DNA from: Phormidium tanganyikae FI6-MK23
GTDB taxonomy: Bacteria; Cyanobacteriota; Cyanobacteriia; Leptolyngbyales; Leptolyngbyaceae
Direction of reading: 5' to 3'
Length of the DNA stretch: 64,000 nt
Assembly (NCBI GenBank): GCA_019359175.1
Contig: JAHHHU010000001.1
Coordinates: 248,001-312,000, forward strand
The notes under the pieces were generated by a model, which ran no database searches, was not told where the DNA came from, and saw only the letters and a list, made by a program, of their open reading frames with translations. The position numbers were made by a program, and so were the translations under genes. This document shows positions 1 to 64,000 of this stretch, in pieces; position 1 is the stretch's first letter; each line of letters opens with the position of its first letter.

Positions 1-40
1 CTGGACTGAGTTGCAGGAATGCCTTCCAGACCTGCCCTAA
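1..40 (+). CDS. possible 3' end of a gene cut by the window edge
   Basis: Frame 2 from the edge reads WTELQECLPDLP and then TAA at 38-40. It looks like a plausible protein tail, but 12 residues are too few to identify a family. It may be chance. Confidence 0.25.
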   Translation, partial: WTELQECLPDLP

Positions 41-389
41 ATTCGACAGTCATTGTTCACCATTGGCTGAATTTTAAAGTCACAAGTTAACTTATCAGAT
101 CCGTTGCCCAGCTTTGTAGTGTAGCTACCAGACAAAGCGCGATCGCTGAAATCTCTACAGGGCTTCTCACGTTCTTAAATAACATACTTTCGTGCTTAAA
201 ATCACAAAAAATCGATATGGATCTGTGAACATTTGCAGTTTTTTATAAAAGGGAATACTATTTAATTAGAAAGCTTTACATCTTGACGAAATTGCATCTA
301 CCCCCTAGCCAACTGACTCTCTTCTCGACCTGGTTTCTGATCGGAAGAAGCTATTTGGCAATTTTTTATATTCGATCGTAAGGAGTTTT
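41..389. other. intergenic region upstream of the first complete gene
   Basis: No convincing gene. It holds one full HIP1 octamer at 139-146, an AT-rich stretch around 235-275 that could contain a promoter (a TACTAT hexamer near 256), and a strong ribosome-binding site AAGGAG at 380-385, four bases before the ATG at 390. No terminator hairpin is obvious. Confidence 0.5.
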
Positions 390-731
390 ATGCCTCACAA
401 AATGTCTCAAAATCACAAATACCAAACGGCTCAGAAAGACCATCGCGCTCATCAACGCTATCGTGACGACGCTCCGAAAACGATGCTGACTCGACTGATC
501 GAGCAAGATGCTCCCCTCTTCTCTCATAGCCAACTCGTACTGATGTACGGATTCTTCCAAGCAGAGATGGCTCCCGAAGCCAACCAAGGCGTTGCTTCCT
601 GGATCAAAGATTGCATTCGACAGTATGGATTACCGAGCCTTGTCCGGTTTGATTCTCACCGTCGCGCTCAAATCTTCCGACGAGATCAGTTTCAACCTTG
701 GCTTGAACCATTGATGGATCAAGCTTGCTAA
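390..731 (+). CDS. hypothetical protein, 113 aa
   Basis: I do not recognise the family. The start is well supported: AAGGAG lies four bases upstream of the ATG. The first 30 residues are very rich in His, Gln, Lys and Arg, suggesting a disordered basic tail. The remainder (about residues 33-113) is a compact mixed helical domain with the segment SWIKDCIRQYGLPSLVRFD and a basic stretch (HRRAQIFRRDQF) before the C-terminus. There is no signal peptide or membrane segment, so it is probably cytoplasmic. It stands alone, about 180 bp upstream of the deaminase gene. A small nucleic-acid-binding protein is possible from its charge, but that is only a guess. Confidence 0.7.
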   Translation: MPHKMSQNHKYQTAQKDHRAHQRYRDDAPKTMLTRLIEQDAPLFSHSQLVLMYGFFQAEMAPEANQGVASWIKDCIRQYGLPSLVRFDSHRRAQIFRRDQFQPWLEPLMDQAC

Positions 732-911
732 AGTTTCAGCCCCGAACGCAAGTTGTTAGCGCTACATCAGCTTGGGAACGCAGAGAATACGACTGGAAGC
801 TAACACTTGAAATCTAAGGTTTGAGTTTCTGAAAATTTGCACAATTCAGCACCTTTTGGAGTCGATCGAATCCGCTAGAGTGGGCGAAGAGATCTTCGCG
901 GTGCTGGGATT

Positions 912-2171
912 ATGCCGAATTATGACCTTCTGCTTCGTCACTGTCAGTTACTTCGATCGCCGGACGTTTCCGAATTAGTGGATGTTGCGATTCATGCGGG
1001 TGAGATTGTCGAGATTGCCCCTCACATTGAAGCAACAGCGGAGATGGAACTAGAAATTCAAGCGCGTCTAGTCAGTCCCCCGTTTGTGGAATCGCACATT
1101 CACTTAGACTCTGCTCTCACAGCAGGTGGACCCCGCTGGAACCAAAGCGGCACATTGTTTGAGGGCATCGAGATTTGGCGAGAACGCAAGCAAAACCTCT
1201 CGCTAGAAGACGTGAAACAAAGAGCGATCGAGACTCTGAAACAGCAGGCGTTGCAGGGGGTTCTTTTTGTGCGAAGTCATGCGGATGTGAGTGAGGCAAG
1301 CTTAACGGCGCTCAAAGCCTTGCTTGAAGTCCGTGAGGAAGTAAAAGATTGGATTACGTTACAAGTCGTCGCTTTTCCCCAAGACGGTATCTATGGCGGG
1401 GCGAAGAATGATGAATTGATCGAGGAAGCGATGCGATTGGGGGCGGATGTCGTTGGAGGCATTCCGCACTATGAACTGACGCGCGAGGATGGAGTGCGGT
1501 CGGTTAATCGAATCTTTGACCTGGCGGAAAAGTACGATCGCTTAATCGACATCCACTGTGATGAAATCGACGACGATCAATCCCGATTTTTAGAAGTCGT
1601 TGCCGCCTGTGCGATTCGTACCGAAATGGGGTCGAAAGTTAGTGCGAGTCACACGACTGCATTTGGTTCTTATAACAATGCGTATGCGTTCAAACTCCTC
1701 GGCTTTCTCAAACGCACACAGCTCAATTTCATCTCCAACCCACTGATCAACATTACGCTGCAAGGTCGGACTGATACTTATCCCAAACGGCGCGGCGTAA
1801 CGCGAGTAAAAGAACTCTGGCAACAAGGAATGAATGTGAGCTTGGGTCACGATTGCGTTCAAGATCCTTGGTACTCACTAGGGACAGGCAATATGCTTGA
1901 TGTGGCATCAATGGCAATTCACGTCTGCCAAATGACCGGAAGAGATGAGATGGATGCGTGTTACGACATGGTGACTTGGGGCGGCGCGAAGACTTTGAAC
2001 ATTGCAGATCAGTATGGTGTTGAGGTGAGCAAGCCTGCAAATTTGATTGTGTTGGATGCGATCGACAGATACGATGCAATTCGCCGACGTGCCACGGTGC
2101 AATATGTCATTTCTCAAGGCAAACTCTTGGCACAGACTGAGCCGCCTAAACCAAAATGGCGCGGGAATTAG
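912..2171 (+). CDS. codA: CodA-family cytosine deaminase, predicted 5-methylcytosine type
   Basis: A 419-aa amidohydrolase that aligns along its length with E. coli cytosine deaminase CodA, which hydrolyses cytosine to uracil and ammonia in pyrimidine salvage. Visible metal and catalytic residues are His62 and His64 (HIHLD), His215 and Glu218 (IHCDE), His247 (SHTTAF) and Asp314 (GHD). The numbering is offset by one from E. coli. The residue after the metal-binding Asp is Cys315 (GHDCV), whereas E. coli has Asp314 (GHDDV). From memory, CodA homologues lacking that Asp were shown to deaminate 5-methylcytosine to thymine. I therefore infer a base-salvage enzyme that may prefer 5-methylcytosine. 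There is no signal peptide, so it is cytoplasmic. No permease gene such as codB is adjacent, and the gene appears monocistronic. Confidence 0.93.
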   Translation: MPNYDLLLRHCQLLRSPDVSELVDVAIHAGEIVEIAPHIEATAEMELEIQARLVSPPFVESHIHLDSALTAGGPRWNQSGTLFEGIEIWRERKQNLSLEDVKQRAIETLKQQALQGVLFVRSHADVSEASLTALKALLEVREEVKDWITLQVVAFPQDGIYGGAKNDELIEEAMRLGADVVGGIPHYELTREDGVRSVNRIFDLAEKYDRLIDIHCDEIDDDQSRFLEVVAACAIRTEMGSKVSASHTTAFGSYNNAYAFKLLGFLKRTQLNFISNPLINITLQGRTDTYPKRRGVTRVKELWQQGMNVSLGHDCVQDPWYSLGTGNMLDVASMAIHVCQMTGRDEMDACYDMVTWGGAKTLNIADQYGVEVSKPANLIVLDAIDRYDAIRRRATVQYVISQGKLLAQTEPPKPKWRGN

Positions 2172-2262
2172 AAGACTGTGCTTTTGTGCAAGTGACGCAG
2201 CAGATTGTAGCTGTTGATGTTACGCTGCTCTAAACTTAGAGGAGTCAAGTCTAGATAAAACT

Positions 2263-2493
2263 ATGAGCTATCAGGAAATTATCACGATCGAGCCAGACAA
2301 ACGGGGCGGAAAACCCTGCATCCGACGAATGAGAATCACTGTTTACGATGTCTTAGGCTGGTTAGCGACTGGAATGTCTCATGCTGAAATTCTAGAGGAC
2401 TTTCCCGAACTGACAGAAGCAGACATCCGAGCTTGTTTAGAATTTGCTGCCGATCGTGATCATCGCCTAGTTGCTTCAGTGGGTGCTGCTTGA
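2263..2493 (+). CDS. DUF433 family protein, antitoxin-like
   Basis: A 76-aa protein with the DUF433 signature: an ITIEPDKRGGKPCIRRMRI start, then a helix-turn-helix-like stretch (TVYDVLGWLATGMSHAEILEDFPELTEADIRA, residues about 27-58). DUF433 proteins are usually encoded just before DUF5615 PIN-like proteins and are thought to be the antitoxin and DNA-binding half. Here the stop overlaps the start of the DUF5615 frame (TTGA at 2490-2493), the usual translational coupling. The reading frame is intact. Because the downstream partner is frameshifted, this protein may now be an orphan. Confidence 0.85.
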   Translation: MSYQEIITIEPDKRGGKPCIRRMRITVYDVLGWLATGMSHAEILEDFPELTEADIRACLEFAADRDHRLVASVGAA

Positions 2494-2821
2494 AACTTCT
2501 CTTCGATAAAATTTGAGCCGAAAGTTAGTGAATCGATTGGCAGACATTTTTCCTAATTCCAGTCATGTTCAGTTTCATCAAATGGCAGAAGAAACGGATA
2601 CGGAAATCTGGGAATTCGCGAAAGCAAATGACTTTTGTATTGTGACTCAGGATGCAGATTTTGCTGAACGAAGTCGTTTGTATGGTTCACCGCCTAAAGT
2701 TGTATGGCTTCGATGCGGGAATGCACCGTCTCAGCAAGTGGAAGATTTGATTCAGGCTGGAGCAAAAGCAATCCAAGAGTTGCTCGATAATCGCAACTTG
2801 CATTGTCTAGAGTTGCAGTAA
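2490..2821 (+). pseudogene. DUF5615 PIN-like toxin gene, frameshifted near its 5' end
   Basis: The family normally begins KLLFDENLS, where the Asp belongs to the PIN-like active site. From TTG at 2490 the frame reads LKLLFDKI and stops at TGA 2514. One base shifted, from 2508, it reads ENLSRKLV and continues for about 105 codons to TAA at 2821, with the later conserved acidic motifs (ANDFCIVTQDADFAERS). Restoring one G after the GAT at 2505-2507 rebuilds KLLFDENLSRKLVNRL exactly, so a single-base deletion is the simplest explanation. A protein starting at the internal TTG 2513 would lack the first active-site Asp. Alternatives are programmed slippage on the short A run at 2508-2510 or a sequencing error. 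Confidence 0.8.
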
Positions 2822-2958
2822 GACGAGCAAAATTTGCGATCGAAGGGCGTGGAACTTCAGAAGCTTCTATTTCTCTTAAAGCAACTCAATCGTATTCAAA
2901 GTAGATCAGTGACGCTGTAGTCTTGGCAGTAGCCGACCAACAGTATCTGGGATGAATC

Positions 2959-3237
2959 CTAATCCTCTGTCAAACTGCAAAACTCATCGGTCGTTAGCAA
3001 CAGTTCGCCGTATTCTGGAACCCATGCAAGCCATTGATTTTCTGCACATTGGCAGAGTAGCCAAGCTTGATCGAAACTGTAAGCAGTGGGCGGATTGAAT
3101 AAATCCACCCACATCGACGGCATGAAGCGAGGGGCACAGGGAATCGATCGAAGCGTCTCCCATGCAGTGGTGGTGGGAGTGCCGGGCACGTACCCGTGGA
3201 GCGAAGCTGCCGTAGAAATTTCTGAGTCAAGTGACAT
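2959..3237 (-). CDS. hypothetical protein, 92 aa
   Basis: No family recognised. I take the start at the Met giving MSLDSEISTAASLHGYVPGTP; a start 12 codons further upstream (3273) is also open. The protein is rich in Trp, Pro and Cys (WVDLFNPP, WLLCQCAENQWLAWVPEYGE) and ends in an acidic tail, suggesting a small soluble domain. No membrane segment is seen. It stands alone, antisense to its neighbours. Small proteins of this type are common in cyanobacteria, but no function is assigned. Confidence 0.55.
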   Translation of the reverse strand: MSLDSEISTAASLHGYVPGTPTTTAWETLRSIPCAPRFMPSMWVDLFNPPTAYSFDQAWLLCQCAENQWLAWVPEYGELLLTTDEFCSLTED

Positions 3238-3510
3238 AACCAAATCCTCCGAAGCGAAGTAGCAACGACCCAAAATCGAAGCCGTTATAGAACAATCTGT
3301 AGCTTATGATACTGTTTCTGTCTCTCAGCGGAAGAGCTTGTAGCAGAAATTTACGTTGCAGGAGACACCCGGCGGCAAGTGACGCAACAGTACCCGACTA
3401 GGCACTGTGAAAGCAGAAATATTTTTCCACAATTTGAATAGAAAGTCTCAAGCAGAGCTAAGAGCCTCTCCGACGATTCACGTTAGCTATTCAATTTGGA
3501 GTTTTGCACT

Positions 3511-4353
3511 ATGGAAGTTTCGACCTTTGAACTACTTGTCAAGCGAATCGCGCCGAGAATGGCATTGCCGCCAGCAGAGCGACCCGTTGCTCGTCGCGTC
3601 GTGCAAGGTTATTTTCTGACCCTTTCTAATCTAGAAGCGATCGATTTGAGATACCGTTTAGAGTTTCGCATTAGCTTACCCGACAATCCAAGTCAGGCGG
3701 ATGCTGTCACTCGCGTTCTGGAAGGCAATACGTTCTTGATTTACGACATTGCTGGAGCAAACACTATCCTGACTCTGACGCGCGTTGGCACGACAGGACG
3801 ATACATCAGTCAGGAATTTGTAATTCCCGCTCAGAAGACGGCTTCGATCGAGTTGCTGCCCGATGTCCGATTTGCGGCTGAGGACGACCCTACGCTGGAA
3901 ATTCGCGGTTTTGCTTCGCTACTTTTGCCTCGCGTGTTTACAGGTACAACAGCGATCGAGCGATTGATTGGTAGACCTCAGAGTCCGCGCCCAGTTAAGG
4001 TGCTGCTCAATGCTGAAGTGCGCGGCACGTTCCTACCCAATGATTTTCCAGCAAATTCTGCCAGCACTGATTTCGATCAAATCAATTACTCACTGGCGCT
4101 TGCGAGCGGCAAAGCGTTGAATGAAATTGTTTCTGAACCGCCCAGAGTTTTGGTTCCGGGTAGCCCGATCGGGCTGGAACTTGCTCCGGGTGCAGTCAGA
4201 ATGACATCTACTACGCCGGACAGCACTGCAGTGGATTTGGGGGCGATGATTGCTGGATTGCTCACAGCTAGCAACGGTAATGGGACAAGCTTGGAGTCAC
4301 TGAATGGATCGTTGGCGGAGTTGAGTCTGCCTTTAACCGTAACTGGAACATAA
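3511..4353 (+). CDS. hypothetical protein, 280 aa
   Basis: No family recognised. The ATG at 3511 is chosen because GGAG at 3498-3501 sits nine bases upstream. An in-frame TTG at 3496 overlaps that site and is unlikely. The protein looks mostly beta-stranded, with alternating hydrophobic residues (YFLTLSNLEAIDLRYRLEFRI, then FLIYDIAGANTILTLTRVG), consistent with a beta-sandwich, and has a Gly/Ser/Asn-rich C-terminal region. There is no signal peptide or transmembrane helix. A hairpin terminator follows at 4397-4432, so it is probably transcribed alone. A role in a multi-protein surface or storage structure is possible but unsupported. Confidence 0.7.
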   Translation: MEVSTFELLVKRIAPRMALPPAERPVARRVVQGYFLTLSNLEAIDLRYRLEFRISLPDNPSQADAVTRVLEGNTFLIYDIAGANTILTLTRVGTTGRYISQEFVIPAQKTASIELLPDVRFAAEDDPTLEIRGFASLLLPRVFTGTTAIERLIGRPQSPRPVKVLLNAEVRGTFLPNDFPANSASTDFDQINYSLALASGKALNEIVSEPPRVLVPGSPIGLELAPGAVRMTSTTPDSTAVDLGAMIAGLLTASNGNGTSLESLNGSLAELSLPLTVTGT

Positions 4354-4396
4354 TCGCGACAGCGTTGTTTTTTGAGTTCGGGAGTCTAGCTAAACG

Positions 4397-4432
4397 GTTG
4401 ACGGTGAATAATTGCCGTCAACTCCTTTCTTT
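4397..4432 (+). terminator. intrinsic terminator
   Basis: A perfect 8-bp stem, GTTGACGG (4397-4404) with CCGTCAAC (4415-4422), encloses a 10-base loop and is followed by a pyrimidine- and T-rich tail. It ends the transcript of the 280-aa hypothetical gene. Confidence 0.75.
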
Positions 4433-4447
4433 CTCTAGAGGTGTGCA

Positions 4448-5434
4448 ATGGGCGAATTTCACTTCAGACCGCTTTGTCATAGTTGGGTAGCATTGCATCC
4501 TCATCCCAGAGGGGTTGTTCAGTTCATCGGTGGTGCTTTTTTTGGTTCGTTTCCGACAGTTGCTTATCGATATTTGCTGCGATCGATATTCGAGGCGGGT
4601 TACACAGTTGTTGCATTGCCGTTTCGGTTTAGTTTTCGTCATTGGTCGCTAGCAATCGAGCTTCTAAAAGAGCAAGATGCACTCAGACAAGAACTCGCCG
4701 CGATCGCAAAGCATCTTAACTATGATCACGAACTCTACCAGGATAAAACGAACTACTACTGGGTGGGTCACAGTTTAGGATGTAAGTACATTGCGTTGCT
4801 AGAGTTGTTAAGCAGTGAGCAATGGCAGGAGATTTTGCCTCATTGTGTGGAAGCCCATCAGATTGAGGAAGTTAAACAAGCGATCGAGCGTCTTTCAATG
4901 GATTCCGTTTCGATTAAAGGTCAGCCATCGCTGTTGCTTGCTCCTGATATTTCTGATACTGAAAGTGCGATTCCTGTTCGATTTCTGGCACAGCTTTTAG
5001 ACAAGCTCAAACTTGGTGTATTGCAGACACGCGCTCAAACTCAGTGCTTAATCGAGCAAAGTGATTTATTTAATTTGACGGGTTTGATTTCTTTCGATCG
5101 AGATACGATCGCCGGAAGCCTCGCCAATTCCCAGCGACAACCTTTGAGCCAGAACGATGTGTTGTGGTTTTTGTTCCAGCTCAAACAGCGCCACTATCCT
5201 TTATTACATCAAGAGCTAGCAGGTAAACATTTAGCACCTGTCGGGGTTCAAATCGATAGATGGGTGGTGGACTTTAACCCCTGGGATAAGTTTGCAGAGC
5301 CGATCTCGGGTCGTACATTAGAAGCGATCGTGCTTCAGTTTCTCGATCGTCTACGTCAAAGACAACAGCGATTAGAACCATCAAACAGCGTTACAATCGA
5401 ACCAAATATGCATATGCGTCAGAGTTCACGATGA
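4448..5434 (+). CDS. DUF1350 family alpha/beta-hydrolase-like protein
   Basis: A 328-aa protein matching DUF1350, found in cyanobacteria and plant plastids. It has an alpha/beta-hydrolase pattern: an N-terminal beta region with VVQFIGGAFFGS (residues about 24-35), and the nucleophile elbow GHSLGCK at about residues 103-109. The Ser in GHSLG is intact, so a serine-hydrolase (lipase or esterase-like) activity is possible, but I know of no established substrate. AGAGG at 4436-4440 supports the ATG at 4448. Its stop overlaps the start of the Uma2 gene by four bases (ATGA), so the two are probably co-transcribed. It is predicted soluble. Confidence 0.85.
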   Translation: MGEFHFRPLCHSWVALHPHPRGVVQFIGGAFFGSFPTVAYRYLLRSIFEAGYTVVALPFRFSFRHWSLAIELLKEQDALRQELAAIAKHLNYDHELYQDKTNYYWVGHSLGCKYIALLELLSSEQWQEILPHCVEAHQIEEVKQAIERLSMDSVSIKGQPSLLLAPDISDTESAIPVRFLAQLLDKLKLGVLQTRAQTQCLIEQSDLFNLTGLISFDRDTIAGSLANSQRQPLSQNDVLWFLFQLKQRHYPLLHQELAGKHLAPVGVQIDRWVVDFNPWDKFAEPISGRTLEAIVLQFLDRLRQRQQRLEPSNSVTIEPNMHMRQSSR

Positions 5435-5973
5435 AAACGTTGGCGAAATGGTCGATCGAGGAATATCACCGCATGATTGAGGCGGGAGTGTTGTGCGATC
5501 GTTCGGTGGAACTGTTGGCAGGTGAGATTGTTGAAATGAGTCCAGAAACACCGATCCATTACAGAACCGCAAAACGAGGAGCTAAATATTTAGAGCAGTT
5601 GCTTGAGGGACGCGCAGAAGTTCGATTTAACGGGCCGATTACGCTGGCGAATTCTGAACCTGAGCCAGATATCGCGATCGTACAGTTACCGGAGGAACAA
5701 TACCGAGATCAACATCCCAATGCTGCACACATCTATTTCCTGATTGAAGTTGCAAAAACCAGTTTGAAGAAAGATACCGATTTGAAAGCTACGATTTATG
5801 CGACTGCTGGAATTCAAGAATATTGGGTTCTGAATTTAGCGGCTCGACACATCTTCGTATTTCAAGAACCTCAAAACGGAAAGTATCAAACAGAGCGAAT
5901 TTTAACTTCAGGAACGATCGTACCCTTGGCATTTCCAGAGATTGCGATATCGATCAATCAGCTTTTAGAATAA
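5431..5973 (+). CDS. Uma2 family (DUF820) restriction-endonuclease-like protein
   Basis: A 180-aa member of the Uma2/DUF820 family, hugely expanded in cyanobacteria, with a PD-(D/E)XK nuclease fold. Visible motifs are EPEPDIAIV (the Asp of the fold), then FLIEVAKTSLKKDTDLKATIYATAGIQEYWVLN, which carries the acidic residue and Lys pattern of the active site. The fold is established for the family; the biological role is not, and many copies sit beside unrelated genes. It overlaps the DUF1350 gene by four bases (ATGA), so it is probably translationally coupled. The frame is full length and intact. Confidence 0.9.
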   Translation: MKTLAKWSIEEYHRMIEAGVLCDRSVELLAGEIVEMSPETPIHYRTAKRGAKYLEQLLEGRAEVRFNGPITLANSEPEPDIAIVQLPEEQYRDQHPNAAHIYFLIEVAKTSLKKDTDLKATIYATAGIQEYWVLNLAARHIFVFQEPQNGKYQTERILTSGTIVPLAFPEIAISINQLLE

Positions 5974-6024
5974 CCAGCTTTTATGGGCATTTTGAAATAG
6001 TTGATATCGACGAATGCTCTCAAC

Positions 6025-6630
6025 ATGGAAATTCAGATTCGATTAGGGTCATCTGACGATTTACAAAAACTTCTTGAACTACAAACGCTTTCGCTCAGAG
6101 CAATACTTGCTGACACCTATCCTTCTCAACAACTTGCTGCCCTGGTAGCAAGTCAGTCGCTTGGAAGACAGGCGAGTTCAGAATCTCTGTTTGTTGCAGA
6201 GGTGAATGGTGAAGTGGTTGGATTTTCGGCACTCTCAGATCTGATGCCTTACGTTACAGGCATCTATGTACATCCTGATTGGATACGACGCGGCATTGGA
6301 GCAACATTGCTGCGGGCTGTTGAAGAAGCGGCAGTTCAGAAAAGATTTCAGGTCTTAAAAGTGTTTACTTCACCCACGATCGCGCTTTTCTATCAGTCTC
6401 AAGGGTATCAATTGCAACAAGGAGTTAATTCCTGGACGCGCAACAGGATTGAGGAAAAGGTTGGCGTTTCTTGTGAGTTTCTAGAAAAGCGGTTGATTGA
6501 GTCTACTCGCTTCAACTGGAAGTGGGCATCTGCTTTCCTAGCGCTGCTTTTAGTCCTGTTTGGAATGCAAATGTATCATCAACAGCGAAACAAGCTGCTT
6601 GAATTTGAGCAGTTTAATCGATCGATTTAA
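6025..6630 (+). CDS. GNAT N-acetyltransferase with C-terminal membrane anchor
   Basis: A 201-aa protein. Residues 1-140 form a GNAT domain: beta strand FVAEVNGEVVGFSAL (56-70), YVTGIYVHPDWIRRGIGATLL (76-96) containing the acetyl-CoA pyrophosphate loop RRGIGA, and the closing ALFYQSQGYQ. GNAT enzymes move an acetyl group from acetyl-CoA to an amine. Unusually, the C-terminus has one hydrophobic helix (about 166-183, WASAFLALLLVLFGMQMY) and a short charged tail, so the catalytic domain should be tethered to the inner face of a membrane. The ATG at 6025 gives a normal GNAT start; an in-frame TTG at 6001 would add eight residues. The substrate is unknown. Confidence 0.85.
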   Translation: MEIQIRLGSSDDLQKLLELQTLSLRAILADTYPSQQLAALVASQSLGRQASSESLFVAEVNGEVVGFSALSDLMPYVTGIYVHPDWIRRGIGATLLRAVEEAAVQKRFQVLKVFTSPTIALFYQSQGYQLQQGVNSWTRNRIEEKVGVSCEFLEKRLIESTRFNWKWASAFLALLLVLFGMQMYHQQRNKLLEFEQFNRSI

Positions 6631-6696
6631 GCAATCTGCTTTTGACTGCAAACTGGGGCGGTAGAATGGTGAAGCTTCAAATTCAGCCCCTCCACC

Positions 6697-7425
6697 ATGT
6701 CAGTTGGTCAAAAACTCTACGAAGGCAAAGCCAAAATCCTCTACAGCACCGACGATCTAGACGTGCTGCTGACCTACTTTAAAGATGATGCAACGGCGTT
6801 TAATGCTCAGAAGCGCGGCAGCATTCAGGGAAAAGGGGAAATTAACTGCGCGATCGCATCTCATCTTTTCAAATTGATGGAAAAGAACGGGATTCCGACG
6901 CATTTTCTCGATCGAACTTCTGGGAACGAAATGCGCGTGCGATCGGTCAAGATCATCCCATTAGAGGTCGTCGTCAGGAATATTGCCGCCGGGAGCCTCT
7001 GTCAACAGACAGGACTGAAGTTAGGGACGATACTTAATCCTCCTCTCGTCGAGTTCTACCTGAAGGATGATGCACTTGGCGATCCTTTGATTACGGTCGA
7101 TCGCTTACGGGTACTTGATCCAGCCTCCGCCAATCAAGTGGATCAATTAAGAAGCATGGCAACGCGGATCAATTCTGTGCTGCAATCCTTCTTTGAGCAA
7201 TGTGGCATTACGCTTGTTGACTTCAAACTCGAATTCGGTACTGATTCTCAAGGGCGGCTTCTACTTGCCGATGAAATCAGCCCAGATACTTGTCGGTTGT
7301 GGAACCAGGCGGAAACCGACCCCGATCGACGAGTTATGGACAAAGATCGCTTCCGTCGCGACCTCGGAAATGTGGAGGATGCGTATCGGCAAGTGATGGA
7401 AAGGGTACTGGAACAAACTGTATGA
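6697..7425 (+). CDS. purC: phosphoribosylaminoimidazole-succinocarboxamide synthase (SAICAR synthetase)
   Basis: A 242-aa enzyme of de novo purine synthesis joining CAIR and aspartate with ATP to give SAICAR. Diagnostic stretches are LYEGKAKILYSTDD at the N-terminus (nucleotide loop), VVVRNIAAGSL near residue 92, LVDFKLEFG, and LLADEISPDTCRLW near residue 190. Length is normal and the frame intact. It sits just upstream of the omp85-lpx genes, a neighbour order I have seen in other cyanobacteria. The 139-bp gap to omp85 contains a perfect palindrome and probably a separate promoter. The enzyme is cytoplasmic. Confidence 0.97.
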   Translation: MSVGQKLYEGKAKILYSTDDLDVLLTYFKDDATAFNAQKRGSIQGKGEINCAIASHLFKLMEKNGIPTHFLDRTSGNEMRVRSVKIIPLEVVVRNIAAGSLCQQTGLKLGTILNPPLVEFYLKDDALGDPLITVDRLRVLDPASANQVDQLRSMATRINSVLQSFFEQCGITLVDFKLEFGTDSQGRLLLADEISPDTCRLWNQAETDPDRRVMDKDRFRRDLGNVEDAYRQVMERVLEQTV

Positions 7426-7470
7426 TCGGACGAATTCGCATTAGCCAGTTCAAAATCAGTCCTACTTGAA

Positions 7471-7486
7471 TGAGTATCGATACTCA
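7471..7486. promoter_or_regulatory. perfect 16-bp palindrome upstream of omp85, candidate operator
   Basis: TGAGTATCGATACTCA is fully self-complementary. A TACAAT hexamer resembling a -10 box begins at 7495, and the Omp85 start lies 80-100 bases downstream. A dimeric regulator binding just upstream of or over the promoter would fit. The stem has no loop bases, so it is a poor RNA hairpin and not a terminator. Confidence 0.5.
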
Positions 7487-7585
7487 GGGTGCGGTACAAT
7501 CTTGCCGTTTAATCGGAATCAGTGTGATATTGTTGTGTCTGCCTTGAGCAGAAAGTGTGAGGACGTGCGAAAAACTGTGAATACT

Positions 7586-9976
7586 ATGCGCTTATCCCCT
7601 GTTGTGATGGCTACGTTTGCGTTAACGGCGACGCTTGGCTTATCTCGTTCTGCTGTGGCAAAATCGCCCAATCAGCCAGTCCAACCGCAGGCAAAATCGA
7701 CTGCTCGATCGACCGTTGCCAGCATTCCTAAACCGCAGGCAGGAAATGTGGTGGTCGAAACCATTCCGGTGATGCAAACTCGCAACTCTGCCGGAATGCC
7801 ATCGCTTGCTCAATTGAAAAAAGTGGCTCAAGGCACGATCGAGCAAGGAACGCCCGATCGGATTCAAATCAATACGTCTCCTGCCGCCCCGATTCCTGCG
7901 GCTCCAAATATTCCAACGGTTCCCAATCCAGGAACTACGCCGAGTGTGCCGCCGGGAACGACCACGACTCCCCCGACCACTCCCTCAACGGAAGGGCAAC
8001 AGGCTCCAACCACTCCAGAAACGCCTGTCCAAACTCAACCGCTGCAACCGGGACAACCGATCCAGCCCGGACAGCCTGCACAACCCGGACAGCCGACTCA
8101 ACCTCAACCTGCCCAACCTGCTCCAGATGAACCCAGAGTTTTGGTGTCTGAAGTTCTGGTCACGGGTGTCAATGAGGAATTGCAGCAAGAAGTTTATCGA
8201 GTGATTCAGACGCAGGCGGGACGAACCACCACGCGAACTCAGCTTCAAAACGATATCAACGCGGTATTTGCGACTGGATTCTTCTCGAATGTGAGAGCGA
8301 CCCCAGAAGATACGCCGCTTGGAGTGCGGGTGACATTTGAAGTTGCATCAAATCCGGTTCTACGATCGGTACAGCTTCAAGGGGGTAAAATCGTGCCCCA
8401 AACCGAAGTCGATCGTATTTTTGGAACGCAGTACGGCAAAACTACGAATTTCCGAGATCTGCAAACTGGCATTCAAGAACTGACGAAGTTTTACCAAGAT
8501 CGCGGGTTTGTGTTGGCGCAGGTAACGAACGCCCAACAGCCGCAGGTGAACCCAGACGGAACCGTAGTTTTGCAGGTTGCGGAAGGAGAAATCGAGCGGA
8601 TTCAGGTGCGATTTATCAACAAAGAAGGCAGCGATCGGGATGCGAAAGGCAATCCGATTCGAGGCAGAACGCGCGAATATATTGTCACTCGTGAACTTGA
8701 ACTGAAGCCCGGATCAGTGTTTAACCGAACGGTTTTAGAACGTGATTTCCAACGGTTGTTTGGATTGGGTCTGTTTGAGGATTTGCGTCCGTCACTCGAT
8801 GTCGGTGAAGATCGGAGCAAAGTGGTTCTTGTCGTGAATGCGGTTGAGCGAAATAGCGGAAACATTGGGCTTGCGGGTGGTTTTAGTTCTGCGAGCGGTC
8901 TGTTTGGTAGCGTCAGCTATGGGCAGCAAAACGTCGGCGGCAATAATCAAAAGCTCAACGCTGAAGTTCAAATCGGTCAGCGCGATCAGCAGTATGAATT
9001 GAGCTTTACTGATCCGTGGATTGGAGGCGATCCGTTCCGAACTTCTTATACGTTGAGCGTGTTCCGCCGTAGAACGATTTCGCTGATCTTTGACGGTGGC
9101 GATCCGGAAGTTCGATTGCCGAATGACGAGCGCGATCGACCCCGAATTAATCGCACAGGTGGCGGAATTAGCTTCGCGCGTCCGCTGTCGAAAAATGTGT
9201 TTGAGCGCTCAGAATGGACAGCTTCTCTCGGTTTGCAGTATCAACGAGTCACGGCATCCGATGCTGAAGGAATTCGTCGAACGGTAGACGAACTGGGAAA
9301 TCCGCTAACGTTTGATCGCTCAGGTAAGGATGATCTGTTCACCGGGCAACTCTCCGTGAGACGCGATCGACGCGATGATTTCCTCCGACCGACTCGCGGT
9401 TCAGTCCTGCAACTCAGTACTGAACAATCGGTTCCGATCGGGTCGGGCAGTATTTTCTTCAATCGTCTTCGAGGCAGCTACAGCTTCTACATTCCGACAC
9501 GACTGACCAAACTTACTCCAGAGTGTCGAGATCGCGATCCGCGTCGATTAGATCAACAGCAAACCCCCCAAGGACGATGCGCCCAAGCCTTTGCCTTTAA
9601 CGTTCAAGGCGGAACGGTCGTGGGTGATTTGCCACCGTATGAAGCGTTTCCGCTCGGTGGAACCAATTCGGTACGGGGTTACGATGAAGGCGAGGTCGGT
9701 AGCGGTCGGAGCTTCATTCAAGCCACCGCAGAGTATCGATTCCCCGTGTTCTCGATCGTATCGGGTGCGCTGTTTGTTGATGCGGCAACCGATTTAGGCA
9801 CAGGTAACAGTGTGCCCGGAAATCCAGCCGGAGTGCGAAATAAACCCGGTAGCGGCATCGGGTACGGAGTTGGCTTGCGGGTGCAGGCCGGCCCGCTTGG
9901 CCCGATTCGGATCGACTTTGGTTTTAACGATCGAGGCGGAAACAATATTCGCTTTGGATTTGGAGAACGTTTCTAA
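7586..9976 (+). CDS. omp85: Omp85/BamA family outer-membrane assembly protein
   Basis: About 797 aa. A signal peptide (MRLSPVVMATFALTATLGLSRSAVA) is followed by a long Pro/Gln/Thr-rich linker with QPGQP-type repeats (about residues 100-185), three POTRA domains (from RVLVSEVLVTG to about 430), and a 16-strand beta-barrel with the conserved VRGY motif of loop 6 (GTNSVRGYDEGEVG). It inserts beta-barrel proteins into the outer membrane and is the BamA/Toc75 counterpart. The start could instead be GTG at 7565, which would add seven residues and another Arg and Lys to the signal peptide. It heads an lpxC-fabZ-lpxA-lpxB run, linking barrel assembly with lipid A synthesis. Confidence 0.95.
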   Translation: MRLSPVVMATFALTATLGLSRSAVAKSPNQPVQPQAKSTARSTVASIPKPQAGNVVVETIPVMQTRNSAGMPSLAQLKKVAQGTIEQGTPDRIQINTSPAAPIPAAPNIPTVPNPGTTPSVPPGTTTTPPTTPSTEGQQAPTTPETPVQTQPLQPGQPIQPGQPAQPGQPTQPQPAQPAPDEPRVLVSEVLVTGVNEELQQEVYRVIQTQAGRTTTRTQLQNDINAVFATGFFSNVRATPEDTPLGVRVTFEVASNPVLRSVQLQGGKIVPQTEVDRIFGTQYGKTTNFRDLQTGIQELTKFYQDRGFVLAQVTNAQQPQVNPDGTVVLQVAEGEIERIQVRFINKEGSDRDAKGNPIRGRTREYIVTRELELKPGSVFNRTVLERDFQRLFGLGLFEDLRPSLDVGEDRSKVVLVVNAVERNSGNIGLAGGFSSASGLFGSVSYGQQNVGGNNQKLNAEVQIGQRDQQYELSFTDPWIGGDPFRTSYTLSVFRRRTISLIFDGGDPEVRLPNDERDRPRINRTGGGISFARPLSKNVFERSEWTASLGLQYQRVTASDAEGIRRTVDELGNPLTFDRSGKDDLFTGQLSVRRDRRDDFLRPTRGSVLQLSTEQSVPIGSGSIFFNRLRGSYSFYIPTRLTKLTPECRDRDPRRLDQQQTPQGRCAQAFAFNVQGGTVVGDLPPYEAFPLGGTNSVRGYDEGEVGSGRSFIQATAEYRFPVFSIVSGALFVDAATDLGTGNSVPGNPAGVRNKPGSGIGYGVGLRVQAGPLGPIRIDFGFNDRGGNNIRFGFGERF

Positions 9977-10828
9977 ATGGTCAATCGGCAGGGCTGCATC
10001 ACTCAACAAAAAACGCGATCGCTTTCTGAAGCGTTCTCTTGTCACGGAGTTGGGCTGCATACGGGAGCCGTGGCAACCGCGCGAGTCCTGCCCGCAGAAT
10101 CGGGACGGGGGCGATACTTTGTGCGGACGGATTTACCCGATGCACCGGAGATTCCGGCTCGAATCGAATTCGTCCGGGAAACGATGCTCTCAACGGAACT
10201 TGTGAATGGAGACGCGAAGATTCGCACTGTTGAACACTTGCTGGCATCGCTTGCAGGGATGGGAATCGACAACGCGCGGATTGAAGTGGACGGGGCAGAA
10301 GTGCCGCTGCTCGACGGGTCGGCGCGCTCGTGGACAAGCGCGATCGCTCAAGCGGGAGTGATTGAACAAACAGCGGAAGTTTCGTCGTTCATCATTACCG
10401 AACCCGTGTTCGTGCGGCATGGAGATGCGTTTGTAGCAGCGTTACCGTCTGCGGAACTGCGCTTTTCGTATGGGATTGACTTTGAACTGAGCGCGATCGG
10501 GAATCAGTGGCACAGTTGGCAATTTGATCCAGACACATTCGCGCAGGAAATCGCTCCGGCGCGAACCTTTGGATTTGCCGATCAGATCGAACAGTTACGG
10601 GCAAATGGTTTAATTAAAGGCGGATCGCTTGAAAATGCTTTAGTGTGCAGCACGGACGGATGGATTAATCCACCTTTGCGCTTTTCAAATGAACCAGCAC
10701 GCCATAAACTTCTAGACTTAATAGGAGATCTCAGTTTACTGGGGACGTTTCCAACCGCTCACTTTTTGGCATACAAAGCGAGTCATGGGTTGCACACTCA
10801 ACTGGTGCGTCAACTGTTAAGTCCTTAG
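9977..10828 (+). CDS. lpxC: UDP-3-O-acyl-N-acetylglucosamine deacetylase
   Basis: A 283-aa Zn-dependent enzyme that removes acetate from UDP-3-O-acyl-GlcNAc, the committed step of lipid A synthesis. Conserved parts are [25 protein letters not shown] (Zn-binding His), LDGSARSW, and [16 protein letters not shown] (second Zn His and the Asp), then [18 protein letters not shown] with the catalytic His. Its ATG follows the omp85 stop directly, indicating translational coupling. It is shorter than E. coli LpxC (about 305 aa), but the core is complete. It is cytosolic. Confidence 0.97.
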
Positions 10829-10862
10829 GTCTGCCCTTTCTAGCCCTTTAACTCCAACGCCC

Positions 10863-11363
10863 ATGTCAACCTTGATTGAAACCCACACTGCTCCGACCGA
10901 GAATTTAGAAGTGGCTCAACCGCAAATCAAAACTACATTCACGATCGAAGAAATTCATCAACTCTTACCGCATCGCTATCCGTTTGCATTAGTCGATCGG
11001 ATCATTGACTTTGTGCCCGGAAAAATGGCGACGGGAATTAAGAATGTTTCGTTCAATGAGCCGCAGTTTCAGGGACATTTTCCGGGTCGTCCGATTATGC
11101 CGGGCGTGCTGATTGTCGAGGCGATGGCGCAGGTTGGCGGAGTGGTTCTGACACAAATGGCAGATGTGCAGAATGGATTATTCATGTTTGCTGGAATTGA
11201 TGGGGTGAAGTTCCGTCGTCCGGTTGTGCCAGGTGATCAACTGGTTATGACGGTGGAACTGCTCTCGGTCAAGGCTCGTCGTTTTGGAAAGATGCGCGGT
11301 CGTGCTGAAGTTGACGGACAGCTAGCCTGTCAAGGTGATTTAATGTTTGCGCTAGTCGATTAA
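10863..11363 (+). CDS. fabZ: 3-hydroxyacyl-[acyl-carrier-protein] dehydratase
   Basis: A 166-aa hotdog-fold dehydratase of fatty acid elongation, converting 3-hydroxyacyl-ACP to trans-2-enoyl-ACP. It has [14 protein letters not shown] and the active-site block [20 protein letters not shown] with the catalytic His and Glu. The N-terminal 25 residues are an unconserved extension. It lies between lpxC and lpxA, as in many bacteria. The shared substrate pool (3-hydroxyacyl-ACP) connects it to lipid A acylation. The gap to lpxC is only 34 bp, so it is probably in one operon. Confidence 0.97.
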
Positions 11364-11439
11364 GGACAGCGGGATCACTGTTTGGCGATGATCGATTGCT
11401 TCCCTTTTTCCTAGCTCCTAGCCTTTCTACCCTCTATCT

Positions 11440-12249
11440 ATGATCCCTACATTGATTCACCCGACCGCTGTGATCCACCCGAATGCTCAACTTCATCCAA
11501 CCGTCCAAGTTGGAGCCTATGCGGTCATTGGGGAATACGTCAAAATCGGGGCGGGATCAAGTGTGGGGCATCATGCGGTGATCGAGGGTTGGACGGAGAT
11601 TGGGGAACGCAATCAGATTTTTCCGGGAGCCGCTATCGGACTTGAGCCGCAGGATTTGAAATACGATGGTTCACTCGGCTTAGTGCGGATCGGCAATGGG
11701 AATCAAATCCGCGAGTTTGTGACGATTCATCGCCCGACGTTTTCCGATCGCATTACGCTGATCGGAAACGGAAATCTGCTGATGGCGTATGTTCATGTCG
11801 GGCATGAATGCGTGATCGAAGATCAGGTGATTATTGCGAATTCGGTGCAAATGGCGGGTCATGTGCATATCGAATCAAAAGCCAGATTGAGCGGTGTGTT
11901 GGGAATTCATCAGTTTGTTTGGATTGGGCGACACGCGATGATCGGCGGGATGAGTCGCATCGATCGAGATGTGCCGCCGTTTGTGATTGTCGAGGGCAAT
12001 CCTTCCCGAATTCGCGCGTTTCACCAGGTTGGACCTCAGCGATCGGGCTTTTCGGCTGAAGATATTAATCTGCTGAAGAAAGCGTATCGAACGGTTTTTC
12101 GATCAGGCTTAACGATGAATGAGGCGTTAGAGCGACTCGATCTACTGCCGGAAAACGAGCATATTCAGCACTTCCAGCAATTTATTCAACTGTCTCTTTC
12201 ACCGGGACGCAGAGGACTGACACCGAGCGCAACTCTCAAAAGCGAATAG
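11440..12249 (+). CDS. lpxA: UDP-N-acetylglucosamine acyltransferase
   Basis: A 269-aa left-handed beta-helix enzyme. The hexapeptide repeats are visible from the start (IHPTAVIHPNAQLHPTVQVGAYAVIG). The catalytic His region is MAYVHVGHECVIEDQVIIAN, and VIVEGNPSRIRAFHQVGPQRSGFS leads into the C-terminal helical domain. It transfers a 3-hydroxyacyl chain from ACP to UDP-GlcNAc, the first step of lipid A synthesis. It is followed by lpxB after 11 bp. Length matches the family. Confidence 0.97.
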   Translation: MIPTLIHPTAVIHPNAQLHPTVQVGAYAVIGEYVKIGAGSSVGHHAVIEGWTEIGERNQIFPGAAIGLEPQDLKYDGSLGLVRIGNGNQIREFVTIHRPTFSDRITLIGNGNLLMAYVHVGHECVIEDQVIIANSVQMAGHVHIESKARLSGVLGIHQFVWIGRHAMIGGMSRIDRDVPPFVIVEGNPSRIRAFHQVGPQRSGFSAEDINLLKKAYRTVFRSGLTMNEALERLDLLPENEHIQHFQQFIQLSLSPGRRGLTPSATLKSE

Positions 12250-12260
12250 ATCAAAAGCGA

Positions 12261-13445
12261 ATGAAAAAACGGATTTTTATTAGTACTGGCGAAGTGTCCG
12301 GCGATCTGCAAGGCGCACTGTTGGTCAAGTCGCTGTATTCACACGCTGAGAAGATCGGAGCAGAAATCGAAGTTTTAGCGTTGGGTGGCGATCGCATGGA
12401 AGCCGCAGGCGCAAGACTGTTGGGTAAGACCACTGAAATTGGTTCGATGGGAATTGTGGAAGGTTTGCCCTATTTGTTTCCGACTCTGAGTGTTCAGCGT
12501 CGAGCAAAGCGGCATTTGCGCGAGAATCCCCCGAATATGGTGGTGATGATCGATTACAGCGATCCAAACATCAGCATCGGGCTGTACGTGCGTAAACATT
12601 TGCCGACTGTGCCGACGGTCTACTTTATTGCGCCGCAAGAATGGGTCGTGGCGATTAATCAGAAAAAAACTCAGTGGATTGTTCAGATCAGCGATTATAT
12701 CTATTCGATTTTTCCGCTTGAGGCAGAGTATTACAAATCAAAAGGTGCGAATGCGATTTTTGTGGGGCATCCGTTAGTCGATCGAATGAAAAGTGCGCCC
12801 GATCGCTCAACTTCCCGCGCAAAATTGGGAATTTCGCCGGATCAAACTGCGATCGTCCTGCTTCCAGCTTCTCGGCAGCAAGAAATTAAGTACATGATGC
12901 CTGTGATATTTAAAGCAGCGCAGCAAATTCAGGAAAAGATTCCAGAGGTACGATTTCTAGTTCCTTTGTCACTGGAGAAGTACCGATCGGATATTGCTCA
13001 AGCGATCGACGATTACCAACTACAAGCCGAAATTGTCGAAGGATCGCCCCTCGATGCGATCGCGGCAGCGGATTTAGCAATCACAAAATCCGGGACGGTG
13101 AACCTTGAGATCGCTTTGCTGAATGTGCCCCAAGTGATTATGTACCGTTTATCTCCGCTGACTTTTTGGATCGCTAAGAACATTCTGAAGCTCAAAGTTC
13201 AGTTTGTCTCGCCGCCGAATTTGGTCAATATGAAAGTGATCGTGCCAGAGTTCATTCAAGATGATGCAACGCCTGAAAGTTTAGCGCTGTCGTCATTAGA
13301 GTTATTGAAACCGGAGAATCGAGAGAAAACGATCGCCGGATATCAAGAGATGCGGGAAACTTTGGGCGGTGAAGGGGCTTGCGATCGTGTTGCTCGATCG
13401 ATTTTGGAGCATTTGGGATTTGAGGTTTCTCGATCCCGATTATGA
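12261..13445 (+). CDS. lpxB: lipid-A-disaccharide synthase
   Basis: A 394-aa GT19 glycosyltransferase joining UDP-diacyl-GlcN and lipid X into the lipid A disaccharide at the inner membrane. Typical blocks are FISTGEVSGDLQGA at the N-terminus, GGDRMEAAGA, VVMIDYSDPN, YFIAPQEWVVAI, GHPLVDRM, LLPASRQQEI and the C-terminal AITKSGTVNLEIAL with NLVN. It closes the lpx run. The next gene is convergent, and a degenerate copy of the CCCCCTAAATC repeat lies between them. Confidence 0.97.
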   Translation: MKKRIFISTGEVSGDLQGALLVKSLYSHAEKIGAEIEVLALGGDRMEAAGARLLGKTTEIGSMGIVEGLPYLFPTLSVQRRAKRHLRENPPNMVVMIDYSDPNISIGLYVRKHLPTVPTVYFIAPQEWVVAINQKKTQWIVQISDYIYSIFPLEAEYYKSKGANAIFVGHPLVDRMKSAPDRSTSRAKLGISPDQTAIVLLPASRQQEIKYMMPVIFKAAQQIQEKIPEVRFLVPLSLEKYRSDIAQAIDDYQLQAEIVEGSPLDAIAAADLAITKSGTVNLEIALLNVPQVIMYRLSPLTFWIAKNILKLKVQFVSPPNLVNMKVIVPEFIQDDATPESLALSSLELLKPENREKTIAGYQEMRETLGGEGACDRVARSILEHLGFEVSRSRL

Positions 13446-13511
13446 ATCGGGGAAGCCCCCTAAATCTTCCACGAGTGAGAGGACTCCCTGAACTGACCTA
13501 AGCTTTGATGT

Positions 13512-14432
13512 TTAGCGTCCGAGCCATTCTGTGACCAGTTCAGGCTGGCTCTTTTGGGCAAACACCCGCACTGCATGATAATTTACCTTTTCGCGCAATC
13601 GATAGACCTGCTTAATCGGCATATCGAGCATTTGCGCGATCGCTTCTTGCGTTTTACCCTGTAAATAAAGCTGCAACCACTGCGCCGCATCGCTTCCAAC
13701 TTTCTCAATTAGATAATCTTCAAACTGTTTAACGATCGCGCTTCGGAGTTCTTGCTGCTGCTGTTGAGCCTGCTCTTCTTGAAACTGCGCAACCGCTTCC
13801 CCATCGAGCAAACTCACCGACCCTTCTGAGTCATCAGGCGCAATCTCTTCGGACACTAATCGAATAAAATCGGCTGCCGGAACTTGCGTCATTCCGCCCC
13901 GCTGCGTCCGCTTCTGATAATTCACAAAGCGATAAACCAATAGCGGCTGATTGCGAATCGGGCGCAGGCAGTATTCTTCTGTTGCCGTGAGAACGATCGC
14001 ATTGCGAAGCCGCGCATCTTCAGCGCACTGAGCAATCCAACTCACTTGCTCCTGCATATATTTATCGTTCTGCAACAAGTCCTGAATCACTTCCTGCAAT
14101 ACATCCACGACCGTTGTTTGACGATCGCGCGATAACGCAATCCAAGTACTAATTTTGTTGCGAATCACAAACATACTCCCCAAACGCTGAATCAGGTTCT
14201 TATACGCGCGTTGGGGCGGTATCTCAAAATAGCGTTGAATCAGAATGCGGTAGCGATAGTCCATCGCCTGCACTTCGATTTCGAGGCGTTCAGGGGTGTA
14301 GCTGTCAAAGCGATCGAGTTCCGCACCGAGCAACCATCGGATAATACTTTCGCGAGTCGTGTCATTGCTTCGTGAAAGTTCGGTCTGTAGCCGCGATCGC
14401 CAGTCGGCTGTGATTTGTTCTGCTCGTGTCAT
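13512..14432 (-). CDS. HetZ-related protein, possibly C-terminally shortened
   Basis: A 306-aa protein that I match from memory to the cyanobacterial HetZ-related group by the blocks RAYKNLIQRLGSMFVIRNKI, SRDRQTTVVDVLQEVIQDLLQ, TEEYCLRPIRNQPLLVYRFVNY and QRGGMTQVP. The last 60 residues form a helix-turn-helix (QEAIAQMLDMPIKQVYRLREKV), so it is probably DNA-binding. HetZ itself controls early heterocyst commitment in Anabaena; related proteins also occur in non-heterocystous strains, where the role is unclear. Homologues I recall carry about 70 more residues with a second helix-turn-helix after this point; here the protein stops at EWLGR, next to a repeat fragment. I chose MTRAEQI as the start; another Met lies five codons upstream. 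Confidence 0.65.
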   Translation of the reverse strand: MTRAEQITADWRSRLQTELSRSNDTTRESIIRWLLGAELDRFDSYTPERLEIEVQAMDYRYRILIQRYFEIPPQRAYKNLIQRLGSMFVIRNKISTWIALSRDRQTTVVDVLQEVIQDLLQNDKYMQEQVSWIAQCAEDARLRNAIVLTATEEYCLRPIRNQPLLVYRFVNYQKRTQRGGMTQVPAADFIRLVSEEIAPDDSEGSVSLLDGEAVAQFQEEQAQQQQQELRSAIVKQFEDYLIEKVGSDAAQWLQLYLQGKTQEAIAQMLDMPIKQVYRLREKVNYHAVRVFAQKSQPELVTEWLGR

Positions 14433-14489
14433 GGTTGCCGTCCTCATTACCCTGATATAGAGTGTGCCGCAGAGTTGATCATAAAATCA

Positions 14490-14507
14490 CTTACCCGAAT
14501 GGGTAAG
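14490..14507. terminator. small hairpin between the 88-aa gene and the HetZ-like gene
   Basis: A perfect 7-bp stem CTTACCC (14490-14496) with GGGTAAG (14501-14507) closes a 4-base loop. On the minus strand it is followed by GATTTTAT, so it may be a weak terminator for the upstream 88-aa gene. A 5' leader structure for the HetZ-like gene is an alternative. Confidence 0.4.
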
Positions 14508-14585
14508 GCTGCGACTCAGGTTCGCTTTGCCTGCCCGATTCAACTGAGGTTTTAGTATAAAACGTTTCTCAGAATTTTCTACTAC

Positions 14586-14852
14586 TTAGGAAACGCTGCC
14601 GTTTCCTGCTTCTAATGACGTTGCAATACGCTCTAGAGTTTCGGTGAGATGGGCGATGTGAGAAACCAGCGTGGATTGATTATCGGTCAAAGTTTGCAGT
14701 GCATTTGTTAATGCAAAGATTTGTTGACCTTGCTGATCAACCTGTGTTGTGATCGTATCGAGTCGATCAGAGAGCTGCTCGATCGTTTCAGATGCCGCGA
14801 TCGTGGTTTCTGCCAGTTCTTGAACGATCGCGGCTAAAGGTTGCGATTCCAC
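14586..14852 (-). CDS. hypothetical small coiled-coil protein, 88 aa
   Basis: No family recognised. Nearly the whole protein is a regular heptad coiled coil (LADTITTQ-like registers, e.g. IEQLSDRLDTITTQVDQQGQ followed by a further long helix to LERIATSLEAG). It is acidic and rich in Thr, Gln and Leu, without Cys or Trp. No membrane segment is present. It lies upstream of the HetZ-like gene on the same strand, separated by about 150 bp with a small hairpin, so they may or may not be co-transcribed. An oligomerisation partner or scaffold is plausible from the coiled coil alone. Confidence 0.65.
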   Translation of the reverse strand: MESQPLAAIVQELAETTIAASETIEQLSDRLDTITTQVDQQGQQIFALTNALQTLTDNQSTLVSHIAHLTETLERIATSLEAGNGSVS

Positions 14853-14956
14853 GGTTTTCTCCTCTCACACTGAATTCTATTCAATGCCATTCTACTTGCG
14901 TATTTCTATCGTGCTTTTCCGTGTTTCTCCGGGAAATTTTTGGAATCACCGAGAAC

Positions 14957-14976
14957 AAGCTTCATCAAAGCTTCAT
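14957..14976. promoter_or_regulatory. tandem AAGCTTCAT direct repeat with 11-bp period
   Basis: AAGCTTCAT occurs at 14957-14965 and again at 14968-14976, one helical turn apart, in the 237-bp gap between the divergent coiled-coil gene and the sugar transferase gene. Directly repeated half-sites at 11-bp spacing are typical of OmpR/PhoB-type response-regulator binding. No regulator can be named from this. Confidence 0.35.
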
Positions 14977-15089
14977 AAAAATAGCGATCGAGCAGAAGAG
15001 TAAAAAGTTTTGAGGAATTATTGGAGGAAAAACGTCTAGAGACTTCGCGGTTTCGATAGGCTTTACATGAAAACGCGCGGTTTGGCTCA

Positions 15090-15800
15090 GTGATACCACG
15101 GTTTCAATCATTAGCTCGGACTATGTTTAACCCCATTATCGATTCGTCGATTCCAGATTCTCAGATTGCATCTGCTACCAGTTTTCAGGTTCCGCATCGC
15201 TCGACGACTTCGGTTTTGAAACGCTTTATTGATATTTTCGGCAGTCTGATTGGGTTGCTGATTGTTGCAGTGGTGTTTTTGCCGATTGCGATCGCGATTC
15301 GGTTCGATAGCCCCGGCCCGATTTTTTATAGCCAGGAGCGGCATGGCTTACTCGGCAAGACGTTCCGAATGTACAAATTTCGATCAATGATCGACGGTGC
15401 AGACGGGCTGAAGTCTCAAGTCGAGAATGAGGCGGACGGCTTGATTTTCAAAAATCGCCAAGATCCGCGAATTACTCGCATTGGATGCTTTTTACGCAAG
15501 ACGAGCTTAGATGAACTTCCACAGTTTTGGAATGTGCTGCGCGGAGAAATGAGCCTAGTCGGAACCCGTCCGCCGACTTCAGACGAGGTGGCTTTGTACG
15601 CGGATCATCATTGGCAGCGCTTAAACGTGAAGCCTGGACTTACCGGAGAATGGCAGGTCAGTGGTCGATCGATGATAAAGGATTTTGAAGACGTGGTGCA
15701 GATGGATCTGCGCTATCAAACGATTTGGACTCCTTTCTATGATTTGGTGCTGATTGCAAAAACGGTCTACGTCATTGTGGTCAGGAAAGGCGCGTTCTAA
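15090..15800 (+). CDS. bacterial sugar transferase (polyprenyl-phosphate sugar phosphotransferase)
   Basis: A 236-aa protein of the WcaJ/RfbP/HepC-type family, which moves a sugar-1-phosphate from a nucleotide sugar to undecaprenyl phosphate and starts synthesis of an exopolysaccharide or O-antigen unit. After a variable 40-residue N-terminus there is a re-entrant or membrane helix ([20 protein letters not shown]), then [53 protein letters not shown] and [16 protein letters not shown], all family hallmarks. It is a short, single-domain form. The start is uncertain: GTG 15090 or ATG 15123; neither has a clear ribosome-binding site. It stands alone, not in a polysaccharide cluster. Confidence 0.9.
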
Positions 15801-15857
15801 TGGCGATCGCCGTAGAGATGGCACATTCCTACGGCGATTGAGCTGCGATCGTAATTC

Positions 15858-16655
15858 CTAGTCTGATGCTTTCGTTCCCGTCATTCCCATAATTTCGTAA
15901 CCCCCATCGACATAGATCACCTGTCCAGTAATCCCGCTCGACAACTCACTACACAGAAACGCCGCCGTATTGCCCACTTCAATTTGGGTAACAGTTCGGC
16001 GTAGGGGTGCAACCTCCTCGACGTGGTGAATCATGTCAAGAATGCCGCCGACCGCCGAGGAAGCGAGTGTGCGAATCGGCCCGGCTGAAATTGCATTGAC
16101 GCGAATGTTGTTCTGACCCAGTTCTGCAGCCAGATAGCGCACGTTCATTTCTAAAGCTGCTTTTGCAATCCCCATCACGTTATAGTTCGGGATCACTTTC
16201 ACGCCGCCGAGATAGGTTAGAGTCACAATGCTACCGCCTTCGCTCATCAGCGGTTTTGCGGCTCCTGCAAGCTGTACAAGCGAATAGGAACTGATTTCGA
16301 GCGCAAGCGCATAACCGCTGCGTGAAGTCCCGGAAAAGTCACCCGATAAATCATCTCTACTCGCAAAAGCAAGACAGTGAATCAGAATGTCTAACTTGCC
16401 CCACTTATCCCGCACCGTCTTAAAAGCGCTTTCGATCTGAGCATCATCCTGCACATTTAGCGGCAAAAATAGGCTTGGCTGCAAGGGTTCGGTCAGTTCT
16501 GCGACTTTCTTTTCTGCTTTGCCTTTTTCGTCGGGTAGATACGTGATGCCAATATTGGCTCCTGCTTTGTGTAGCTGTTGAGCGATGCCCCATGCGATCG
16601 AGCGATTGTTAGCAATTCCCGTGACAAGTGCGTTCTTTCCAGTCAGATCTAACAT
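15858..16655 (-). CDS. fabI: enoyl-[acyl-carrier-protein] reductase (NADH)
   Basis: A 265-aa short-chain dehydrogenase family enzyme that reduces trans-2-enoyl-ACP in fatty acid elongation. It shows the FabI-specific start LTGKNALVTGIANNRSIAWGIA and the active-site pair Tyr and Lys in YNVMGIAKAALE (Tyr-X6-Lys), with SAGPIRTLAS for the substrate loop. The C-terminus (GYEIMGMTGTKASD) is typical of cyanobacterial FabI. The frame is complete. It is downstream of rpsD on the same strand but about 160 bp away, so it probably has its own promoter. Confidence 0.97.
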   Translation of the reverse strand: MLDLTGKNALVTGIANNRSIAWGIAQQLHKAGANIGITYLPDEKGKAEKKVAELTEPLQPSLFLPLNVQDDAQIESAFKTVRDKWGKLDILIHCLAFASRDDLSGDFSGTSRSGYALALEISSYSLVQLAGAAKPLMSEGGSIVTLTYLGGVKVIPNYNVMGIAKAALEMNVRYLAAELGQNNIRVNAISAGPIRTLASSAVGGILDMIHHVEEVAPLRRTVTQIEVGNTAAFLCSELSSGITGQVIYVDGGYEIMGMTGTKASD

Positions 16656-16816
16656 GGTCTTCTATCGTGTAAAGCATTTATGAGAATAGCAGAAAGAGAT
16701 CACTCAGAGTTTGCAGCGTTTTTGCTCATAAAGACGAAACCTCCCACGCTGACGGAACGAAGGAGGCTGTCAAAGATATTCAATTGCCGCGGAGAATATC
16801 GATTTCGGAAAAAACT

Positions 16817-17425
16817 TTATGCCTGACGTGAGTAGTACTCAACGACTAGCAGTTCATTAATTTGCAGTGCTACCCATTCTCGATCGATAACGCTATTCAC
16901 TTTTCCGGTCATCTTGTTCTTATCGAACTCCAAATGACTCGGCAAGTTTGACAAACCGGGATATTGCAGATTTGCTTCGACGAGCTTGCGAGAGCGATCG
17001 CGATCGCGGACTGCAACGACATCACCGGGACGGCAGTTGTAGCTTGCAATATCTACGACTTTGCCGTTGATGGTAACGTGACCGTGATTGACGAGCTGAC
17101 GTGCGCCCGGAATCGTTGGAGCCATGCCCAACCGAAACACGGTGTTATCTAGCCGCATTTCCAACAGTTGTAGTAGCACTTGTCCGGTCGAACCGGATGC
17201 GCGTCGCGCTTTTCGCACGTAGCGAAGCAATTGCTTTTCGCTCACACCGTAGTTAAAGCGCAATTTTTGCTTTTCTTCTAGACGTACCGCATATTCTGAG
17301 CGCTTTTTACGTGCTTGCCCATGCTGTCCAGGGGGATAGGCGCGGCGGGCGGATTTTCTCGTCAGTCCGGGTAAGTCTCCCAGACGACGGGTGATTCTGA
17401 GTCGGGGTCCTCGATATCGCGACAT
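16817..17425 (-). CDS. rpsD: 30S ribosomal protein S4
   Basis: A 202-aa primary 16S rRNA-binding protein. It starts [20 protein letters not shown], has the basic [28 protein letters not shown] region, and an S4 RNA-binding domain ([33 protein letters not shown]). It is the standard cyanobacterial and plastid-type length. It is monocistronic here, away from the ribosomal protein operons, which is usual in cyanobacteria. Confidence 0.98.
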
Positions 17426-17545
17426 TGAAAGTTCCTCGTTTGACTCGAAGATTTAAACAACTTTCCTAGTATAGTCCTTAGAAGGGTAAGCTGATAGACC
17501 GGGGTTTACTTTTCTTGAAGGACGATCGCAGTTTTCCGAGGCGAG

Positions 17546-18040
17546 CTATTTTTTGAGTTGAGTGACAAGATGCACGAGTTCCGGCAGGATAAGCTGCTCG
17601 ATCGCTAATTTCACTGCGTTTGATGAGCCGGGGAGTGAAAAAATGAGTTTTCCTGAATACACGCCCGCGATCGCTCTTGATGCGATCGCTCTCGATCCGA
17701 TTTCGGCGTAGCTCAACGATCGAAAGATTTCCCCGAATCCTGGAAGTGTTTTTTCGAGTAATTGTTCGATCGCGTCATACGTTGTATCTCTAGGTGCGAT
17801 GCCTGTTCCACCGTTGAGAATCACCACATCTACGGTCGGGAGCGTTGCGAACTGAGCGCGAATTTGATCAGGTTCGTCCGGCACGATCGCAGCGTGAGCG
17901 ATCGTGTGCCCGGCTTGTTTCAAAAGCTGTTGGATCAGTTGTCCGCTGCGATCGGTGTCGATCGTGCGGGTGTCGCTCACGGTGATCACAGCGCATGACA
18001 CTGCGATCGTGTGTTCATCCGGGTGCGGCTGATGAGACAT
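17546..18040 (-). CDS. moaB: molybdenum cofactor biosynthesis protein B
   Basis: A 164-aa MoaB/MogA-fold protein acting in molybdopterin adenylylation in molybdenum cofactor synthesis (used by nitrate reductase in cyanobacteria). It has AVITVSDTR at the start of the fold, VVILNGGTGIAPRDTTYDAIE (pterin-binding loop) and FSLPGSSNAVKLAIEQLI. I start it at MSHQPHP because its ATG overlaps the psb28 stop by one base (TAATG), indicating translational coupling. A longer frame upstream would overlap psb28 and is less likely. Confidence 0.93.
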   Translation of the reverse strand: MSHQPHPDEHTIAVSCAVITVSDTRTIDTDRSGQLIQQLLKQAGHTIAHAAIVPDEPDQIRAQFATLPTVDVVILNGGTGIAPRDTTYDAIEQLLEKTLPGFGEIFRSLSYAEIGSRAIASRAIAGVYSGKLIFSLPGSSNAVKLAIEQLILPELVHLVTQLKK

Positions 18041-18375
18041 TATGACTTTGTGAACCCTAGATCGTTGGATTCGGCGTAGCGATCCATAAATCGGATGAAG
18101 CGTTCCCAATCTTCTACGGATTTCATAATGTAGAGCGCTTCGAGTGCGGCAGGCTGACCGTTGATGAATTTGGCTTTGACTTCGCGGGTGACAATTTCGC
18201 CTTCTTCATCGAGCATATACATCCCGGTGATGCTGTCGGTGTTTTCTGCTTCGAGGGCTTTCGGTTTGTCAAAAATGAAGGTTGCGGTTCCGTTGGTTCC
18301 GTCTTTTGAGCGCGTTAAACGGACATCGGGAATGACTTCTTCGGTAATGCCTTTCGAGAATTGGATTTCAGCCAT
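18040..18375 (-). CDS. psb28: photosystem II assembly protein Psb28
   Basis: A 111-aa cytoplasmic-side peripheral protein that binds photosystem II assembly intermediates (the RC47 complex) and is involved in PSII biogenesis and repair. Conserved stretches are [53 protein letters not shown] and [24 protein letters not shown]. Length and sequence match the family. It is the first gene of a two-gene unit with moaB through a TAATG junction, an unexpected partner. Confidence 0.97.
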
Positions 18376-18447
18376 AATGGTGCGATCGATGAGTGTTTTG
18401 GATTAGCTCTATTCTCCCATCTTTGCGGAACTTAACAAAATCTTGCG

Positions 18448-19773
18448 CTAAATCTCAGATTTGAGTTTTAACCACGATCGTATTTCTTTCAGAACCCAAG
18501 CCTGCTCGAAATCGGTGAGTTCCTGTCCAAATTGATGCAGCCGATATCCGGTGCGATAGGGGCCGGATGTGATCGTAATCAGTCCGTTTGAGTCGCGTCG
18601 GACTTCTCGAATGTCGCGGGTAATGCCTGTCATCCGATTGCTGGTCGTTTTGAATCGCTGCGTTTCGACGATAAATTCGCGGCGATCGAACTTTACATAA
18701 GTCCGCTGAAACGATGGGCTGATGAACATCACAAACACAATCAATCCTAGAAGAAGAATCCAGCTTGCAGAACTCAAGACTCCAACGATCGACACAAACA
18801 ACAGCATTGGAGCGACGAACATTAAAACAGGCAATGCCGCTAACAGTCCTAAAATTTCTAAGCGCGATTCGTCTTCTTGGGTTTGCTTCGGAATGACGAT
18901 TTCTAAACGTTTTTTCGATCGAGATAGTTGAATCCGCGTATTTTTCGGGCGTTCGACTGGGGCATAAGACACCGTGTTCGCTAAATTTAGGCGATCCATT
19001 GCCTGAATTGCGGATTGAAACCGTTGCTCTAGATCGGGATGGGAAAGCTGATCAATCCAATCTGCCAACGCTGGCGATAACGTGACGCGATCGCGCCATT
19101 GAATCCTGAGATAACGCTGTGGTAAATCTGCCGGGGATGCTCCTGTGAGTAAATGAATCAACGTTGCGCCCAACGCATAGAGATCAGAACTGGCAACCGC
19201 ACGACCGCCAAACTGTTCGATCGGGGTATAGCCGTATGTTCCAACGACGGTGAAGGTTGCGCCTTCTACACTGGCACGGTCTTGTACGGCTCCAAAATCG
19301 ACTAAATAAATCTGCTGATCGGCTCCCAGAATCAGATTGCTCGGTTTGATATCGCGATGGAGAACTGCCGGATTTAGGCTATGCAAATCGCGCAGAATGG
19401 TCAGAATCTCGATCGCGATTTTTCGCACTTCCTCTTCTGAAAAGCGCTTGCCGTCTTGAATCAACTGTTTCAGCGAAGTTCCCGGAATGTAGTCTTGCAC
19501 CAAGCCAAACCAGAGAATGCGATCGTCGATCGAAAAAGAATCCCGACATTTTGGAATGCGCGGATGGTCTAACTGTCGTAGAATCTGTGACTCTCGCTCA
19601 AATAGTTTGAGATCATCCCACTGCGACTGTTCCCCAAACGCTAATAGTTTGACGATCACAGGCTCAGATTTGGCGGAAAGATCGATCGCTAACCAAGTCT
19701 GTCGTCCTGCGCCGTGACCCAATTTTTCTTGCAGTTGATAGCGATCGTACAGCGTTTGTCCTGCACTCAGCAT
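18448..19773 (-). CDS. Ser/Thr protein kinase with C-terminal membrane region
   Basis: A 441-aa Hanks-type kinase. The Gly-loop is LGHGAGRQTW, the ATP Lys is in VIVKLL (about residue 42), the catalytic loop is HRDIKPSNLIL (His139-Arg140-Asp141) and the metal motif DFG (159-161), so it should be active. GTYGYTPIEQFGG is the activation-loop end typical of cyanobacterial kinases. After the kinase (to about residue 270) comes a basic linker, two hydrophobic helices (about 315-355) and a cytoplasmic-looking C-terminal domain of about 85 residues (YVKFDRREFIVETQRF onward) that I do not recognise. It is therefore membrane-bound with no large external domain. It sits upstream of psb28-moaB on the same strand. 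Confidence 0.92.
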   Translation of the reverse strand: MLSAGQTLYDRYQLQEKLGHGAGRQTWLAIDLSAKSEPVIVKLLAFGEQSQWDDLKLFERESQILRQLDHPRIPKCRDSFSIDDRILWFGLVQDYIPGTSLKQLIQDGKRFSEEEVRKIAIEILTILRDLHSLNPAVLHRDIKPSNLILGADQQIYLVDFGAVQDRASVEGATFTVVGTYGYTPIEQFGGRAVASSDLYALGATLIHLLTGASPADLPQRYLRIQWRDRVTLSPALADWIDQLSHPDLEQRFQSAIQAMDRLNLANTVSYAPVERPKNTRIQLSRSKKRLEIVIPKQTQEDESRLEILGLLAALPVLMFVAPMLLFVSIVGVLSSASWILLLGLIVFVMFISPSFQRTYVKFDRREFIVETQRFKTTSNRMTGITRDIREVRRDSNGLITITSGPYRTGYRLHQFGQELTDFEQAWVLKEIRSWLKLKSEI

Positions 19774-19839
19774 CGATCGAGGCTCCTACCATCTTTATCG
19801 GCTCTCTTCGCTCCCGATCATAGCGATTCCGTCTTTTCT

Positions 19840-21558
19840 CTATCCGAAATTCGGAATTTTGATGACAAACTCAGTGCCTTGAGGAGAAATAGAGCAGCAA
19901 TTGATCGAGCCGTGATGCTGTTCCACGATTGTTTTGTAACAAAGTGCCAATCCCATTCCAGTTCCTTTGCCCACAGGTTTTGTCGTGAAAAATGGATCAA
20001 AGATTCGCGATCGTATCTCTGCTGCGATTCCAACTCCTGTATCTCGAATCCGGACTTCTACGGTTTGATCGAAATGTTGTTTTGTGCAGATCTCGATCGT
20101 GCGTTGTTCAACGGCATCAACGGCATCGATCGCATTGCTCATCAGATTCATCCACGCTTGGTTGAGTTGTCCCGCATAGCACTGAATCGGGGAAACCGTC
20201 CCGTAATGCTTTGTGACCTTGATTTTTTGAGATTTCAAACGGTGCTGTAACAGCGTTAAAGTCTGCTCGATTCCATCATGAAGATCGCTTGTTTTTAGTT
20301 CCGCTTCATCGAGTCGAGAGAACGATCGCAGCGATTGTACGATCGATTGAATTCGAGTGGTTCCCGTTCGCATGGAAGCAAAAACATCTGGAATATCAGC
20401 GATCAAGAAATTAAGATCAATTTCATCAATTGCGTTTTGGATTTCAGCGATCGGGGTGGAATAGTGTTTCTGATAAAGCTGAATGAGTGTAAGCAAATCA
20501 TTTGTGTAAGAATCTGCATGACGTAAATTGCCGTGAATAAAATTGACCGGATTATTAATTTCGTGAGCAATCCCAGCGACTAATTGCCCTAAACCAGACA
20601 TTTTTTCACTTTGAATTAATTGCGTTTGTGTTTGATTTAAATTGAGCAGGGTTGCTTCTAATTCTTCGTTTCTTTGAGAAAGTTCTGAAGTTCGCTCTGT
20701 TACGCGGCGTTCTAGTTCTTCATTCGCTTCCTCTAAAATCTTTTTGGTGCGTTTGAGTTCGGTGATATCTGTGGCAATTCCACCAATTGCGAACGCTTGT
20801 CCTTGTTCATCAAAGAGCGGGAATTTAACCACGATCGCCGTGTGTAATCCGTCTTGGCGCGGTTCCAATTCCTCGATCTGAATCGGAACTCCAGCGGCTA
20901 ATGCAGCTCGATCTGCAGCTTGAAACGCCTCGGCAGTCTCAGGATCAAATAGCTCATAGTCAGTTTTTCCCTGGTCGCGTTCTTGATCAAAGTTGAATCG
21001 ATGGGAAAATTCTCGATTGAGTAAAATATAAGTTCCGTTTGTCTCTCGATATTCTTTTACAAAAACACTGGCATTTGTATTATCAATAATTCGCTGAAGT
21101 AGATTCTGACTTTGTTGGAGTTTTGTCACCTGACTCGATAAGTTTGCCAACAGCTTTTGTCGCGATTTTCGTAATCCAAGCTCGACTTGTTTGCGTTTTG
21201 TGATCTCAGTGATAATTCCACAGTAAGTTGTTGTATTGCAAGTAGTTTTAGACAATTCTGCTGAGATTTGAACCCACTTAGTTTGTTCATTCGTTTGTCT
21301 GATTTGTCCCTCAAAACTCCAAGCGGTTGCGCGACTAATTGCCTTCTTTAATGACTCTCGAAAGCGATCGACATCTTTAGAATCGATTCGATCTTCCAAA
21401 GCCTCAAAGGAACTAGGAACACCGATCACAGTAGACAGACGATCGCTAATGTAATCAATTCTGTAGTAATTCTCGATCGCGCTTATCTGAAAAATCGCGC
21501 CCGGAATCATTGATGCGATCGACGAAATATCAATTTCTATAACCGACTTGGAATTCAT
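19840..21558 (-). CDS. PAS-domain sensor histidine kinase, orphan
   Basis: A 572-aa soluble sensor kinase. Two PAS domains occupy about residues 10-125 and 155-275 (the second ends [17 protein letters not shown]), followed by a coiled coil ([22 protein letters not shown] onward). The phospho-acceptor motif is [20 protein letters not shown], and the ATP-binding parts are [15 protein letters not shown] (N box), DTGVGI (G1) and [17 protein letters not shown] (F and G2). No membrane segment is seen, so the signal is probably intracellular. No response regulator gene is adjacent. The N-terminal strand [21 protein letters not shown] suggests a small-molecule or redox sensor, but the ligand cannot be read. 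Confidence 0.93.
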
Positions 21559-21732
21559 ATAAAACGTTTCAGGGCAGTTTAGGAAAAAGCATCTTTATCA
21601 TTCCCTTACAAACTCTGCAATACCACTATTTCCGAGGCTAAATCAGCCAGCGATTTTGCTTTTCTAAAAGTGATAAAAGTCCGTGTTCTCTGAGAAATTG
21701 CACCAATAATTCTTGAAGCTCACACACCAGAT

Positions 21733-22893
21733 TCATACAGCTTTCAAACGTTGTCGTCGCCAGAACAATCCCGCCCAAGCCGCAATCATCATGCCAAACC
21801 CGATCGCGCAAACTCCATTCCACTGAAATCGATTCCAGCTATAGGTTCCCAAATATGACCCCAATGCGCCGCCCACGAAGTAAAGCATAATGTACACCGC
21901 ATTCAAACGACTATGAAACTCGGCAGGCAAACTGTAGATCGTCGCTTGATTAGAAATCTGAGTCGTCTGGACTCCCAAATCCAACAAAATCACGCCAATG
22001 ATCAATCCAGCTATCTGTTTGCCAAACACCCAAAACACTAAAAACGAAGCAGTCGTCATCAGAATGCCTAACTGCACCGTAAAAGCTGGACTACGACGAT
22101 CGGCAATCTTTCCCACGACTGGAGCCACCAACGCCCCCGCCACTCCGACCAATCCAAACAATCCCGCCACACCACTCCCATACTGATACGGCGGTTGTTC
22201 TAGCAAAAATACGAGCGTACTCCAAAACGCACTAAACGCCCCAAACGACATCGCGCCGATCCATGATGAAACCTGTAATGCTGGCTCTCGCTGCATCAGA
22301 TCAAACATCGATCGCAATAATGCAGGATAAGCCATTTTCAAGCTCGACTGATAGCGCGGCAACTGTTTCGATAATACGATCGCGAATAGCATCATCACAC
22401 CACTCGCTAACCCATACATCGCCTGCCAGCCAATTCTCTCCCCGACAAATCCGCTCACAGTCCGCGCTACCAGAATGCCAATAAACAGCCCGCTCATCAC
22501 CATCCCGACCACTTTGCCGCGCTGCTCTGGTTCGCACAACTGCGCCGCAAACGGAACGAGAATCTGAGCCGAAACCGCACTCACTCCGATCGCAAAACTC
22601 GCCACACTCAACCAAACCAAATTCGTCGCCAACGCCGCTAGCAATAGCGCGATCGCAGTACATCCCGTCATCGTCACGATCAACCGTCGCCGCTCAATGC
22701 GGTCACCCAACGGCACGATGAACAAAATCCCGATCGCATAACCAATCTGCGTCAACATCGGAATCGCTCCGACTCCTTCGGCTGAGACTCCAAACTGTTG
22801 AGCAATCTTCGCCAAAAGCGGCTGATTGTAGTACAAATTCGCGACCGTTGCACCTGACGCGATCGCCATCATCCAAACCAACGAAGCCCGCAT
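21733..22893 (-). CDS. MFS transporter (DHA1-like drug/metabolite efflux)
   Basis: A 386-aa membrane protein with about 12 hydrophobic helices. The first begins ASLVWMMAIASGATVANLYYNQPLLAKIAQQF, and the helix 2-3 loop has the MFS motif GDRIERRRLIV. The NLYYNQPLL signature is characteristic of a widespread DHA1 subgroup of putative proton-driven efflux carriers. The substrate is unknown. It is monocistronic on the minus strand, divergent from the phosphohexomutase gene. The frame is intact and of normal length. Confidence 0.93.
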   Translation of the reverse strand: MRASLVWMMAIASGATVANLYYNQPLLAKIAQQFGVSAEGVGAIPMLTQIGYAIGILFIVPLGDRIERRRLIVTMTGCTAIALLLAALATNLVWLSVASFAIGVSAVSAQILVPFAAQLCEPEQRGKVVGMVMSGLFIGILVARTVSGFVGERIGWQAMYGLASGVMMLFAIVLSKQLPRYQSSLKMAYPALLRSMFDLMQREPALQVSSWIGAMSFGAFSAFWSTLVFLLEQPPYQYGSGVAGLFGLVGVAGALVAPVVGKIADRRSPAFTVQLGILMTTASFLVFWVFGKQIAGLIIGVILLDLGVQTTQISNQATIYSLPAEFHSRLNAVYIMLYFVGGALGSYLGTYSWNRFQWNGVCAIGFGMMIAAWAGLFWRRQRLKAV

Positions 22894-23122
22894 AAATCAC
22901 ACTTTGAACAATGCTGAAGGTTATACCAAATTTGAACTGAATCAGAGTGTGCCTTGCGTGATGCAATGTGCGAAAAAATCGTGAACCGTCCTGGAAAGCT
23001 TGCGGCAAGCTGTAAAGAAACAGAAGGAAGATCAAAAAACTCGCTTGAGTCTAAGATATCCCCGCTACACTGGTTTTTGTTCCGAATGATGTTTGTTTTG
23101 TGACTTGAGGAGAAGTGCGATC

Positions 23123-24568
23123 ATGGCTCACGCGCCGATGACAATTACAACAATTAATCCGATTCAGTTTGGCACCGATGGCTGGCGCGGCGTGATTGCT
23201 GCCGATTTTACCTTTGATCGTGTGATGCAAGTTGCCCCGATCGCGGCTCAAGTCCTATCCGAGGTTTACGGCGCAGAAACCGGAAGCAATACGGTGATTG
23301 TGGGATACGATCGCAGATTTTTGTCAGAGGAGTTTGCTCGCACTGCGGCAGAATCAATTCGTAAAGTTGGCTTTGATATTCTGTTTTCTGAAAGCTTTGC
23401 TCCGACTCCAGCGTTTAGTTGGGCAGCAAAGAAATTAAATGCGCTGGGTGCGATCGTCATTACTGCAAGCCACAATCCAGGTAACTATTCGGGCTTGAAG
23501 GTGAAAAGCGCTCACGGGGGATCAGTCCCGCCCGAAGTAACGAAAAAAATCGAAGCGTTGTTAACAAGTGACGCGCCTGTTTCTGAAGCGAAACCGGGAA
23601 CCTTCAGCACGTTTGATCCTTGGGAAAGTTATTGTGAGGGATTGCGATCGCTGGTTGATACCGCTGCAATTAAAAGCGCGATCGAACAAGGCAAAGTGAC
23701 CGTATTTGCAGATGTGATGCACGGAGCAGCGGCGACTGGATTAGGGCGATTGTTGGGAATTGAGATTCACGAACTGAACAGCGATCGCGATCCATTATTT
23801 GGCGGCGGCGCACCGGAACCCTTGCCGAAGTATCTCCCGAAGATTCTGCATACGATTCGGAACTTTGACGGCAATAGTTTAGCGGTGGGTTTGGTGTTTG
23901 ATGGCGATGCCGATCGAGTCGGTGCAGTCGATGCGAAAGGAAACTTTCTCAGTTCTCAAATTCTGATCCCGATTTTGCTCGAACATTTGATCCAGAAAGG
24001 ATTTACTGGCGAATTTGTCAAAACGGTAAGCGGGTCTGATTTGATGCCATTGGTAGCGAAACTGCACGGTCTTGCAGTGTACGAAACGCCGATTGGTTAC
24101 AAATATATTGCTGATCGAATGCTCGAAACGAAGGTGCTACTGGGCGGCGAAGAATCTGGCGGAATCGGCTACGGTCATCACATTCCCGAACGCGATGCTT
24201 TACTTTCTGCTCTGTACGTTCTCGAAACAGTTGTGCAAACGGGAACTGATCTGGGTGAGCTTTACCGTCGATTGCAAGAGAAAGCAGGATTTTCGGCGGA
24301 ATACGATCGAATTGATCTCCCGCTTGCCAGCATGGAAGTCCGTGCCAAACTGCTAGAGCAACTCAAAACGCAGCCTCCTCAGAACATTGCAGGAAAAGCG
24401 GTGATCAGTTGTCAGACTGACGATGGCTATAAGTTCCGCCTAGAAGATCAAAGCTGGTTATTGATTCGCTTTAGTGGAACGGAACCTGTGTTGCGGTTGT
24501 ATTGTGAAGCATCCTCGATCGAGCAAGTTCACCAAACTCTGAACTGGGCAAAAGACTGGGCGGAATAG
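23123..24568 (+). CDS. phosphoglucomutase/phosphomannomutase family protein
   Basis: An alpha-D-phosphohexomutase of 481 aa, which interconverts hexose-1- and -6-phosphates. All four active-site loops are intact: the phosphoserine loop ITASHNPGNYSGLK, the Mg loop VFDGDADRVG, the sugar loop GGEESGGIGYGHH, and the phosphate loop RFSGTEPVLRLY. The ATG at 23123 is preceded by AGGAG at 23108-23112. Which hexose it prefers cannot be told from sequence alone. It contrasts with the degenerate phosphomutase domain at 58388-60931. It ends just before an inverted-repeat element that separates it from the convergent GlfT2-like gene. Confidence 0.95.
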   Translation: MAHAPMTITTINPIQFGTDGWRGVIAADFTFDRVMQVAPIAAQVLSEVYGAETGSNTVIVGYDRRFLSEEFARTAAESIRKVGFDILFSESFAPTPAFSWAAKKLNALGAIVITASHNPGNYSGLKVKSAHGGSVPPEVTKKIEALLTSDAPVSEAKPGTFSTFDPWESYCEGLRSLVDTAAIKSAIEQGKVTVFADVMHGAAATGLGRLLGIEIHELNSDRDPLFGGGAPEPLPKYLPKILHTIRNFDGNSLAVGLVFDGDADRVGAVDAKGNFLSSQILIPILLEHLIQKGFTGEFVKTVSGSDLMPLVAKLHGLAVYETPIGYKYIADRMLETKVLLGGEESGGIGYGHHIPERDALLSALYVLETVVQTGTDLGELYRRLQEKAGFSAEYDRIDLPLASMEVRAKLLEQLKTQPPQNIAGKAVISCQTDDGYKFRLEDQSWLLIRFSGTEPVLRLYCEASSIEQVHQTLNWAKDWAE

Positions 24569-24579
24569 ATGGCAAGCTA

Positions 24580-24650
24580 ATGTGAACTCGATGAGACGTT
24601 TCGGCTTCGCGAATTTACCATCGAAGCGAAATATCTCATCGAATTCACAT
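24580..24650. repeat. 71-bp inverted-repeat element between convergent genes
   Basis: Two arms of about 30 bases pair with only a few mismatches: the left begins ATGTGAACTCGATGAGAC and the right, read on the other strand, ATGTGAATTCGATGAGAT. The loop is short. It fills the gap between the phosphohexomutase and the GlfT2-like gene and could act as a two-way terminator. The arms resemble the ends of the larger elements at 35861 and 49989. Confidence 0.75.
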
Positions 24651-24655
24651 CAAAA

Positions 24656-26257
24656 TCAAGAACGAATTGCGCCTGAGCGTGCAGGTTCTTTTAGTTCAAG
24701 ATACTGCCGCCAAAAGGTCGGAGACATCAACTCTTCAGACGCATTTTTCCAAGCACTGCTCGCAGTCTCCCATTCTGCACTGCCTCTTCTCGCCACACTT
24801 GCCCATCTTGCCAACAGCTTCACACTTGCAAACGGGTCAGCTTTGTCTTGATTCTCATAAGTTCGACTAAGCTTCAGCGTGTCTGGGTGCGCCATTTCTG
24901 GATCAGAATCTTTGAGTAAATCTGGGCCCTTGAGATAGTCCTCAAAGGCTTTGATCAACATTTGGGCACGATCGAAGTCTGGCTTAAACAATGCCAGCAT
25001 AATCTCTTTTGTATAGTTGCTGACCGCGTGCGTGTAGTTTGGTGAGTAATGCACTGCATAAATGATCAAATCATTGCGGAAATAGTAGTAGGTTTCCCAG
25101 TTCAGATTTTTTGCAGATGCGGGAAGGTGCCATACTGCCATTGATGGAAATGTTACGATCGGGATATTCAAAGTCTTTTTCGCTCTGAGGCAAAACTCAA
25201 CATCGTCTAGCTTGATAAAGAGCGGCAACGGTAGATTGAGTTGTTCTACAAGTGCTTTAGAGAAAGAGCAAAACCAAAATCCGCCATAGTCCGCATCTTC
25301 TTCGATTAGTAACTGATTGAGTACTTCATTGCTTCGCAGATCCATCTCGTGATTGAGCGCAGTTAGAGAGCCAGGTGATCCCTTTGTTCTAGAATCATCG
25401 TTGTATGTTGCGCCTGCTTCGTACAAGAGATGCTTCTCGTTCAAGCTCAGTAAACCGCCTGCAATGATCAATTCGGTCTTTGCATACTCATGCACCGAGA
25501 ACAATCGACAAATGCTTTCGCTTTCCAGTTCGATGTCGTCATCCATCAATAAAAGATGCGAGGAACTGCCTTCTTCTAAGGCTTCCATAATGCCTCTCGT
25601 GAAGCCACCGCTGCCACCCGCATTTTTGTTGGGAAATAGATTGACTCGTGAATCTTTGAACTCGTTCTGATTTAATGTTCTACCATTATCAGACACAAAA
25701 ACTTTGAGGTTCTTATCTTGCAATAGTTCATCCTGCAAGAGCGTGCCTAATGCATTTCTGACGTAGTTCTCCTTCTTGAAGGTGCAAATCACAACGCCCA
25801 GTGATACTTCTCTCGCTTTTGGCTGATCGGTTACGATCCAACCTGCCTCAAAGATTCCTTGCTCACTTAAACAAGTCAGTTCAACATAGATTCTGCCAGC
25901 ATTGTCATTCTGAAGCAAATTGATCGATGAAAGTTGTACAGGCTTTGAGAGTTGGCATTGCTCGAATTTCTCTTCTAGAACAGTCTCTCTTCTGCTTTTA
26001 CCAGATACCTCTCGGTAGACGGTAACTTTGAAATCGCCTTCTAGTTTCAATCGGTAGTAAATAGAACTCAGCGAGGTGTATTTGACATAGTACTTTTCAT
26101 AAAATGAATTGAAATAAGAGCTAGAAGAGATGATTCCGCCCTGACGTAGAGCAACCCTTTCACTTGCTTCGTCGATCGATACTGCTTCATTGCACTGAAT
26201 GTATAATTCAGTGATGTCGGCTGATTTAGGAAGCTTGATTCTACCTACAATATTCAT
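24656..26257 (-). CDS. GlfT2-like galactofuranosyltransferase
   Basis: A 533-aa GT2-type enzyme. The N-terminal 140 residues form a beta-rich domain as in mycobacterial GlfT2, then a GT-A domain begins at LGVVICTFKKENYVRNAL. Key residues correspond to those known in GlfT2: NAGGSGGF (212-219), the metal DDD (239-241), an aromatic FWFC acceptor-site segment (327-330), the putative base in LDDVEFCLRA (Asp351/352) and the metal His in WHLPAS (His377). GlfT2 adds galactofuranose from UDP-Galf. The C-terminal helical region ends SAWKNASEELMSPTFWRQYL, as in the family. The protein is shorter than GlfT2 (about 637 aa). UDP-galactopyranose mutase is encoded in the same island. It lies downstream of the polyol dehydrogenase and phosphatase genes on the same strand. 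Confidence 0.85.
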   Translation of the reverse strand: MNIVGRIKLPKSADITELYIQCNEAVSIDEASERVALRQGGIISSSSYFNSFYEKYYVKYTSLSSIYYRLKLEGDFKVTVYREVSGKSRRETVLEEKFEQCQLSKPVQLSSINLLQNDNAGRIYVELTCLSEQGIFEAGWIVTDQPKAREVSLGVVICTFKKENYVRNALGTLLQDELLQDKNLKVFVSDNGRTLNQNEFKDSRVNLFPNKNAGGSGGFTRGIMEALEEGSSSHLLLMDDDIELESESICRLFSVHEYAKTELIIAGGLLSLNEKHLLYEAGATYNDDSRTKGSPGSLTALNHEMDLRSNEVLNQLLIEEDADYGGFWFCSFSKALVEQLNLPLPLFIKLDDVEFCLRAKKTLNIPIVTFPSMAVWHLPASAKNLNWETYYYFRNDLIIYAVHYSPNYTHAVSNYTKEIMLALFKPDFDRAQMLIKAFEDYLKGPDLLKDSDPEMAHPDTLKLSRTYENQDKADPFASVKLLARWASVARRGSAEWETASSAWKNASEELMSPTFWRQYLELKEPARSGAIRS

Positions 26258-26349
26258 AAAACCTTTCTATTCGATAAGTTGAGGAATTCCTTTACACGCT
26301 ATTAAATTTAGGAAAGAGCAGTGGGAATCTACTCTTTCTTGCGACTGAT

Positions 26350-27078
26350 TTAGAGAAATTGGGTCAAATCAGACATAGATTCGATAATTGATTGAACTCC
26401 TGCCGATCGCAAAACAGAAGCTCGATCGTTGCGCTCACTTTCGTTGATATGCGTTCCGCCCACATACCCCACTATCAAGGGAATTCCAGCCGCAACCGCA
26501 GATTTCACTCCGCTAATCGAATCTTCAACTGCAATACAGTTTGAAATCTCCGCGTTCAAACGCTTTGCAGCATAGAGATAGATATCGGGTAAGGGTTTAG
26601 GTCGCTGCTCTGGGAGGGAATCGTGAGCGCTAAAGACGCGATCGCTCTTAAAATAGCCCGTCAAATCAGTGGCAGTTAAACAAGCCTCTAACCGTCTCAA
26701 GCTACTGTTACTGACTAGCGCAAACTCAATTCCTCGATCACACAATTCGGACAATACAGCGGGCGTTCCTGCTGTTGGCTTCGCGTCGAGACTGAGATGC
26801 TCGATCGCGCGGTCTTCTTCTTCTAGCACTAGCCGTTGAATATCAGCTTCGCTTAGAACAGTTGGCGCATCGACATAAAGCTGTGCCAAAATCTCTCGAT
26901 ACGGTTTCCCTGCAAAGTGTTTGATAAAGTCAGGCAAATCATAGAGTCGTGCGCCGGGAAATTCAGTCGCGATTTCCGTCGTGAGTTTCCAGGCGCTTTT
27001 GAGGGCGACAATTTCGCTATCTACAACCGTCCCATCATGGTCAAACAAGACGACGCTATGCGGCTGAGATAAGGTCAT
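26350..27078 (-). CDS. HAD-superfamily (subclass IA) sugar or polyol phosphatase
   Basis: A 242-aa HAD hydrolase with motif I as DHDGTVVDSE (nucleophile Asp and acid Asp), motif II in LVSNSSLRRLE, motif III Lys in RPKPLPDIYL, and motif IV AVEDSISGVKSAVAAGIPLI. The cap domain of about 80 residues after motif I makes it like beta-phosphoglucomutase and small sugar or polyol-phosphate phosphatases. The ATG lies inside the end of the upstream polyol dehydrogenase gene (23-bp overlap), so translation is coupled and the substrate is probably a related sugar or polyol phosphate. It sits between that gene and the GlfT2-like gene. Confidence 0.88.
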   Translation of the reverse strand: MTLSQPHSVVLFDHDGTVVDSEIVALKSAWKLTTEIATEFPGARLYDLPDFIKHFAGKPYREILAQLYVDAPTVLSEADIQRLVLEEEDRAIEHLSLDAKPTAGTPAVLSELCDRGIEFALVSNSSLRRLEACLTATDLTGYFKSDRVFSAHDSLPEQRPKPLPDIYLYAAKRLNAEISNCIAVEDSISGVKSAVAAGIPLIVGYVGGTHINESERNDRASVLRSAGVQSIIESMSDLTQFL

Positions 27079-28579
27079 GCTGAAAATGCTCCTGGCTGTA
27101 ATGTCTCAGAGTAGCGGATAGTCCATGAGTCCGAATCTCTCCCAAGGCTCGATCGCATTCTTGATCCAGCATTTCAGCGCATTCACAAGGTTCTAGCCCA
27201 ACAATCTGGCTCAAGCTTGCTCCCGATTGAATTGCTGCAATGATCGCTGGCTTATCTTTAGGATCAAACGATTTACCCGACTCGATCGCGCTTTCTCTCA
27301 CCGCCAGCATCCAAGCTGCGATCGGAAGGATCAGACGATTCAAGCTAGCTTTCTGACAATGAGCATCTTGCAGAATTGGCAGAATGTACTTACCGAGCTT
27401 TCTAGAAGTTTCTGCGGCAATTCGCTCGATCGCGTCAGGCATCGCTTCGTTACTGAGTCTAATTAACACCTGATCGATGTACTGTTCACACATTTGATCA
27501 GCAACGGGTGTCGCTGTGGTGATATCGTCCATCAGGAGCCGGAGAAATAGGTGAAATTCCGGCAGCCTTAGCGCTTGATGTACATACTCAATTCCGGCTC
27601 TGACTGCTAAACAAGCAATAAAAGAGTGCATTGCATTCAGAAATCTCGATTTGAGATATAGAAAAGGAGTGATGTCATCCGTCATCGTCACGCCAGTCTC
27701 TTCCCAACAAGGTCGATCGCTGGTGAATTTATCTTCGACTACAAATTGCCAGAATGGTTCTGTAACAATCGGATCACGATCGTGAACCTGCAACAGTCGA
27801 TAAGTCTGTTTATCATCACAGGTCTGGTGCTGCGGCACAATGCGATCGACCACAGTATTTGGAAATGTGGCATGGTTCGCAATGTAGGCGGCAAGATCAG
27901 GATCGACCTGTTGAGCATAGCTGAGAACTGCCCGCTGTAGGATTTCCCCGTTTCTCGGCAAGTTATCGCATGAGAGCGTTGTGAAAGGGATTAGATCACG
28001 ATCGCGGCGGCGACGCAGTGCTTCGACAATAAACCCGATCGCAGTCGTGGGATGAGTGGGATGGCTCAGATCATGCACGATCGATTCATGACTGATATCG
28101 AGATGAAAGCGCGAATCGAGACAGTAGCCTGCTTGAGTGATAGTCAGCGTCACTAAATGGACATCAGGCGAGGTCATTAACTCAAGCACCGCTTCCCGTT
28201 CCGTAATTCCATTGACGATTTGACTAAGCGAACCGATGACTTTAACCGATTCATAGTGTTCGTCGCTGCTGTAGCGTTCGGTCATTGTATAGAGAAAGTC
28301 TTGCGGTTGCAGAGTTGCGATCGTGCTTTGGCTTTTGAGGCTTACTCCGCAGATTCCCCAACGCGGGTCATTTTGGGCAAGGTGTTCGTGAATGATGCGG
28401 GCAAGATGTGCCCGAAAAAATCGACCCGGGCCAAAATGGACAATCCCGGTATTCAAGGCGCTTCGATTATAAGGCGACTGCTGGTTCCATAGCTCAGTTA
28501 CGGTCGGAGCGATTTCGGCGTTTTGGCGTTCTGCGGGAGTGACAACATAACGAGTCTCTAGGGAACGGTAGTCTTTCAT
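27056..28579 (-). CDS. mannitol/polyol dehydrogenase family protein
   Basis: A 507-aa member of the long-chain mannitol dehydrogenase family, which includes mannitol 2-dehydrogenase, arabinitol dehydrogenase and fructuronate reductase; these interconvert ketoses and polyols with NAD(P). Visible are the nucleotide-binding start GIVHFGPGRFFRAHLARII, VTLTITQAGYCLD, TTLSCDNLPRNGEIL, DRIVP and the catalytic Lys region FLYLKSRFLNAMHSFIA. The start at MKDYRSLE is preferred; the open frame extends 24 codons upstream. It is the first gene of an apparent three-gene unit with the HAD phosphatase and the GlfT2-like enzyme. Polyol formation from fructose is one reading. The exact substrate is unresolved. 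Confidence 0.9.
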   Translation of the reverse strand: MKDYRSLETRYVVTPAERQNAEIAPTVTELWNQQSPYNRSALNTGIVHFGPGRFFRAHLARIIHEHLAQNDPRWGICGVSLKSQSTIATLQPQDFLYTMTERYSSDEHYESVKVIGSLSQIVNGITEREAVLELMTSPDVHLVTLTITQAGYCLDSRFHLDISHESIVHDLSHPTHPTTAIGFIVEALRRRRDRDLIPFTTLSCDNLPRNGEILQRAVLSYAQQVDPDLAAYIANHATFPNTVVDRIVPQHQTCDDKQTYRLLQVHDRDPIVTEPFWQFVVEDKFTSDRPCWEETGVTMTDDITPFLYLKSRFLNAMHSFIACLAVRAGIEYVHQALRLPEFHLFLRLLMDDITTATPVADQMCEQYIDQVLIRLSNEAMPDAIERIAAETSRKLGKYILPILQDAHCQKASLNRLILPIAAWMLAVRESAIESGKSFDPKDKPAIIAAIQSGASLSQIVGLEPCECAEMLDQECDRALGEIRTHGLSATLRHYSQEHFQHDLISAA

Positions 28580-29026
28580 GGCGTTTCTAGTGATAAAGCT
28601 TTTATTTAGGTGGAATAGAGCACGGGAGGAAGCAAATCTGGAACTATCCAATCGTTAAAGACACTCACAGCAACTAGCAAATCTGATCGAATGCTTATGA
28701 GTTTCACCAAAACAGAAAAAGTCAATTCTGTCGATCAAGTGTCCAAAGGAATCGGGTAATTGTGTCTCCTTATAGTATTGAGAGCAATCGCTGCTGCTAT
28801 CTATCTTTGGTCAAATACGCAGGGTTGAGAATCTTTGGTCAAATACGCAGGGTTGAGAATTAGCGATCGGAATTACAGCACCGCACTATTTCTTCATTCA
28901 GCAATTAGAAAGCTTTGACTTTTCTAACATCTACCATTTGATAGAAGTTGAAGCGTTTTGTACTCGCTAATTTAGCAGAAACTCAGGTGTGAGATCTAAG
29001 GTTGTTCACTAGGAAGGGGATTTCTG
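28580..29026. other. 447-bp intergenic region with a possible gene remnant
   Basis: It separates the divergent polyol dehydrogenase and ndhH genes and must hold both promoters. It contains the 28-bp duplication and, directly after it, an open frame without a start codon (28857-28970) reading ELAIGITAPHYFFIQQLESF and 17 more residues to TAA. Its protein-like composition suggests a gene tail left after decay, but 37 codons are weak evidence. No RNA gene is seen. Confidence 0.4.
28803..28860. repeat. 28-bp perfect tandem duplication
   Basis: A 28-bp unit beginning ATCTTTGGTCAAATACGCAG is repeated head to tail at 28803-28830 and 28831-28858, plus two bases. There are only two copies and no spacer, so it is not a CRISPR. 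It lies in the 447-bp gap upstream of ndhH and may be a replication-slippage duplication or a doubled regulatory site. Confidence 0.9.
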
Positions 29027-30211
29027 ATGCCAATCATTGAAACGAAGACCGACCCTATGGTTTTGAACATGGGGCCGCATCATCCTTCAACTCACGGTGT
29101 CTGTCGATTGGTCGTTACGCTAGACGGAGAGAACGTTATTGATTGTGAGCCTGTCATTGGCTATCTTCATCGCGGTATGGAGAAAATCGCTGAGAATCGC
29201 ACAATGACGATGTATATTCCCTATGTGAGCCGCTGGGACTACGCAGAAGGAATGTTCAACGAAGCCGTCACAGTGAATGCAGTTGAAAAATTAGCCAATA
29301 TTCCGGTTCCAAAACGCGCCAGCTACATTCGCGTGATTATGCTGGAACTGAATCGGATTGCAAATCATTTGCTCTGGCTTGGGCCATTTGCCGCAGATTT
29401 AGGAGCGCAAACTCCGTTCTTTTATATCTTTCGAGAACGAGAGCTGATCTATGACCTGTGGGAAGCTGCTTCCGGTTATCGAATGGTCAATCATAACTAC
29501 TTCAGAGTAGGAGGACTTGCAGTCGATTTACCATATGGCTGGACTGATAAATGCGCTGATTTCTGCGACTATTTTTTGCCCAAAGTCGATGAATATGAGC
29601 GGTTAATTACGAACAATCCAATCTTTCAGCGTCGTTTAGCTGGACTCGGCACGATTAGCCGCGAAGATGCGATCTCCTGGAGCTTGTCAGGCCCGATGCT
29701 GCGCGGTTCGGGTGTGGAATGGGATCTCCGCAGAGTCGATCACTACGAATGCTATGACGATTTTGATTGGGACATCATTACTGAAAAGGAAGGTGATGTT
29801 CTCGCGCGCTATTTTGTCCGAATCCGAGAAATGCGCGAATCGGTCAAAATCATCAGGCAAGCTCTAAAAGGATTGCCTGGTGGAGCTTACGAAAACTTAG
29901 AAACGAAGCGACTTGCAGAAGGCCCAAAATCCGAATGGAATAGCTTTGACTATCAATTTATCGGTCGCAAAGTTGCTCCCACCTTCAAAATCCCGAAAGG
30001 CGAACATTACGTCCGGGTAGAAAGCGGCAAAGGTGAGCTAGGCATTTTCATTGTGGGCGATGATCATGTGTTTCCGTGGCGTTGGAAAATTCGCGCCGCT
30101 GATTTCTGCAATCTGCAAATCTTTCCGCATCTGCTCAAGGACGCGAAGCTTGCCGATGTAATGGTTGTTCTGGGCAGTATCGACATCATTATGGGATCGG
30201 TCGATCGCTAA
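29027..30211 (+). CDS. ndhH: NAD(P)H-quinone oxidoreductase subunit H (NDH-1), divergent copy
   Basis: A 394-aa NDH-1 49-kDa-type subunit, forming the quinone-binding site at the foot of the peripheral arm in cyclic and respiratory electron flow. Most hallmarks are present: [55 protein letters not shown] and the C-terminal [13 protein letters not shown]. Compared with the cyanobacterial NdhH I remember, positions normally invariant differ ([13 protein letters not shown] instead of PSMHGVLRLIVTL, and [10 protein letters not shown]). It also lies next to ndhK instead of standing alone. I therefore suspect a second copy, but cannot test this. The ATG at 29027 is preceded by GGAAGGGG. Confidence 0.93.
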
Positions 30212-30238
30212 ATCACACAAAACTCTCTAACTATCGTT

Positions 30239-30970
30239 ATGACAGAATCTCCTTCCGATAACGGACATTCCCTCATCAATCCTGTGGGATATCCCTCTGT
30301 GACCAGTCAGCTTTCTGAAAATGTCATTTTGACGACTGTAGATGACCTCTACAACTGGGCGCGACTTTCTAGCTTGTGGCCGCTATTGTATGGAACTGCT
30401 TGCTGCTTTATCGAATTTGCAGCATTAATCGGCTCAAGGTTTGACTTCGATCGCTTTGGTCTAATTCCTCGTGCTTCTCCGCGTCAAGCAGATCTGCTGA
30501 TTCTCGCAGGCACATTAAATATGAAGATGTCAGCTCCAACGCTGCGATTGTATCAACAGATGCCCGATCCAAAATATGTGATTGCGATGGGTGCTTGTAT
30601 GATCAGTGGCGGGATGTTCAGCGCTGACTCTCCGACTGCAATTCGGGGTGCTGATAAAATTTTGCCGATCGATATTTACATTCCTGGTTGTCCCCCTCGA
30701 CCGGAAGCAATCATGGATGCAATCATCAAGCTCCGCAAAAAGATTTCCAATGAATCAATCCAAGAGCGACACATCCAGCGACCAACGCATCGCTACTATT
30801 CGATTCCGCACCAGATGAAGCCGCTCCCGATAGCAAACACAGGTGAATATGTGCGATCGCAGTTCTACCAAAAACCGCCTGAAGCTTTAGCAGAGGAAAA
30901 AGGAATTCCTTTACCCGAACTGCTAAAACAAATGGAACCTCAGCCGACTAGCGAAGGTTCCGGAGCTTAA
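30239..30970 (+). CDS. ndhK: NAD(P)H-quinone oxidoreductase subunit K (NDH-1), divergent copy
   Basis: A 243-aa subunit carrying the terminal 4Fe-4S cluster N2. The four Cys ligands are present: Cys55 and Cys56 ([11 protein letters not shown]), Cys120 ([11 protein letters not shown]) and Cys151 ([10 protein letters not shown]). The core is clearly NdhK, but a stretch normally reading like TITMKMAPQLVRLYEQMP is [18 protein letters not shown], and the C-terminal tail differs. In cyanobacteria ndhK usually lies in ndhC-ndhK-ndhJ; here no ndhC or ndhJ is nearby and ndhH is 27 bp upstream. This supports a specialised pair that could replace the standard subunits in a variant complex. The terminator is at 30995. 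Confidence 0.93.
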
Positions 30971-30994
30971 TTGAACGATTACGATCGAGGTTTT

Positions 30995-31019
30995 AGGGGC
31001 ACGAACTATTCGTGCCCCT
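30995..31019. terminator. bidirectional terminator between ndhK and the GH2 gene
   Basis: A perfect 10-bp stem AGGGGCACGA (30995-31004) with TCGTGCCCCT (31010-31019), loop of five bases. A T-containing tract (GTGTTTTAAC) follows on the plus strand and TAAAACC on the minus strand. It lies between two convergent stop codons, at 30970 and 31025. Confidence 0.8.
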
Positions 31020-31024
31020 GTGTT

Positions 31025-32917
31025 TTAACTTTGCCAAGATCCGCTGCAATGGGGCGCAGCGATATAGTCCGTAAGTGCAGGTGAAACCTCGTGTCCCACT
31101 GTCGCCGATGAGATCGCAGCAATGTCAAACTTAGGAGTGCGATCGGCATAAAGTAGCCCGTTCGCTTCCTGGAAAGTATCAGTTAGTTGCGTATAACAGA
31201 ATCCCCCGAACATCTCAACCTGGTTGACCACCGTGAGAAGATCTCGATATCGCTGCTGCAACCCTTCAACATCCGAAGAGCGATCGTAACCCCAAGCTAT
31301 GTCGGCAAAAGCATCAGCCGGTTTTGTGTAAGCAATGCCTCCAAACTCAGTCAGCATAATCGGCTGTCCATTGTGTGGATAGCCATCTAGCGTAAGAATT
31401 CGTCCGCCGGGTCGCTGATGCTGAAAGAGATCCGAGAGCTTCACTTCGCGCCCATACCGCTGTGCCAAGCGTTGAGGTTGGCAATCATAGTCATGAATGG
31501 CTAGAACATCCGTAGTGGTGCTTTCCCAGCCGTCGTTTCCGATTACCGGACGAGTCGGATCGAGCGTTTTGGTCAAGTAGTAAAGCGCTTGAACATAGTG
31601 ACGCTGGGCAGGAGTTTCTGCCAGGTTCGGAACCCCCCACGACTCGTTAAATGGAACCCAAGCAATGATGCAAGGATGGCTACTATCACGATCGAGCACT
31701 TCCGTCCATTCTTTTGTAATGCGTTCGACGGCTTTACGAGTGAAGCGATAAGCACTGGGCATTTCTTCCCACACTAAAAGCCCCATCACATCCGCCCAGT
31801 ACAAAAAGCGCGGATCTTCGATTTTTTGGTGCTTGCGAACCCCGTTAAAGCCCATTCGCTTCGTCAGTTCGATGTCCAACCGTAAAGCTTCATCAGACGG
31901 CGGAGTCATCAAAGTCTCAGTCCAATAGCCTTGATCCAAAACTAACCGGAGATAGTAAGGATGACCGTTCAACATAAAGCGATCGCGCTGAATTCCAACG
32001 GTTCGCATCGCCGTGTAGGACTTCACCTCATCGATCAACACTCCCTGATGCCAAAGTTGGATCTGAGCATCGATCAGCGTGGGTTTTTCAGGGCTCCATA
32101 ACAAAGCATTGCGATAGTCGTCAATTCCCGGATCAGAAAGTGCGATGCGGCGATTGATATCTTCGTCTACGACTTCATAAGTGTCATTCACCAGAAGCCG
32201 ATCGCCAACACTCAAACGAACTTTGATGTACAAATCATCGCATTTCGCGCCGATCATCGAGGCTTCAAATCCAATTTCCCAGCGCTCGAAGTGCGGAGTC
32301 CAGCGGATCTTCTGAATGTAGGTTTGTGGGACACACTCGACCCAGACCGTTTGCCAAATTCCGGTTGTGCGAGGATACCAAATGCTGTGCGTTTCGGGGA
32401 GCCAGTCTTGTTTTCCTCTCGGTTTTGCTAAATCTTGGGGATCATCCTGGGCGAAAACGGTCACGCGCTGTGTGGTTCCTGGCTTGAGAAAATCGGTGAT
32501 ATCGAAGCTAAACGGGGTGTGTCCGCCTTCGTGACCGCCGACAAACTGTCCATTCACCCAAACAGAGGCTTGATAGTCTACTGCACCAAAATGGAGCAAA
32601 ACTCGCTGATGGTCGATCGGAACTTCAAATTCTCTCTCATACCAGCAATTTGGATGAAAACCAGTATCTGCGATGCCGCTGCGCTCGGTTTCGGGAGCAA
32701 AGGGAACTTCGATCGTATGAGTCCAGGCAGAAACCTCGAACGGCTGCTTCCAGTCTCCTTGATCATTAAAGGAGAATTTCCAGGAGCCGTTGAGATTGAT
32801 CCAGTTCGATCGCTGAAGTTGCGGGCGAGGGTAGCCAATCTCAAGCTGGCGACAAAGTGCGATCGGACTAGAAACAGAGTGAGCGGTGCTATCGAAACTT
32901 TTACCGAGTAGTTTCAT
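31025..32917 (-). CDS. glycoside hydrolase family 2 (beta-galactosidase/glucuronidase-like)
   Basis: A 630-aa retaining glycosidase. The N-terminal sugar-binding jelly roll (VLLHFGAVDYQASVWVNGQFVGGHEGGHTPF), an immunoglobulin-like domain, and the TIM barrel (from about residue 320: LRLVLDQGYWTETLMTPP) follow in the GH2 order. The acid/base is Glu425 (VPFNESWGV) and the nucleophile Glu524 (PIMLTEFGGIAY). There is no signal peptide, so the enzyme is intracellular. GH2 includes beta-galactosidases, glucuronidases, mannosidases and, as I recall, a bacterial beta-galactofuranosidase. Because Galf transfer and UDP-Galf synthesis are encoded on either side, a galactofuranosidase role is a reasonable hypothesis. 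Confidence 0.92.
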   Translation of the reverse strand: MKLLGKSFDSTAHSVSSPIALCRQLEIGYPRPQLQRSNWINLNGSWKFSFNDQGDWKQPFEVSAWTHTIEVPFAPETERSGIADTGFHPNCWYEREFEVPIDHQRVLLHFGAVDYQASVWVNGQFVGGHEGGHTPFSFDITDFLKPGTTQRVTVFAQDDPQDLAKPRGKQDWLPETHSIWYPRTTGIWQTVWVECVPQTYIQKIRWTPHFERWEIGFEASMIGAKCDDLYIKVRLSVGDRLLVNDTYEVVDEDINRRIALSDPGIDDYRNALLWSPEKPTLIDAQIQLWHQGVLIDEVKSYTAMRTVGIQRDRFMLNGHPYYLRLVLDQGYWTETLMTPPSDEALRLDIELTKRMGFNGVRKHQKIEDPRFLYWADVMGLLVWEEMPSAYRFTRKAVERITKEWTEVLDRDSSHPCIIAWVPFNESWGVPNLAETPAQRHYVQALYYLTKTLDPTRPVIGNDGWESTTTDVLAIHDYDCQPQRLAQRYGREVKLSDLFQHQRPGGRILTLDGYPHNGQPIMLTEFGGIAYTKPADAFADIAWGYDRSSDVEGLQQRYRDLLTVVNQVEMFGGFCYTQLTDTFQEANGLLYADRTPKFDIAAISSATVGHEVSPALTDYIAAPHCSGSWQS

Positions 32918-33330
32918 GGAAGATTGCTCCTTGAGATAGGAGAAGTTGCGCTTTGCTTTCGACGTTTATCAGCAGCAAGATAAAACCTAACATCAAAATT
33001 AATACTCTTGATGAAACTTTACTTTTTGGCTGCTGATACTTTTAGTACAGTACTTCAAAAAGCTCAAATGGCTTCAACAGATATTCGGGATATTTCGGTC
33101 ACGAAAAGAATGTATTTTTTGACTCTAATTAAATCAAAACCAAGAGTGCTTATACGTATATTTTAACTTAAAAAAGTTCGGACTTAAGATAGAAGAAATT
33201 TGACGAATGGCAATTTGCTTTTTTCTCTAATTAAAAGAGTATTAACAGATAGAAACATTTCAATTTTCAGTTCTTCTATTCTCTTTGGCGGGTCATTTCC
33301 AACTCTTCGGATAGAAGGAAATACGATCGA
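32918..33330. other. 413-bp AT-rich divergent promoter region
   Basis: No gene seen. It lies between the divergent GH2 and GT4 genes. It contains a 10-bp inverted repeat, TATCAGCAGC (32967-32976) and GCTGCTGATA (33029-33038), which could fold the GH2 leader RNA or bind a regulator, and an 11-base palindrome AGTACAGTACT at 33044-33054. An AAGGAA ribosome-binding site lies at 33316-33320. Confidence 0.55.
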
Positions 33331-34644
33331 TTGTCATTATTTTTGAATGAATGTGTGATTGCAACTCAAGCAACATCGAAACTTCAAAAATCTATGTCCT
33401 CATTCAATACGGGATTGAACGGTTGTATCAGTTCGATCGAGATGGGTCAAAAGCGGTTTCTAAAAAGCGCACTGACCTCAGAATTTCAGGCTTCTAATGT
33501 CGGTTTTTCTGAACATGAAGCCCTTGATTCAAATTCACCTGATTTAGTCTGTTTGTCCCACTTGCGCTGGGACTTTGTTTATCAACGACCTCAACACCTA
33601 CTCAGCCGTTGTGCAACACAGCGACGAACCTTTTTTATCGAAGAACCTGTCTTTGAATCGAGTGCTTCTTGGCGATTAGAAACGAGCAGGCGCGAGTGTG
33701 GGGTTTGGGTCGTAGTGCCTCATTTGCCCAATGGAATGAGCCAAGAAATGATTGCCGCAATGCAGCAAACACTGATCGATGAACTGTTTGCAGAGTTTGG
33801 CATCTCGAAACCGATTCTTTGGTACTACACGCCGATCGCATTAGCTTTCACCAACCATCTAGATCCGCTTTGTGTGGTCTATGACTGCATGGATGAGCTA
33901 GCAGCATTCAAAGGAGCATCCAAAGCCCTCAAAGCCTGGGAAGCGCAATTGTTCAACCGAGCAGATGTGGTCTTTACAGGTGGACAAAGCTTGTACGAAG
34001 CAAAACAACATCAGCATCCGAATGTTCATGCGTTTCCGAGCAGCATTGATGTAGCGCATTTTGCTCAAGCAAAGAGCATTACCCTTGATCCGCCTGATCA
34101 AGCCTGCATTGCTCATCCTCGTTTGGGCTTCTATGGTGTAATCGACGAGCGCATGAACTTAGAGCTAATAGAGGGGATTGCTCAAGCGAAACCCGATTGG
34201 CAACTGGTGTTAATTGGCCCGATTGCAAAGATTGATTCAAAAGATCTTCCTTGCCGCTCCAACATTCACTACCTAGGTAGTAAGTCTTATCAAGAACTTC
34301 CACATTATATTGCTCACTGGAATGTTGCACTCTTGCCGTTTGTGCTAAATGAATCCACTCGGTTTATCAGTCCAACTAAAACACCAGAATATTTAGCAGC
34401 AGGGAAGCCTGTTGTTTCCACTTCGATTCGCGATGTGGTGCGTCCCTATGGTCAAGAAGGGTTAGTGCAGATTGCGGATAGCGTTGAGGAATTTGTTGAA
34501 AAGGTTGAGATCGCAATGCAACAGGGACAGCCCAATCGCGTTGATGCGTTCCTCGCACAAATGTCGTGGGATCAGACCTGGGCAGCCATGACGCAGCAAA
34601 TCGAAGTCGTTATTTTGAACTCTCGGAGAACTTCTAATGTTTGA
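33331..34644 (+). CDS. GT4-like glycosyltransferase linked to UDP-Galf
   Basis: A protein of up to 437 aa. After a variable N-terminus the domain begins LVCLSHLRWDFVYQRPQHLLSRCATQRRTFFIEEP, a signature of GT-B enzymes often found with UDP-galactopyranose mutase. The C-terminal half shows LGFYGVIDERMNLELIEGIA, the SKTYQEL-like GSKSYQELPHYIAHWNVALLPF, and TKTPEYLAAGKPVVST, the nucleotide-sugar binding end. I take the TTG at 33331 as start because AGAAGGAA lies ten bases upstream; ATG 33394 is the alternative. It overlaps glf by eight bases, so they are co-translated. The donor and acceptor are unknown. Confidence 0.85.
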   Translation: MSLFLNECVIATQATSKLQKSMSSFNTGLNGCISSIEMGQKRFLKSALTSEFQASNVGFSEHEALDSNSPDLVCLSHLRWDFVYQRPQHLLSRCATQRRTFFIEEPVFESSASWRLETSRRECGVWVVVPHLPNGMSQEMIAAMQQTLIDELFAEFGISKPILWYYTPIALAFTNHLDPLCVVYDCMDELAAFKGASKALKAWEAQLFNRADVVFTGGQSLYEAKQHQHPNVHAFPSSIDVAHFAQAKSITLDPPDQACIAHPRLGFYGVIDERMNLELIEGIAQAKPDWQLVLIGPIAKIDSKDLPCRSNIHYLGSKSYQELPHYIAHWNVALLPFVLNESTRFISPTKTPEYLAAGKPVVSTSIRDVVRPYGQEGLVQIADSVEEFVEKVEIAMQQGQPNRVDAFLAQMSWDQTWAAMTQQIEVVILNSRRTSNV

Positions 34645-35839
34645 TTATCTTATTGTGGGTGCTGGCTTTGCAGGAAGCGTGATTGCGGAGCGATTAGCAA
34701 GCCAGTCCGGTAAAAAAGTGCTAATTTGCGATCGCAGACCTCACATCGGCGGCAATGCTTACGATCATTACAACGATGCCGGGATCTTAGTTCACCGCTA
34801 CGGCCCGCACATCTTTCACACTAACTCCCGCGAAGTCTTTGATTATCTTTCCAAGTTTACTCCGTGGCGACCTTATGAACATCGTGTTCTTGCCAGCGTC
34901 GATGGTTTGCACCTTCCCATTCCGATCAATCTCGATACGATCAACAAGCTTTACGGATTGAATCTCACCTCGTTTCAGGTTGAAGAGTTTTTTGCATCAG
35001 TTGCAGAACCTAAAGAATATATTCGCACTTCAGAAGATGTAGTGGTGAATAGGGTCGGGCGCGAATTGTACGAAAAGTTTTTCCGCAACTACACGCGCAA
35101 ACAATGGGGCATTGATCCTTCTGAGCTTGATAAATCTGTGACTGCGCGGGTTCCAACTCGAACGAATCGCGACGATCGCTATTTCACAGATACCTATCAA
35201 GCAATGCCGCTTCATGGTTTCACCCGAATGTTTGAGAATATGCTGTCGCATCCAAACATCAAAGTGATGCTAAATGTGGACTATCGTGAGATTCAGAAGG
35301 TGATCCCCTATCGCGAGATTGTTTACACCGGGCCGGTCGATGAGTTCTTCGATCACCGATTTGGTAAGCTGCCTTATCGATCGCTCGAATTCAAGCATGA
35401 GACTCACGATAAGCCTATGTTTCAAGCGGCTCCGGTGATCAACTATCCGAACGAACAGCCCTACACGCGCGTCACTGAGTTCAAGTACTTAACCGGGCAA
35501 GAGCATCCGAAAACGAGCATTGTTTACGAGTTGCCGCAGGCAGAGGGCGATCCTTACTATCCGATTCCGCGTCCTGAGAATGCTGAGATTTACAAAAAGT
35601 ACAAAGCGATCGCAGATGCGACTCCTGGAGTGCATTTTGTTGGGCGTTTAGCGACTTACAAGTACTACAACATGGATCAAGTGGTCGCTCAAGCATTAGC
35701 AACCTACGCGAAACTCTCAGAGCGTCCAACTTGGCATCCTGAAGAGGTTCAAGTGGTGCGGAAAGCCCTTGCACCCGATCAAGACTCTGCACCAATTTCA
35801 GGAAATGGCAATGGAGCAAAATCCCTCTCTTCGACATAA
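34637..35839 (+). CDS. glf: UDP-galactopyranose mutase
   Basis: A 400-aa flavoenzyme that contracts UDP-galactopyranose to UDP-galactofuranose through an FAD-sugar adduct. The N-terminal FAD Rossmann motif is LIVGAGFAGSVIAERLA, then RRPHIGGNAYDHYNDAGILVHRYGPHIFHT, NYTRKQWGIDP, YTGPVDEFFD, and the C-terminal VGRLATYKYYNMDQVVAQAL; all are family hallmarks. Length is typical (about 370-400 aa). UDP-Galf is the donor for the GlfT2-like enzyme at 24656. Galactofuranose is uncommon in cyanobacteria. A short unstructured C-terminal tail (about 30 residues) has no known role. Confidence 0.96.
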   Translation: MFDYLIVGAGFAGSVIAERLASQSGKKVLICDRRPHIGGNAYDHYNDAGILVHRYGPHIFHTNSREVFDYLSKFTPWRPYEHRVLASVDGLHLPIPINLDTINKLYGLNLTSFQVEEFFASVAEPKEYIRTSEDVVVNRVGRELYEKFFRNYTRKQWGIDPSELDKSVTARVPTRTNRDDRYFTDTYQAMPLHGFTRMFENMLSHPNIKVMLNVDYREIQKVIPYREIVYTGPVDEFFDHRFGKLPYRSLEFKHETHDKPMFQAAPVINYPNEQPYTRVTEFKYLTGQEHPKTSIVYELPQAEGDPYYPIPRPENAEIYKKYKAIADATPGVHFVGRLATYKYYNMDQVVAQALATYAKLSERPTWHPEEVQVVRKALAPDQDSAPISGNGNGAKSLSST

Positions 35840-35860
35840 GGAGCGCGCGTCTATCATAAC

Positions 35861-36086
35861 GTGAGTTCGATAAGATTTCTTGCTGCGTTGTTTGTGGGTC
35901 GAGCCCCCTAAATCTCCCATTTTGGGGGACTTTGAGAGTGTAAACAGAACCCCTTTGAGGAATAAACTTGCAACCATTGAATCACAGCAGTGTTATCTCA
36001 GAAGCTGATTCATGCAATCAAATCTAAATCTGCCTTGAACAGTTCAACCCACAAACAACGCAGCAGCAATCTTCACCGAACTGAGC
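35861..36086. repeat. 226-bp inverted-repeat element (MITE-like)
   Basis: The left end GTGAGTTCGATAAGATTTC is mirrored at the right end; inside, a 19-base block (35881-35899, beginning TGCTGCGTTGTTTGT) has an exact reverse complement at 36047-36065. The left arm continues into the common AGCCCCCTAAATC core. The structure resembles a non-autonomous transposable element without coding capacity. It lies between glf and the tsf terminator. Confidence 0.75.
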
Positions 36087-36091
36087 CACAA

Positions 36092-36118
36092 AAAAGCGGG
36101 GAGTCGTTCCCCGCTTTT
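36092..36118 (-). terminator. intrinsic terminator of the rpsB-tsf transcript
   Basis: On the minus strand, an 11-bp perfect stem of AAAAGCGGGGA (36092-36102) with TCCCCGCTTTT (36108-36118), five-base loop, followed by a run of T residues. It lies 23 bases beyond the tsf stop. Confidence 0.9.
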
Positions 36119-36141
36119 CTAAATCGAACTTGAATTAATCC

Positions 36142-36804
36142 TTACTTACCGCCTGCAATTTGTGCAGCGACTTCTGCCGCAAAATCGGTTTCTTCCTTCT
36201 CAATGCCTTCCCCTAAGACAAAGCGAACAAAGCGACGAATTTGAATATTCTCGCCCAATTGCGCGATGTTTTGCTTCACCAATTCATCAACGGTAATGTT
36301 GGAATCTTTGATGTAAGGAGTCGGCAATAAGCACATCTCATTCAAGCGCTTATCAATTCGACCTTGAACGATCTTTTCCTTGATATTGTCGGGCTTGCCT
36401 GCGAGATCATCTTTGCCCATCTCGATCGTCTTTTCACGCTCGACAATCTCTGCCGGAATATCAGCAATCTTGACATATTCCACATTCGCGCTGGCAGCAA
36501 TCTGCATTGCGATACTGCGAACGAGATCTTGGAAGGCTTCGTTTCTTGCTACAAAGTCAGTTTGACAGTTCACTTCGACGAGGACACCAATCCGGCCCCC
36601 GATGTGAATGTAGCTACCGACTAGACCTTCAGCCGCTGTTTTGCCTGCTTTTTTGTCTGCCGACGCAATGCCTTTTTTCCGCAGCCAGTCGATCGACTTT
36701 TCCATGTCGCCGCCGTTTTCGGTCAGCGCCTTCTTACAATCCATCATCCCTGCGCCGGTCTTCTCGCGCAGTTCTTTCACCGCTTTTGCTGAAATGTCTG
36801 CCAT
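36142..36804 (-). CDS. tsf: translation elongation factor Ts
   Basis: A 220-aa guanine nucleotide exchange factor for EF-Tu. It starts with [45 protein letters not shown] (UBA-like N-terminal domain) and continues to [17 protein letters not shown], the EF-Tu contact. This is the short, cyanobacterial/plastid-type form. It is 62 bp downstream of rpsB and shares its terminator, as in most bacteria. Confidence 0.98.
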
Positions 36805-36866
36805 TTGCCTGAGTTCCCAATGTCTTCTTAAAGGATGGAGAAGAAATAAATCTTCTCCATATTGTC

Positions 36867-37649
36867 CTACGCTTCTGTTGCTACTTCTTCCGAAGCAGCT
36901 TCAGTTTCTTCGTATTCGTACTCTTCTTCTACGCCTTCGTAGTCGTACTCTTCTTCGGCTTCGAGTTGACCGTGACGACCTTCGTAGATTGCATCGGCTA
37001 ACCGTCCGACGATCAGTTTGATCGATCGAATCGCGTCATCGTTTGCAGGAATTGGCACATCAACGGTATCAGGGTCGCAGTTGGTATCGAGCAACGCCAC
37101 AATCGGAATGTTGAGCTTGAGACATTCTTGAATCGCGTTGTATTCTCGACGCTGATCCACCATGACGATCACGTCTGGCAGCTTCCGCATATTTTTGATC
37201 CCGCCGAGGTACTTCTGGAGTCGTTCGAGTTCACGACGAAGAACGGAAGCTTCTTTTTTCGGCAACAGATCGAGTCCACCTGTTTCTTCTCGGCGTTCTA
37301 GATCTTTGAGCCGCTCAACGCGGGTTTTGATCGTTGCCCAGTTGGTGAGCATTCCGCCCAGCCAGCGTTGATTGACGTAATACGCGCCACAGCGGGATGC
37401 TTCTTGAGCAATGATGCCTGCTGCTTGACGCTTGGTGCCGATGAACAGGAATTTTTTCCCTTGTTCGGAGGCAGTCCGCACGTAGTTGTAGGCGGCATCC
37501 ATTAACTGGGCGGTTTGCACTAAGTCGATGATATGTACACCGTTTCGAGCGGTGTAGATGTAGGGACTCATTTTCGGATTCCATCTCCGGGTCTGATGCC
37601 CAAAGTGGACTCCCGACTCAAGTAGTTGAGCCAATGAAACAACTGGCAT
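36867..37649 (-). CDS. rpsB: 30S ribosomal protein S2
   Basis: A 260-aa ribosomal protein with the S2 start [55 protein letters not shown] and DTNCDPD. The C-terminus carries an acidic Glu/Tyr-rich extension ([20 protein letters not shown]), as seen in several cyanobacteria. It is the first gene of rpsB-tsf. Its promoter must lie in the 160 bp before the divergent membrane-protein gene at 37811. Confidence 0.98.
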
Positions 37650-37810
37650 TATTGATCTCCTATTTCGGGTTCATCTTCCATTCAGGAACTGCGATCGAAG
37701 AATTCTTCGCCACCCGAAATCCTGAATGTGTGAGTTTAAACAGCTTATCTAGCCTAACACAAGAACGAGTTTGATAACCTATAAGCAGTTTGGGTTTCGA
37801 GGATGATTGA

Positions 37811-38344
37811 ATGGTTCAAGTTCCAACGCAGATGGATGTGACGATCGCAGTTTTAGGAGGATTGTTTACTGGGATTGTGGCGTTTCGGATTCCCAGGCAG
37901 GATCTCGATCGAGTGCCGCTGTCTGGGTTGACGTTGTTAATCCTGGTGTACGGTCTGGCGGGTTGGGGATTAGCAATCGCGCGGGTACCGATCGGAGCTT
38001 GGATCGGTGCGGCGGTGGCGGCGATGCTGGTAGGGTTTGGGTCGTCGATTCAGTTGGGAAGAAGTGGGCTGGTGGCGTTTGGGTTTGCGGGTGTGAGCGC
38101 GATCGCATGGGTGTTGAGGCAGAATGTGGAATTGGCGCGATGGAGCGCGATCGGGTTTGGGCTGGCTGGGCTTTGGCTTTGGGCAGTGGGGGGAGCGAGG
38201 TATCGGATGGAGCGGGCAGGATTTCGGCGATCGCCGGTGCAGTGGAGTTTTGCGATCGTTGGTTGGGAAGGGCTGTGGATGGGTTGGTTGATCAGTACAT
38301 TTGTTGCGCCGCAGGTGGGAACGTGGTTGATGCAGTTGGGTTGA
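37811..38344 (+). CDS. hypothetical membrane protein, 177 aa
   Basis: No family recognised. It has about five hydrophobic helices: the first (MDVTIAVLGGLFTGIVAF), LTLLILVYGLAGWGLAIA, AWIGAAVAAMLVGFGSS, SGLVAFGFAGVSAIAWVL and SAIGFGLAGLWLWAVGG, then an amphipathic tail. It is rich in Gly, Ala and Trp, so it is a small integral membrane protein, probably in the cytoplasmic or thylakoid membrane. It stands alone between rpsB (divergent) and gcvP. No transport or catalytic motif is apparent. Confidence 0.75.
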   Translation: MVQVPTQMDVTIAVLGGLFTGIVAFRIPRQDLDRVPLSGLTLLILVYGLAGWGLAIARVPIGAWIGAAVAAMLVGFGSSIQLGRSGLVAFGFAGVSAIAWVLRQNVELARWSAIGFGLAGLWLWAVGGARYRMERAGFRRSPVQWSFAIVGWEGLWMGWLISTFVAPQVGTWLMQLG

Positions 38345-38584
38345 TCTCGGTGACAGTTAGAAATGTCCTTCGTGATTTTTCTGCCGTGTTTTCCGAAATC
38401 TAAACCGCAACTTCATCGTAGATTTATGCCTGCTAGTTTCGCTTACGGATTAATTGTTGCAGAATGTTTCTAACTTGATTTGATATCGTGAAGGTTCAAT
38501 GACTGACTCACGACTGACCCTAGGATTTTAGTTTCGCTGCCCAGTTTGATAAGCTCTTGTCACCGAATACGTTCGCGTCATCCT

Positions 38585-41524
38585 ATGTCTGAACCCACTC
38601 TTTCCACGCCGACTCTCTCTGATTACGATCGCGCTTCGCTCGATGTCGATTCGACAGAATACGGATCTTCTGACCGCACGCCTGCCGAATTGGACTACAC
38701 CGATCGCTTTGTCGATCGTCATATTGGAGTTCTCGGTGACGATATTCAAGCGATGCTCTCGATTTTGGGCTTGAATTCGATCGAAGATTTGATTGATAAA
38801 GCTGTTCCTCAAAGTATTAGAATCCGACATCCGCTACAGATTGCGCCCGGACGGAGCGAATACGAACTGCTGAAAGAACTCAAATCGATCGCCGCAAAAA
38901 ATCAGGTGATGCGGTCGTTTATTGGCATGGGCTACTCAAATTGCATTACGCCTCCCGTGATTCAACGTAATATTCTGGAAAATCCGGGATGGTACACGCA
39001 ATACACGCCCTACCAGCCCGAAATTGCTCAGGGTCGTCTCGAAGCGCTGTTAAACTTCCAGACGATGGTGATGGATCTGACTGGACTAGAGATCGCGAAT
39101 GCCTCGCTGCTTGATGAAGGAACGGCGGCAGCGGAAGCGATGGCAATGAGTTACGGATTGGTGAAGAATGGCGCGAAAACATTCTGGGTGTCGAGTGCTT
39201 GCCATCCTCAAACGATCGAGGTGATTCAAACTCGTGCTATTCCGCTGGGAATCGAAGTGATCGTTGGAAATCATCGGACGTTTGAATTTGAGACACCGAT
39301 CTTTGGGGCGCTCCTGCAATATCCGGCGACCGATGGTGCGATTTATGACTATACGGAGTTTGTCGATCGCGCTCATCAATCTGGCGCACTTGTGACGGTT
39401 GCGGCTGATTTACTCAGTTTGACGCTGCTCAAACCACCGGGAGAATTTGGGGCTGATATTGCGATCGGGAATACGCAAAGATTCGGCGTTCCCCTCGGTT
39501 ATGGCGGGCCTCACGCGGCTTACTTTGCGACTAAAGAAGCTTTTAAGCGCCAACTTCCCGGTAGATTGGTGGGAGTTTCAAGAGATCGCAGTGGTCATCC
39601 TGCTTTAAGACTGGCGCTGCAAACTCGTGAACAACACATCCGACGCGACAAAGCGACTAGCAACATCTGTACCGCACAAGTTTTATTAGCGGTGATCGCG
39701 GGAATGTATGGCGTTTATCATGGCGCAACAGGACTAAAACAGATTGCTGATCGAATTCATCGCATGACCGCACAGTTGGCGATCGCACTCCAGCAAGCAG
39801 GCTTCCAACTTGGAGCGGAGCCATACTTCGATACGTTACGCATCGAAGTTGCGGGTAAAGCGGATCAAATCTTGGCGCAAGTATTGAAGCGGGGAATGAA
39901 CTTACGCAAGATTGATGCAGATACGATCGGGATTTCGATCGACGAAACGACTTCGCAAACGGATCTGCTCGATTTGCTTAAGAGTTTTAGCGATCGGGCA
40001 AGCTTGCCTGAAATTCCCGCTGCTCAAATTCCGGCAACTTTCTCGCGCACCTCGGACTATCTAACGCATCCGACTTTTTCGGCTTATCGATCGGAAACCG
40101 AACTGCTTCGCTATATGTATCGCTTGCAGTCGAAAGACCTGTCGCTAACTTCTGCAATGATTCCGCTCGGTTCTTGCACAATGAAACTGAATGCGACAGC
40201 AGAAATGGTTCCGATCACTTGGGCAGAATTCGGACAACTGCATCCCTTTGCCCCGATCGAGCAAACCCAAGGCTATCAGGAACTGTTCAAACAGCTTGAA
40301 TCTTGGCTTTCTGAAATCACCGGATTCGCTGGGATTTCCTTGCAGCCAAATGCTGGATCACAAGGGGAATACGCTGGATTGTTAGTGATTCGTCAATATC
40401 ATCAAAGTCGCGGTGATTCTCATCGCAATCTCTGTCTGATTCCGCAATCGGCACATGGCACAAACCCGGCAAGCGCAGTCATGGCAGGAATGAAAGTCGT
40501 TGCGATCGCGTGTGATCATGAAGGCAATATTGATTTAACCGACCTGAAAGCCAAAGCTGAACAACATCGCGAAAACCTTGCGGCGCTGATGGTGACGTAT
40601 CCTTCAACGCATGGGGTGTTTGAAGAAGGCATTCGGGAAATTTGTACGATCGTGCATGACAACGGCGGACAGGTTTACATGGATGGCGCGAATATGAACG
40701 CGCAGGTTGGGTTGTGCCGTCCGGGTGATTTTGGGGCGGATGTCTGCCATTTGAACTTGCACAAAACCTTCTGCATTCCGCACGGTGGCGGCGGGCCAGG
40801 AGTAGGCCCGATCGGGGTTGCCGCGCATCTTGTTCCTTTCTTGCCGAATCATTCTGTAATCCCGACGGGCGGGAAAGAAGGAATCGGGGCAGTATCGGCG
40901 GCTCCCTGGGGCAGTGCTAGCATTCTGCCGATTTCGTGGATGTATATCGCGATGATGGGCGGGCGCGGATTGACCGAAGCGACTGAGATTGCAATTCTCA
41001 ACGCGAACTATATTGCAAAACGCCTGGAAGGACATTATCCGGTGTTGTACAAAGGCAAAAATGGCTTAGTGGCGCATGAGTGTATTCTCGATTTGCGGGA
41101 GTTCAAGAAGAGCGCAGAAATCGAAGTCGATGATATTGCAAAACGGCTGATCGATTATGGGTTCCATCCGCCTACGGTGTCTTGGCCTGTGGCTGGAACA
41201 GTCATGGTCGAACCGACCGAAAGCGAATCAAAAGCGGAACTCGATCGCTTTTGTGATGCGATGATTGCGATTCGAGCAGAGATTCGATCGATTGAAACCG
41301 GAAACGTCGATCGAGCGAATAATCTCTTGAAGAATGCACCTCATACGGTTGCGGATCTGACTTCTGAGAATTGGGATCGCCCTTATTCACGCGCTGAAGC
41401 GATTTTCCCGACGGCTTGGACTCGTGCAAACAAGTTCTATCCAGCCGTGGGTCGAATTGATAATGCGTATGGCGATCGTAATTTGGTGTGTTCTTGCTTG
41501 CCGATGGATGCGTATGAGAGTTAG
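38585..41524 (+). CDS. gcvP: glycine dehydrogenase (decarboxylating), P protein
   Basis: A 979-aa single-chain PLP enzyme of the glycine cleavage system, which decarboxylates glycine in photorespiratory metabolism and passes the aminomethyl group to H protein. The start is at MSEPTLST; upstream codons are not typical. It includes [47 protein letters not shown], and the PLP Lys region [20 protein letters not shown]. The bacterial-style fusion of both halves is complete. A hairpin follows at 41536. No glycine riboswitch could be recognised in the 240-bp upstream gap. Confidence 0.97.
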
Positions 41525-41535
41525 TTGCTGATTGA

Positions 41536-41563
41536 TGTGAGGGGCAACAATTCTGCCCTCACA
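41536..41563. terminator. hairpin downstream of gcvP
   Basis: TGTGAGGG (41536-41543) pairs with CCCTCACA (41556-41563). The following bases are CTAAGTCTC, not a strong T tract, so it is a possible terminator or 3'-end stabiliser. Confidence 0.5.
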
Positions 41564-41583
41564 CTAAGTCTCTCCCTGGGGAG

Positions 41584-41716
41584 CTACCGTATACGCATAA
41601 GTTGTTTCTTGCTTCGTTTCAGTCGGCTTCAGCCCCCTAAATCCCCCATTCTGGGGGATTTAGGGGGCGAAAGGTCTAGGCAATAACAGGCTAATTGACT
41701 TGTATATACACGGTAG
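41584..41716. repeat. 133-bp inverted-repeat element
   Basis: The ends CTACCGTATACGCATAAGTT and, reversed, CTACCGTGTATATACAAGTC match imperfectly. Internally it contains a compact palindrome AGCCCCCTAAATCCCCCATT with its mirror, the core shared with the elements at 35861 and 49989. It lies directly upstream of the PMT-like gene and could supply a hairpin or promoter. Confidence 0.65.
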
Positions 41717-41752
41717 AAGAGAAGGATTTTGGGACGGGGGCAAACCGAGTTC

Positions 41753-43231
41753 ATGACTGATCTAAGATTGTTAATTCATAATCATGAACTAACGCGCGTT
41801 TGCCTCACTCGCTATCTGATGATTTTTTTCTTTTTGACGTTCTTGCTGCTGCGGCTTGTTTTCTGGTTTGCGGCGTTTCCAAATTCAGATGAAGCTTATT
41901 ACTGGCTTTGGGGGCAGCATTTGGATTGGTCTTATTATGATCATCCCCCCTTACAAGCGTGGATACAGGGAATTTTTACAGCAATCTTTGGGCGATCGAC
42001 GTTTGCGCTCAGATTGCCGAATTTGTTCAGCAATGCTGCTTTTTTTTACACATACTATCTGATTACACGGTATCTGCATCAGGACTTAGAGATTCGGTCT
42101 GTTGTATTGTTTGTGTTGGCATCACCGTTATATTTCATATTTCTCGGCTTTGCTTGGCATGATCACTTACTAATCACTTTTTCGTTAATCTCTGCATACT
42201 TATTTGTTCGATTTCTCGATCGCTATCTCTCAGATGGAGGCGGCGAAACTTGGCGGTTGTATGGAAGTGCGATCTCACTTTCATTCGCAATTCTCTCGAA
42301 ATACAATGCGGTTTTTGTCGCGATCGCCTTTTTTGCAACGCTGATAACGAATGCTCGATTGCGTCCTTTGTTTCGAGATCGACGACTTTATTTTGCAATT
42401 GCGATCGCGCTAACGGCTCTGATTCCAATTCTGATTTGGAATGTTTCTAATGATTTTGAGTCGTTTCGATATTATGTCGATCGCAGTGTTCGCCCAATCG
42501 CTCCAGGAATTAAATTCGGCTCGTTTCTCGGATTTACTTTAGTTTCGTTCTTCGTTGTTTCTCCTTTCTGCTGGTTTGGATTCTATCGATTGCTTAAAAC
42601 TCGTTTAACGATCGATTCAATTTATCCGATCGTTGCATTTTGGATATTTTCGCTTCCTACGATCGCGCTTACAGTCATTTCTCTAATCTCTGCGGCGTTG
42701 TACTACTGGAATATTACGGCTTACCTACTGTTGTTTCCTCTATTGCCGTTTGTGTTGAGAAAACTAAAGACTCACGCAGTCTACGGATTGATCATCTCAA
42801 CATTACTTGTAATTCACCACACTGTACTGCCGCTATCTGCATTCGTGAGTAAAGAGATTGATCCCGATTCTCGAATGTTGTTTGGTTGGAAAGAAGTCGC
42901 CTCGATCGTACAATCTGAATCCCGCGCGCTTAAAAATCCTTTGCTGATTACCTCAGATTACCGTTCCGCTTCAGCTTTGGCGTATCAGCTTAATGATAAG
43001 AACGTGATTGCAGTAAGCGATCGAATTGATCAATTCGACTTTTGGTATCGCGATCCGAAACCGTTACAAGGTAAAGATGCGGTGATTCTTTCCGACGATT
43101 GGTATCCAGCTGAATTGATGGTACTCTCGAAATTCGATCGCACTTCCGAACCCGTTACTGTTCCGGTGAAACGCTTCGGAATTTGGATCAAAAACTACTA
43201 CGTTCGCAAAGGCTACAGCTTCAAACCGTGA
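41753..43231 (+). CDS. PMT-like (ArnT/GT83-type) membrane glycosyltransferase
   Basis: A 492-aa membrane protein. Near the N-terminus is SDEAYYWLWGQHLDWSYYDHPPLQAWI, the PMT_2 signature with its acidic residues in the first outside loop, followed by about eleven hydrophobic helices and a soluble C-terminal domain of about 120 residues. Such enzymes take a sugar from a polyprenyl-phosphate carrier and add it to lipid A, glycolipid or protein. The start MTDLRLL is the nearest ATG; no strong ribosome-binding site was found. It overlaps folB by one base (TGATG), so they are co-translated although functionally unrelated. An intergenic repeat lies just upstream. Confidence 0.87.
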   Translation: MTDLRLLIHNHELTRVCLTRYLMIFFFLTFLLLRLVFWFAAFPNSDEAYYWLWGQHLDWSYYDHPPLQAWIQGIFTAIFGRSTFALRLPNLFSNAAFFYTYYLITRYLHQDLEIRSVVLFVLASPLYFIFLGFAWHDHLLITFSLISAYLFVRFLDRYLSDGGGETWRLYGSAISLSFAILSKYNAVFVAIAFFATLITNARLRPLFRDRRLYFAIAIALTALIPILIWNVSNDFESFRYYVDRSVRPIAPGIKFGSFLGFTLVSFFVVSPFCWFGFYRLLKTRLTIDSIYPIVAFWIFSLPTIALTVISLISAALYYWNITAYLLLFPLLPFVLRKLKTHAVYGLIISTLLVIHHTVLPLSAFVSKEIDPDSRMLFGWKEVASIVQSESRALKNPLLITSDYRSASALAYQLNDKNVIAVSDRIDQFDFWYRDPKPLQGKDAVILSDDWYPAELMVLSKFDRTSEPVTVPVKRFGIWIKNYYVRKGYSFKP

Positions 43232-43587
43232 TGGACTGCATACATTTAACTCAGATTCGTGGTTATGGATATACGGGCGCACTGCCAGAAGAACAGGTTT
43301 TAGGTCAATGGTTTGAGGTGGATCTAACGCTCTGGCTTGATCTCGCAACAGCAGGAGACAGCGATCGCTTATCCGATACTTTGAACTATTGCGACGTGAT
43401 CGAAGTGACTCAAAGATTGATCAAAACGTCGCGATTCAACTTGTTAGAGACACTAGCAACGACGATCGCACAATCCGTTCTGCAATTTGAGCAAGTGACG
43501 CAAGTGCAAGTGAAGCTGACGAAACCTGCGGCTCCGATCCCGGATTTTGGCGGAAAGATCGCGATCGACATTGTGAGAAAGAAATGA
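43231..43587 (+). CDS. folB: dihydroneopterin aldolase
   Basis: A 118-aa enzyme of folate synthesis that splits dihydroneopterin to 6-hydroxymethyl-dihydropterin. It has DCIHLTQIRGYGYTGALPEEQ, EVDLTLWLDLA, DTLNYCDVIE and the C-terminal KLTKPAAPIPDFGGKIAIDI, typical of FolB. I place the start at the ATG that shares a base with the upstream stop (TGATG); a longer frame inside the PMT-like gene is unlikely. The frame is complete. Confidence 0.93.
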   Translation: MDCIHLTQIRGYGYTGALPEEQVLGQWFEVDLTLWLDLATAGDSDRLSDTLNYCDVIEVTQRLIKTSRFNLLETLATTIAQSVLQFEQVTQVQVKLTKPAAPIPDFGGKIAIDIVRKK

Positions 43588-43651
43588 GCGATCGTATTTC
43601 GTCAAGTCCAAAATTCGCTTGACTCTCGAAAAGAAACTTACTTTAGAACAA

Positions 43652-43795
43652 ATGCTCTATACCTTCTCGCAATCCAAAGAGTGTTTGCGAATTGTGGTCG
43701 AGCATAAATCGATCTGCCACGGATACGAGGGAATTAGCTCGATCGACAAGTCTGAAACTCTGCTAACTGAGAACGCCGAATTTTTAATCCCCTAG
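43652..43795 (+). CDS. possible small protein, 47 aa
   Basis: A short frame, MLYTFSQSKECLRIVVEHKS and 27 further residues, in the 284-bp gap between folB and the prenyl synthase. It can be extended upstream to a TTG at 43619 (KKLTLEQ before the Met). The composition is protein-like (charged residues, no repeats), but no ribosome-binding site is convincing and no family is recognised. It may be the tail of a decayed gene. Confidence 0.3.
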   Translation: MLYTFSQSKECLRIVVEHKSICHGYEGISSIDKSETLLTENAEFLIP

Positions 43796-43871
43796 AATTG
43801 CGGATTTATGAGTAAAATAAGCTTACAAGCCGTAAAAAAACTTAACCTATAGCTTCTGAGTCGGCAATTAC

Positions 43872-44843
43872 ATGACCTCAGCCACATCCCTCTTTTCTCC
43901 GGTAGAAGCGGATCTACGTTTACTTGCCGAGAATCTTAAAAATCTCATCGGTGCGCGTCATCCGATTCTCTACGCTGCCGCAGAGCATCTGTTTAGCGCT
44001 GGAGGAAAACGCATTCGCCCCGCGATCGTGCTACTGGTTGCCCATGCCACGATGCGAGGACAGGAAATCACCCAACGTCATCGCCGCCTTGCTGAAATCA
44101 CCGAAATGATTCACACGGCAAGTCTTGTACACGATGACGTGATCGACGAATCGGAAATGCGGCGGGGACTTCCATCCGTTCACAGCCGATTTAGCACTCA
44201 GGTTGCAGTGTTGGCAGGAGATTTTCTGTTTGCTCAGTCGTCTTGGTACTTGGCAAACCTGGAGAATATTGAAGTCATTAAGCTGCTGTCTGAAGTGATC
44301 AAGGATTTCGCTGAAGGTGAGATTCAGCAGGGATTGCTCCGGTTTGATACAGGGTTGACGATCGAGTCTTACCTCGAAAAAAGCTATTACAAAACCGCAT
44401 CGCTGATCGCCAATAGCTCGAAAGCAGCGGCATTGTTGAGTGATGCTTCTGATGCAGAAGCGCAAAAGCTTTACCAATATGGACGGCATCTAGGCTTGGC
44501 GTTCCAGGTTGTAGATGATATTTTCGACTTTACCAGTTCGTCGGAAGGACTTGGAAAGCCTGCGGGATCTGATCTCAAGAGTGGAAATCTAACGGCTCCA
44601 GTGTTGTATGCGCTGGAAGAAAAGCCATATTTGGAAGAACTCATCGATCGAGAATTTGCCCAAGAAGATGACTTAGAGCAAGCCTTAGCACTGGTTAGGG
44701 ATAGCGATGGCATTCACAGAGCGCGAGAACTTGCGACTTATCATGCGAAAGCTGCGATCGAGCATCTATCTGATCTACCGCCTTCTGACTCGCGGCAGGC
44801 GTTGATTAAGCTGACCGATTATGTATTGAATCGATCGTACTAA
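43872..44843 (+). CDS. sds: all-trans polyprenyl (solanesyl-type) diphosphate synthase
   Basis: A 323-aa trans-prenyltransferase. The two Asp-rich motifs are intact: DDVIDESEMRRG (first, within LVHDDVID) and DDIFDFTSS (second), with GGKRIRPAIVLL before them. It condenses isopentenyl diphosphate units into a long chain, in cyanobacteria probably the solanesyl side chain of plastoquinone. Chain length is not certain from sequence; a C20 synthase is the alternative, but the SLVHDDVIDESEMRRG block is typical of the solanesyl branch. It is followed by a terminator at 44869. Confidence 0.92.
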   Translation: MTSATSLFSPVEADLRLLAENLKNLIGARHPILYAAAEHLFSAGGKRIRPAIVLLVAHATMRGQEITQRHRRLAEITEMIHTASLVHDDVIDESEMRRGLPSVHSRFSTQVAVLAGDFLFAQSSWYLANLENIEVIKLLSEVIKDFAEGEIQQGLLRFDTGLTIESYLEKSYYKTASLIANSSKAAALLSDASDAEAQKLYQYGRHLGLAFQVVDDIFDFTSSSEGLGKPAGSDLKSGNLTAPVLYALEEKPYLEELIDREFAQEDDLEQALALVRDSDGIHRARELATYHAKAAIEHLSDLPPSDSRQALIKLTDYVLNRSY

Positions 44844-44868
44844 GCTGAAATTTTGAATCCACTATCTT

Positions 44869-44892
44869 AGGCAGGCGAACCCTGCCTTTTTT
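44869..44892 (+). terminator. intrinsic terminator of the prenyl synthase gene
   Basis: A 7-bp stem AGGCAGG (44869-44875) with CCTGCCT (44881-44887), five-base loop, followed by a run of six T residues. Confidence 0.88.
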
Positions 44893-45087
44893 GATACAAA
44901 AATCTGTCCAAAGATAGACGATACTTTGCTTCATCGCTGTATGGTGATGAATTCCTTTGGATTTTCTTGTGCGATTTACAACTCGTGAAGGATGGGAATT
45001 GCGTAATTTACGACTACGCTAAAACACAACAGTTATGAAAGTTCACAATTCGTTAGCGCTCATTTATCGTGTTTTGGTAACAGAAAT

Positions 45088-46350
45088 ATGGCTATCTCAG
45101 GTCAACGTCCTCGGATCGCACTGATTTCGGTGCATGGCGATCCCGCGATCGAAATTGGCAAAGAAGAAGCAGGCGGGCAAAATGTCTATGTGCGGCAGGT
45201 GGGCGAAGCGCTCTCACGTCAAGGCTGGCAAGTGGATATGTTCACTCGTCGATCGAATGTAGATCAGCCTGAGATTGTGCGGCATACTCCCCACTGCCGG
45301 ACAATTCGCCTCGTTGCGGGGCCTCAAGAATTTATCCCGCGTGACGATCTGTTTGGCTATCTGCCCGAATTCGTCAAAAACTTTCAGCAGTTCCAACACG
45401 AATCCGGGTTTCAATATCCCTTAGTGCATACCAATTATTGGCTCTCCTCCTGGGTTGGAATGACCTTGAAAAAACTGCAAGGCTCGAAACAGATTCACAC
45501 CTATCATTCGCTCGGAGCCGTAAAATACCAATCGGTTTCAGCCATTCCAATGATCGCCAAAACGCGACTTGCAACCGAAAAGCTCTGTCTAGAAACGGCT
45601 GAACGAATTGTTGCCACTAGTCCCCAAGAACAAGACCATATGCGATCGCTGGTTTCATCGCACGGCAACATTGACATCATTCCTTGTGGTACAGATATCG
45701 ATCGCTTCGGCAGAGTTTCACGCGCCGAAGCGCGTCAAGCCCTAGGACTCGATCAAGCTGCCAAGATTGTGCTGTATGTCGGACGCTTCGATCGTCGAAA
45801 AGGAATCGAAACCGCAGTCCGCGCTGTTGGACAATTGTGGCAGGATAATCTGCAATTGATCATTGGGGGTGGAAGTCGTCCGGGGCAAAGCGATGGAATG
45901 GAGCGCGATCGCATCGAAGGCATCGTAGACGAATTGGGACTGCAAGATCTCACCCTGTTCCCCGGACGCTTGGGGCTTGAGAACCTTCATCTATACTATG
46001 CGGCGGCGGATGTTTCAGTTGTGCCGAGTCATTACGAGCCATTTGGACTGGTTGCGATCGAAGCAATGGCAAGTGGAACGCCTGTCGTTGCTTCAGATGT
46101 CGGTGGATTGCAGTTTACGGTGATTCCTGAAGTAACCGGACTGTTAGCGCCTGTGAAAGATGAGGCGGCATTTGCCGAAGCAATCGGTCGAATTTTGGCA
46201 AATCCAGACTGGCGCGATCAGTTAGGACAAGCAGGACGCGATCGAGTTGAGGAGATGTTTAGCTGGGATGGCGTTGCGACTCAGCTAGGCAAGCTGTATC
46301 AGCAAGTGTTGAAAGTACAAACGAAAGCGCCAGCGGCAGTAAGTGCGTAG
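45088..46350 (+). CDS. GT4 family glycosyltransferase
   Basis: A 420-aa GT-B retaining glycosyltransferase. The N-terminal IALISVHGDPAIEIGKEEAGGQNVYVRQVGEAL resembles the sugar-nucleotide-independent start of sucrose-phosphate synthase and MshA-type enzymes. The C-terminal half shows IVLYVGRFDRRKGIETAV, IIGGGSR, and the E-x7-E donor motif EPFGLVAIEAMASGTPVVAS. The acceptor is unknown; glycolipid, sucrose-like or exopolysaccharide substrates are possible. It stands alone, with no polysaccharide genes beside it. No membrane segment is present. Confidence 0.85.
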   Translation: MAISGQRPRIALISVHGDPAIEIGKEEAGGQNVYVRQVGEALSRQGWQVDMFTRRSNVDQPEIVRHTPHCRTIRLVAGPQEFIPRDDLFGYLPEFVKNFQQFQHESGFQYPLVHTNYWLSSWVGMTLKKLQGSKQIHTYHSLGAVKYQSVSAIPMIAKTRLATEKLCLETAERIVATSPQEQDHMRSLVSSHGNIDIIPCGTDIDRFGRVSRAEARQALGLDQAAKIVLYVGRFDRRKGIETAVRAVGQLWQDNLQLIIGGGSRPGQSDGMERDRIEGIVDELGLQDLTLFPGRLGLENLHLYYAAADVSVVPSHYEPFGLVAIEAMASGTPVVASDVGGLQFTVIPEVTGLLAPVKDEAAFAEAIGRILANPDWRDQLGQAGRDRVEEMFSWDGVATQLGKLYQQVLKVQTKAPAAVSA

Positions 46351-46365
46351 TAAGTTAGCGATCGC

Positions 46366-48552
46366 TCAGGGCGGTGGTGATGGGGAAGCCTCTAGCGATG
46401 GAGACGGACTCGGAGTGGTTTCAGGCGTAGGAGTCTGATTTTCAGGAGTTACGGGCGGTTCGGGGGCGACTTCGGTTGGAGTGGCTCCCGGAGAAGGTTG
46501 GGGAGTCGATCGAGCGGCAGGTGACCGCAACGGGCGCGGACGATCGGCAACGACGACCTGAATATCGATCGACTGTGTAACCTGCTCGCCGTTACGGTTT
46601 CGAGCGGTGAGCGTAATCGTTTTCAGATTGCCAGGAGCGATCGGATAAGCGATCGAGCCTTCAGTTTTGACAGCGCCGGAGAAGGGTAAAAGCTCGACTT
46701 CTAAACCGTCTTCGCCTTGAACTTGCCAAGATACGAGGATGTTAGCCACTTCGCCGCTTCCGACTGAAAAGGTGTGCGTCAGTTGACTCAAGGCATCTTG
46801 TCCATTCAGCGTAAACGAGACAATTTTCGGTCTTCGGTCTTCGGTTGTTTCTGACGATCGCGGAACAAAAAGTGCAGCTTGTTCAGGCGATTGAGACGAT
46901 CCGGTCGATTTCACGGTTACACTGTCGGTCGTTTGTTCAGTGATCGGGACGCGAGTATTCGACTTTGAAAATAGCTTCAGCTTGTATTTGAACGCGCCGG
47001 ACTGTGAAGAAACGAAGGGAACCCCTTGACATTCGATTTTGGTGTAGTTTGCAGGCTGCTGGAGCGAGGAAAGCCACGGCAGGTTAGGAAGTGGCAGTTC
47101 CCAAAATACGGGTGCAGCTTGCTCAGGCGTTTGCGAGAGGGCGCGACGGCAGCCATTTTCTTGATCGGTTTTGGCTTGCAGTTCCTTCGGAATTGAATTG
47201 GAAAAATTATAGGCTTTGGTTTGAATCTCTGCGCCTTCGTTTAACTGGGCAATCACCAATCGATCCAACGTTTCAGGGTTTCGCACCGTCCAATTGAGGC
47301 GAACCGCGTTGCTTGCTCCTTCGAGATAGGTTCGTTTTGTTGGGCTGAAGTCGAGAATATCAGCGGTTGAATTCGGTTGGCGATTGAATCGATACAGCAA
47401 ACTCAGCAAAATCAGAAGAGATCCCGTTCCGAGCAGCATCAGGGCGGCTAGAACCCATTTCGGTTGGGGAAGCCAGATTAGTTTCGCTTGCGGTGGATAA
47501 GGGGCAGGTGCAGCAGCGGAATCGGTAGGAGTGAGATGAAAACTCACCGAGGAGCGAATCGGTTTACCCCACCAAGGACGCTGCCACGGATTGCGCGGAA
47601 CGGCTCGAAGCACGATCGAGGTTTCTCGGTTGGGTGCGATCGTCACAGTATTGTGATCGGTGACAAAGTGGAAGCGCTTTTCAGAGTCTTTGGCATCAAG
47701 TTTCAGAGTTCTTTCAACGTTACCGCGATTGTGAATTCGGAGGGTGAAGGTGGCAAACTCTCGCGGAATCGATCGCACTCTGGGCGTAAGTTCTGTATCG
47801 AGATGCGTATCTGGTAAGACCTGCACGTATATCACATCCAGCGTGAGCAAGTCTGGAGAATTCATCGAAATCAGTTGCAGGGTGGGAAAGTAGTTTCCCG
47901 CAGGTGTCCCGATCGGCGGATGAAAGGTGAATTGAATTTCGCCGCTTTCTTGGGCTTCAAGCCGTAAGCCGTTCACCCGTTGAACGACCCCTAACGGGTT
48001 TGCACCCCGATCAAGATATTCGATCGTGAACCATTTGGGCGGTAGCTCTGAACAGTTCAGATAAATTAGATCTGAAATGGGCGATCGATTCTCGATTTCG
48101 AGCGTGAAGGCAACCGATTCACCGGGCTGCAACAGATGGGGAGCTTCGGAGGTCGTGGCGGGATCAAGCGTAAAATTCAGGGTTTTCTTAAAGCGATGCG
48201 GCTGAATCGAGGGCACTTCAAGCTGGAGCGGATGACGAATCGTTTTTTCGATATTTTGCTCAGATTTATAAGCGATCGTATAGTGATAAACACCCGGAGC
48301 CGCATGAGCCGGAATATCGAAATTGAGCGTGATCGTTTTGGTTTCTCCCGGATCTAAGTAAGTCGGGGAGGCGGGCGAAAAAGAATGCCATTCAATCAGA
48401 GAAAAGAAGCTCGGTTCGCTGACTTCTAGCCAGAAGTACGCCGCAGAGCGTTTTGCATCGCTGCCAAGATTCGCGATCGTAAATGTCTGACAGAAGAGAA
48501 CGCCTCGGTCTGTCTGGGTTTTCTGAATGGTAGAGCGTGCCTCAATCTGCAT
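46366..48552 (-). CDS. membrane protein with NEW3-like Ig domains and Pro-rich tail
   Basis: A 728-aa protein I do not match to a named family. The first 370 residues contain several beta-sandwich modules of the NEW3 or Ig-like kind, with the repeated feature (GETKTITLNFDIPAHAAPGVYHYTI, and VRNPETLDRLV). A membrane helix lies near residues 385-405 (WVLAALMLLGTGSLLILLSLLY). After it come two more beta-rich regions (GQDALSQLTHTFSVGSGEVANILVSWQVQG) and a Pro/Thr/Ser-rich tail of about 55 residues. Length and layout suggest a surface or cell-wall-associated protein. The divergent gene at 48873 encodes a pseudokinase, and the two probably belong to one conserved pair. Confidence 0.65.
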   Translation of the reverse strand: MQIEARSTIQKTQTDRGVLFCQTFTIANLGSDAKRSAAYFWLEVSEPSFFSLIEWHSFSPASPTYLDPGETKTITLNFDIPAHAAPGVYHYTIAYKSEQNIEKTIRHPLQLEVPSIQPHRFKKTLNFTLDPATTSEAPHLLQPGESVAFTLEIENRSPISDLIYLNCSELPPKWFTIEYLDRGANPLGVVQRVNGLRLEAQESGEIQFTFHPPIGTPAGNYFPTLQLISMNSPDLLTLDVIYVQVLPDTHLDTELTPRVRSIPREFATFTLRIHNRGNVERTLKLDAKDSEKRFHFVTDHNTVTIAPNRETSIVLRAVPRNPWQRPWWGKPIRSSVSFHLTPTDSAAAPAPYPPQAKLIWLPQPKWVLAALMLLGTGSLLILLSLLYRFNRQPNSTADILDFSPTKRTYLEGASNAVRLNWTVRNPETLDRLVIAQLNEGAEIQTKAYNFSNSIPKELQAKTDQENGCRRALSQTPEQAAPVFWELPLPNLPWLSSLQQPANYTKIECQGVPFVSSQSGAFKYKLKLFSKSNTRVPITEQTTDSVTVKSTGSSQSPEQAALFVPRSSETTEDRRPKIVSFTLNGQDALSQLTHTFSVGSGEVANILVSWQVQGEDGLEVELLPFSGAVKTEGSIAYPIAPGNLKTITLTARNRNGEQVTQSIDIQVVVADRPRPLRSPAARSTPQPSPGATPTEVAPEPPVTPENQTPTPETTPSPSPSLEASPSPPP

Positions 48553-48872
48553 TGAGTGTTCTTTCATACCTCTTGTTCACTGCGACCAGTTCCATATTGT
48601 GACTCACACACACCGATTCCGAAAGCATTTCAACCAAAAAACATAAACCGTCTGTTTTATCAAACACTCAGCGCATGAAATCACAGTTGGAACAAGAAAC
48701 CGAATTCTAGCTCCATTCCTGTCTACAGTAAAATGCTGCTTCATCAGGAAACGATCGTTTTGACACCAAGATCTTTGTCAAGTCGCACTGATGCGGCTGA
48801 AAGGGTGAGAAGTAATGATAAGCAAAGATTGAGAGGGAATACAAGAATTTGATGCGGAATGAGAATTGACTA
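48553..48872. other. 320-bp divergent promoter region
   Basis: No gene seen. It separates the NEW3-like protein from the pseudokinase gene and should hold both promoters. I saw only short AT-rich tracts and no strong hairpin or palindrome. Confidence 0.5.
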
Positions 48873-49961
48873 ATGTTTGAAACTCAGCGTAATTCTATCG
48901 AAGTGAGCGCTTTTACCTTGGAAGGTAAAACCCTGAGCGGACATCGGGGACGATATGCGATCGCAACTCAAATCCACGCTCAACCTGGAGTCAATATCTA
49001 TACCGGAACTGAGACTGCAACAGGCGTTTCGGTCTGGATCAAAGAATATTATTCGTTCTGGTGGACAGCGAGCGATATTCAGCAAATTGAAGTGGCGCTA
49101 GAACAGTTAGAAACGATCGATTTTCGCAGCGGTGGAGTTCAAGATTTTCGCTTGTTGATTCCTCAAGATGTGTTTGCCTCGGTGAAGGATCAGCGTTGCT
49201 ATTTGGTGTTACGTCCGCCCCATCATCCCGGTCGATCGCTGAAAAATTATCTTGAAGCTCAAGGTAGCCTTTCCGCTGCAACGGTGCGCTACTTGCTGTC
49301 ACAAGTATTGCAGAGCTTGTGGTTTTTGCATGGTCAGATGATCGATTTTGCAGACGGGCAAATGCAGAAAGGAACGGCGCACGGCAATCTTAGTTTAGAG
49401 AGTTTGGTGATTGTTCCAGAGTCAACGGCTTGGAATGCTCAGTTTCAAGTGTATTTGCAGGATTTGGAACTTTGGGAAGGCGTGGTGCGATCGATGACTT
49501 CTACGATCGCACCACGCTCTCTAAATGAGCAAAAGCAGCAAGATCTTCGTGCATTGGGCACGATCGCGGCTCAACTATTGTTAGGTGAACTGAATCCGCC
49601 GGAGCATTGGAACGCGATCGAAGATCCGCGCTGGAACGAAATTACAGATCAGTCGTTGAAGCAGTTCATTCAACAATTGATGGAGCTAGAGTCTCCCGCA
49701 TTTTCTGGCGCAAAAGCGGCACGTAAACAGCTACTTTCGCTTCCGGCTGTGGTTGAATCGTCGCCGAATGAGAGCGAAATCCAAGACGAGTTAGCCTCGA
49801 TCGAGTTAGGACAAGCAGATCGACCGCCGCTGTACTTTAAGATTGCGTTTGCTTTGACGATTTGCGGATTGATTGCAAATCTGAGTTTGCTTTGGGCAAA
49901 TGGTGGAGTGTTGGAGACTCCGAAATTTGAGTTTAATAACTTGATTCAAAACAAACGGTAG
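48873..49961 (+). CDS. membrane-anchored Ser/Thr pseudokinase
   Basis: A 362-aa protein with a kinase-like fold. The ATP Lys is present (VSVWIKEYY, Lys57), but the catalytic loop is HGNLSLESLV (His170-Gly171-Asn172) where active kinases have HRDLKPENL, so the catalytic Asp is missing. The metal motif DFG is replaced by DLE (197-199). A single membrane helix lies near residues 318-340, with a short 20-residue external tail. It should therefore bind ligands or partners rather than phosphorylate. It is divergent from the NEW3-like protein, and a MITE-like element follows. The C-terminal tail is short; a lost external domain is possible. Confidence 0.82.
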   Translation: MFETQRNSIEVSAFTLEGKTLSGHRGRYAIATQIHAQPGVNIYTGTETATGVSVWIKEYYSFWWTASDIQQIEVALEQLETIDFRSGGVQDFRLLIPQDVFASVKDQRCYLVLRPPHHPGRSLKNYLEAQGSLSAATVRYLLSQVLQSLWFLHGQMIDFADGQMQKGTAHGNLSLESLVIVPESTAWNAQFQVYLQDLELWEGVVRSMTSTIAPRSLNEQKQQDLRALGTIAAQLLLGELNPPEHWNAIEDPRWNEITDQSLKQFIQQLMELESPAFSGAKAARKQLLSLPAVVESSPNESEIQDELASIELGQADRPPLYFKIAFALTICGLIANLSLLWANGGVLETPKFEFNNLIQNKR

Positions 49962-49988
49962 GATTGCAGCGATCGAACTAACGCAACA

Positions 49989-50238
49989 TGAATTCGACAA
50001 GATTTTTCGCTTCGTTGTGGATGGATTCAGCCCCCTAAATCCCCCAGAATGGGGGACTTTGAACTGATCGAGGCGGATTCGATGATGTGGATGCGCTTTT
50101 GAGACAACACTTCTGTCATTCGACGGGGTTGCAAATTCATGCCCCGAATCAGTCCTGTTTAACTCTCAAAGTCCCCCAGAATGGGGGACTTAGGGGGCTG
50201 AAGCCGATAATAACGAAGCGACAAGCTCATCGAACTAA
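49989..50238. repeat. 250-bp inverted-repeat element flanked by a direct repeat
   Basis: The left end TGAATTCGACAAGATTTTTC and the right end, reversed, TTAGTTCGATGAGCTTGTC share the ending CGCTTCGTT, then AGCCCCCTAAATCCCCCA and its mirror, and GGGGGACTTTGA on both sides. Just outside the left end, and overlapping the right end by ten bases, the 17-base sequence ATCGAACTAACGCAACA occurs in direct orientation (49972-49988 and 50229-50245), as would a duplicated target or a shared end. No open reading frame is inside. Confidence 0.75.
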
Positions 50239-50251
50239 CGCAACACTACGC

Positions 50252-52480
50252 CTACTTTCGTTGCAGCTTTAGCACCTTCAACTTCTGACGCAACGCTTCG
50301 ATCGCAGGCTTTTCTCGACCGTAGCGCCACTTCACATACGCTTGGGAAATCTCCTCGATCGCACTTGCCCGCTCTCGATTTTGCGTCTTTTTCGCCCGTC
50401 GCGCATACTCCAAAGGCGTATCTGCCGAATGCTTGTGAAATCCCTGCGCTTCCAATCGATCAAGCATCTGTTGATAAAGTCGCTCCATCGGCAACAGTTT
50501 TTGCAACCGTCGATACATCCGCCATTTTTGCCAACCTTGCCCGATCGACCAAATCGATAAGCCAGTCCCAAGAATTAATAAGAACGCCGTAAAGACTCCC
50601 TTCAAGCCTTGCGTAAAGAGTGCCAAGAACCAAGAGATCGCATTTCCCAAAATCCGAATCGCTTCGCTGATCCACGCGGTCACAGGCAACGGCAACCATC
50701 CCGCGACCCAACTCCAAAACCGCTGCAACAGACTAAACGGCTGATAGTCCTCGATCGAAGGCGGAATCAGCTCGTGCCCCGGAATCGGGTCGATCGTAAA
50801 CCAACCTAGGCGCGGCACAGAGATTTCAGTCATCGCGTAAGCATCGGTATTCCGCACCACATACAAGCCCGTGAACGGATTAAACTGTCCTGGCGCATAT
50901 CCCGCCACCAACCTCGCTGGAATTCCAATCGATCGCAGCATGATCGTCAGGGTCGTAGAGAAATGATCGCGATCGCCGCCTTGATTCCGCAAAAATGCTT
51001 CGACCAAATCTTCACCCGGTTTCAACAAATCGAAGTCCTGCCGAACTCGATAGCGCTGTTTTAAATACTGTCCGAGATAAAGCGCCTTTTCATAATCCGC
51101 ATCTAACGGAGCTTCAGAAGTTGCTAAAATTCGATTCGTTTCTTTTGCAATTTGTTGAGCAATCCCTGATGGAATCTGCAAATGAGGACTATTGGCTGGA
51201 TATCGCGCTTTTAACGAATTCAACCGCAGCAAAGTCCGATCGCGATACGGCACATCAGACACGACGCTGTAAGTGATGCCATCGCGCAACTCGATCGGCG
51301 CACGCAATCCCGATTCTGGATCGATCGCAATTTCATCGGTTGGAAAGTACAATTCTCGCGGAGTCGAAAGCGCAGGGATCAAATTCGGCAGATCAGAAAT
51401 GATCGTAAAAGTCTGCACGACTTCGCGTTTCCTGCCGAGCGTAACGGGAGTCGGCAGAAAAAATCGATAAGACCACGGCACACGCTTGATCGTCTGTGTC
51501 TTCTCATTGCGCGACACTTCCCATCCTTGACCCGTGTATCGATCGAATGCCATCACCCGCCAAAAGCCTTCAATCTGCGATCGTACCCGCATGATCACCC
51601 GTGGCTTCAATTTCCCATGTTGATTTTGGTTAATCTTGTCGCCAAATCCAGCATAAAACTCATCGCTGCGATCGCTCGATTTGCCTTGTCCCTGTCCCTG
51701 TCCATTGCCGCTACGGATTCCGACTCGTGGTTCGCCTCGCTGTGCGATTCCCGGATTCATGATCACTCGATTATCAAAGCGCTCCTGCACACTCACCGGA
51801 GAACTCACCGGGAAGATTCGCAACTGATACCCTGGCAGTCTCGGCATCAGCGCAAAAATCACCAAGCCCAAAGCGAGAACGATCGCAAAAATCGCAGGCA
51901 ACACGCGAAAATTTATCTTCTTAAAACTGGTGCGTTCTAGCTTCACCACATCCACGCCCAAGCGCGAACAATAATCGAGCATCAACACTGGAAGCGCGAT
52001 CGCCAAAAACACCAGCAGCATCGCCCCAAACAGCATCGTCTGACTCAGCGTACTTGCGACCGACAGCAGCACTAGCCCAATGATCATCGAATAGCCCAGA
52101 TCCTTACGGCGCGGCATATCGAAACTGTGCAGCACTTGAATTTGAATCAGAAACTCTGCCAGCAGCAGCCGATTATCGCCCGACTGTCCGCTGCCGATCA
52201 TCTTGCCAAAAAAGCTAAAGAGTACGATCGTCATTGCGATCGCCAACAGAAACTTAAATCCGGTATTCTTCTTGCGTCGTCGATGCCAACTCCAGCACGC
52301 CCCGATCGCACTCAACGGAATCGCCCACAATGCCAACTGTGTTTCCGCTGCCAAGTCTGTCGCCAAAATTCCCACGCTGACGAGCGACTGAGTAAGAACC
52401 CGAAACAGAATCGACTCTTCTGGCTTCGCTTCTGGAATTGCCTGAATTTGCGCTTGAATTTGCTGCCACCAGTTTTTCAT
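50252..52480 (-). CDS. TgpA/DUF3488-type membrane protein with degenerate transglutaminase domain
   Basis: A 742-aa protein. The N-terminal part has about seven membrane helices (ILATDLAAETQLALWAIPLSAIGACW, TMIVLFSFFGKM, then several to RLPGYQLR). The large domain after residue 250 is transglutaminase-like: FLRNQGGDRDHFSTTLTIMLRSIGIPARLVAGYAPG and NTDAYAMTEISVPRLGWFTIDP. The usual catalytic Cys is Arg504 and the usual His is Tyr548; the Asp (564) remains. Another helix pair precedes a C-terminal DUF4129-like basic region. I recall this DRDHF and DAYA pattern from other cyanobacterial members, so this may be a conserved non-enzymatic family. It has no close operon partner on its strand. Confidence 0.87.
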   Translation of the reverse strand: MKNWWQQIQAQIQAIPEAKPEESILFRVLTQSLVSVGILATDLAAETQLALWAIPLSAIGACWSWHRRRKKNTGFKFLLAIAMTIVLFSFFGKMIGSGQSGDNRLLLAEFLIQIQVLHSFDMPRRKDLGYSMIIGLVLLSVASTLSQTMLFGAMLLVFLAIALPVLMLDYCSRLGVDVVKLERTSFKKINFRVLPAIFAIVLALGLVIFALMPRLPGYQLRIFPVSSPVSVQERFDNRVIMNPGIAQRGEPRVGIRSGNGQGQGQGKSSDRSDEFYAGFGDKINQNQHGKLKPRVIMRVRSQIEGFWRVMAFDRYTGQGWEVSRNEKTQTIKRVPWSYRFFLPTPVTLGRKREVVQTFTIISDLPNLIPALSTPRELYFPTDEIAIDPESGLRAPIELRDGITYSVVSDVPYRDRTLLRLNSLKARYPANSPHLQIPSGIAQQIAKETNRILATSEAPLDADYEKALYLGQYLKQRYRVRQDFDLLKPGEDLVEAFLRNQGGDRDHFSTTLTIMLRSIGIPARLVAGYAPGQFNPFTGLYVVRNTDAYAMTEISVPRLGWFTIDPIPGHELIPPSIEDYQPFSLLQRFWSWVAGWLPLPVTAWISEAIRILGNAISWFLALFTQGLKGVFTAFLLILGTGLSIWSIGQGWQKWRMYRRLQKLLPMERLYQQMLDRLEAQGFHKHSADTPLEYARRAKKTQNRERASAIEEISQAYVKWRYGREKPAIEALRQKLKVLKLQRK

Positions 52481-52585
52481 GAAGCAAAGATGAAGGGTGA
52501 ATTTCAACCTTCAGAGTACCCTTTGATCTGTAAACGGCGACGGGAAATTGTCGAAGCATCCTCTTTGAGCCAACTACAAACAAAA

Positions 52586-52603
52586 CCCCGTGTCATGACG
52601 GGG
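52586..52603 (-). terminator. terminator downstream of the 128-aa gene
   Basis: CCCCGT (52586-52591) and ACGGGG (52598-52603) form a stem, and on the minus strand a T-rich tail (TTTTGTTTG) follows. It lies beyond the stop of the secreted 128-aa protein, which is in one unit with the endonuclease V gene. Confidence 0.7.
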
Positions 52604-52658
52604 CAAAAGACGCAGTTAGGAGGTATCTGCCATTCACACTATCGAAGGAAATATCAAT

Positions 52659-53045
52659 TCATGGGGATTTTAAGGAGTTCTTAACGTCTAAGCTGGGGAT
52701 CGGATCGTTGACTCCTCGAAATGACCCCGGTTTACCGCTGGCAACCCCAAACGCATCACGAGGTGGCTTGAAAAAACTACAAACCGCTTCCGCTGTCCCG
52801 TCTTGCTCAAATAGCTCTAAAACTTTGTTGTCTTGAATCGAAATTTTCTTGCGACAATCGTAGACTTGCATCGGTCTAACCTCGCCATCGACTTGAACCG
52901 TAGCGCGATATTCCCAATAGTTCTTTGCACTCCGTCGGATTGAAAGAATACAAATTTCTCGATCGTTCGCCGTCCGACAAGTTGCCGCCTGAACAGGTAA
53001 CGTAATGCTAATCAATAGAACAATCAATAAAATTAATCTTTTCAT
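52659..53045 (-). CDS. hypothetical secreted protein, 128 aa
   Basis: No family recognised. It has a classical signal peptide (MKRLILLIVLLISITLPVQA, then ATCRTAND), so it is exported. The mature part holds four Cys (two of them in TCRTANDREICIL, one in VYDCRKK, one in EAVCSFF), suggesting disulfide bonds in the periplasm. The C-terminal 35 residues are Pro/Gly/Ser-rich. It is separated from the endonuclease V stop by one base, so it is probably the second gene of that unit. Confidence 0.7.
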   Translation of the reverse strand: MKRLILLIVLLISITLPVQAATCRTANDREICILSIRRSAKNYWEYRATVQVDGEVRPMQVYDCRKKISIQDNKVLELFEQDGTAEAVCSFFKPPRDAFGVASGKPGSFRGVNDPIPSLDVKNSLKSP

Positions 53046-53046
53046 C

Positions 53047-53706
53047 TCAACCGCTGGCTAGCTTGTGGGCGTGTCGTGTTGTTTCTGGCAATCGATATTT
53101 TGTCGTACAGCCCATCACATAAGCGATCGCAGTTTCTAAACTCACTCGATGTCCAGAAGAAATATAAAGCGGATTGGTACCAATCCGAGTTCTAAGAACG
53201 GCTCCGATCGTCTCGCTTTTTTGCAGCAATGGAACCCATGCCCCGCGCTGATTTGGAACCTCTGCATGAGTTCCAATCAATCGCGACTTTGCAACCCCGA
53301 CCGTAGGTAAATTAGTCAATACACCCAAATGACACGCAATCCCAAATCGTCTCGGATGCGCCAATCCTTGGCCATCACACAGCAGCAAATCGGGAATCGT
53401 TTTCACTTGTTCAAGAGCATCCAGCACCGCAGGCACTTCACGAAACGAGAGGAAGCCTGGAATGTAGGGAAACGTAGTGGGACGACGCGCGATCGCTTGA
53501 TCACAAAATTGCAATTCTGGATATGTCAGAACCGCCACCGCAGCCCGCGTGATTGTGCCTTCTTGTTCAAATCCCACATCGATTCCAGCGACATACTGCA
53601 CTGCGCCAAACCGATCTTGAGTGATGACTTCTTGACGAAGCTCTTGTTGAATCACGATCGCGGCTTCTGCGGTCAGTGCCCATTCGTGCCGCTGCTCAAT
53701 TTTCAT
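53047..53706 (-). CDS. nfi: endonuclease V (deoxyinosine 3' endonuclease)
   Basis: A 219-aa DNA repair enzyme that cuts near deoxyinosine made by adenine deamination. All signature motifs are visible: [10 protein letters not shown] (first metal Asp), [43 protein letters not shown] and [20 protein letters not shown] start at MKIEQRHE; an in-frame start 14 codons upstream is possible. It has the common bacterial length. It leads a unit with the 128-aa exported protein. Confidence 0.95.
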
Positions 53707-53771
53707 AACTGGAATGTGTCTGAATTTAGCGATCGACCTACAATTCACTATTATTACTTCTCAGGGTTGCG

Positions 53772-55997
53772 ATGTTAGGACGACTTCTTGATGCACGCTA
53801 CAAAATCATTCAGGCTCTAGGCTCTGGGGGCTTTGGGCAGACGTACATTGCAGAAGATACGCGCCGCCCTGGGAATCCGCGCTGTGTGCTAAAACATTTG
53901 AGCTTTTCGAGTGAGAATGAAGCGATTTTGCGTCAAGTTCGTCGGATGTTTTACGCCGAGGCAAATACGCTAGAAAAATTAGGTCGGCATGATCAGATCC
54001 CGCAATTGTTAGCGTATTTTGAAGAAGAGAATGAGTTCTATTTAGTTCAGGAATTCGTTCAGGGACATCCGCTGAGTGATGAAATTAGCGGCGGTAATCG
54101 GCTTGCAGAAGCGCAGGTGATCGAACTTGTGGAGGATGTAACGCGCGTTCTCAGTTTTGTACATGAACAAGGGGTAATTCATCGCGACCTCAAGCCTGAG
54201 AATTTAATGCGACGCGATCGAGATCAAAAGCTTGTACTGATCGATTTTGGAGCGGTGAAAACGATTGTCGAAACCTCGATCGCAGATACGGCTTCCCAAA
54301 CTCAGATGAGTGTTCCGGTCTACACATCGGGCTATGCTGCAAGCGAACAATGTTTAGGAAAACCCAGGTTTAACAGCGATCTCTATTCGTTGGGAATGAT
54401 TGCGATTCAGGCATTAACGGGGGTGCGTCCTGCTCAACTCGAACATGATCCGCAGACTTATAGTTTGGTGTGGCGCGATCGCGTTCGAGTCAGCGATGAT
54501 TTCGCTGCGGTATTAGAAAAAATGACGCAGTTTCACTTTAACGATCGCTATCAATCTGCTTCTGAAGTATTAGCGGCACTCGCTCAAGTGAAGTCTTCGA
54601 TCTTTACTCGAATTCCCCTTTCAAAAATTTATCCTCATCCTCGCCGCTCGAAAAAGCCGTTTAAAATTGCAGCGTTGGGAGTCGGGATTGCGTCGATCGT
54701 GGGAATTTCAGCCTGGGTGATGACGCGCACTTCTTCGCCTCCGATATCAGTTCAGCAGACTTTACAGCCCTTGAGTGTAGGAGGGCTATCGTTGAATCCG
54801 TTATCAAAAACGCCGCTCAAACAAGCCGCGATCGACAAAATGAAAAGCGGCAATTTTGCCGAAGCCGTCAAGCTATTCGAGAAAGCCAGACAAGCGGACA
54901 AATCTGATCCCGAAACTTTGATTTATCTCAATAATGCGCGGATCGCAAATGAGCAAGCTTATACGATCGCCGTTGTGATTCCGATTCGCACACAGCCCCA
55001 ATCCTCGATCGAAATTCTGCACGGGATCGCTCAAGCGCAGGATCGAATCAATCAAACGAAAAGCATGAAATTGAAAATCGCGATCGCGTCGGATGACTCA
55101 AATCCCGAACTTGCAACCGCGATCGCGAGTCAGCTTGTCAGCGATCCAAAAATTCTCGGCGTGATCGGGCATGGAACTAGCGACACCACTTACGCTGCTG
55201 GCAAAATCTATCAAGCCGGAGAGCTTGTCGCGATTTCTCCGATCAGTTCTGCCAAAGACTTATCCGGCTTCAGTCGCTATGTGTTTCGCACCATGCCAAG
55301 CGATGAACTCCCTGCCAAACAACTTGCGGCTCACATGACCGGACAACTCAAAAAACGCAAAGTCGCAATCTTTTTCAACTCCAAAAATCGCTACAGTCGA
55401 TCGCTAACGGATTCATTCAAAGATGCGCTTTACTACGGTGATAAAGGGCAAGTCGTGGCTGAAATTGATTTAAGCGACCCCGCGATCGAGATTGCCGACA
55501 GCGTGAACCAAGCGACCAGAAAAGGCGCAGAAGTAATCCTACTTGCTCCAAATAGCGAATTGCTCGATCGATCTTTGCTGGTGATCAACGCCAATCAGAA
55601 ACGCCTCCCCATCCTGGCTGGAGACGCACTTTACACTTCTCGCATCCTCACTGAACCCGGCAACCTAGCCACGGGAATGATCGTTGCGATCCCCGCCGCG
55701 CAGACTCAGTTAGAAAATTCACCCTTCGAGCAGCAAGCCCGATCGATGTGGGGCAAATCCGCCCAATGGCGATCGTCGCTCGGCTACGATGCGACTCAAG
55801 CGCTGATTGCAGCCATCCAAAAAGCTCCGACTCGTAACGGCATTCGCGCGACGCTTTCGTCCTCGAACTTCACCACGATCGGGGCAGTGAATTCAGTCAG
55901 TTTCACGCCCAGCGGCGATCGAGAAACTGCGATCGCTCTTGTGCAAGTCACCCCTCAAAAATCGGGTCGATTTGCGTTTCGAGCGATCGCGAAATGA
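53772..55997 (+). CDS. receptor-like Ser/Thr kinase with periplasmic amino-acid-binding-type domain
   Basis: A 741-aa membrane kinase. The kinase domain (1-270) is intact: LGSGGFGQTY loop, Lys41, HRDLKPENLM (137-146), DFG (158-160) and TSGYAASEQ. One membrane helix follows (298-317), then a TPR-like helical stretch (MKSGNFAEAVKLFEKARQA) and a type-1 periplasmic binding domain of the Leu/Ile/Val or ANF-receptor kind (YTIAVVIPIR, LVSDPKILGVIGHGTSDTT, RKVAIFFNSKNRYSRSLTDSF, GAEVILLAP, VAIPAAQT). The outside domain would face the periplasm and bind a small metabolite, controlling the cytoplasmic kinase. The ligand is unknown. It is divergent from endonuclease V, and the downstream gene is convergent. 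Confidence 0.93.
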   Translation: MLGRLLDARYKIIQALGSGGFGQTYIAEDTRRPGNPRCVLKHLSFSSENEAILRQVRRMFYAEANTLEKLGRHDQIPQLLAYFEEENEFYLVQEFVQGHPLSDEISGGNRLAEAQVIELVEDVTRVLSFVHEQGVIHRDLKPENLMRRDRDQKLVLIDFGAVKTIVETSIADTASQTQMSVPVYTSGYAASEQCLGKPRFNSDLYSLGMIAIQALTGVRPAQLEHDPQTYSLVWRDRVRVSDDFAAVLEKMTQFHFNDRYQSASEVLAALAQVKSSIFTRIPLSKIYPHPRRSKKPFKIAALGVGIASIVGISAWVMTRTSSPPISVQQTLQPLSVGGLSLNPLSKTPLKQAAIDKMKSGNFAEAVKLFEKARQADKSDPETLIYLNNARIANEQAYTIAVVIPIRTQPQSSIEILHGIAQAQDRINQTKSMKLKIAIASDDSNPELATAIASQLVSDPKILGVIGHGTSDTTYAAGKIYQAGELVAISPISSAKDLSGFSRYVFRTMPSDELPAKQLAAHMTGQLKKRKVAIFFNSKNRYSRSLTDSFKDALYYGDKGQVVAEIDLSDPAIEIADSVNQATRKGAEVILLAPNSELLDRSLLVINANQKRLPILAGDALYTSRILTEPGNLATGMIVAIPAAQTQLENSPFEQQARSMWGKSAQWRSSLGYDATQALIAAIQKAPTRNGIRATLSSSNFTTIGAVNSVSFTPSGDRETAIALVQVTPQKSGRFAFRAIAK

Positions 55998-55999
55998 GC

Positions 56000-56350
56000 C
56001 TATTTCAGCGGTGCAACCACGGGTGCAGGTGCAACAGGTGCAGTCTGAGATTGCTGCAACAATTGGCGGCGTTTGTTTAAGAAGTCCAAGGTTGCCGCAT
56101 CCAGGCTTTCTCGCTGCTGCTGACGAAACGTTTCGGGATCAACGGAGGTTTGAGACACTCGTTGAATTAAGTCCATTAGACCCGTCGTTGCGTTATCGCC
56201 CCGATTGTTAAACAAATTATTGAGTGAATCTTGGGACTGTGGATCGCGGAGCAAATCGGCGCTGCTCGGTGCTTGTTGGGCGTGCAATGGTTGTGCGATC
56301 GCAACACCAAATCCCGCAACTAATCCCAACGCAAACGCTTTCTTAAACAT
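56000..56350 (-). CDS. hypothetical exported protein, 116 aa
   Basis: No family recognised. It starts with a signal peptide (MFKKAFALGLVAGFGVAIAQPLHAQ) and is otherwise rich in Gln, Asp and Asn, with a helical middle (VDPETFRQQQRESLDAATLDFLNKRRQLLQQ) and a Pro/Ala/Val tail. No Cys is present. It is exported to the periplasm or bound outside. It faces the kinase gene tail to tail with two bases between the stops. Confidence 0.7.
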   Translation of the reverse strand: MFKKAFALGLVAGFGVAIAQPLHAQQAPSSADLLRDPQSQDSLNNLFNNRGDNATTGLMDLIQRVSQTSVDPETFRQQQRESLDAATLDFLNKRRQLLQQSQTAPVAPAPVVAPLK

Positions 56351-56579
56351 AAAACTGGCTCCTCAGATTTTGCTGATCGATTTGATTCATTCTGTCCTAC
56401 AGACTTTCATTCTACCTATGACGAATTCTTTTGGAAATTTCTCCCATCAAAACCACGAATCTTCTGAATTGACAATTCTCAGTGTTTTGGCGGAGTTGTT
56501 GCAGCTAGAGATCTGTCACAAGGCGGATGGCAGAATTTGCAACCCGTGAGATTCTGTAGGGGTGTGAGGAGCAAACTAG

Positions 56580-56626
56580 CAAAAGCCTTTGAAGTCGAAA
56601 CACGGCCAGACGTTCAAAGGCTTTTG
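56580..56626. terminator. long hairpin downstream of the AGE-family gene
   Basis: A perfect 14-bp stem (CAAAAGCCTTTGAA at 56580-56593 with TTCAAAGGCTTTTG at 56613-56626) and a 19-base loop, between the 116-aa gene's upstream region and the epimerase stop at 56640. A T stretch follows on the plus strand. It probably ends the minus-strand transcript. Confidence 0.75.
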
Positions 56627-56639
56627 TTTTGGGAAAAAA

Positions 56640-57803
56640 TCACGCCGCTAGTTTGTCGAACTCCTGCCAGCAGAGGTACATCGATCGAGGAACGTGAAAG
56701 CAGCCTTTCCATTTGCCGCCTTTAAGATTGAGCAAGACTTCGCCACGTCGATCGAGATATCCAAACCATTCGCCATGTTCTCGATCCGCAAAGTGCGCCC
56801 AAGTATAGTTATGCACTTTCTCATACCAATCCCAGCATTCTGCACGCCCGGTCAGCCGATATCCCATCGCTAAGGCAACTAGCGTTTCAACGTGAACCCA
56901 CCAAAGTTTTTGATCCCACTCTAGTTGTTGGGTAGGATAGCCTTTGATGTCCAGAAAGTAATAGATTCCACCATACTGCTGATCCCAGGCGAATTCTAAA
57001 GTGTTGAGAACAACATCAACGCATTGATTGATCAAATCTAGATTGTTATTGCGATCGCCAATCTCCATCATGAACCACATCGCCTCAATTCCATGACCCG
57101 GATTGATCAATCGACCTTCAAAAGAATCAATGTGAGAACCATCTGGAGCTACGTTTTCATAGAGTAAATTCTGATCCAAAAAGTCGGTCATGACTTCTTG
57201 AACCGTTGCCGTTAAAACTTGCTCTAGCGTTTCTTTTGGTAATAACCATTCCATTTCCAAAGTTAGATTCGCCAGAATCATTGGAACGGATAAACCTTTC
57301 ATCGATCGCGTTCCGGGATAGGCTTTGTTGTAGCTGCCTTTCGGATCATTCTGACGACGCAGTACATTTCGATATGCCTGAAGTGCTACATCTCGCGCCC
57401 AATCTTGACCCGATGCGATCGCAAACTGACTAAACGCCATTGCTGCAAAGCAATCAGAAAAAATGTTGTAAGGCTGAATCAAAGGTTGACCAGAGCGATC
57501 GAGCGAAAAATACCAGTTTCCCTCTGTATCTCGCCCGTGTTTTGCCAAAAACTTCGCACCATGTTCCGCGATCGATAACCAGTTCGATCGCTTTTCCAAA
57601 CGGTTGCACAGCATTGAGAATGTCCAAACTTGGCGATTCTGCAACCAGATGAATTTATCAGTGTCGTAAACTTTGCCCGTTCGATCGAGACAAGTGAAAT
57701 AGCCGCCTTGATCATCGATCGAATGCGTCTCCCAGAACGGCAGAACGTTATCAAGGAGCGCAGTTTTATACAGATCTGCCAAGTGCCGAAAATTGCGCTC
57801 CAT
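56640..57803 (-). CDS. AGE family (N-acylglucosamine 2-epimerase-like) protein
   Basis: A 387-aa (alpha/alpha)6-barrel protein of the AGE family, which includes N-acylglucosamine 2-epimerase, mannose isomerase and cellobiose epimerase. Conserved stretches include [50 protein letters not shown] (His) and [16 protein letters not shown]. In cyanobacteria a similar protein (Slr1975-like) has GlcNAc 2-epimerase activity. The substrate here is not certain. It is downstream of ssb on the same strand (31 bp), so probably co-transcribed. I start it at MERNFRH; an open extension of 16 codons lies upstream. Confidence 0.9.
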
Positions 57804-57834
57804 GTGTGATCCTCGCTCAAAGACAGGCTCTATT

Positions 57835-58299
57835 TTAGAACGGGATGTCATCCAACTCAGGCTGAGATTCCAAAGCCGGAGCCGCAGGGGCTTTCACGGT
57901 GCGTTTTGGAGTCGTTGCCGCAGCGGGAGGAGCGCTTCTCGGTGCGGGAGTCGCTGGTGCAGGAGGGGCAGCGCTGACTGTGCCGCTGATCGAAGCTCCA
58001 TCCAAAGTGTAGATTTTCTGGATCGTCAGTTCAGCTTGCTTTTCCTTGAAGCCTTCAGGACGCTCAACCGTGTTCATTCCCAGACGACCTTCGAGAATCA
58101 CACGATCGCCTTGATGATAGTTCGCCTGAATTTCTTGCGCCATGTTGCCCCAGCCCACTGCTTTAAGCTGAATCGCGGGATCTTCAGGGCGCTGTCCAGC
58201 AAACTCGATGCGTAACTCAGCGATCGGGGTTTGATTGTCGGACGTGAATCGAAGCTGCGGTTCTTGAATGATTTCCGCTAACAAAATAATGCTGTTCAT
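57835..58299 (-). CDS. ssb: single-stranded DNA-binding protein
   Basis: A 154-aa OB-fold protein binding ssDNA in replication and repair. It opens [33 protein letters not shown], has [13 protein letters not shown], then a Pro/Ala linker ([17 protein letters not shown]) and the acidic C-terminal tip ELDDIPF that recruits partner proteins. Many cyanobacterial SSB proteins have this linker. It is the first gene of a unit with the AGE-family gene. Confidence 0.93.
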
Positions 58300-58387
58300 A
58301 CGTCAAAAATTGAGAATTGAGTGGATGGGCGACGATCGGCGTGAAGGTTATTCTACTGCTTTGGCTGATTTTGTAAGAATCGATTTT

Positions 58388-60931
58388 TTAGTACACCTGC
58401 TCTATTCTAGCTTCTTCGATGCCCTGTTCTTGATAGACAAATTCCTGCACTTTCAGGCGATATTCCCGCAGAATTTCATCGACCCAGCCGCGATTCGGGC
58501 TATTGGCATAAACGTGAATCAGCGGTTCAGTCGCATCCGGCAAAATCAACACCCAGCTATCCCTTCGATCGGGGTTAAAGATTTTTACCCCGTCAAAAGT
58601 TTCTAACATTTCAGCCGGATGACTTTCAACTAGATGCCGCATCAACGCGCCTTTCACCGTCCAAGGACAGCGCACCGAATAAGTTTTGTGCGACACACGC
58701 GGACATTCTGCCCGAATTTGCGCTAGGGTACGGTCTTGCAGCGTCAGCATCTCGATTAGTTTCGCAATGCAAAACATCGCATCGAAACCAGGATGCAACT
58801 GGGGAAAGATAAAGCCCATTTCGCCACTGCCGCCCAGGACTGTACTGGAATGAGCGTGGCAAGCTTCCATTAACGATGTGGGATTTGCTTTCGTCCGCAC
58901 GACTTTTCCATCGTGACGACGGGCGATTTGCTCGATCGCGCTGGAAGCATGAACCGGAACAACCACTGTCCCACGCGGGTTCGCGGTCAAAATCATATCG
59001 ACCATCAAAGCCGAGAGCGTTTCACCCCGGATCGGGCTGCCTGTTTCGTCTACGAGAATGAACTGTTCCCCGTTTGCTGAGACTTGAACGCCGAATGTGG
59101 CTTTTAACGCTTCAACAACGTGCCCCAGTTGATTGAGTAAAGTTTCTCGATCGTTGACCGAGGGAGCCGTTTGCGTCAGACTGGCATTCAATACCACTGC
59201 ATCACAGCCAAATTTCGCCAATAATTGCGGCAAGACTGCGCCCGAAACCGCGTAGGCGTAATCGATCACAACTTTCGAGCTACTGTGTTGAACTGCTTGA
59301 ACGTTCAAATGCCGTTCAAAGCCGCGACTGTAGATTTCCGTTGCCTGATTCACAGTCACAACGCCGCCAATTTCTTGAATCGGAGCGCGACGAAAATCTT
59401 CTTTGAAAAATGCACCTTCGATCTTTTTCTCGATCGCTTTCGAGACGTTAATCCCATTGCGATCGAAGAATTCAATCAAAATATGATCCGACTTATCCGG
59501 GTGAATCCGAATGTGTAATCCGCCTGCAACGCCGAGGGTTGGAACCACCGATCGCGAAACTGGAATTGCGGTCGCTTCGAGATTTTGAATATCAATTCCG
59601 ACCGACATCAAGCCCGCAATCATCGATCGAGAAACCATTCGAGAAATTGTTCTTTGATCCCGCGAAACCGTCACTTGCGATCCCGGTTTCAAAGTCGATC
59701 CGTAAGCCGCGCCTAACTTCACTGCAAACTCTGGAATTACATCCACATTCGCCAGCCCAGAAACGCCTCGTTGACCAAACAAATTTCGATGTGCGGTATA
59801 TCCCCAAATCAAATTTGTGTTGAGCGTTGCGCCTGCTTCAACGCTCTTACTGGGCCACACCCGTACATTTGGACTAATTAGCGCTTCCTCGCCTACTGCT
59901 GAAAGAGTCCCGACTACTGCACCTTCTAAAACGTGCGATCGTCGATCGATTCTTGCCCCCCGCGCAATCACACACGCCCGCAGATGCACTTCCTCACCGA
60001 TCATCACGCCATTCCAAATAATCGGACGCTTCAGATCCGCCTCAGCCCCGATCGTCACGTTATCCCCGATCGCGGTTCCTGCCTCGATCGTCACCCGCGA
60101 TCCAATTCGGCAGTTATTTCCAATAATCGCAGGCGTTTCAATCCGAGCAGACGCATCGATATAAGTATTCTCGCCCACCCATAATCCCGGCGATCGCTCC
60201 GTGTAATTGAACTCTAGCTTCACTCTGTGCGATAGTCCTGCATACTGAGCTTCTCGATACGCATCCAAATGTCCGACATCGCACCAATACCCTTCCGCGA
60301 CGTAACCATACATCGGCTCATCTTTATCGAGCAGCAAGGGAAACAGATCTTTAGAAAAATCCGCCTCTTCGTTTTCCGGCAAATATTTCAAGACATCGGG
60401 ATCAAGAATATAAATCCCCGTATTGACCGTATCCGAGAAAATCTCACTGCTCGAAGGCTTCTCCAGAAAGCGGCGAATCCGGTGCTCTTCATCGGTGATC
60501 ACTACGCCAAACTCGATCGGGTTTTGCACCCGCGTTAACACTAACGTTGCCTTCGATCCCCGGCGGTAATGAAACTCGATCGCGGCACTCAGATCAAAAT
60601 CCGTCACACTATCGCCGCTAATCACCAGAAACGTATCATCCAGCAATTCAGCGATATTCTTGACGCAGCCCGCCGTTCCCAAAGGCTGATCTTCTTCGAC
60701 GGCATACGTCATCTGCACCCCAAACTCACTCCCATCCTGAAAATAATCGCGCATCGCATCGGGTAAGTAATGCAGCGTCGCGATAACTTCTCGAATCTGA
60801 TGGCGTTTGAGCAAGTTGATGATGTGTTCTGCGATCGGGCGATTCAGAATCGGAACCATCGGTTTTGGCAGGTCACAGGTGAGCGGTCTGAGTCGAGTTC
60901 CCGATCCGCCTGCCATTAGCACTGCTCGCAT
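58388..60931 (-). CDS. mannose-1-phosphate guanylyltransferase fused to a degenerate phosphomutase domain
   Basis: An 847-aa fusion. Residues 1-240 are a sugar nucleotidyltransferase ([28 protein letters not shown], then [12 protein letters not shown]). Residues about 250-370 are a left-handed beta-helix ([18 protein letters not shown], hexapeptide-like). The remainder resembles phosphomannomutase, but its active-site loops are lost: the ASHNP loop reads [11 protein letters not shown], the DGDADR metal loop is replaced by [11 protein letters not shown], and the GEESG sugar loop by GGSGEMGF. So the first half should make GDP-mannose or another NDP-sugar, while the second is probably structural or regulatory. 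I recall such fusions in other cyanobacteria. It lies upstream of ssb on the same strand. Confidence 0.9.
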
Positions 60932-61093
60932 ACAGTCTCCTTCATACTTTCTCGATATTAGATCGCTCTTTATTAATTTGACAGTGCCAGCTTTTTTCGG
61001 ACACCGAACCTCACAATTATTCGCAAATCAGAAATCTTCCCGACTCTAGATTTCGATTGTTAGAATCTGACTATATCGATCGAGGAATTTGGC

Positions 61094-61273
61094 ATGAATA
61101 CCGTGCTAGTGTTTGCACTCTTAGGAATCTACGTTGTGGGCGCTTATCGCTTTTGGAAAGGCTTTCGACGCACCAATTTTAGTCAAGGCAAAGTGTATTT
61201 AGCGCTACTGTGGCCCGCTTTGATGTTTAATCGTTCTTACCGTCAAAACTTCACCCGCGCACTCAAAGGCTAA
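61094..61273 (+). CDS. small membrane protein, 59 aa
   Basis: A frame of 60 codons. It opens MNTVLVFALLGIYVVGAYRF (membrane helix) and continues with a basic loop (WKGFRRTNFSQGK), a short second hydrophobic stretch (VYLALLWPALMF) and a charged tail NRSYRQNFTRALKG. GAGGAA at 61082-61087 gives a well-placed ribosome-binding site. I do not recognise a named family, though the SYRQNFTRALKG ending looks familiar from other cyanobacteria. The methyltransferase start follows after four bases, so they are probably co-transcribed. Confidence 0.75.
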   Translation: MNTVLVFALLGIYVVGAYRFWKGFRRTNFSQGKVYLALLWPALMFNRSYRQNFTRALKG

Positions 61274-61277
61274 ATCA

Positions 61278-61955
61278 TTGTCTGTACAAGATTGGAATCC
61301 ACACATTGTGGCGATCGCCGATCGCTTTAACCGAGAATATCGCGGAGAAGCGATCGCGCTTCCTGAAGAAGTCGAAGCGATGCCAATTTTTCGAGAACGG
61401 GTGTCAGGACAGCTTCAAGCAAAAGTTACCTCTCCCTTTTGGAAATTGGCACAGCCCCAAAAAAATCAACGCTGCTTAGATATCGGTTGCGGCGTTGGTT
61501 TTTTGGTTTACGACTGGCGGGATTGGAATGCTTATTATTTCGGTCAGGATGTGAGCAAAGTCGCGTGTGATGGAATTAACGCTCGCGCTCCGCAACTCAA
61601 TTCAAAGCTATTTCGAGGGGTCAAACTAGAAGCAGCACATCAGTTGCAGTATGACGCGAACCAGTTTGATTACGTGGTTTCGACGGGTGTGAGTTGCTAT
61701 TCATCGCTCGAGTATTGGGCGCTCGTCATGTCCGAAGCAAAACGAGTCCTCAAACCCGGCGGCGTGTTTGTGTTTGATGTGCTTGACCCTGATGCTCCAC
61801 TGGCTGAAAGCTGGGCAATTCTCGAAATGTATTTAGGAACAGAAGTGTTTCTTGAATCGTTAGAGGACTGGAAAAAAATGATCCAGTCTGAAGGCGGAAA
61901 AATCGCCAAGACGCAGCCCGGAGAGCTATTTCAGTTGTACAAAGTGACGTTCTAG
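61278..61955 (+). CDS. class I SAM-dependent methyltransferase
   Basis: A 225-aa Rossmann-fold methyltransferase. The SAM-binding motif I is CLDIGCGVGFLVYDW, followed by YFGQDVSKVACDGI (motif II acidic residue), FDYVVSTGVSCYSSLEYW and AKRVLKPGGVFVFDVLDPD (post-motif). The start is TTG at 61278, four bases after the upstream stop; no other start lies near. The substrate is unknown. Its stop codon shares the bases CTAG with the convergent homocysteine-biosynthesis gene. Confidence 0.87.
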   Translation: MSVQDWNPHIVAIADRFNREYRGEAIALPEEVEAMPIFRERVSGQLQAKVTSPFWKLAQPQKNQRCLDIGCGVGFLVYDWRDWNAYYFGQDVSKVACDGINARAPQLNSKLFRGVKLEAAHQLQYDANQFDYVVSTGVSCYSSLEYWALVMSEAKRVLKPGGVFVFDVLDPDAPLAESWAILEMYLGTEVFLESLEDWKKMIQSEGGKIAKTQPGELFQLYKVTF

Positions 61956-63157
61956 CTCCCTCGCATATCTTGAGGAATGAAGGTTCGATCGATAGGAATC
62001 GGCGCAACGGCTTCGGTTAACGTAAACGTTCCCGCTTCGATCCAGCGTTTCAACTCTAGAGCAACTTGCCGCGATAGATAAAAGCTGGCAAGCGGAGCCA
62101 CGCGAACGGATTTTCCATCGATCGTTAAACGCCCCGATTTTAACTGAGCATAGCTTACGAGTCCGAATGTCGGACGCACACGACGAGGAATCGAAAAATC
62201 AACGATCGGTGCAACCAAATCTTTATCACGAACAGCACAATGAGCGATTACTTCTTCGGTCAGTACAGGTAATGGAATTCCAACACCTAACATCAACGAA
62301 GATCCATAGCCCCGAAAGTAACAGCCGCGCACCCATTTTGCATCCATTTGTTTCGCATCTCCAATCAGCGCCAACGTAGAAGCAGGCCCGATCGGCGTTC
62401 GATTCGGTAAGCGCTTTTGAAGCGGAAAATGTTGTGTTCCTTCCCAAGCGACATACCCAATTCCGCCACCGAGAAAGATTCGCGATCCGATTCCCACTAG
62501 CTGCAAATCTGGATCATTCAGCAACGGAGAAATTGCACCCGGATTTGAAAACACAGCATTTCCCAAACGGGGCTGCAATGCGCCTAAGTAAGTGAATAAA
62601 GGTCGATCGCCGCCATTCACTCCCACGATAAAATTTTGATACAAATTGCGAGGATTAAACAGATAAAACTGATTAATCGTGTCACGTGTAATTGTAGTTT
62701 CAAACGACGATCGAGGATAACAGTCCGTCACTTGTCCGATCGCGCGTAAACTTACCGATTTTCCTGCAATCAAATCCTCGATTACATGACCCCCACCGCG
62801 CTGTCGTTGTCGCACATCTGGAGATTCTCGATCGTCACTATCCAGCGGCTCTCCTCCCCCCAGATACTCAACCAACTGAGACGCGCCTAAATACAAATCC
62901 ACCGCCCCAAATCCCGCATAAGCAGGCACACCGTCGATCCAACACTGACGAATTTTGATCGGCGGATCAGTCTGTCCCAAATTCAAAATCGCGCCCGAAG
63001 ATTCCATCGGCTCAAAGGTTCCGGTCGTCACGACATCAACGACTTTTGCCGTTTCTGCCACACCTATTTCCGCAACTTGGGCTTTCACCTCTTCAGCCGT
63101 GCGAACGATCGCTTCACCACGCTGAATTTTTTGATTGATTTCGGCAAGAGTTCGCAT
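61952..63157 (-). CDS. homocysteine biosynthesis protein (HcyBio, DUF39)
   Basis: A 401-aa DUF39/HcyBio protein. In methanogens the family is linked to homocysteine formation from aspartate semialdehyde and sulfide, and similar proteins occur in many cyanobacteria. Visible stretches include LAEINQKIQRGEAIVRTAEEV, VVTTGTFEPMESSGAILNLGQTDPP, GYGSSLMLGVGIPLPVLTEEV and PIVDFSIPRRVRPTFGLVSYA. The protein is full length. Its stop overlaps the methyltransferase stop through CTAG. Confidence 0.88.
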   Translation of the reverse strand: MRTLAEINQKIQRGEAIVRTAEEVKAQVAEIGVAETAKVVDVVTTGTFEPMESSGAILNLGQTDPPIKIRQCWIDGVPAYAGFGAVDLYLGASQLVEYLGGGEPLDSDDRESPDVRQRQRGGGHVIEDLIAGKSVSLRAIGQVTDCYPRSSFETTITRDTINQFYLFNPRNLYQNFIVGVNGGDRPLFTYLGALQPRLGNAVFSNPGAISPLLNDPDLQLVGIGSRIFLGGGIGYVAWEGTQHFPLQKRLPNRTPIGPASTLALIGDAKQMDAKWVRGCYFRGYGSSLMLGVGIPLPVLTEEVIAHCAVRDKDLVAPIVDFSIPRRVRPTFGLVSYAQLKSGRLTIDGKSVRVAPLASFYLSRQVALELKRWIEAGTFTLTEAVAPIPIDRTFIPQDMRGS

Positions 63158-63190
63158 ACAGTTTTAATAGTCTTGTGAGCAGGCGCAATT

Positions 63191-63523
63191 ATGCAGAATA
63201 CTCGGCTGAGTACGATCGTGAACACCACGGCGGCGCAACTAAATCAGGTATTTCGTAATCCTTGGCGGCGCACGTCTCTCCTGATTATCGGATTGCTGTT
63301 GGGCTTTTTCCTCGGTAGCGCGATTTCAACCAGTGCAGGTCAAAAAGCGGAACTGGATATCGTTGAGGCGTTTTTTCTGCTTTTGGTCACAGAAGCGGTG
63401 AGTCGATTCACTTATGGCGGAAATGATCGCTTTCGTCGATCGCTCTTTGCGGAAGTTCTCAACGCGCTCAAACTCGGACTGATCTACAGCTTATTTCTCG
63501 AAGCTTTCAAACTCGGAAGCTAA
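63191..63523 (+). CDS. ycf20: Ycf20/DUF565 protein
   Basis: A 110-aa protein of the Ycf20/DUF565 family, conserved in cyanobacteria and plastids, where it has been linked to non-photochemical quenching in algae. It has two hydrophobic helices (LLIIGLLLGFFLGSAIST and FFLLLVTEAVSR) and the conserved RRSLFAEVLNALKLGLIYSLFLEAFKLGS end. It is divergent from the HcyBio gene. No signal peptide is seen; a thylakoid location is likely. Confidence 0.9.
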   Translation: MQNTRLSTIVNTTAAQLNQVFRNPWRRTSLLIIGLLLGFFLGSAISTSAGQKAELDIVEAFFLLLVTEAVSRFTYGGNDRFRRSLFAEVLNALKLGLIYSLFLEAFKLGS

Positions 63524-63775
63524 CGTTTTTGAAACTGATAAGCTTTACAAGTTGTCATTAGCTTGAGGACTGAGCGGAGACGCAGCGGCTGGAACGGCAA
63601 TAAAAACCCTGATTGAACCAGGAAAAAATTCATAGCAAAACGTGTGGCGAAGTGCGATCGATTGTCGCATACCGCGATGGAGATAGGTACGATCGTAGAC
63701 ACCCGCTAAAATAACAGATGGGCAGATGGCTCCCACTGCTTGAGAACACTTGATGAAAGACTCTGGAGAGACACC

Positions 63776-63982
63776 ATGACGGAAATTAATTGCGCTGAAA
63801 TGTGTCAAAACGGCTGTGTTCTGGGCGACGAATGCCCAAACCGCGAGTACACTCAGCAAGCCAGCCGATTTATCAGTGATACGCCGCTCGATAAGCTGCT
63901 CGAAATGGCAGATGAAGCGGTACGCAAAAAAGCATTAGAGCGCAGGTCAGCCCCAACGCAGTGGATTCTTCCCGAAGATTAA
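63776..63982 (+). CDS. small conserved cyanobacterial protein, 68 aa
   Basis: A 68-aa protein beginning MTEINCAEMCQNGCVLGDECPNREY, with four Cys (positions 6, 10, 14 and 20) that could bind metal or form a redox centre, then a helix with basic residues (DEAVRKKALERRS) and a short tail WILPED. GGAG lies a few bases before the ATG. No family name is known to me. It is monocistronic at the end of the window. Confidence 0.8.
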   Translation: MTEINCAEMCQNGCVLGDECPNREYTQQASRFISDTPLDKLLEMADEAVRKKALERRSAPTQWILPED

Positions 63983-64000
63983 ACAGGCAGATCCTTACGA

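Follow-up and report, generated by a model that had tools for sequence, protein, structure and literature searches.

The codA-type gene of Phormidium tanganyikae FI6-MK23 lies in a window of 64,000 nucleotides, by which the whole stretch of DNA analysed here is meant, and its product is most likely a metal-dependent pyrimidine-base deaminase of the CodA family, as predicted from the sequence. Cys315 of the protein takes the place of an Asp by which E. coli CodA keeps out the methyl group, and deamination of both cytosine and 5-methylcytosine is therefore its most likely activity. With slightly better than even confidence, we read it as a CodA-type base-salvage deaminase with a pocket that Cys315 leaves open at C5. 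Activity on 5-methylcytosine is thus put forward as a fair and reasonable prediction.

The open reading frame is intact, running from ATG to TAG over 419 codons for amino acids with no internal stops. The protein scored 570.8 bits against the NCBIfam cytosine deaminase model PRK09230 (cut-off 483) and 501.2 bits against PRK07572 (cut-off 438), which is also named cytosine deaminase. Membership in the PRK09230 family was indicated by the score above the curated cut-off together with a complete HxH / Q / HxxE / H / D set. Both this score and the uniform presence of the Cys among related rows go well past what chance would give. The preliminary description had placed a CodA homologue at 912-2171, which the exact reading frame and the PRK09230 score bore out. 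PF07969/PF01979 were the Pfam domains found, and the nearest PDB sequences in a phmmer search were E. coli CodA and its variants (E ~1e-141), followed by Klebsiella 4r7w. An AlphaFold model built from 15 alignment rows (mean pLDDT 78.4, pTM 0.84) found its best PDB matches in the chains of E. coli CodA (TM up to 0.87, rmsd ~4), with the 4r7w set next. The stretches 67-92, 248-254, 280-296 and 315-324 had a pLDDT below 50, which affects the pocket, so no geometry was taken from the model and it confirmed the fold alone.

Coordinates of the codA-type gene and of its active-site and pocket motifs in the window
Feature	Position	Strand	Basis or remark
codA-type cytosine deaminase gene, 419 aa, intact	912..2171	+	ORF; PRK09230.1 570.8 bits; PF07969/PF01979; PDB CodA chains
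HIH, residues 62-64, metal ligands H62 and H64 (E. coli H61/H63)	1095..1103	+	column comparison
Q157-D158 of FPQDG (E. coli Q156-E157); D158 common to the other Cys clade	1380..1385	+	column comparison
HCDE, residues 215-218; H215 metal ligand, E218 acid/base	1554..1565	+	column comparison
H247 (E. coli H246)	1650..1652	+	column comparison
I279-N280-I281-T282	1746..1757	+	column comparison
GHDCV, residues 312-316	1845..1859	+	Cys315 codon 1854-1856; Asp314 codon 1851-1853, metal/catalytic Asp

Column comparison confirmed the earlier statement that all metal ligands are kept (H62, H64, H215 and D314), and the catalytic residues Q157, E218 and H247 are kept as well, as is W320. The motif around Cys315 reads LGHDCVQDPWYS. 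Alignments by phmmer to CodA and to PDB entries for the variants D314A and D314S agreed in placing Cys315 at the position of E. coli Asp314, as had been proposed; the number given for the Cys was correct, whereas the GHDCV span had been set one residue short, at 313-316. By analogy to the mechanism of CodA, a water molecule activated by the metal at H62, H64, H215 and D314 would attack C4 of the base, which Q157 would position while E218, H247 and D314 shuttle protons and ammonia leaves. Since E. coli CodA shuts out a 5-methyl group by means of the Asp that Cys315 replaces here, the pocket would be open at C5, and cytosine would be converted to uracil and 5-methylcytosine to thymine. The enzyme would probably serve to reclaim free bases, whether from turnover of the cell or from its surroundings, as a supply of nitrogen and uracil, rather than to recycle methylated genomic DNA in a dedicated way.

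Passages of PMC6186785 state that CodA deaminates essentially no 5-methylcytosine. According to them, the 5-methylcytosine deaminase of K. pneumoniae has Ser for the discriminating Asp, which they number 315, and an exchange of this Asp for Ala confers 5-methylcytosine activity on CodA. Taking replacement of the discriminating Asp as the trait of bacterial 5-methylcytosine deaminases, as these passages of PMC6186785 do, the window protein has it. Compared with the Klebsiella enzyme, the sole tested enzyme in the comparison, it differs in having Cys for Ser and in pocket residues 277-279. Two homologues from Rhodobacterales, those of Ruegeria and Tritonibacter, were fetched and both carry Cys. 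A study of 2014 is said to have tested three 5-methylcytosine deaminases, Kpn00632, Rsp0341 and NCgl0075, and the Rhodobacter enzyme tested in it reportedly carries Cys. Of these three names, PMC6186785 mentions Kpn00632 once and the others not at all, and none appears in 7 further papers listed for them. In a literature search largely outside subscription journals, no published assay was found for any enzyme of the cyanobacterial clade, and the 7 papers that use the phrase 5-methylcytosine deaminase include none that is cyanobacterial by title; cytosine deaminase, 5-methylcytosine, thymine and cyanobacteria were mentioned together in one review of genetic tools.

Cys is the standard residue of the cyanobacterial clade as sampled and no local oddity. 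It was found at the discriminating position in all 102 cyanobacterial rows with more than 40% identity that cover the motif, drawn from a list of 111 loci that favours close kin. Counted among them are the locus of the window itself, a fragment (L023) and no fewer than four duplicates (L003/L040, L004/L053, L005/L050 and L007/L107), and 80 of the compared loci are the best 80 of 215 relatives, each with at least 71% identity. The Asp of E. coli CodA is absent from the window protein and was confined to one branch in the rows sampled, so that it marks E. coli CodA and does not define the family. The other nine of the 111 loci, and a second place in L061, hold an Asn-type paralogue with 24-29% identity. 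Such a second, CodA/AtzC-like gene of the Asn type is also present in the same genome as the window (L002, G000:C56:9161-10276; 25-26% identity). A search of the phylum gave any match in 120 of 386 genomes and a close gene (at least 45% identity) in 21, a count from which broken pieces in G229 and G203 were left out and in which the copy of G039 has an internal stop and that of G354 is split over two frames. Many of the 120 matching genomes have a low-identity match at the level of the paralogue, in which the residue was inspected at 10 places. The distribution of the close codA gene in cyanobacteria is patchy, and the carriers with names are mainly filamentous Leptolyngbya-, Phormidium- and Oscillatoria-like strains, along with metagenome-assembled genomes.

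Outside the cyanobacteria, plasmid records were sampled (717 with a match, 353 at 1e-60), and 23 homologues were picked by hand for spread rather than at random. Among these 23, nine have Cys (Ruegeria, Tritonibacter, two Sinorhizobium, Phyllobacterium, Azospirillum, Cupriavidus, Roseateles and Haloarcula), eight have Asp (E. coli, Vibrio, L. brevis, L. fermentum, Embleya, Aeromonas, Proteus and K. aerogenes) and six have Ser (K. pneumoniae, Enterobacter, Burkholderia, Halomonas, E. faecalis and R. etli 8C-3). The K. pneumoniae protein shows no difference over 412 aa from PDB 4r7w, which is titled 5-methylcytosine deaminase. The R. etli 8C-3 plasmid protein (L173), with the motif GQDSCMDPW, has Ser within the alpha/betaproteobacterial Cys clade, a natural change at the discriminating position.

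Pocket residues were compared in CodA numbering, using the CodA residues named in passages of the AtzC paper (PMC4577212) and neighbours such as 157 and 281, in a table that preceded the addition of seven plasmid rows. The main cyanobacterial clade (98 rows) was nearly uniform, with S66 in 97, D157 in 98, I278 in 98, T281 in 97 and C314 in 98 rows. The other Cys clade (7 rows, of which L021 and L022 are cyanobacterial) had Ala in five and Ser in two at 66, Asp in all seven at 157, Ile in five and Val in two at 278, Thr in four, Val in two and Met in one at 281, and Cys in all seven at 314. The five Asp-type rows showed Thr (3) or Ala (2) at 66, Glu (5) at 157, Val (5) at 278, His (3), Asn (1) or Thr (1) at 281 and Asp (5) at 314, and the five Ser-type rows Ala (4) or Tyr (1), Glu (3), Asp (1) or Asn (1), Glu (5), His (4) or Phe (1), and Ser (5) at the same positions. 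From these counts, the cyanobacterial pocket (S67, D158, I279, T282 and C315 in the window protein) most resembles that of the other Cys clade and is unlike that of the Klebsiella enzyme; I279 and T282 in particular agree with the majority residues of that clade, in contrast to V278/H281 of E. coli or Glu278 of the Kpn00632 type.

Two maximum-likelihood trees were drawn from an alignment of 125 rows, made after removal of the fragment L023, the 365-aa L019 and the window's own row L001. Tree 1 comprised 67 rows, with the cyanobacterial rows thinned at 80% identity and every column used. Tree 2 comprised 53 rows, with the long-branched E. faecalis and about half of the cyanobacterial Cys rows taken out, the seven plasmid rows added and the pocket columns blanked. 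When the Asn paralogues served as outgroup, both trees placed Haloarcula (Cys) first and then the alpha-/betaproteobacterial Cys clade, which includes the cyanobacterial L021 and, in tree 2, the R. etli row (Ser). The main cyanobacterial Cys clade (bootstrap/SH-aLRT 95/98 in tree 1 and 100/99 in tree 2) was in both trees the sister of the Asp/Ser branch, a grouping with support of 89/82 and 98/97, respectively. Four changes at the discriminating position were required on tree 2. With the Asn rows as outgroup, a basal Cys is the simplest reading by parsimony, with Asp derived within one branch; the parsimony was done by hand, with few non-cyanobacterial rows and with long branches of the outgroup and of Haloarcula. 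Thus, the CodA family probably started out with Cys and acquired Asp later, although convergence may also have produced Cys in separate clades.

An arrangement with the cyanobacterial and alpha/beta-type Cys rows on one side of a single branch was rejected (p-AU 4e-79) in a test that placed R. etli (Ser) and Haloarcula (Cys) among the outsiders, which fits an ancestral Cys but convergence as well. Only tentatively would we extend the history to function: acceptance of 5-methylcytosine might be as old as the Cys and have been retained by the cyanobacterial and alpha/betaproteobacterial enzymes, while the strict specificity of E. coli CodA for cytosine might have come with a later change from Cys to Asp, and Ser enzymes, that of Klebsiella among them, might have reopened the pocket.

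The surroundings of the gene point to no substrate. Neighbours were compared over 82 loci (the loci of the best 80 of 215 relatives, that of the window's own genome and one from the surveyed genomes), with reading frames from a simple caller and the 25 commonest families judged by eye; no base permease, nucleoside hydrolase or pyrimidine-salvage gene was among these families. The commonest was kinase-like by eye (17/82 loci), followed by transglutaminase-like (14) and CpeT/CpcT (12) families. An ABC ATPase family occurred at nine loci, with three members within 1.5 kb, and a purC-like family at five, four of them within 1.5 kb; a purC-like gene is also seen by eye at window 6697-7425. NtcA-like GTAN8TAC sites were not enriched within 300 bases upstream (3/78 loci versus 112/3512 background windows), and none was found in the window.

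Several neighbours were observed in their own right. Genes of the CpeT/CpcT type (phycobilin lyase family) lie directly upstream of codA on the same strand at the 12 loci, with a median gap of 8 bases, L044:7390-7992 being the one member matched to Pfam. In the window, a 113-aa reading frame at 390-731 (+) had no Pfam match and by eye resembles one upstream of codA in an eight-locus family (e.g., L034). Just downstream, at 2263-2821 (+), DUF433 (76 aa) is followed by DUF5615/PIN-like (102 aa), which looks like a small toxin-antitoxin-type pair, and a Uma2-family protein is encoded at 5431-5973 (+).

Among the salvage genes of the genome, PF14681 uracil phosphoribosyltransferase was represented by two genes over the cut-off and two more below it, and PF02133 cytosine/purine permease by one match that scored 92.6 bits (cut-off 23.5). 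This last gene shares a contig with codA, at a distance of about 104 kb. PF00265 thymidine kinase was not found in the genome, a search in which 8 of 14 control genomes matched and the control cyanobacterium did not. A use for uracil is therefore visible, and less so one for thymine.

It had also been proposed that the strain recycles the 5-methylcytosine of its own DNA. That the protein is a specialised 5-methylcytosine deaminase for the cell's own methylated DNA appears very improbable, even though the Cys at the discriminating position speaks for it, as does the density of CGATCG, which stood up to counting (348 in the window versus 14.5 expected from base composition; GCGATCGC was counted 52 times). 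Nor is the genome, which is 96.3% complete with 5.74 Mb in 77 contigs, devoid of a C5-cytosine DNA methylase, one PF00145 match of 311 aa being present, and at this completeness a further methylase gene may have been missed. However, this sole match directly adjoins an RE_HindVP gene (462-bit match; L114:1426-3455, G000:C10), and type II methyltransferase and type II restriction enzyme models fitted the pair best in PADLOC. M.Ssp6803I is described in passages of PMC6604393 as standing outside any restriction system, and the PF00145 gene, judged by its location, thus does not look like an orphan CGATCG methylase of the kind expected. Passages of Elhai 2015 (PMC4390886) moreover report that CGATCG methylases are of the m5C type in groups A and B of the cyanobacteria but of the m4C type in the remaining groups, to either of which sets the host may belong, and name four HIP1-rich strains without a recognisable CGATCG methylase. 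Three PF01555 matches were found in the genome; L133 has SPPY and the other two have DPPY. Across 386 genomes, a set that includes other classes and was not corrected for kinship, carriage of codA was not associated with PF00145 (15/21 carriers versus 218/365 others, Fisher P = 0.36; 233 genomes match in all, 223 of them over the cut-off), and six of the 21 carriers are without a match (G060, G185, G027, G170, G177 and G286, the last inferred from its absence among the matches). The lack of a PF00265 match for thymine reuse also argues against such recycling. In sum, recycling of CGATCG methylation in this strain found no support in this analysis. RNA is another possible source of 5-methylcytosine, and one gene of the RsmB/F family (RNA m5C type) is present in the genome.

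Two other readings concern the substrate itself. The protein might be a plain cytosine deaminase that inherited the Cys with no effect on tolerance at C5 and accepts 5-methylcytosine poorly or not at all. The better score for the PRK09230 subfamily than for PRK07572 points this way, as does a pocket that is otherwise CodA-like (L278, N280, W320 and Y321) and unlike T277/E278/S279 of the Kpn00632 type. Yet it is Asp that passages of PMC6186785 report as excluding 5-methylcytosine, and an invariant Cys in the clade as sampled would be unexpected for a neutral residue, so that we regard this reading as rather unlikely. Less likely still is a deaminase whose true substrate is a different base, for instance isoguanine or a pyrimidine bearing damage or a modification, and which acts only incidentally on cytosine and 5-methylcytosine. 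The Cys may favour some other substrate, E. coli codA is annotated as cytosine/isoguanine deaminase, passages of PMC12828455 report broad substrate scopes in CodA-cluster enzymes, and the neighbourhood gives no evidence for the use of cytosine. That the related Asn-type paralogue of the same genome may cover other substrates also counts for this reading. Against this, the residues with which CodA holds cytosine are conserved except for Cys315, S67 and I279. N4-methylcytosine is not converted by E. coli CodA according to passages of PMC11898903.

To our knowledge, such 5-methylcytosine deaminases have been assayed from few bacteria only. A cyanobacterial clade that is all-Cys as sampled offers many natural enzymes in which to study the gain and loss of 5-methyl tolerance, and it warns that a plain cytosine deaminase label may be incomplete. 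A 5-methyl-tolerant pocket would also bear on the sensitivity of these strains to 5-fluorocytosine.

Compared with known systems, the window protein is closest to E. coli CodA (PDB 1k6w, 3o7u), with which it shares 54-55% identity over residues 15-413, the fold, the metal and catalytic residues and the lid DPWY. It differs in Cys315 for Asp314, Ser for T66, Asp for E157, Ile for V278 and Thr for H281, and no codB was recognised beside it, whereas E. coli codA follows codB. With the K. pneumoniae 5-methylcytosine deaminase (PDB 4r7w, 4r85, 4r88), which we take to be Kpn00632, in keeping with PMC6186785, it has in common 48-52% identity and the replacement of Asp314 by a small residue. That enzyme has Ser, and Thr/Glu/Ser at 277-279, where the window protein has Cys and Leu/Ile/Asn; a PucR-type regulator gene and codB precede the gene that encodes it in Klebsiella. 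AtzC and the Asn-type paralogue L002 are alike in amidohydrolase fold and metal ligands and differ by Asn at the discriminating position. The plasmid-borne Cys-type deaminases of alpha- and betaproteobacteria (Ruegeria, Tritonibacter, Sinorhizobium, Phyllobacterium, Azospirillum, Cupriavidus and Roseateles), near which Rsp0341 presumably belongs, resemble the window protein in the Cys, in FPQDG where inspected and mostly in Ile 278 and Thr 281; they form a separate clade with 44-47% identity to it, and five of their genes adjoin genes for an ABC permease or a BMP protein.
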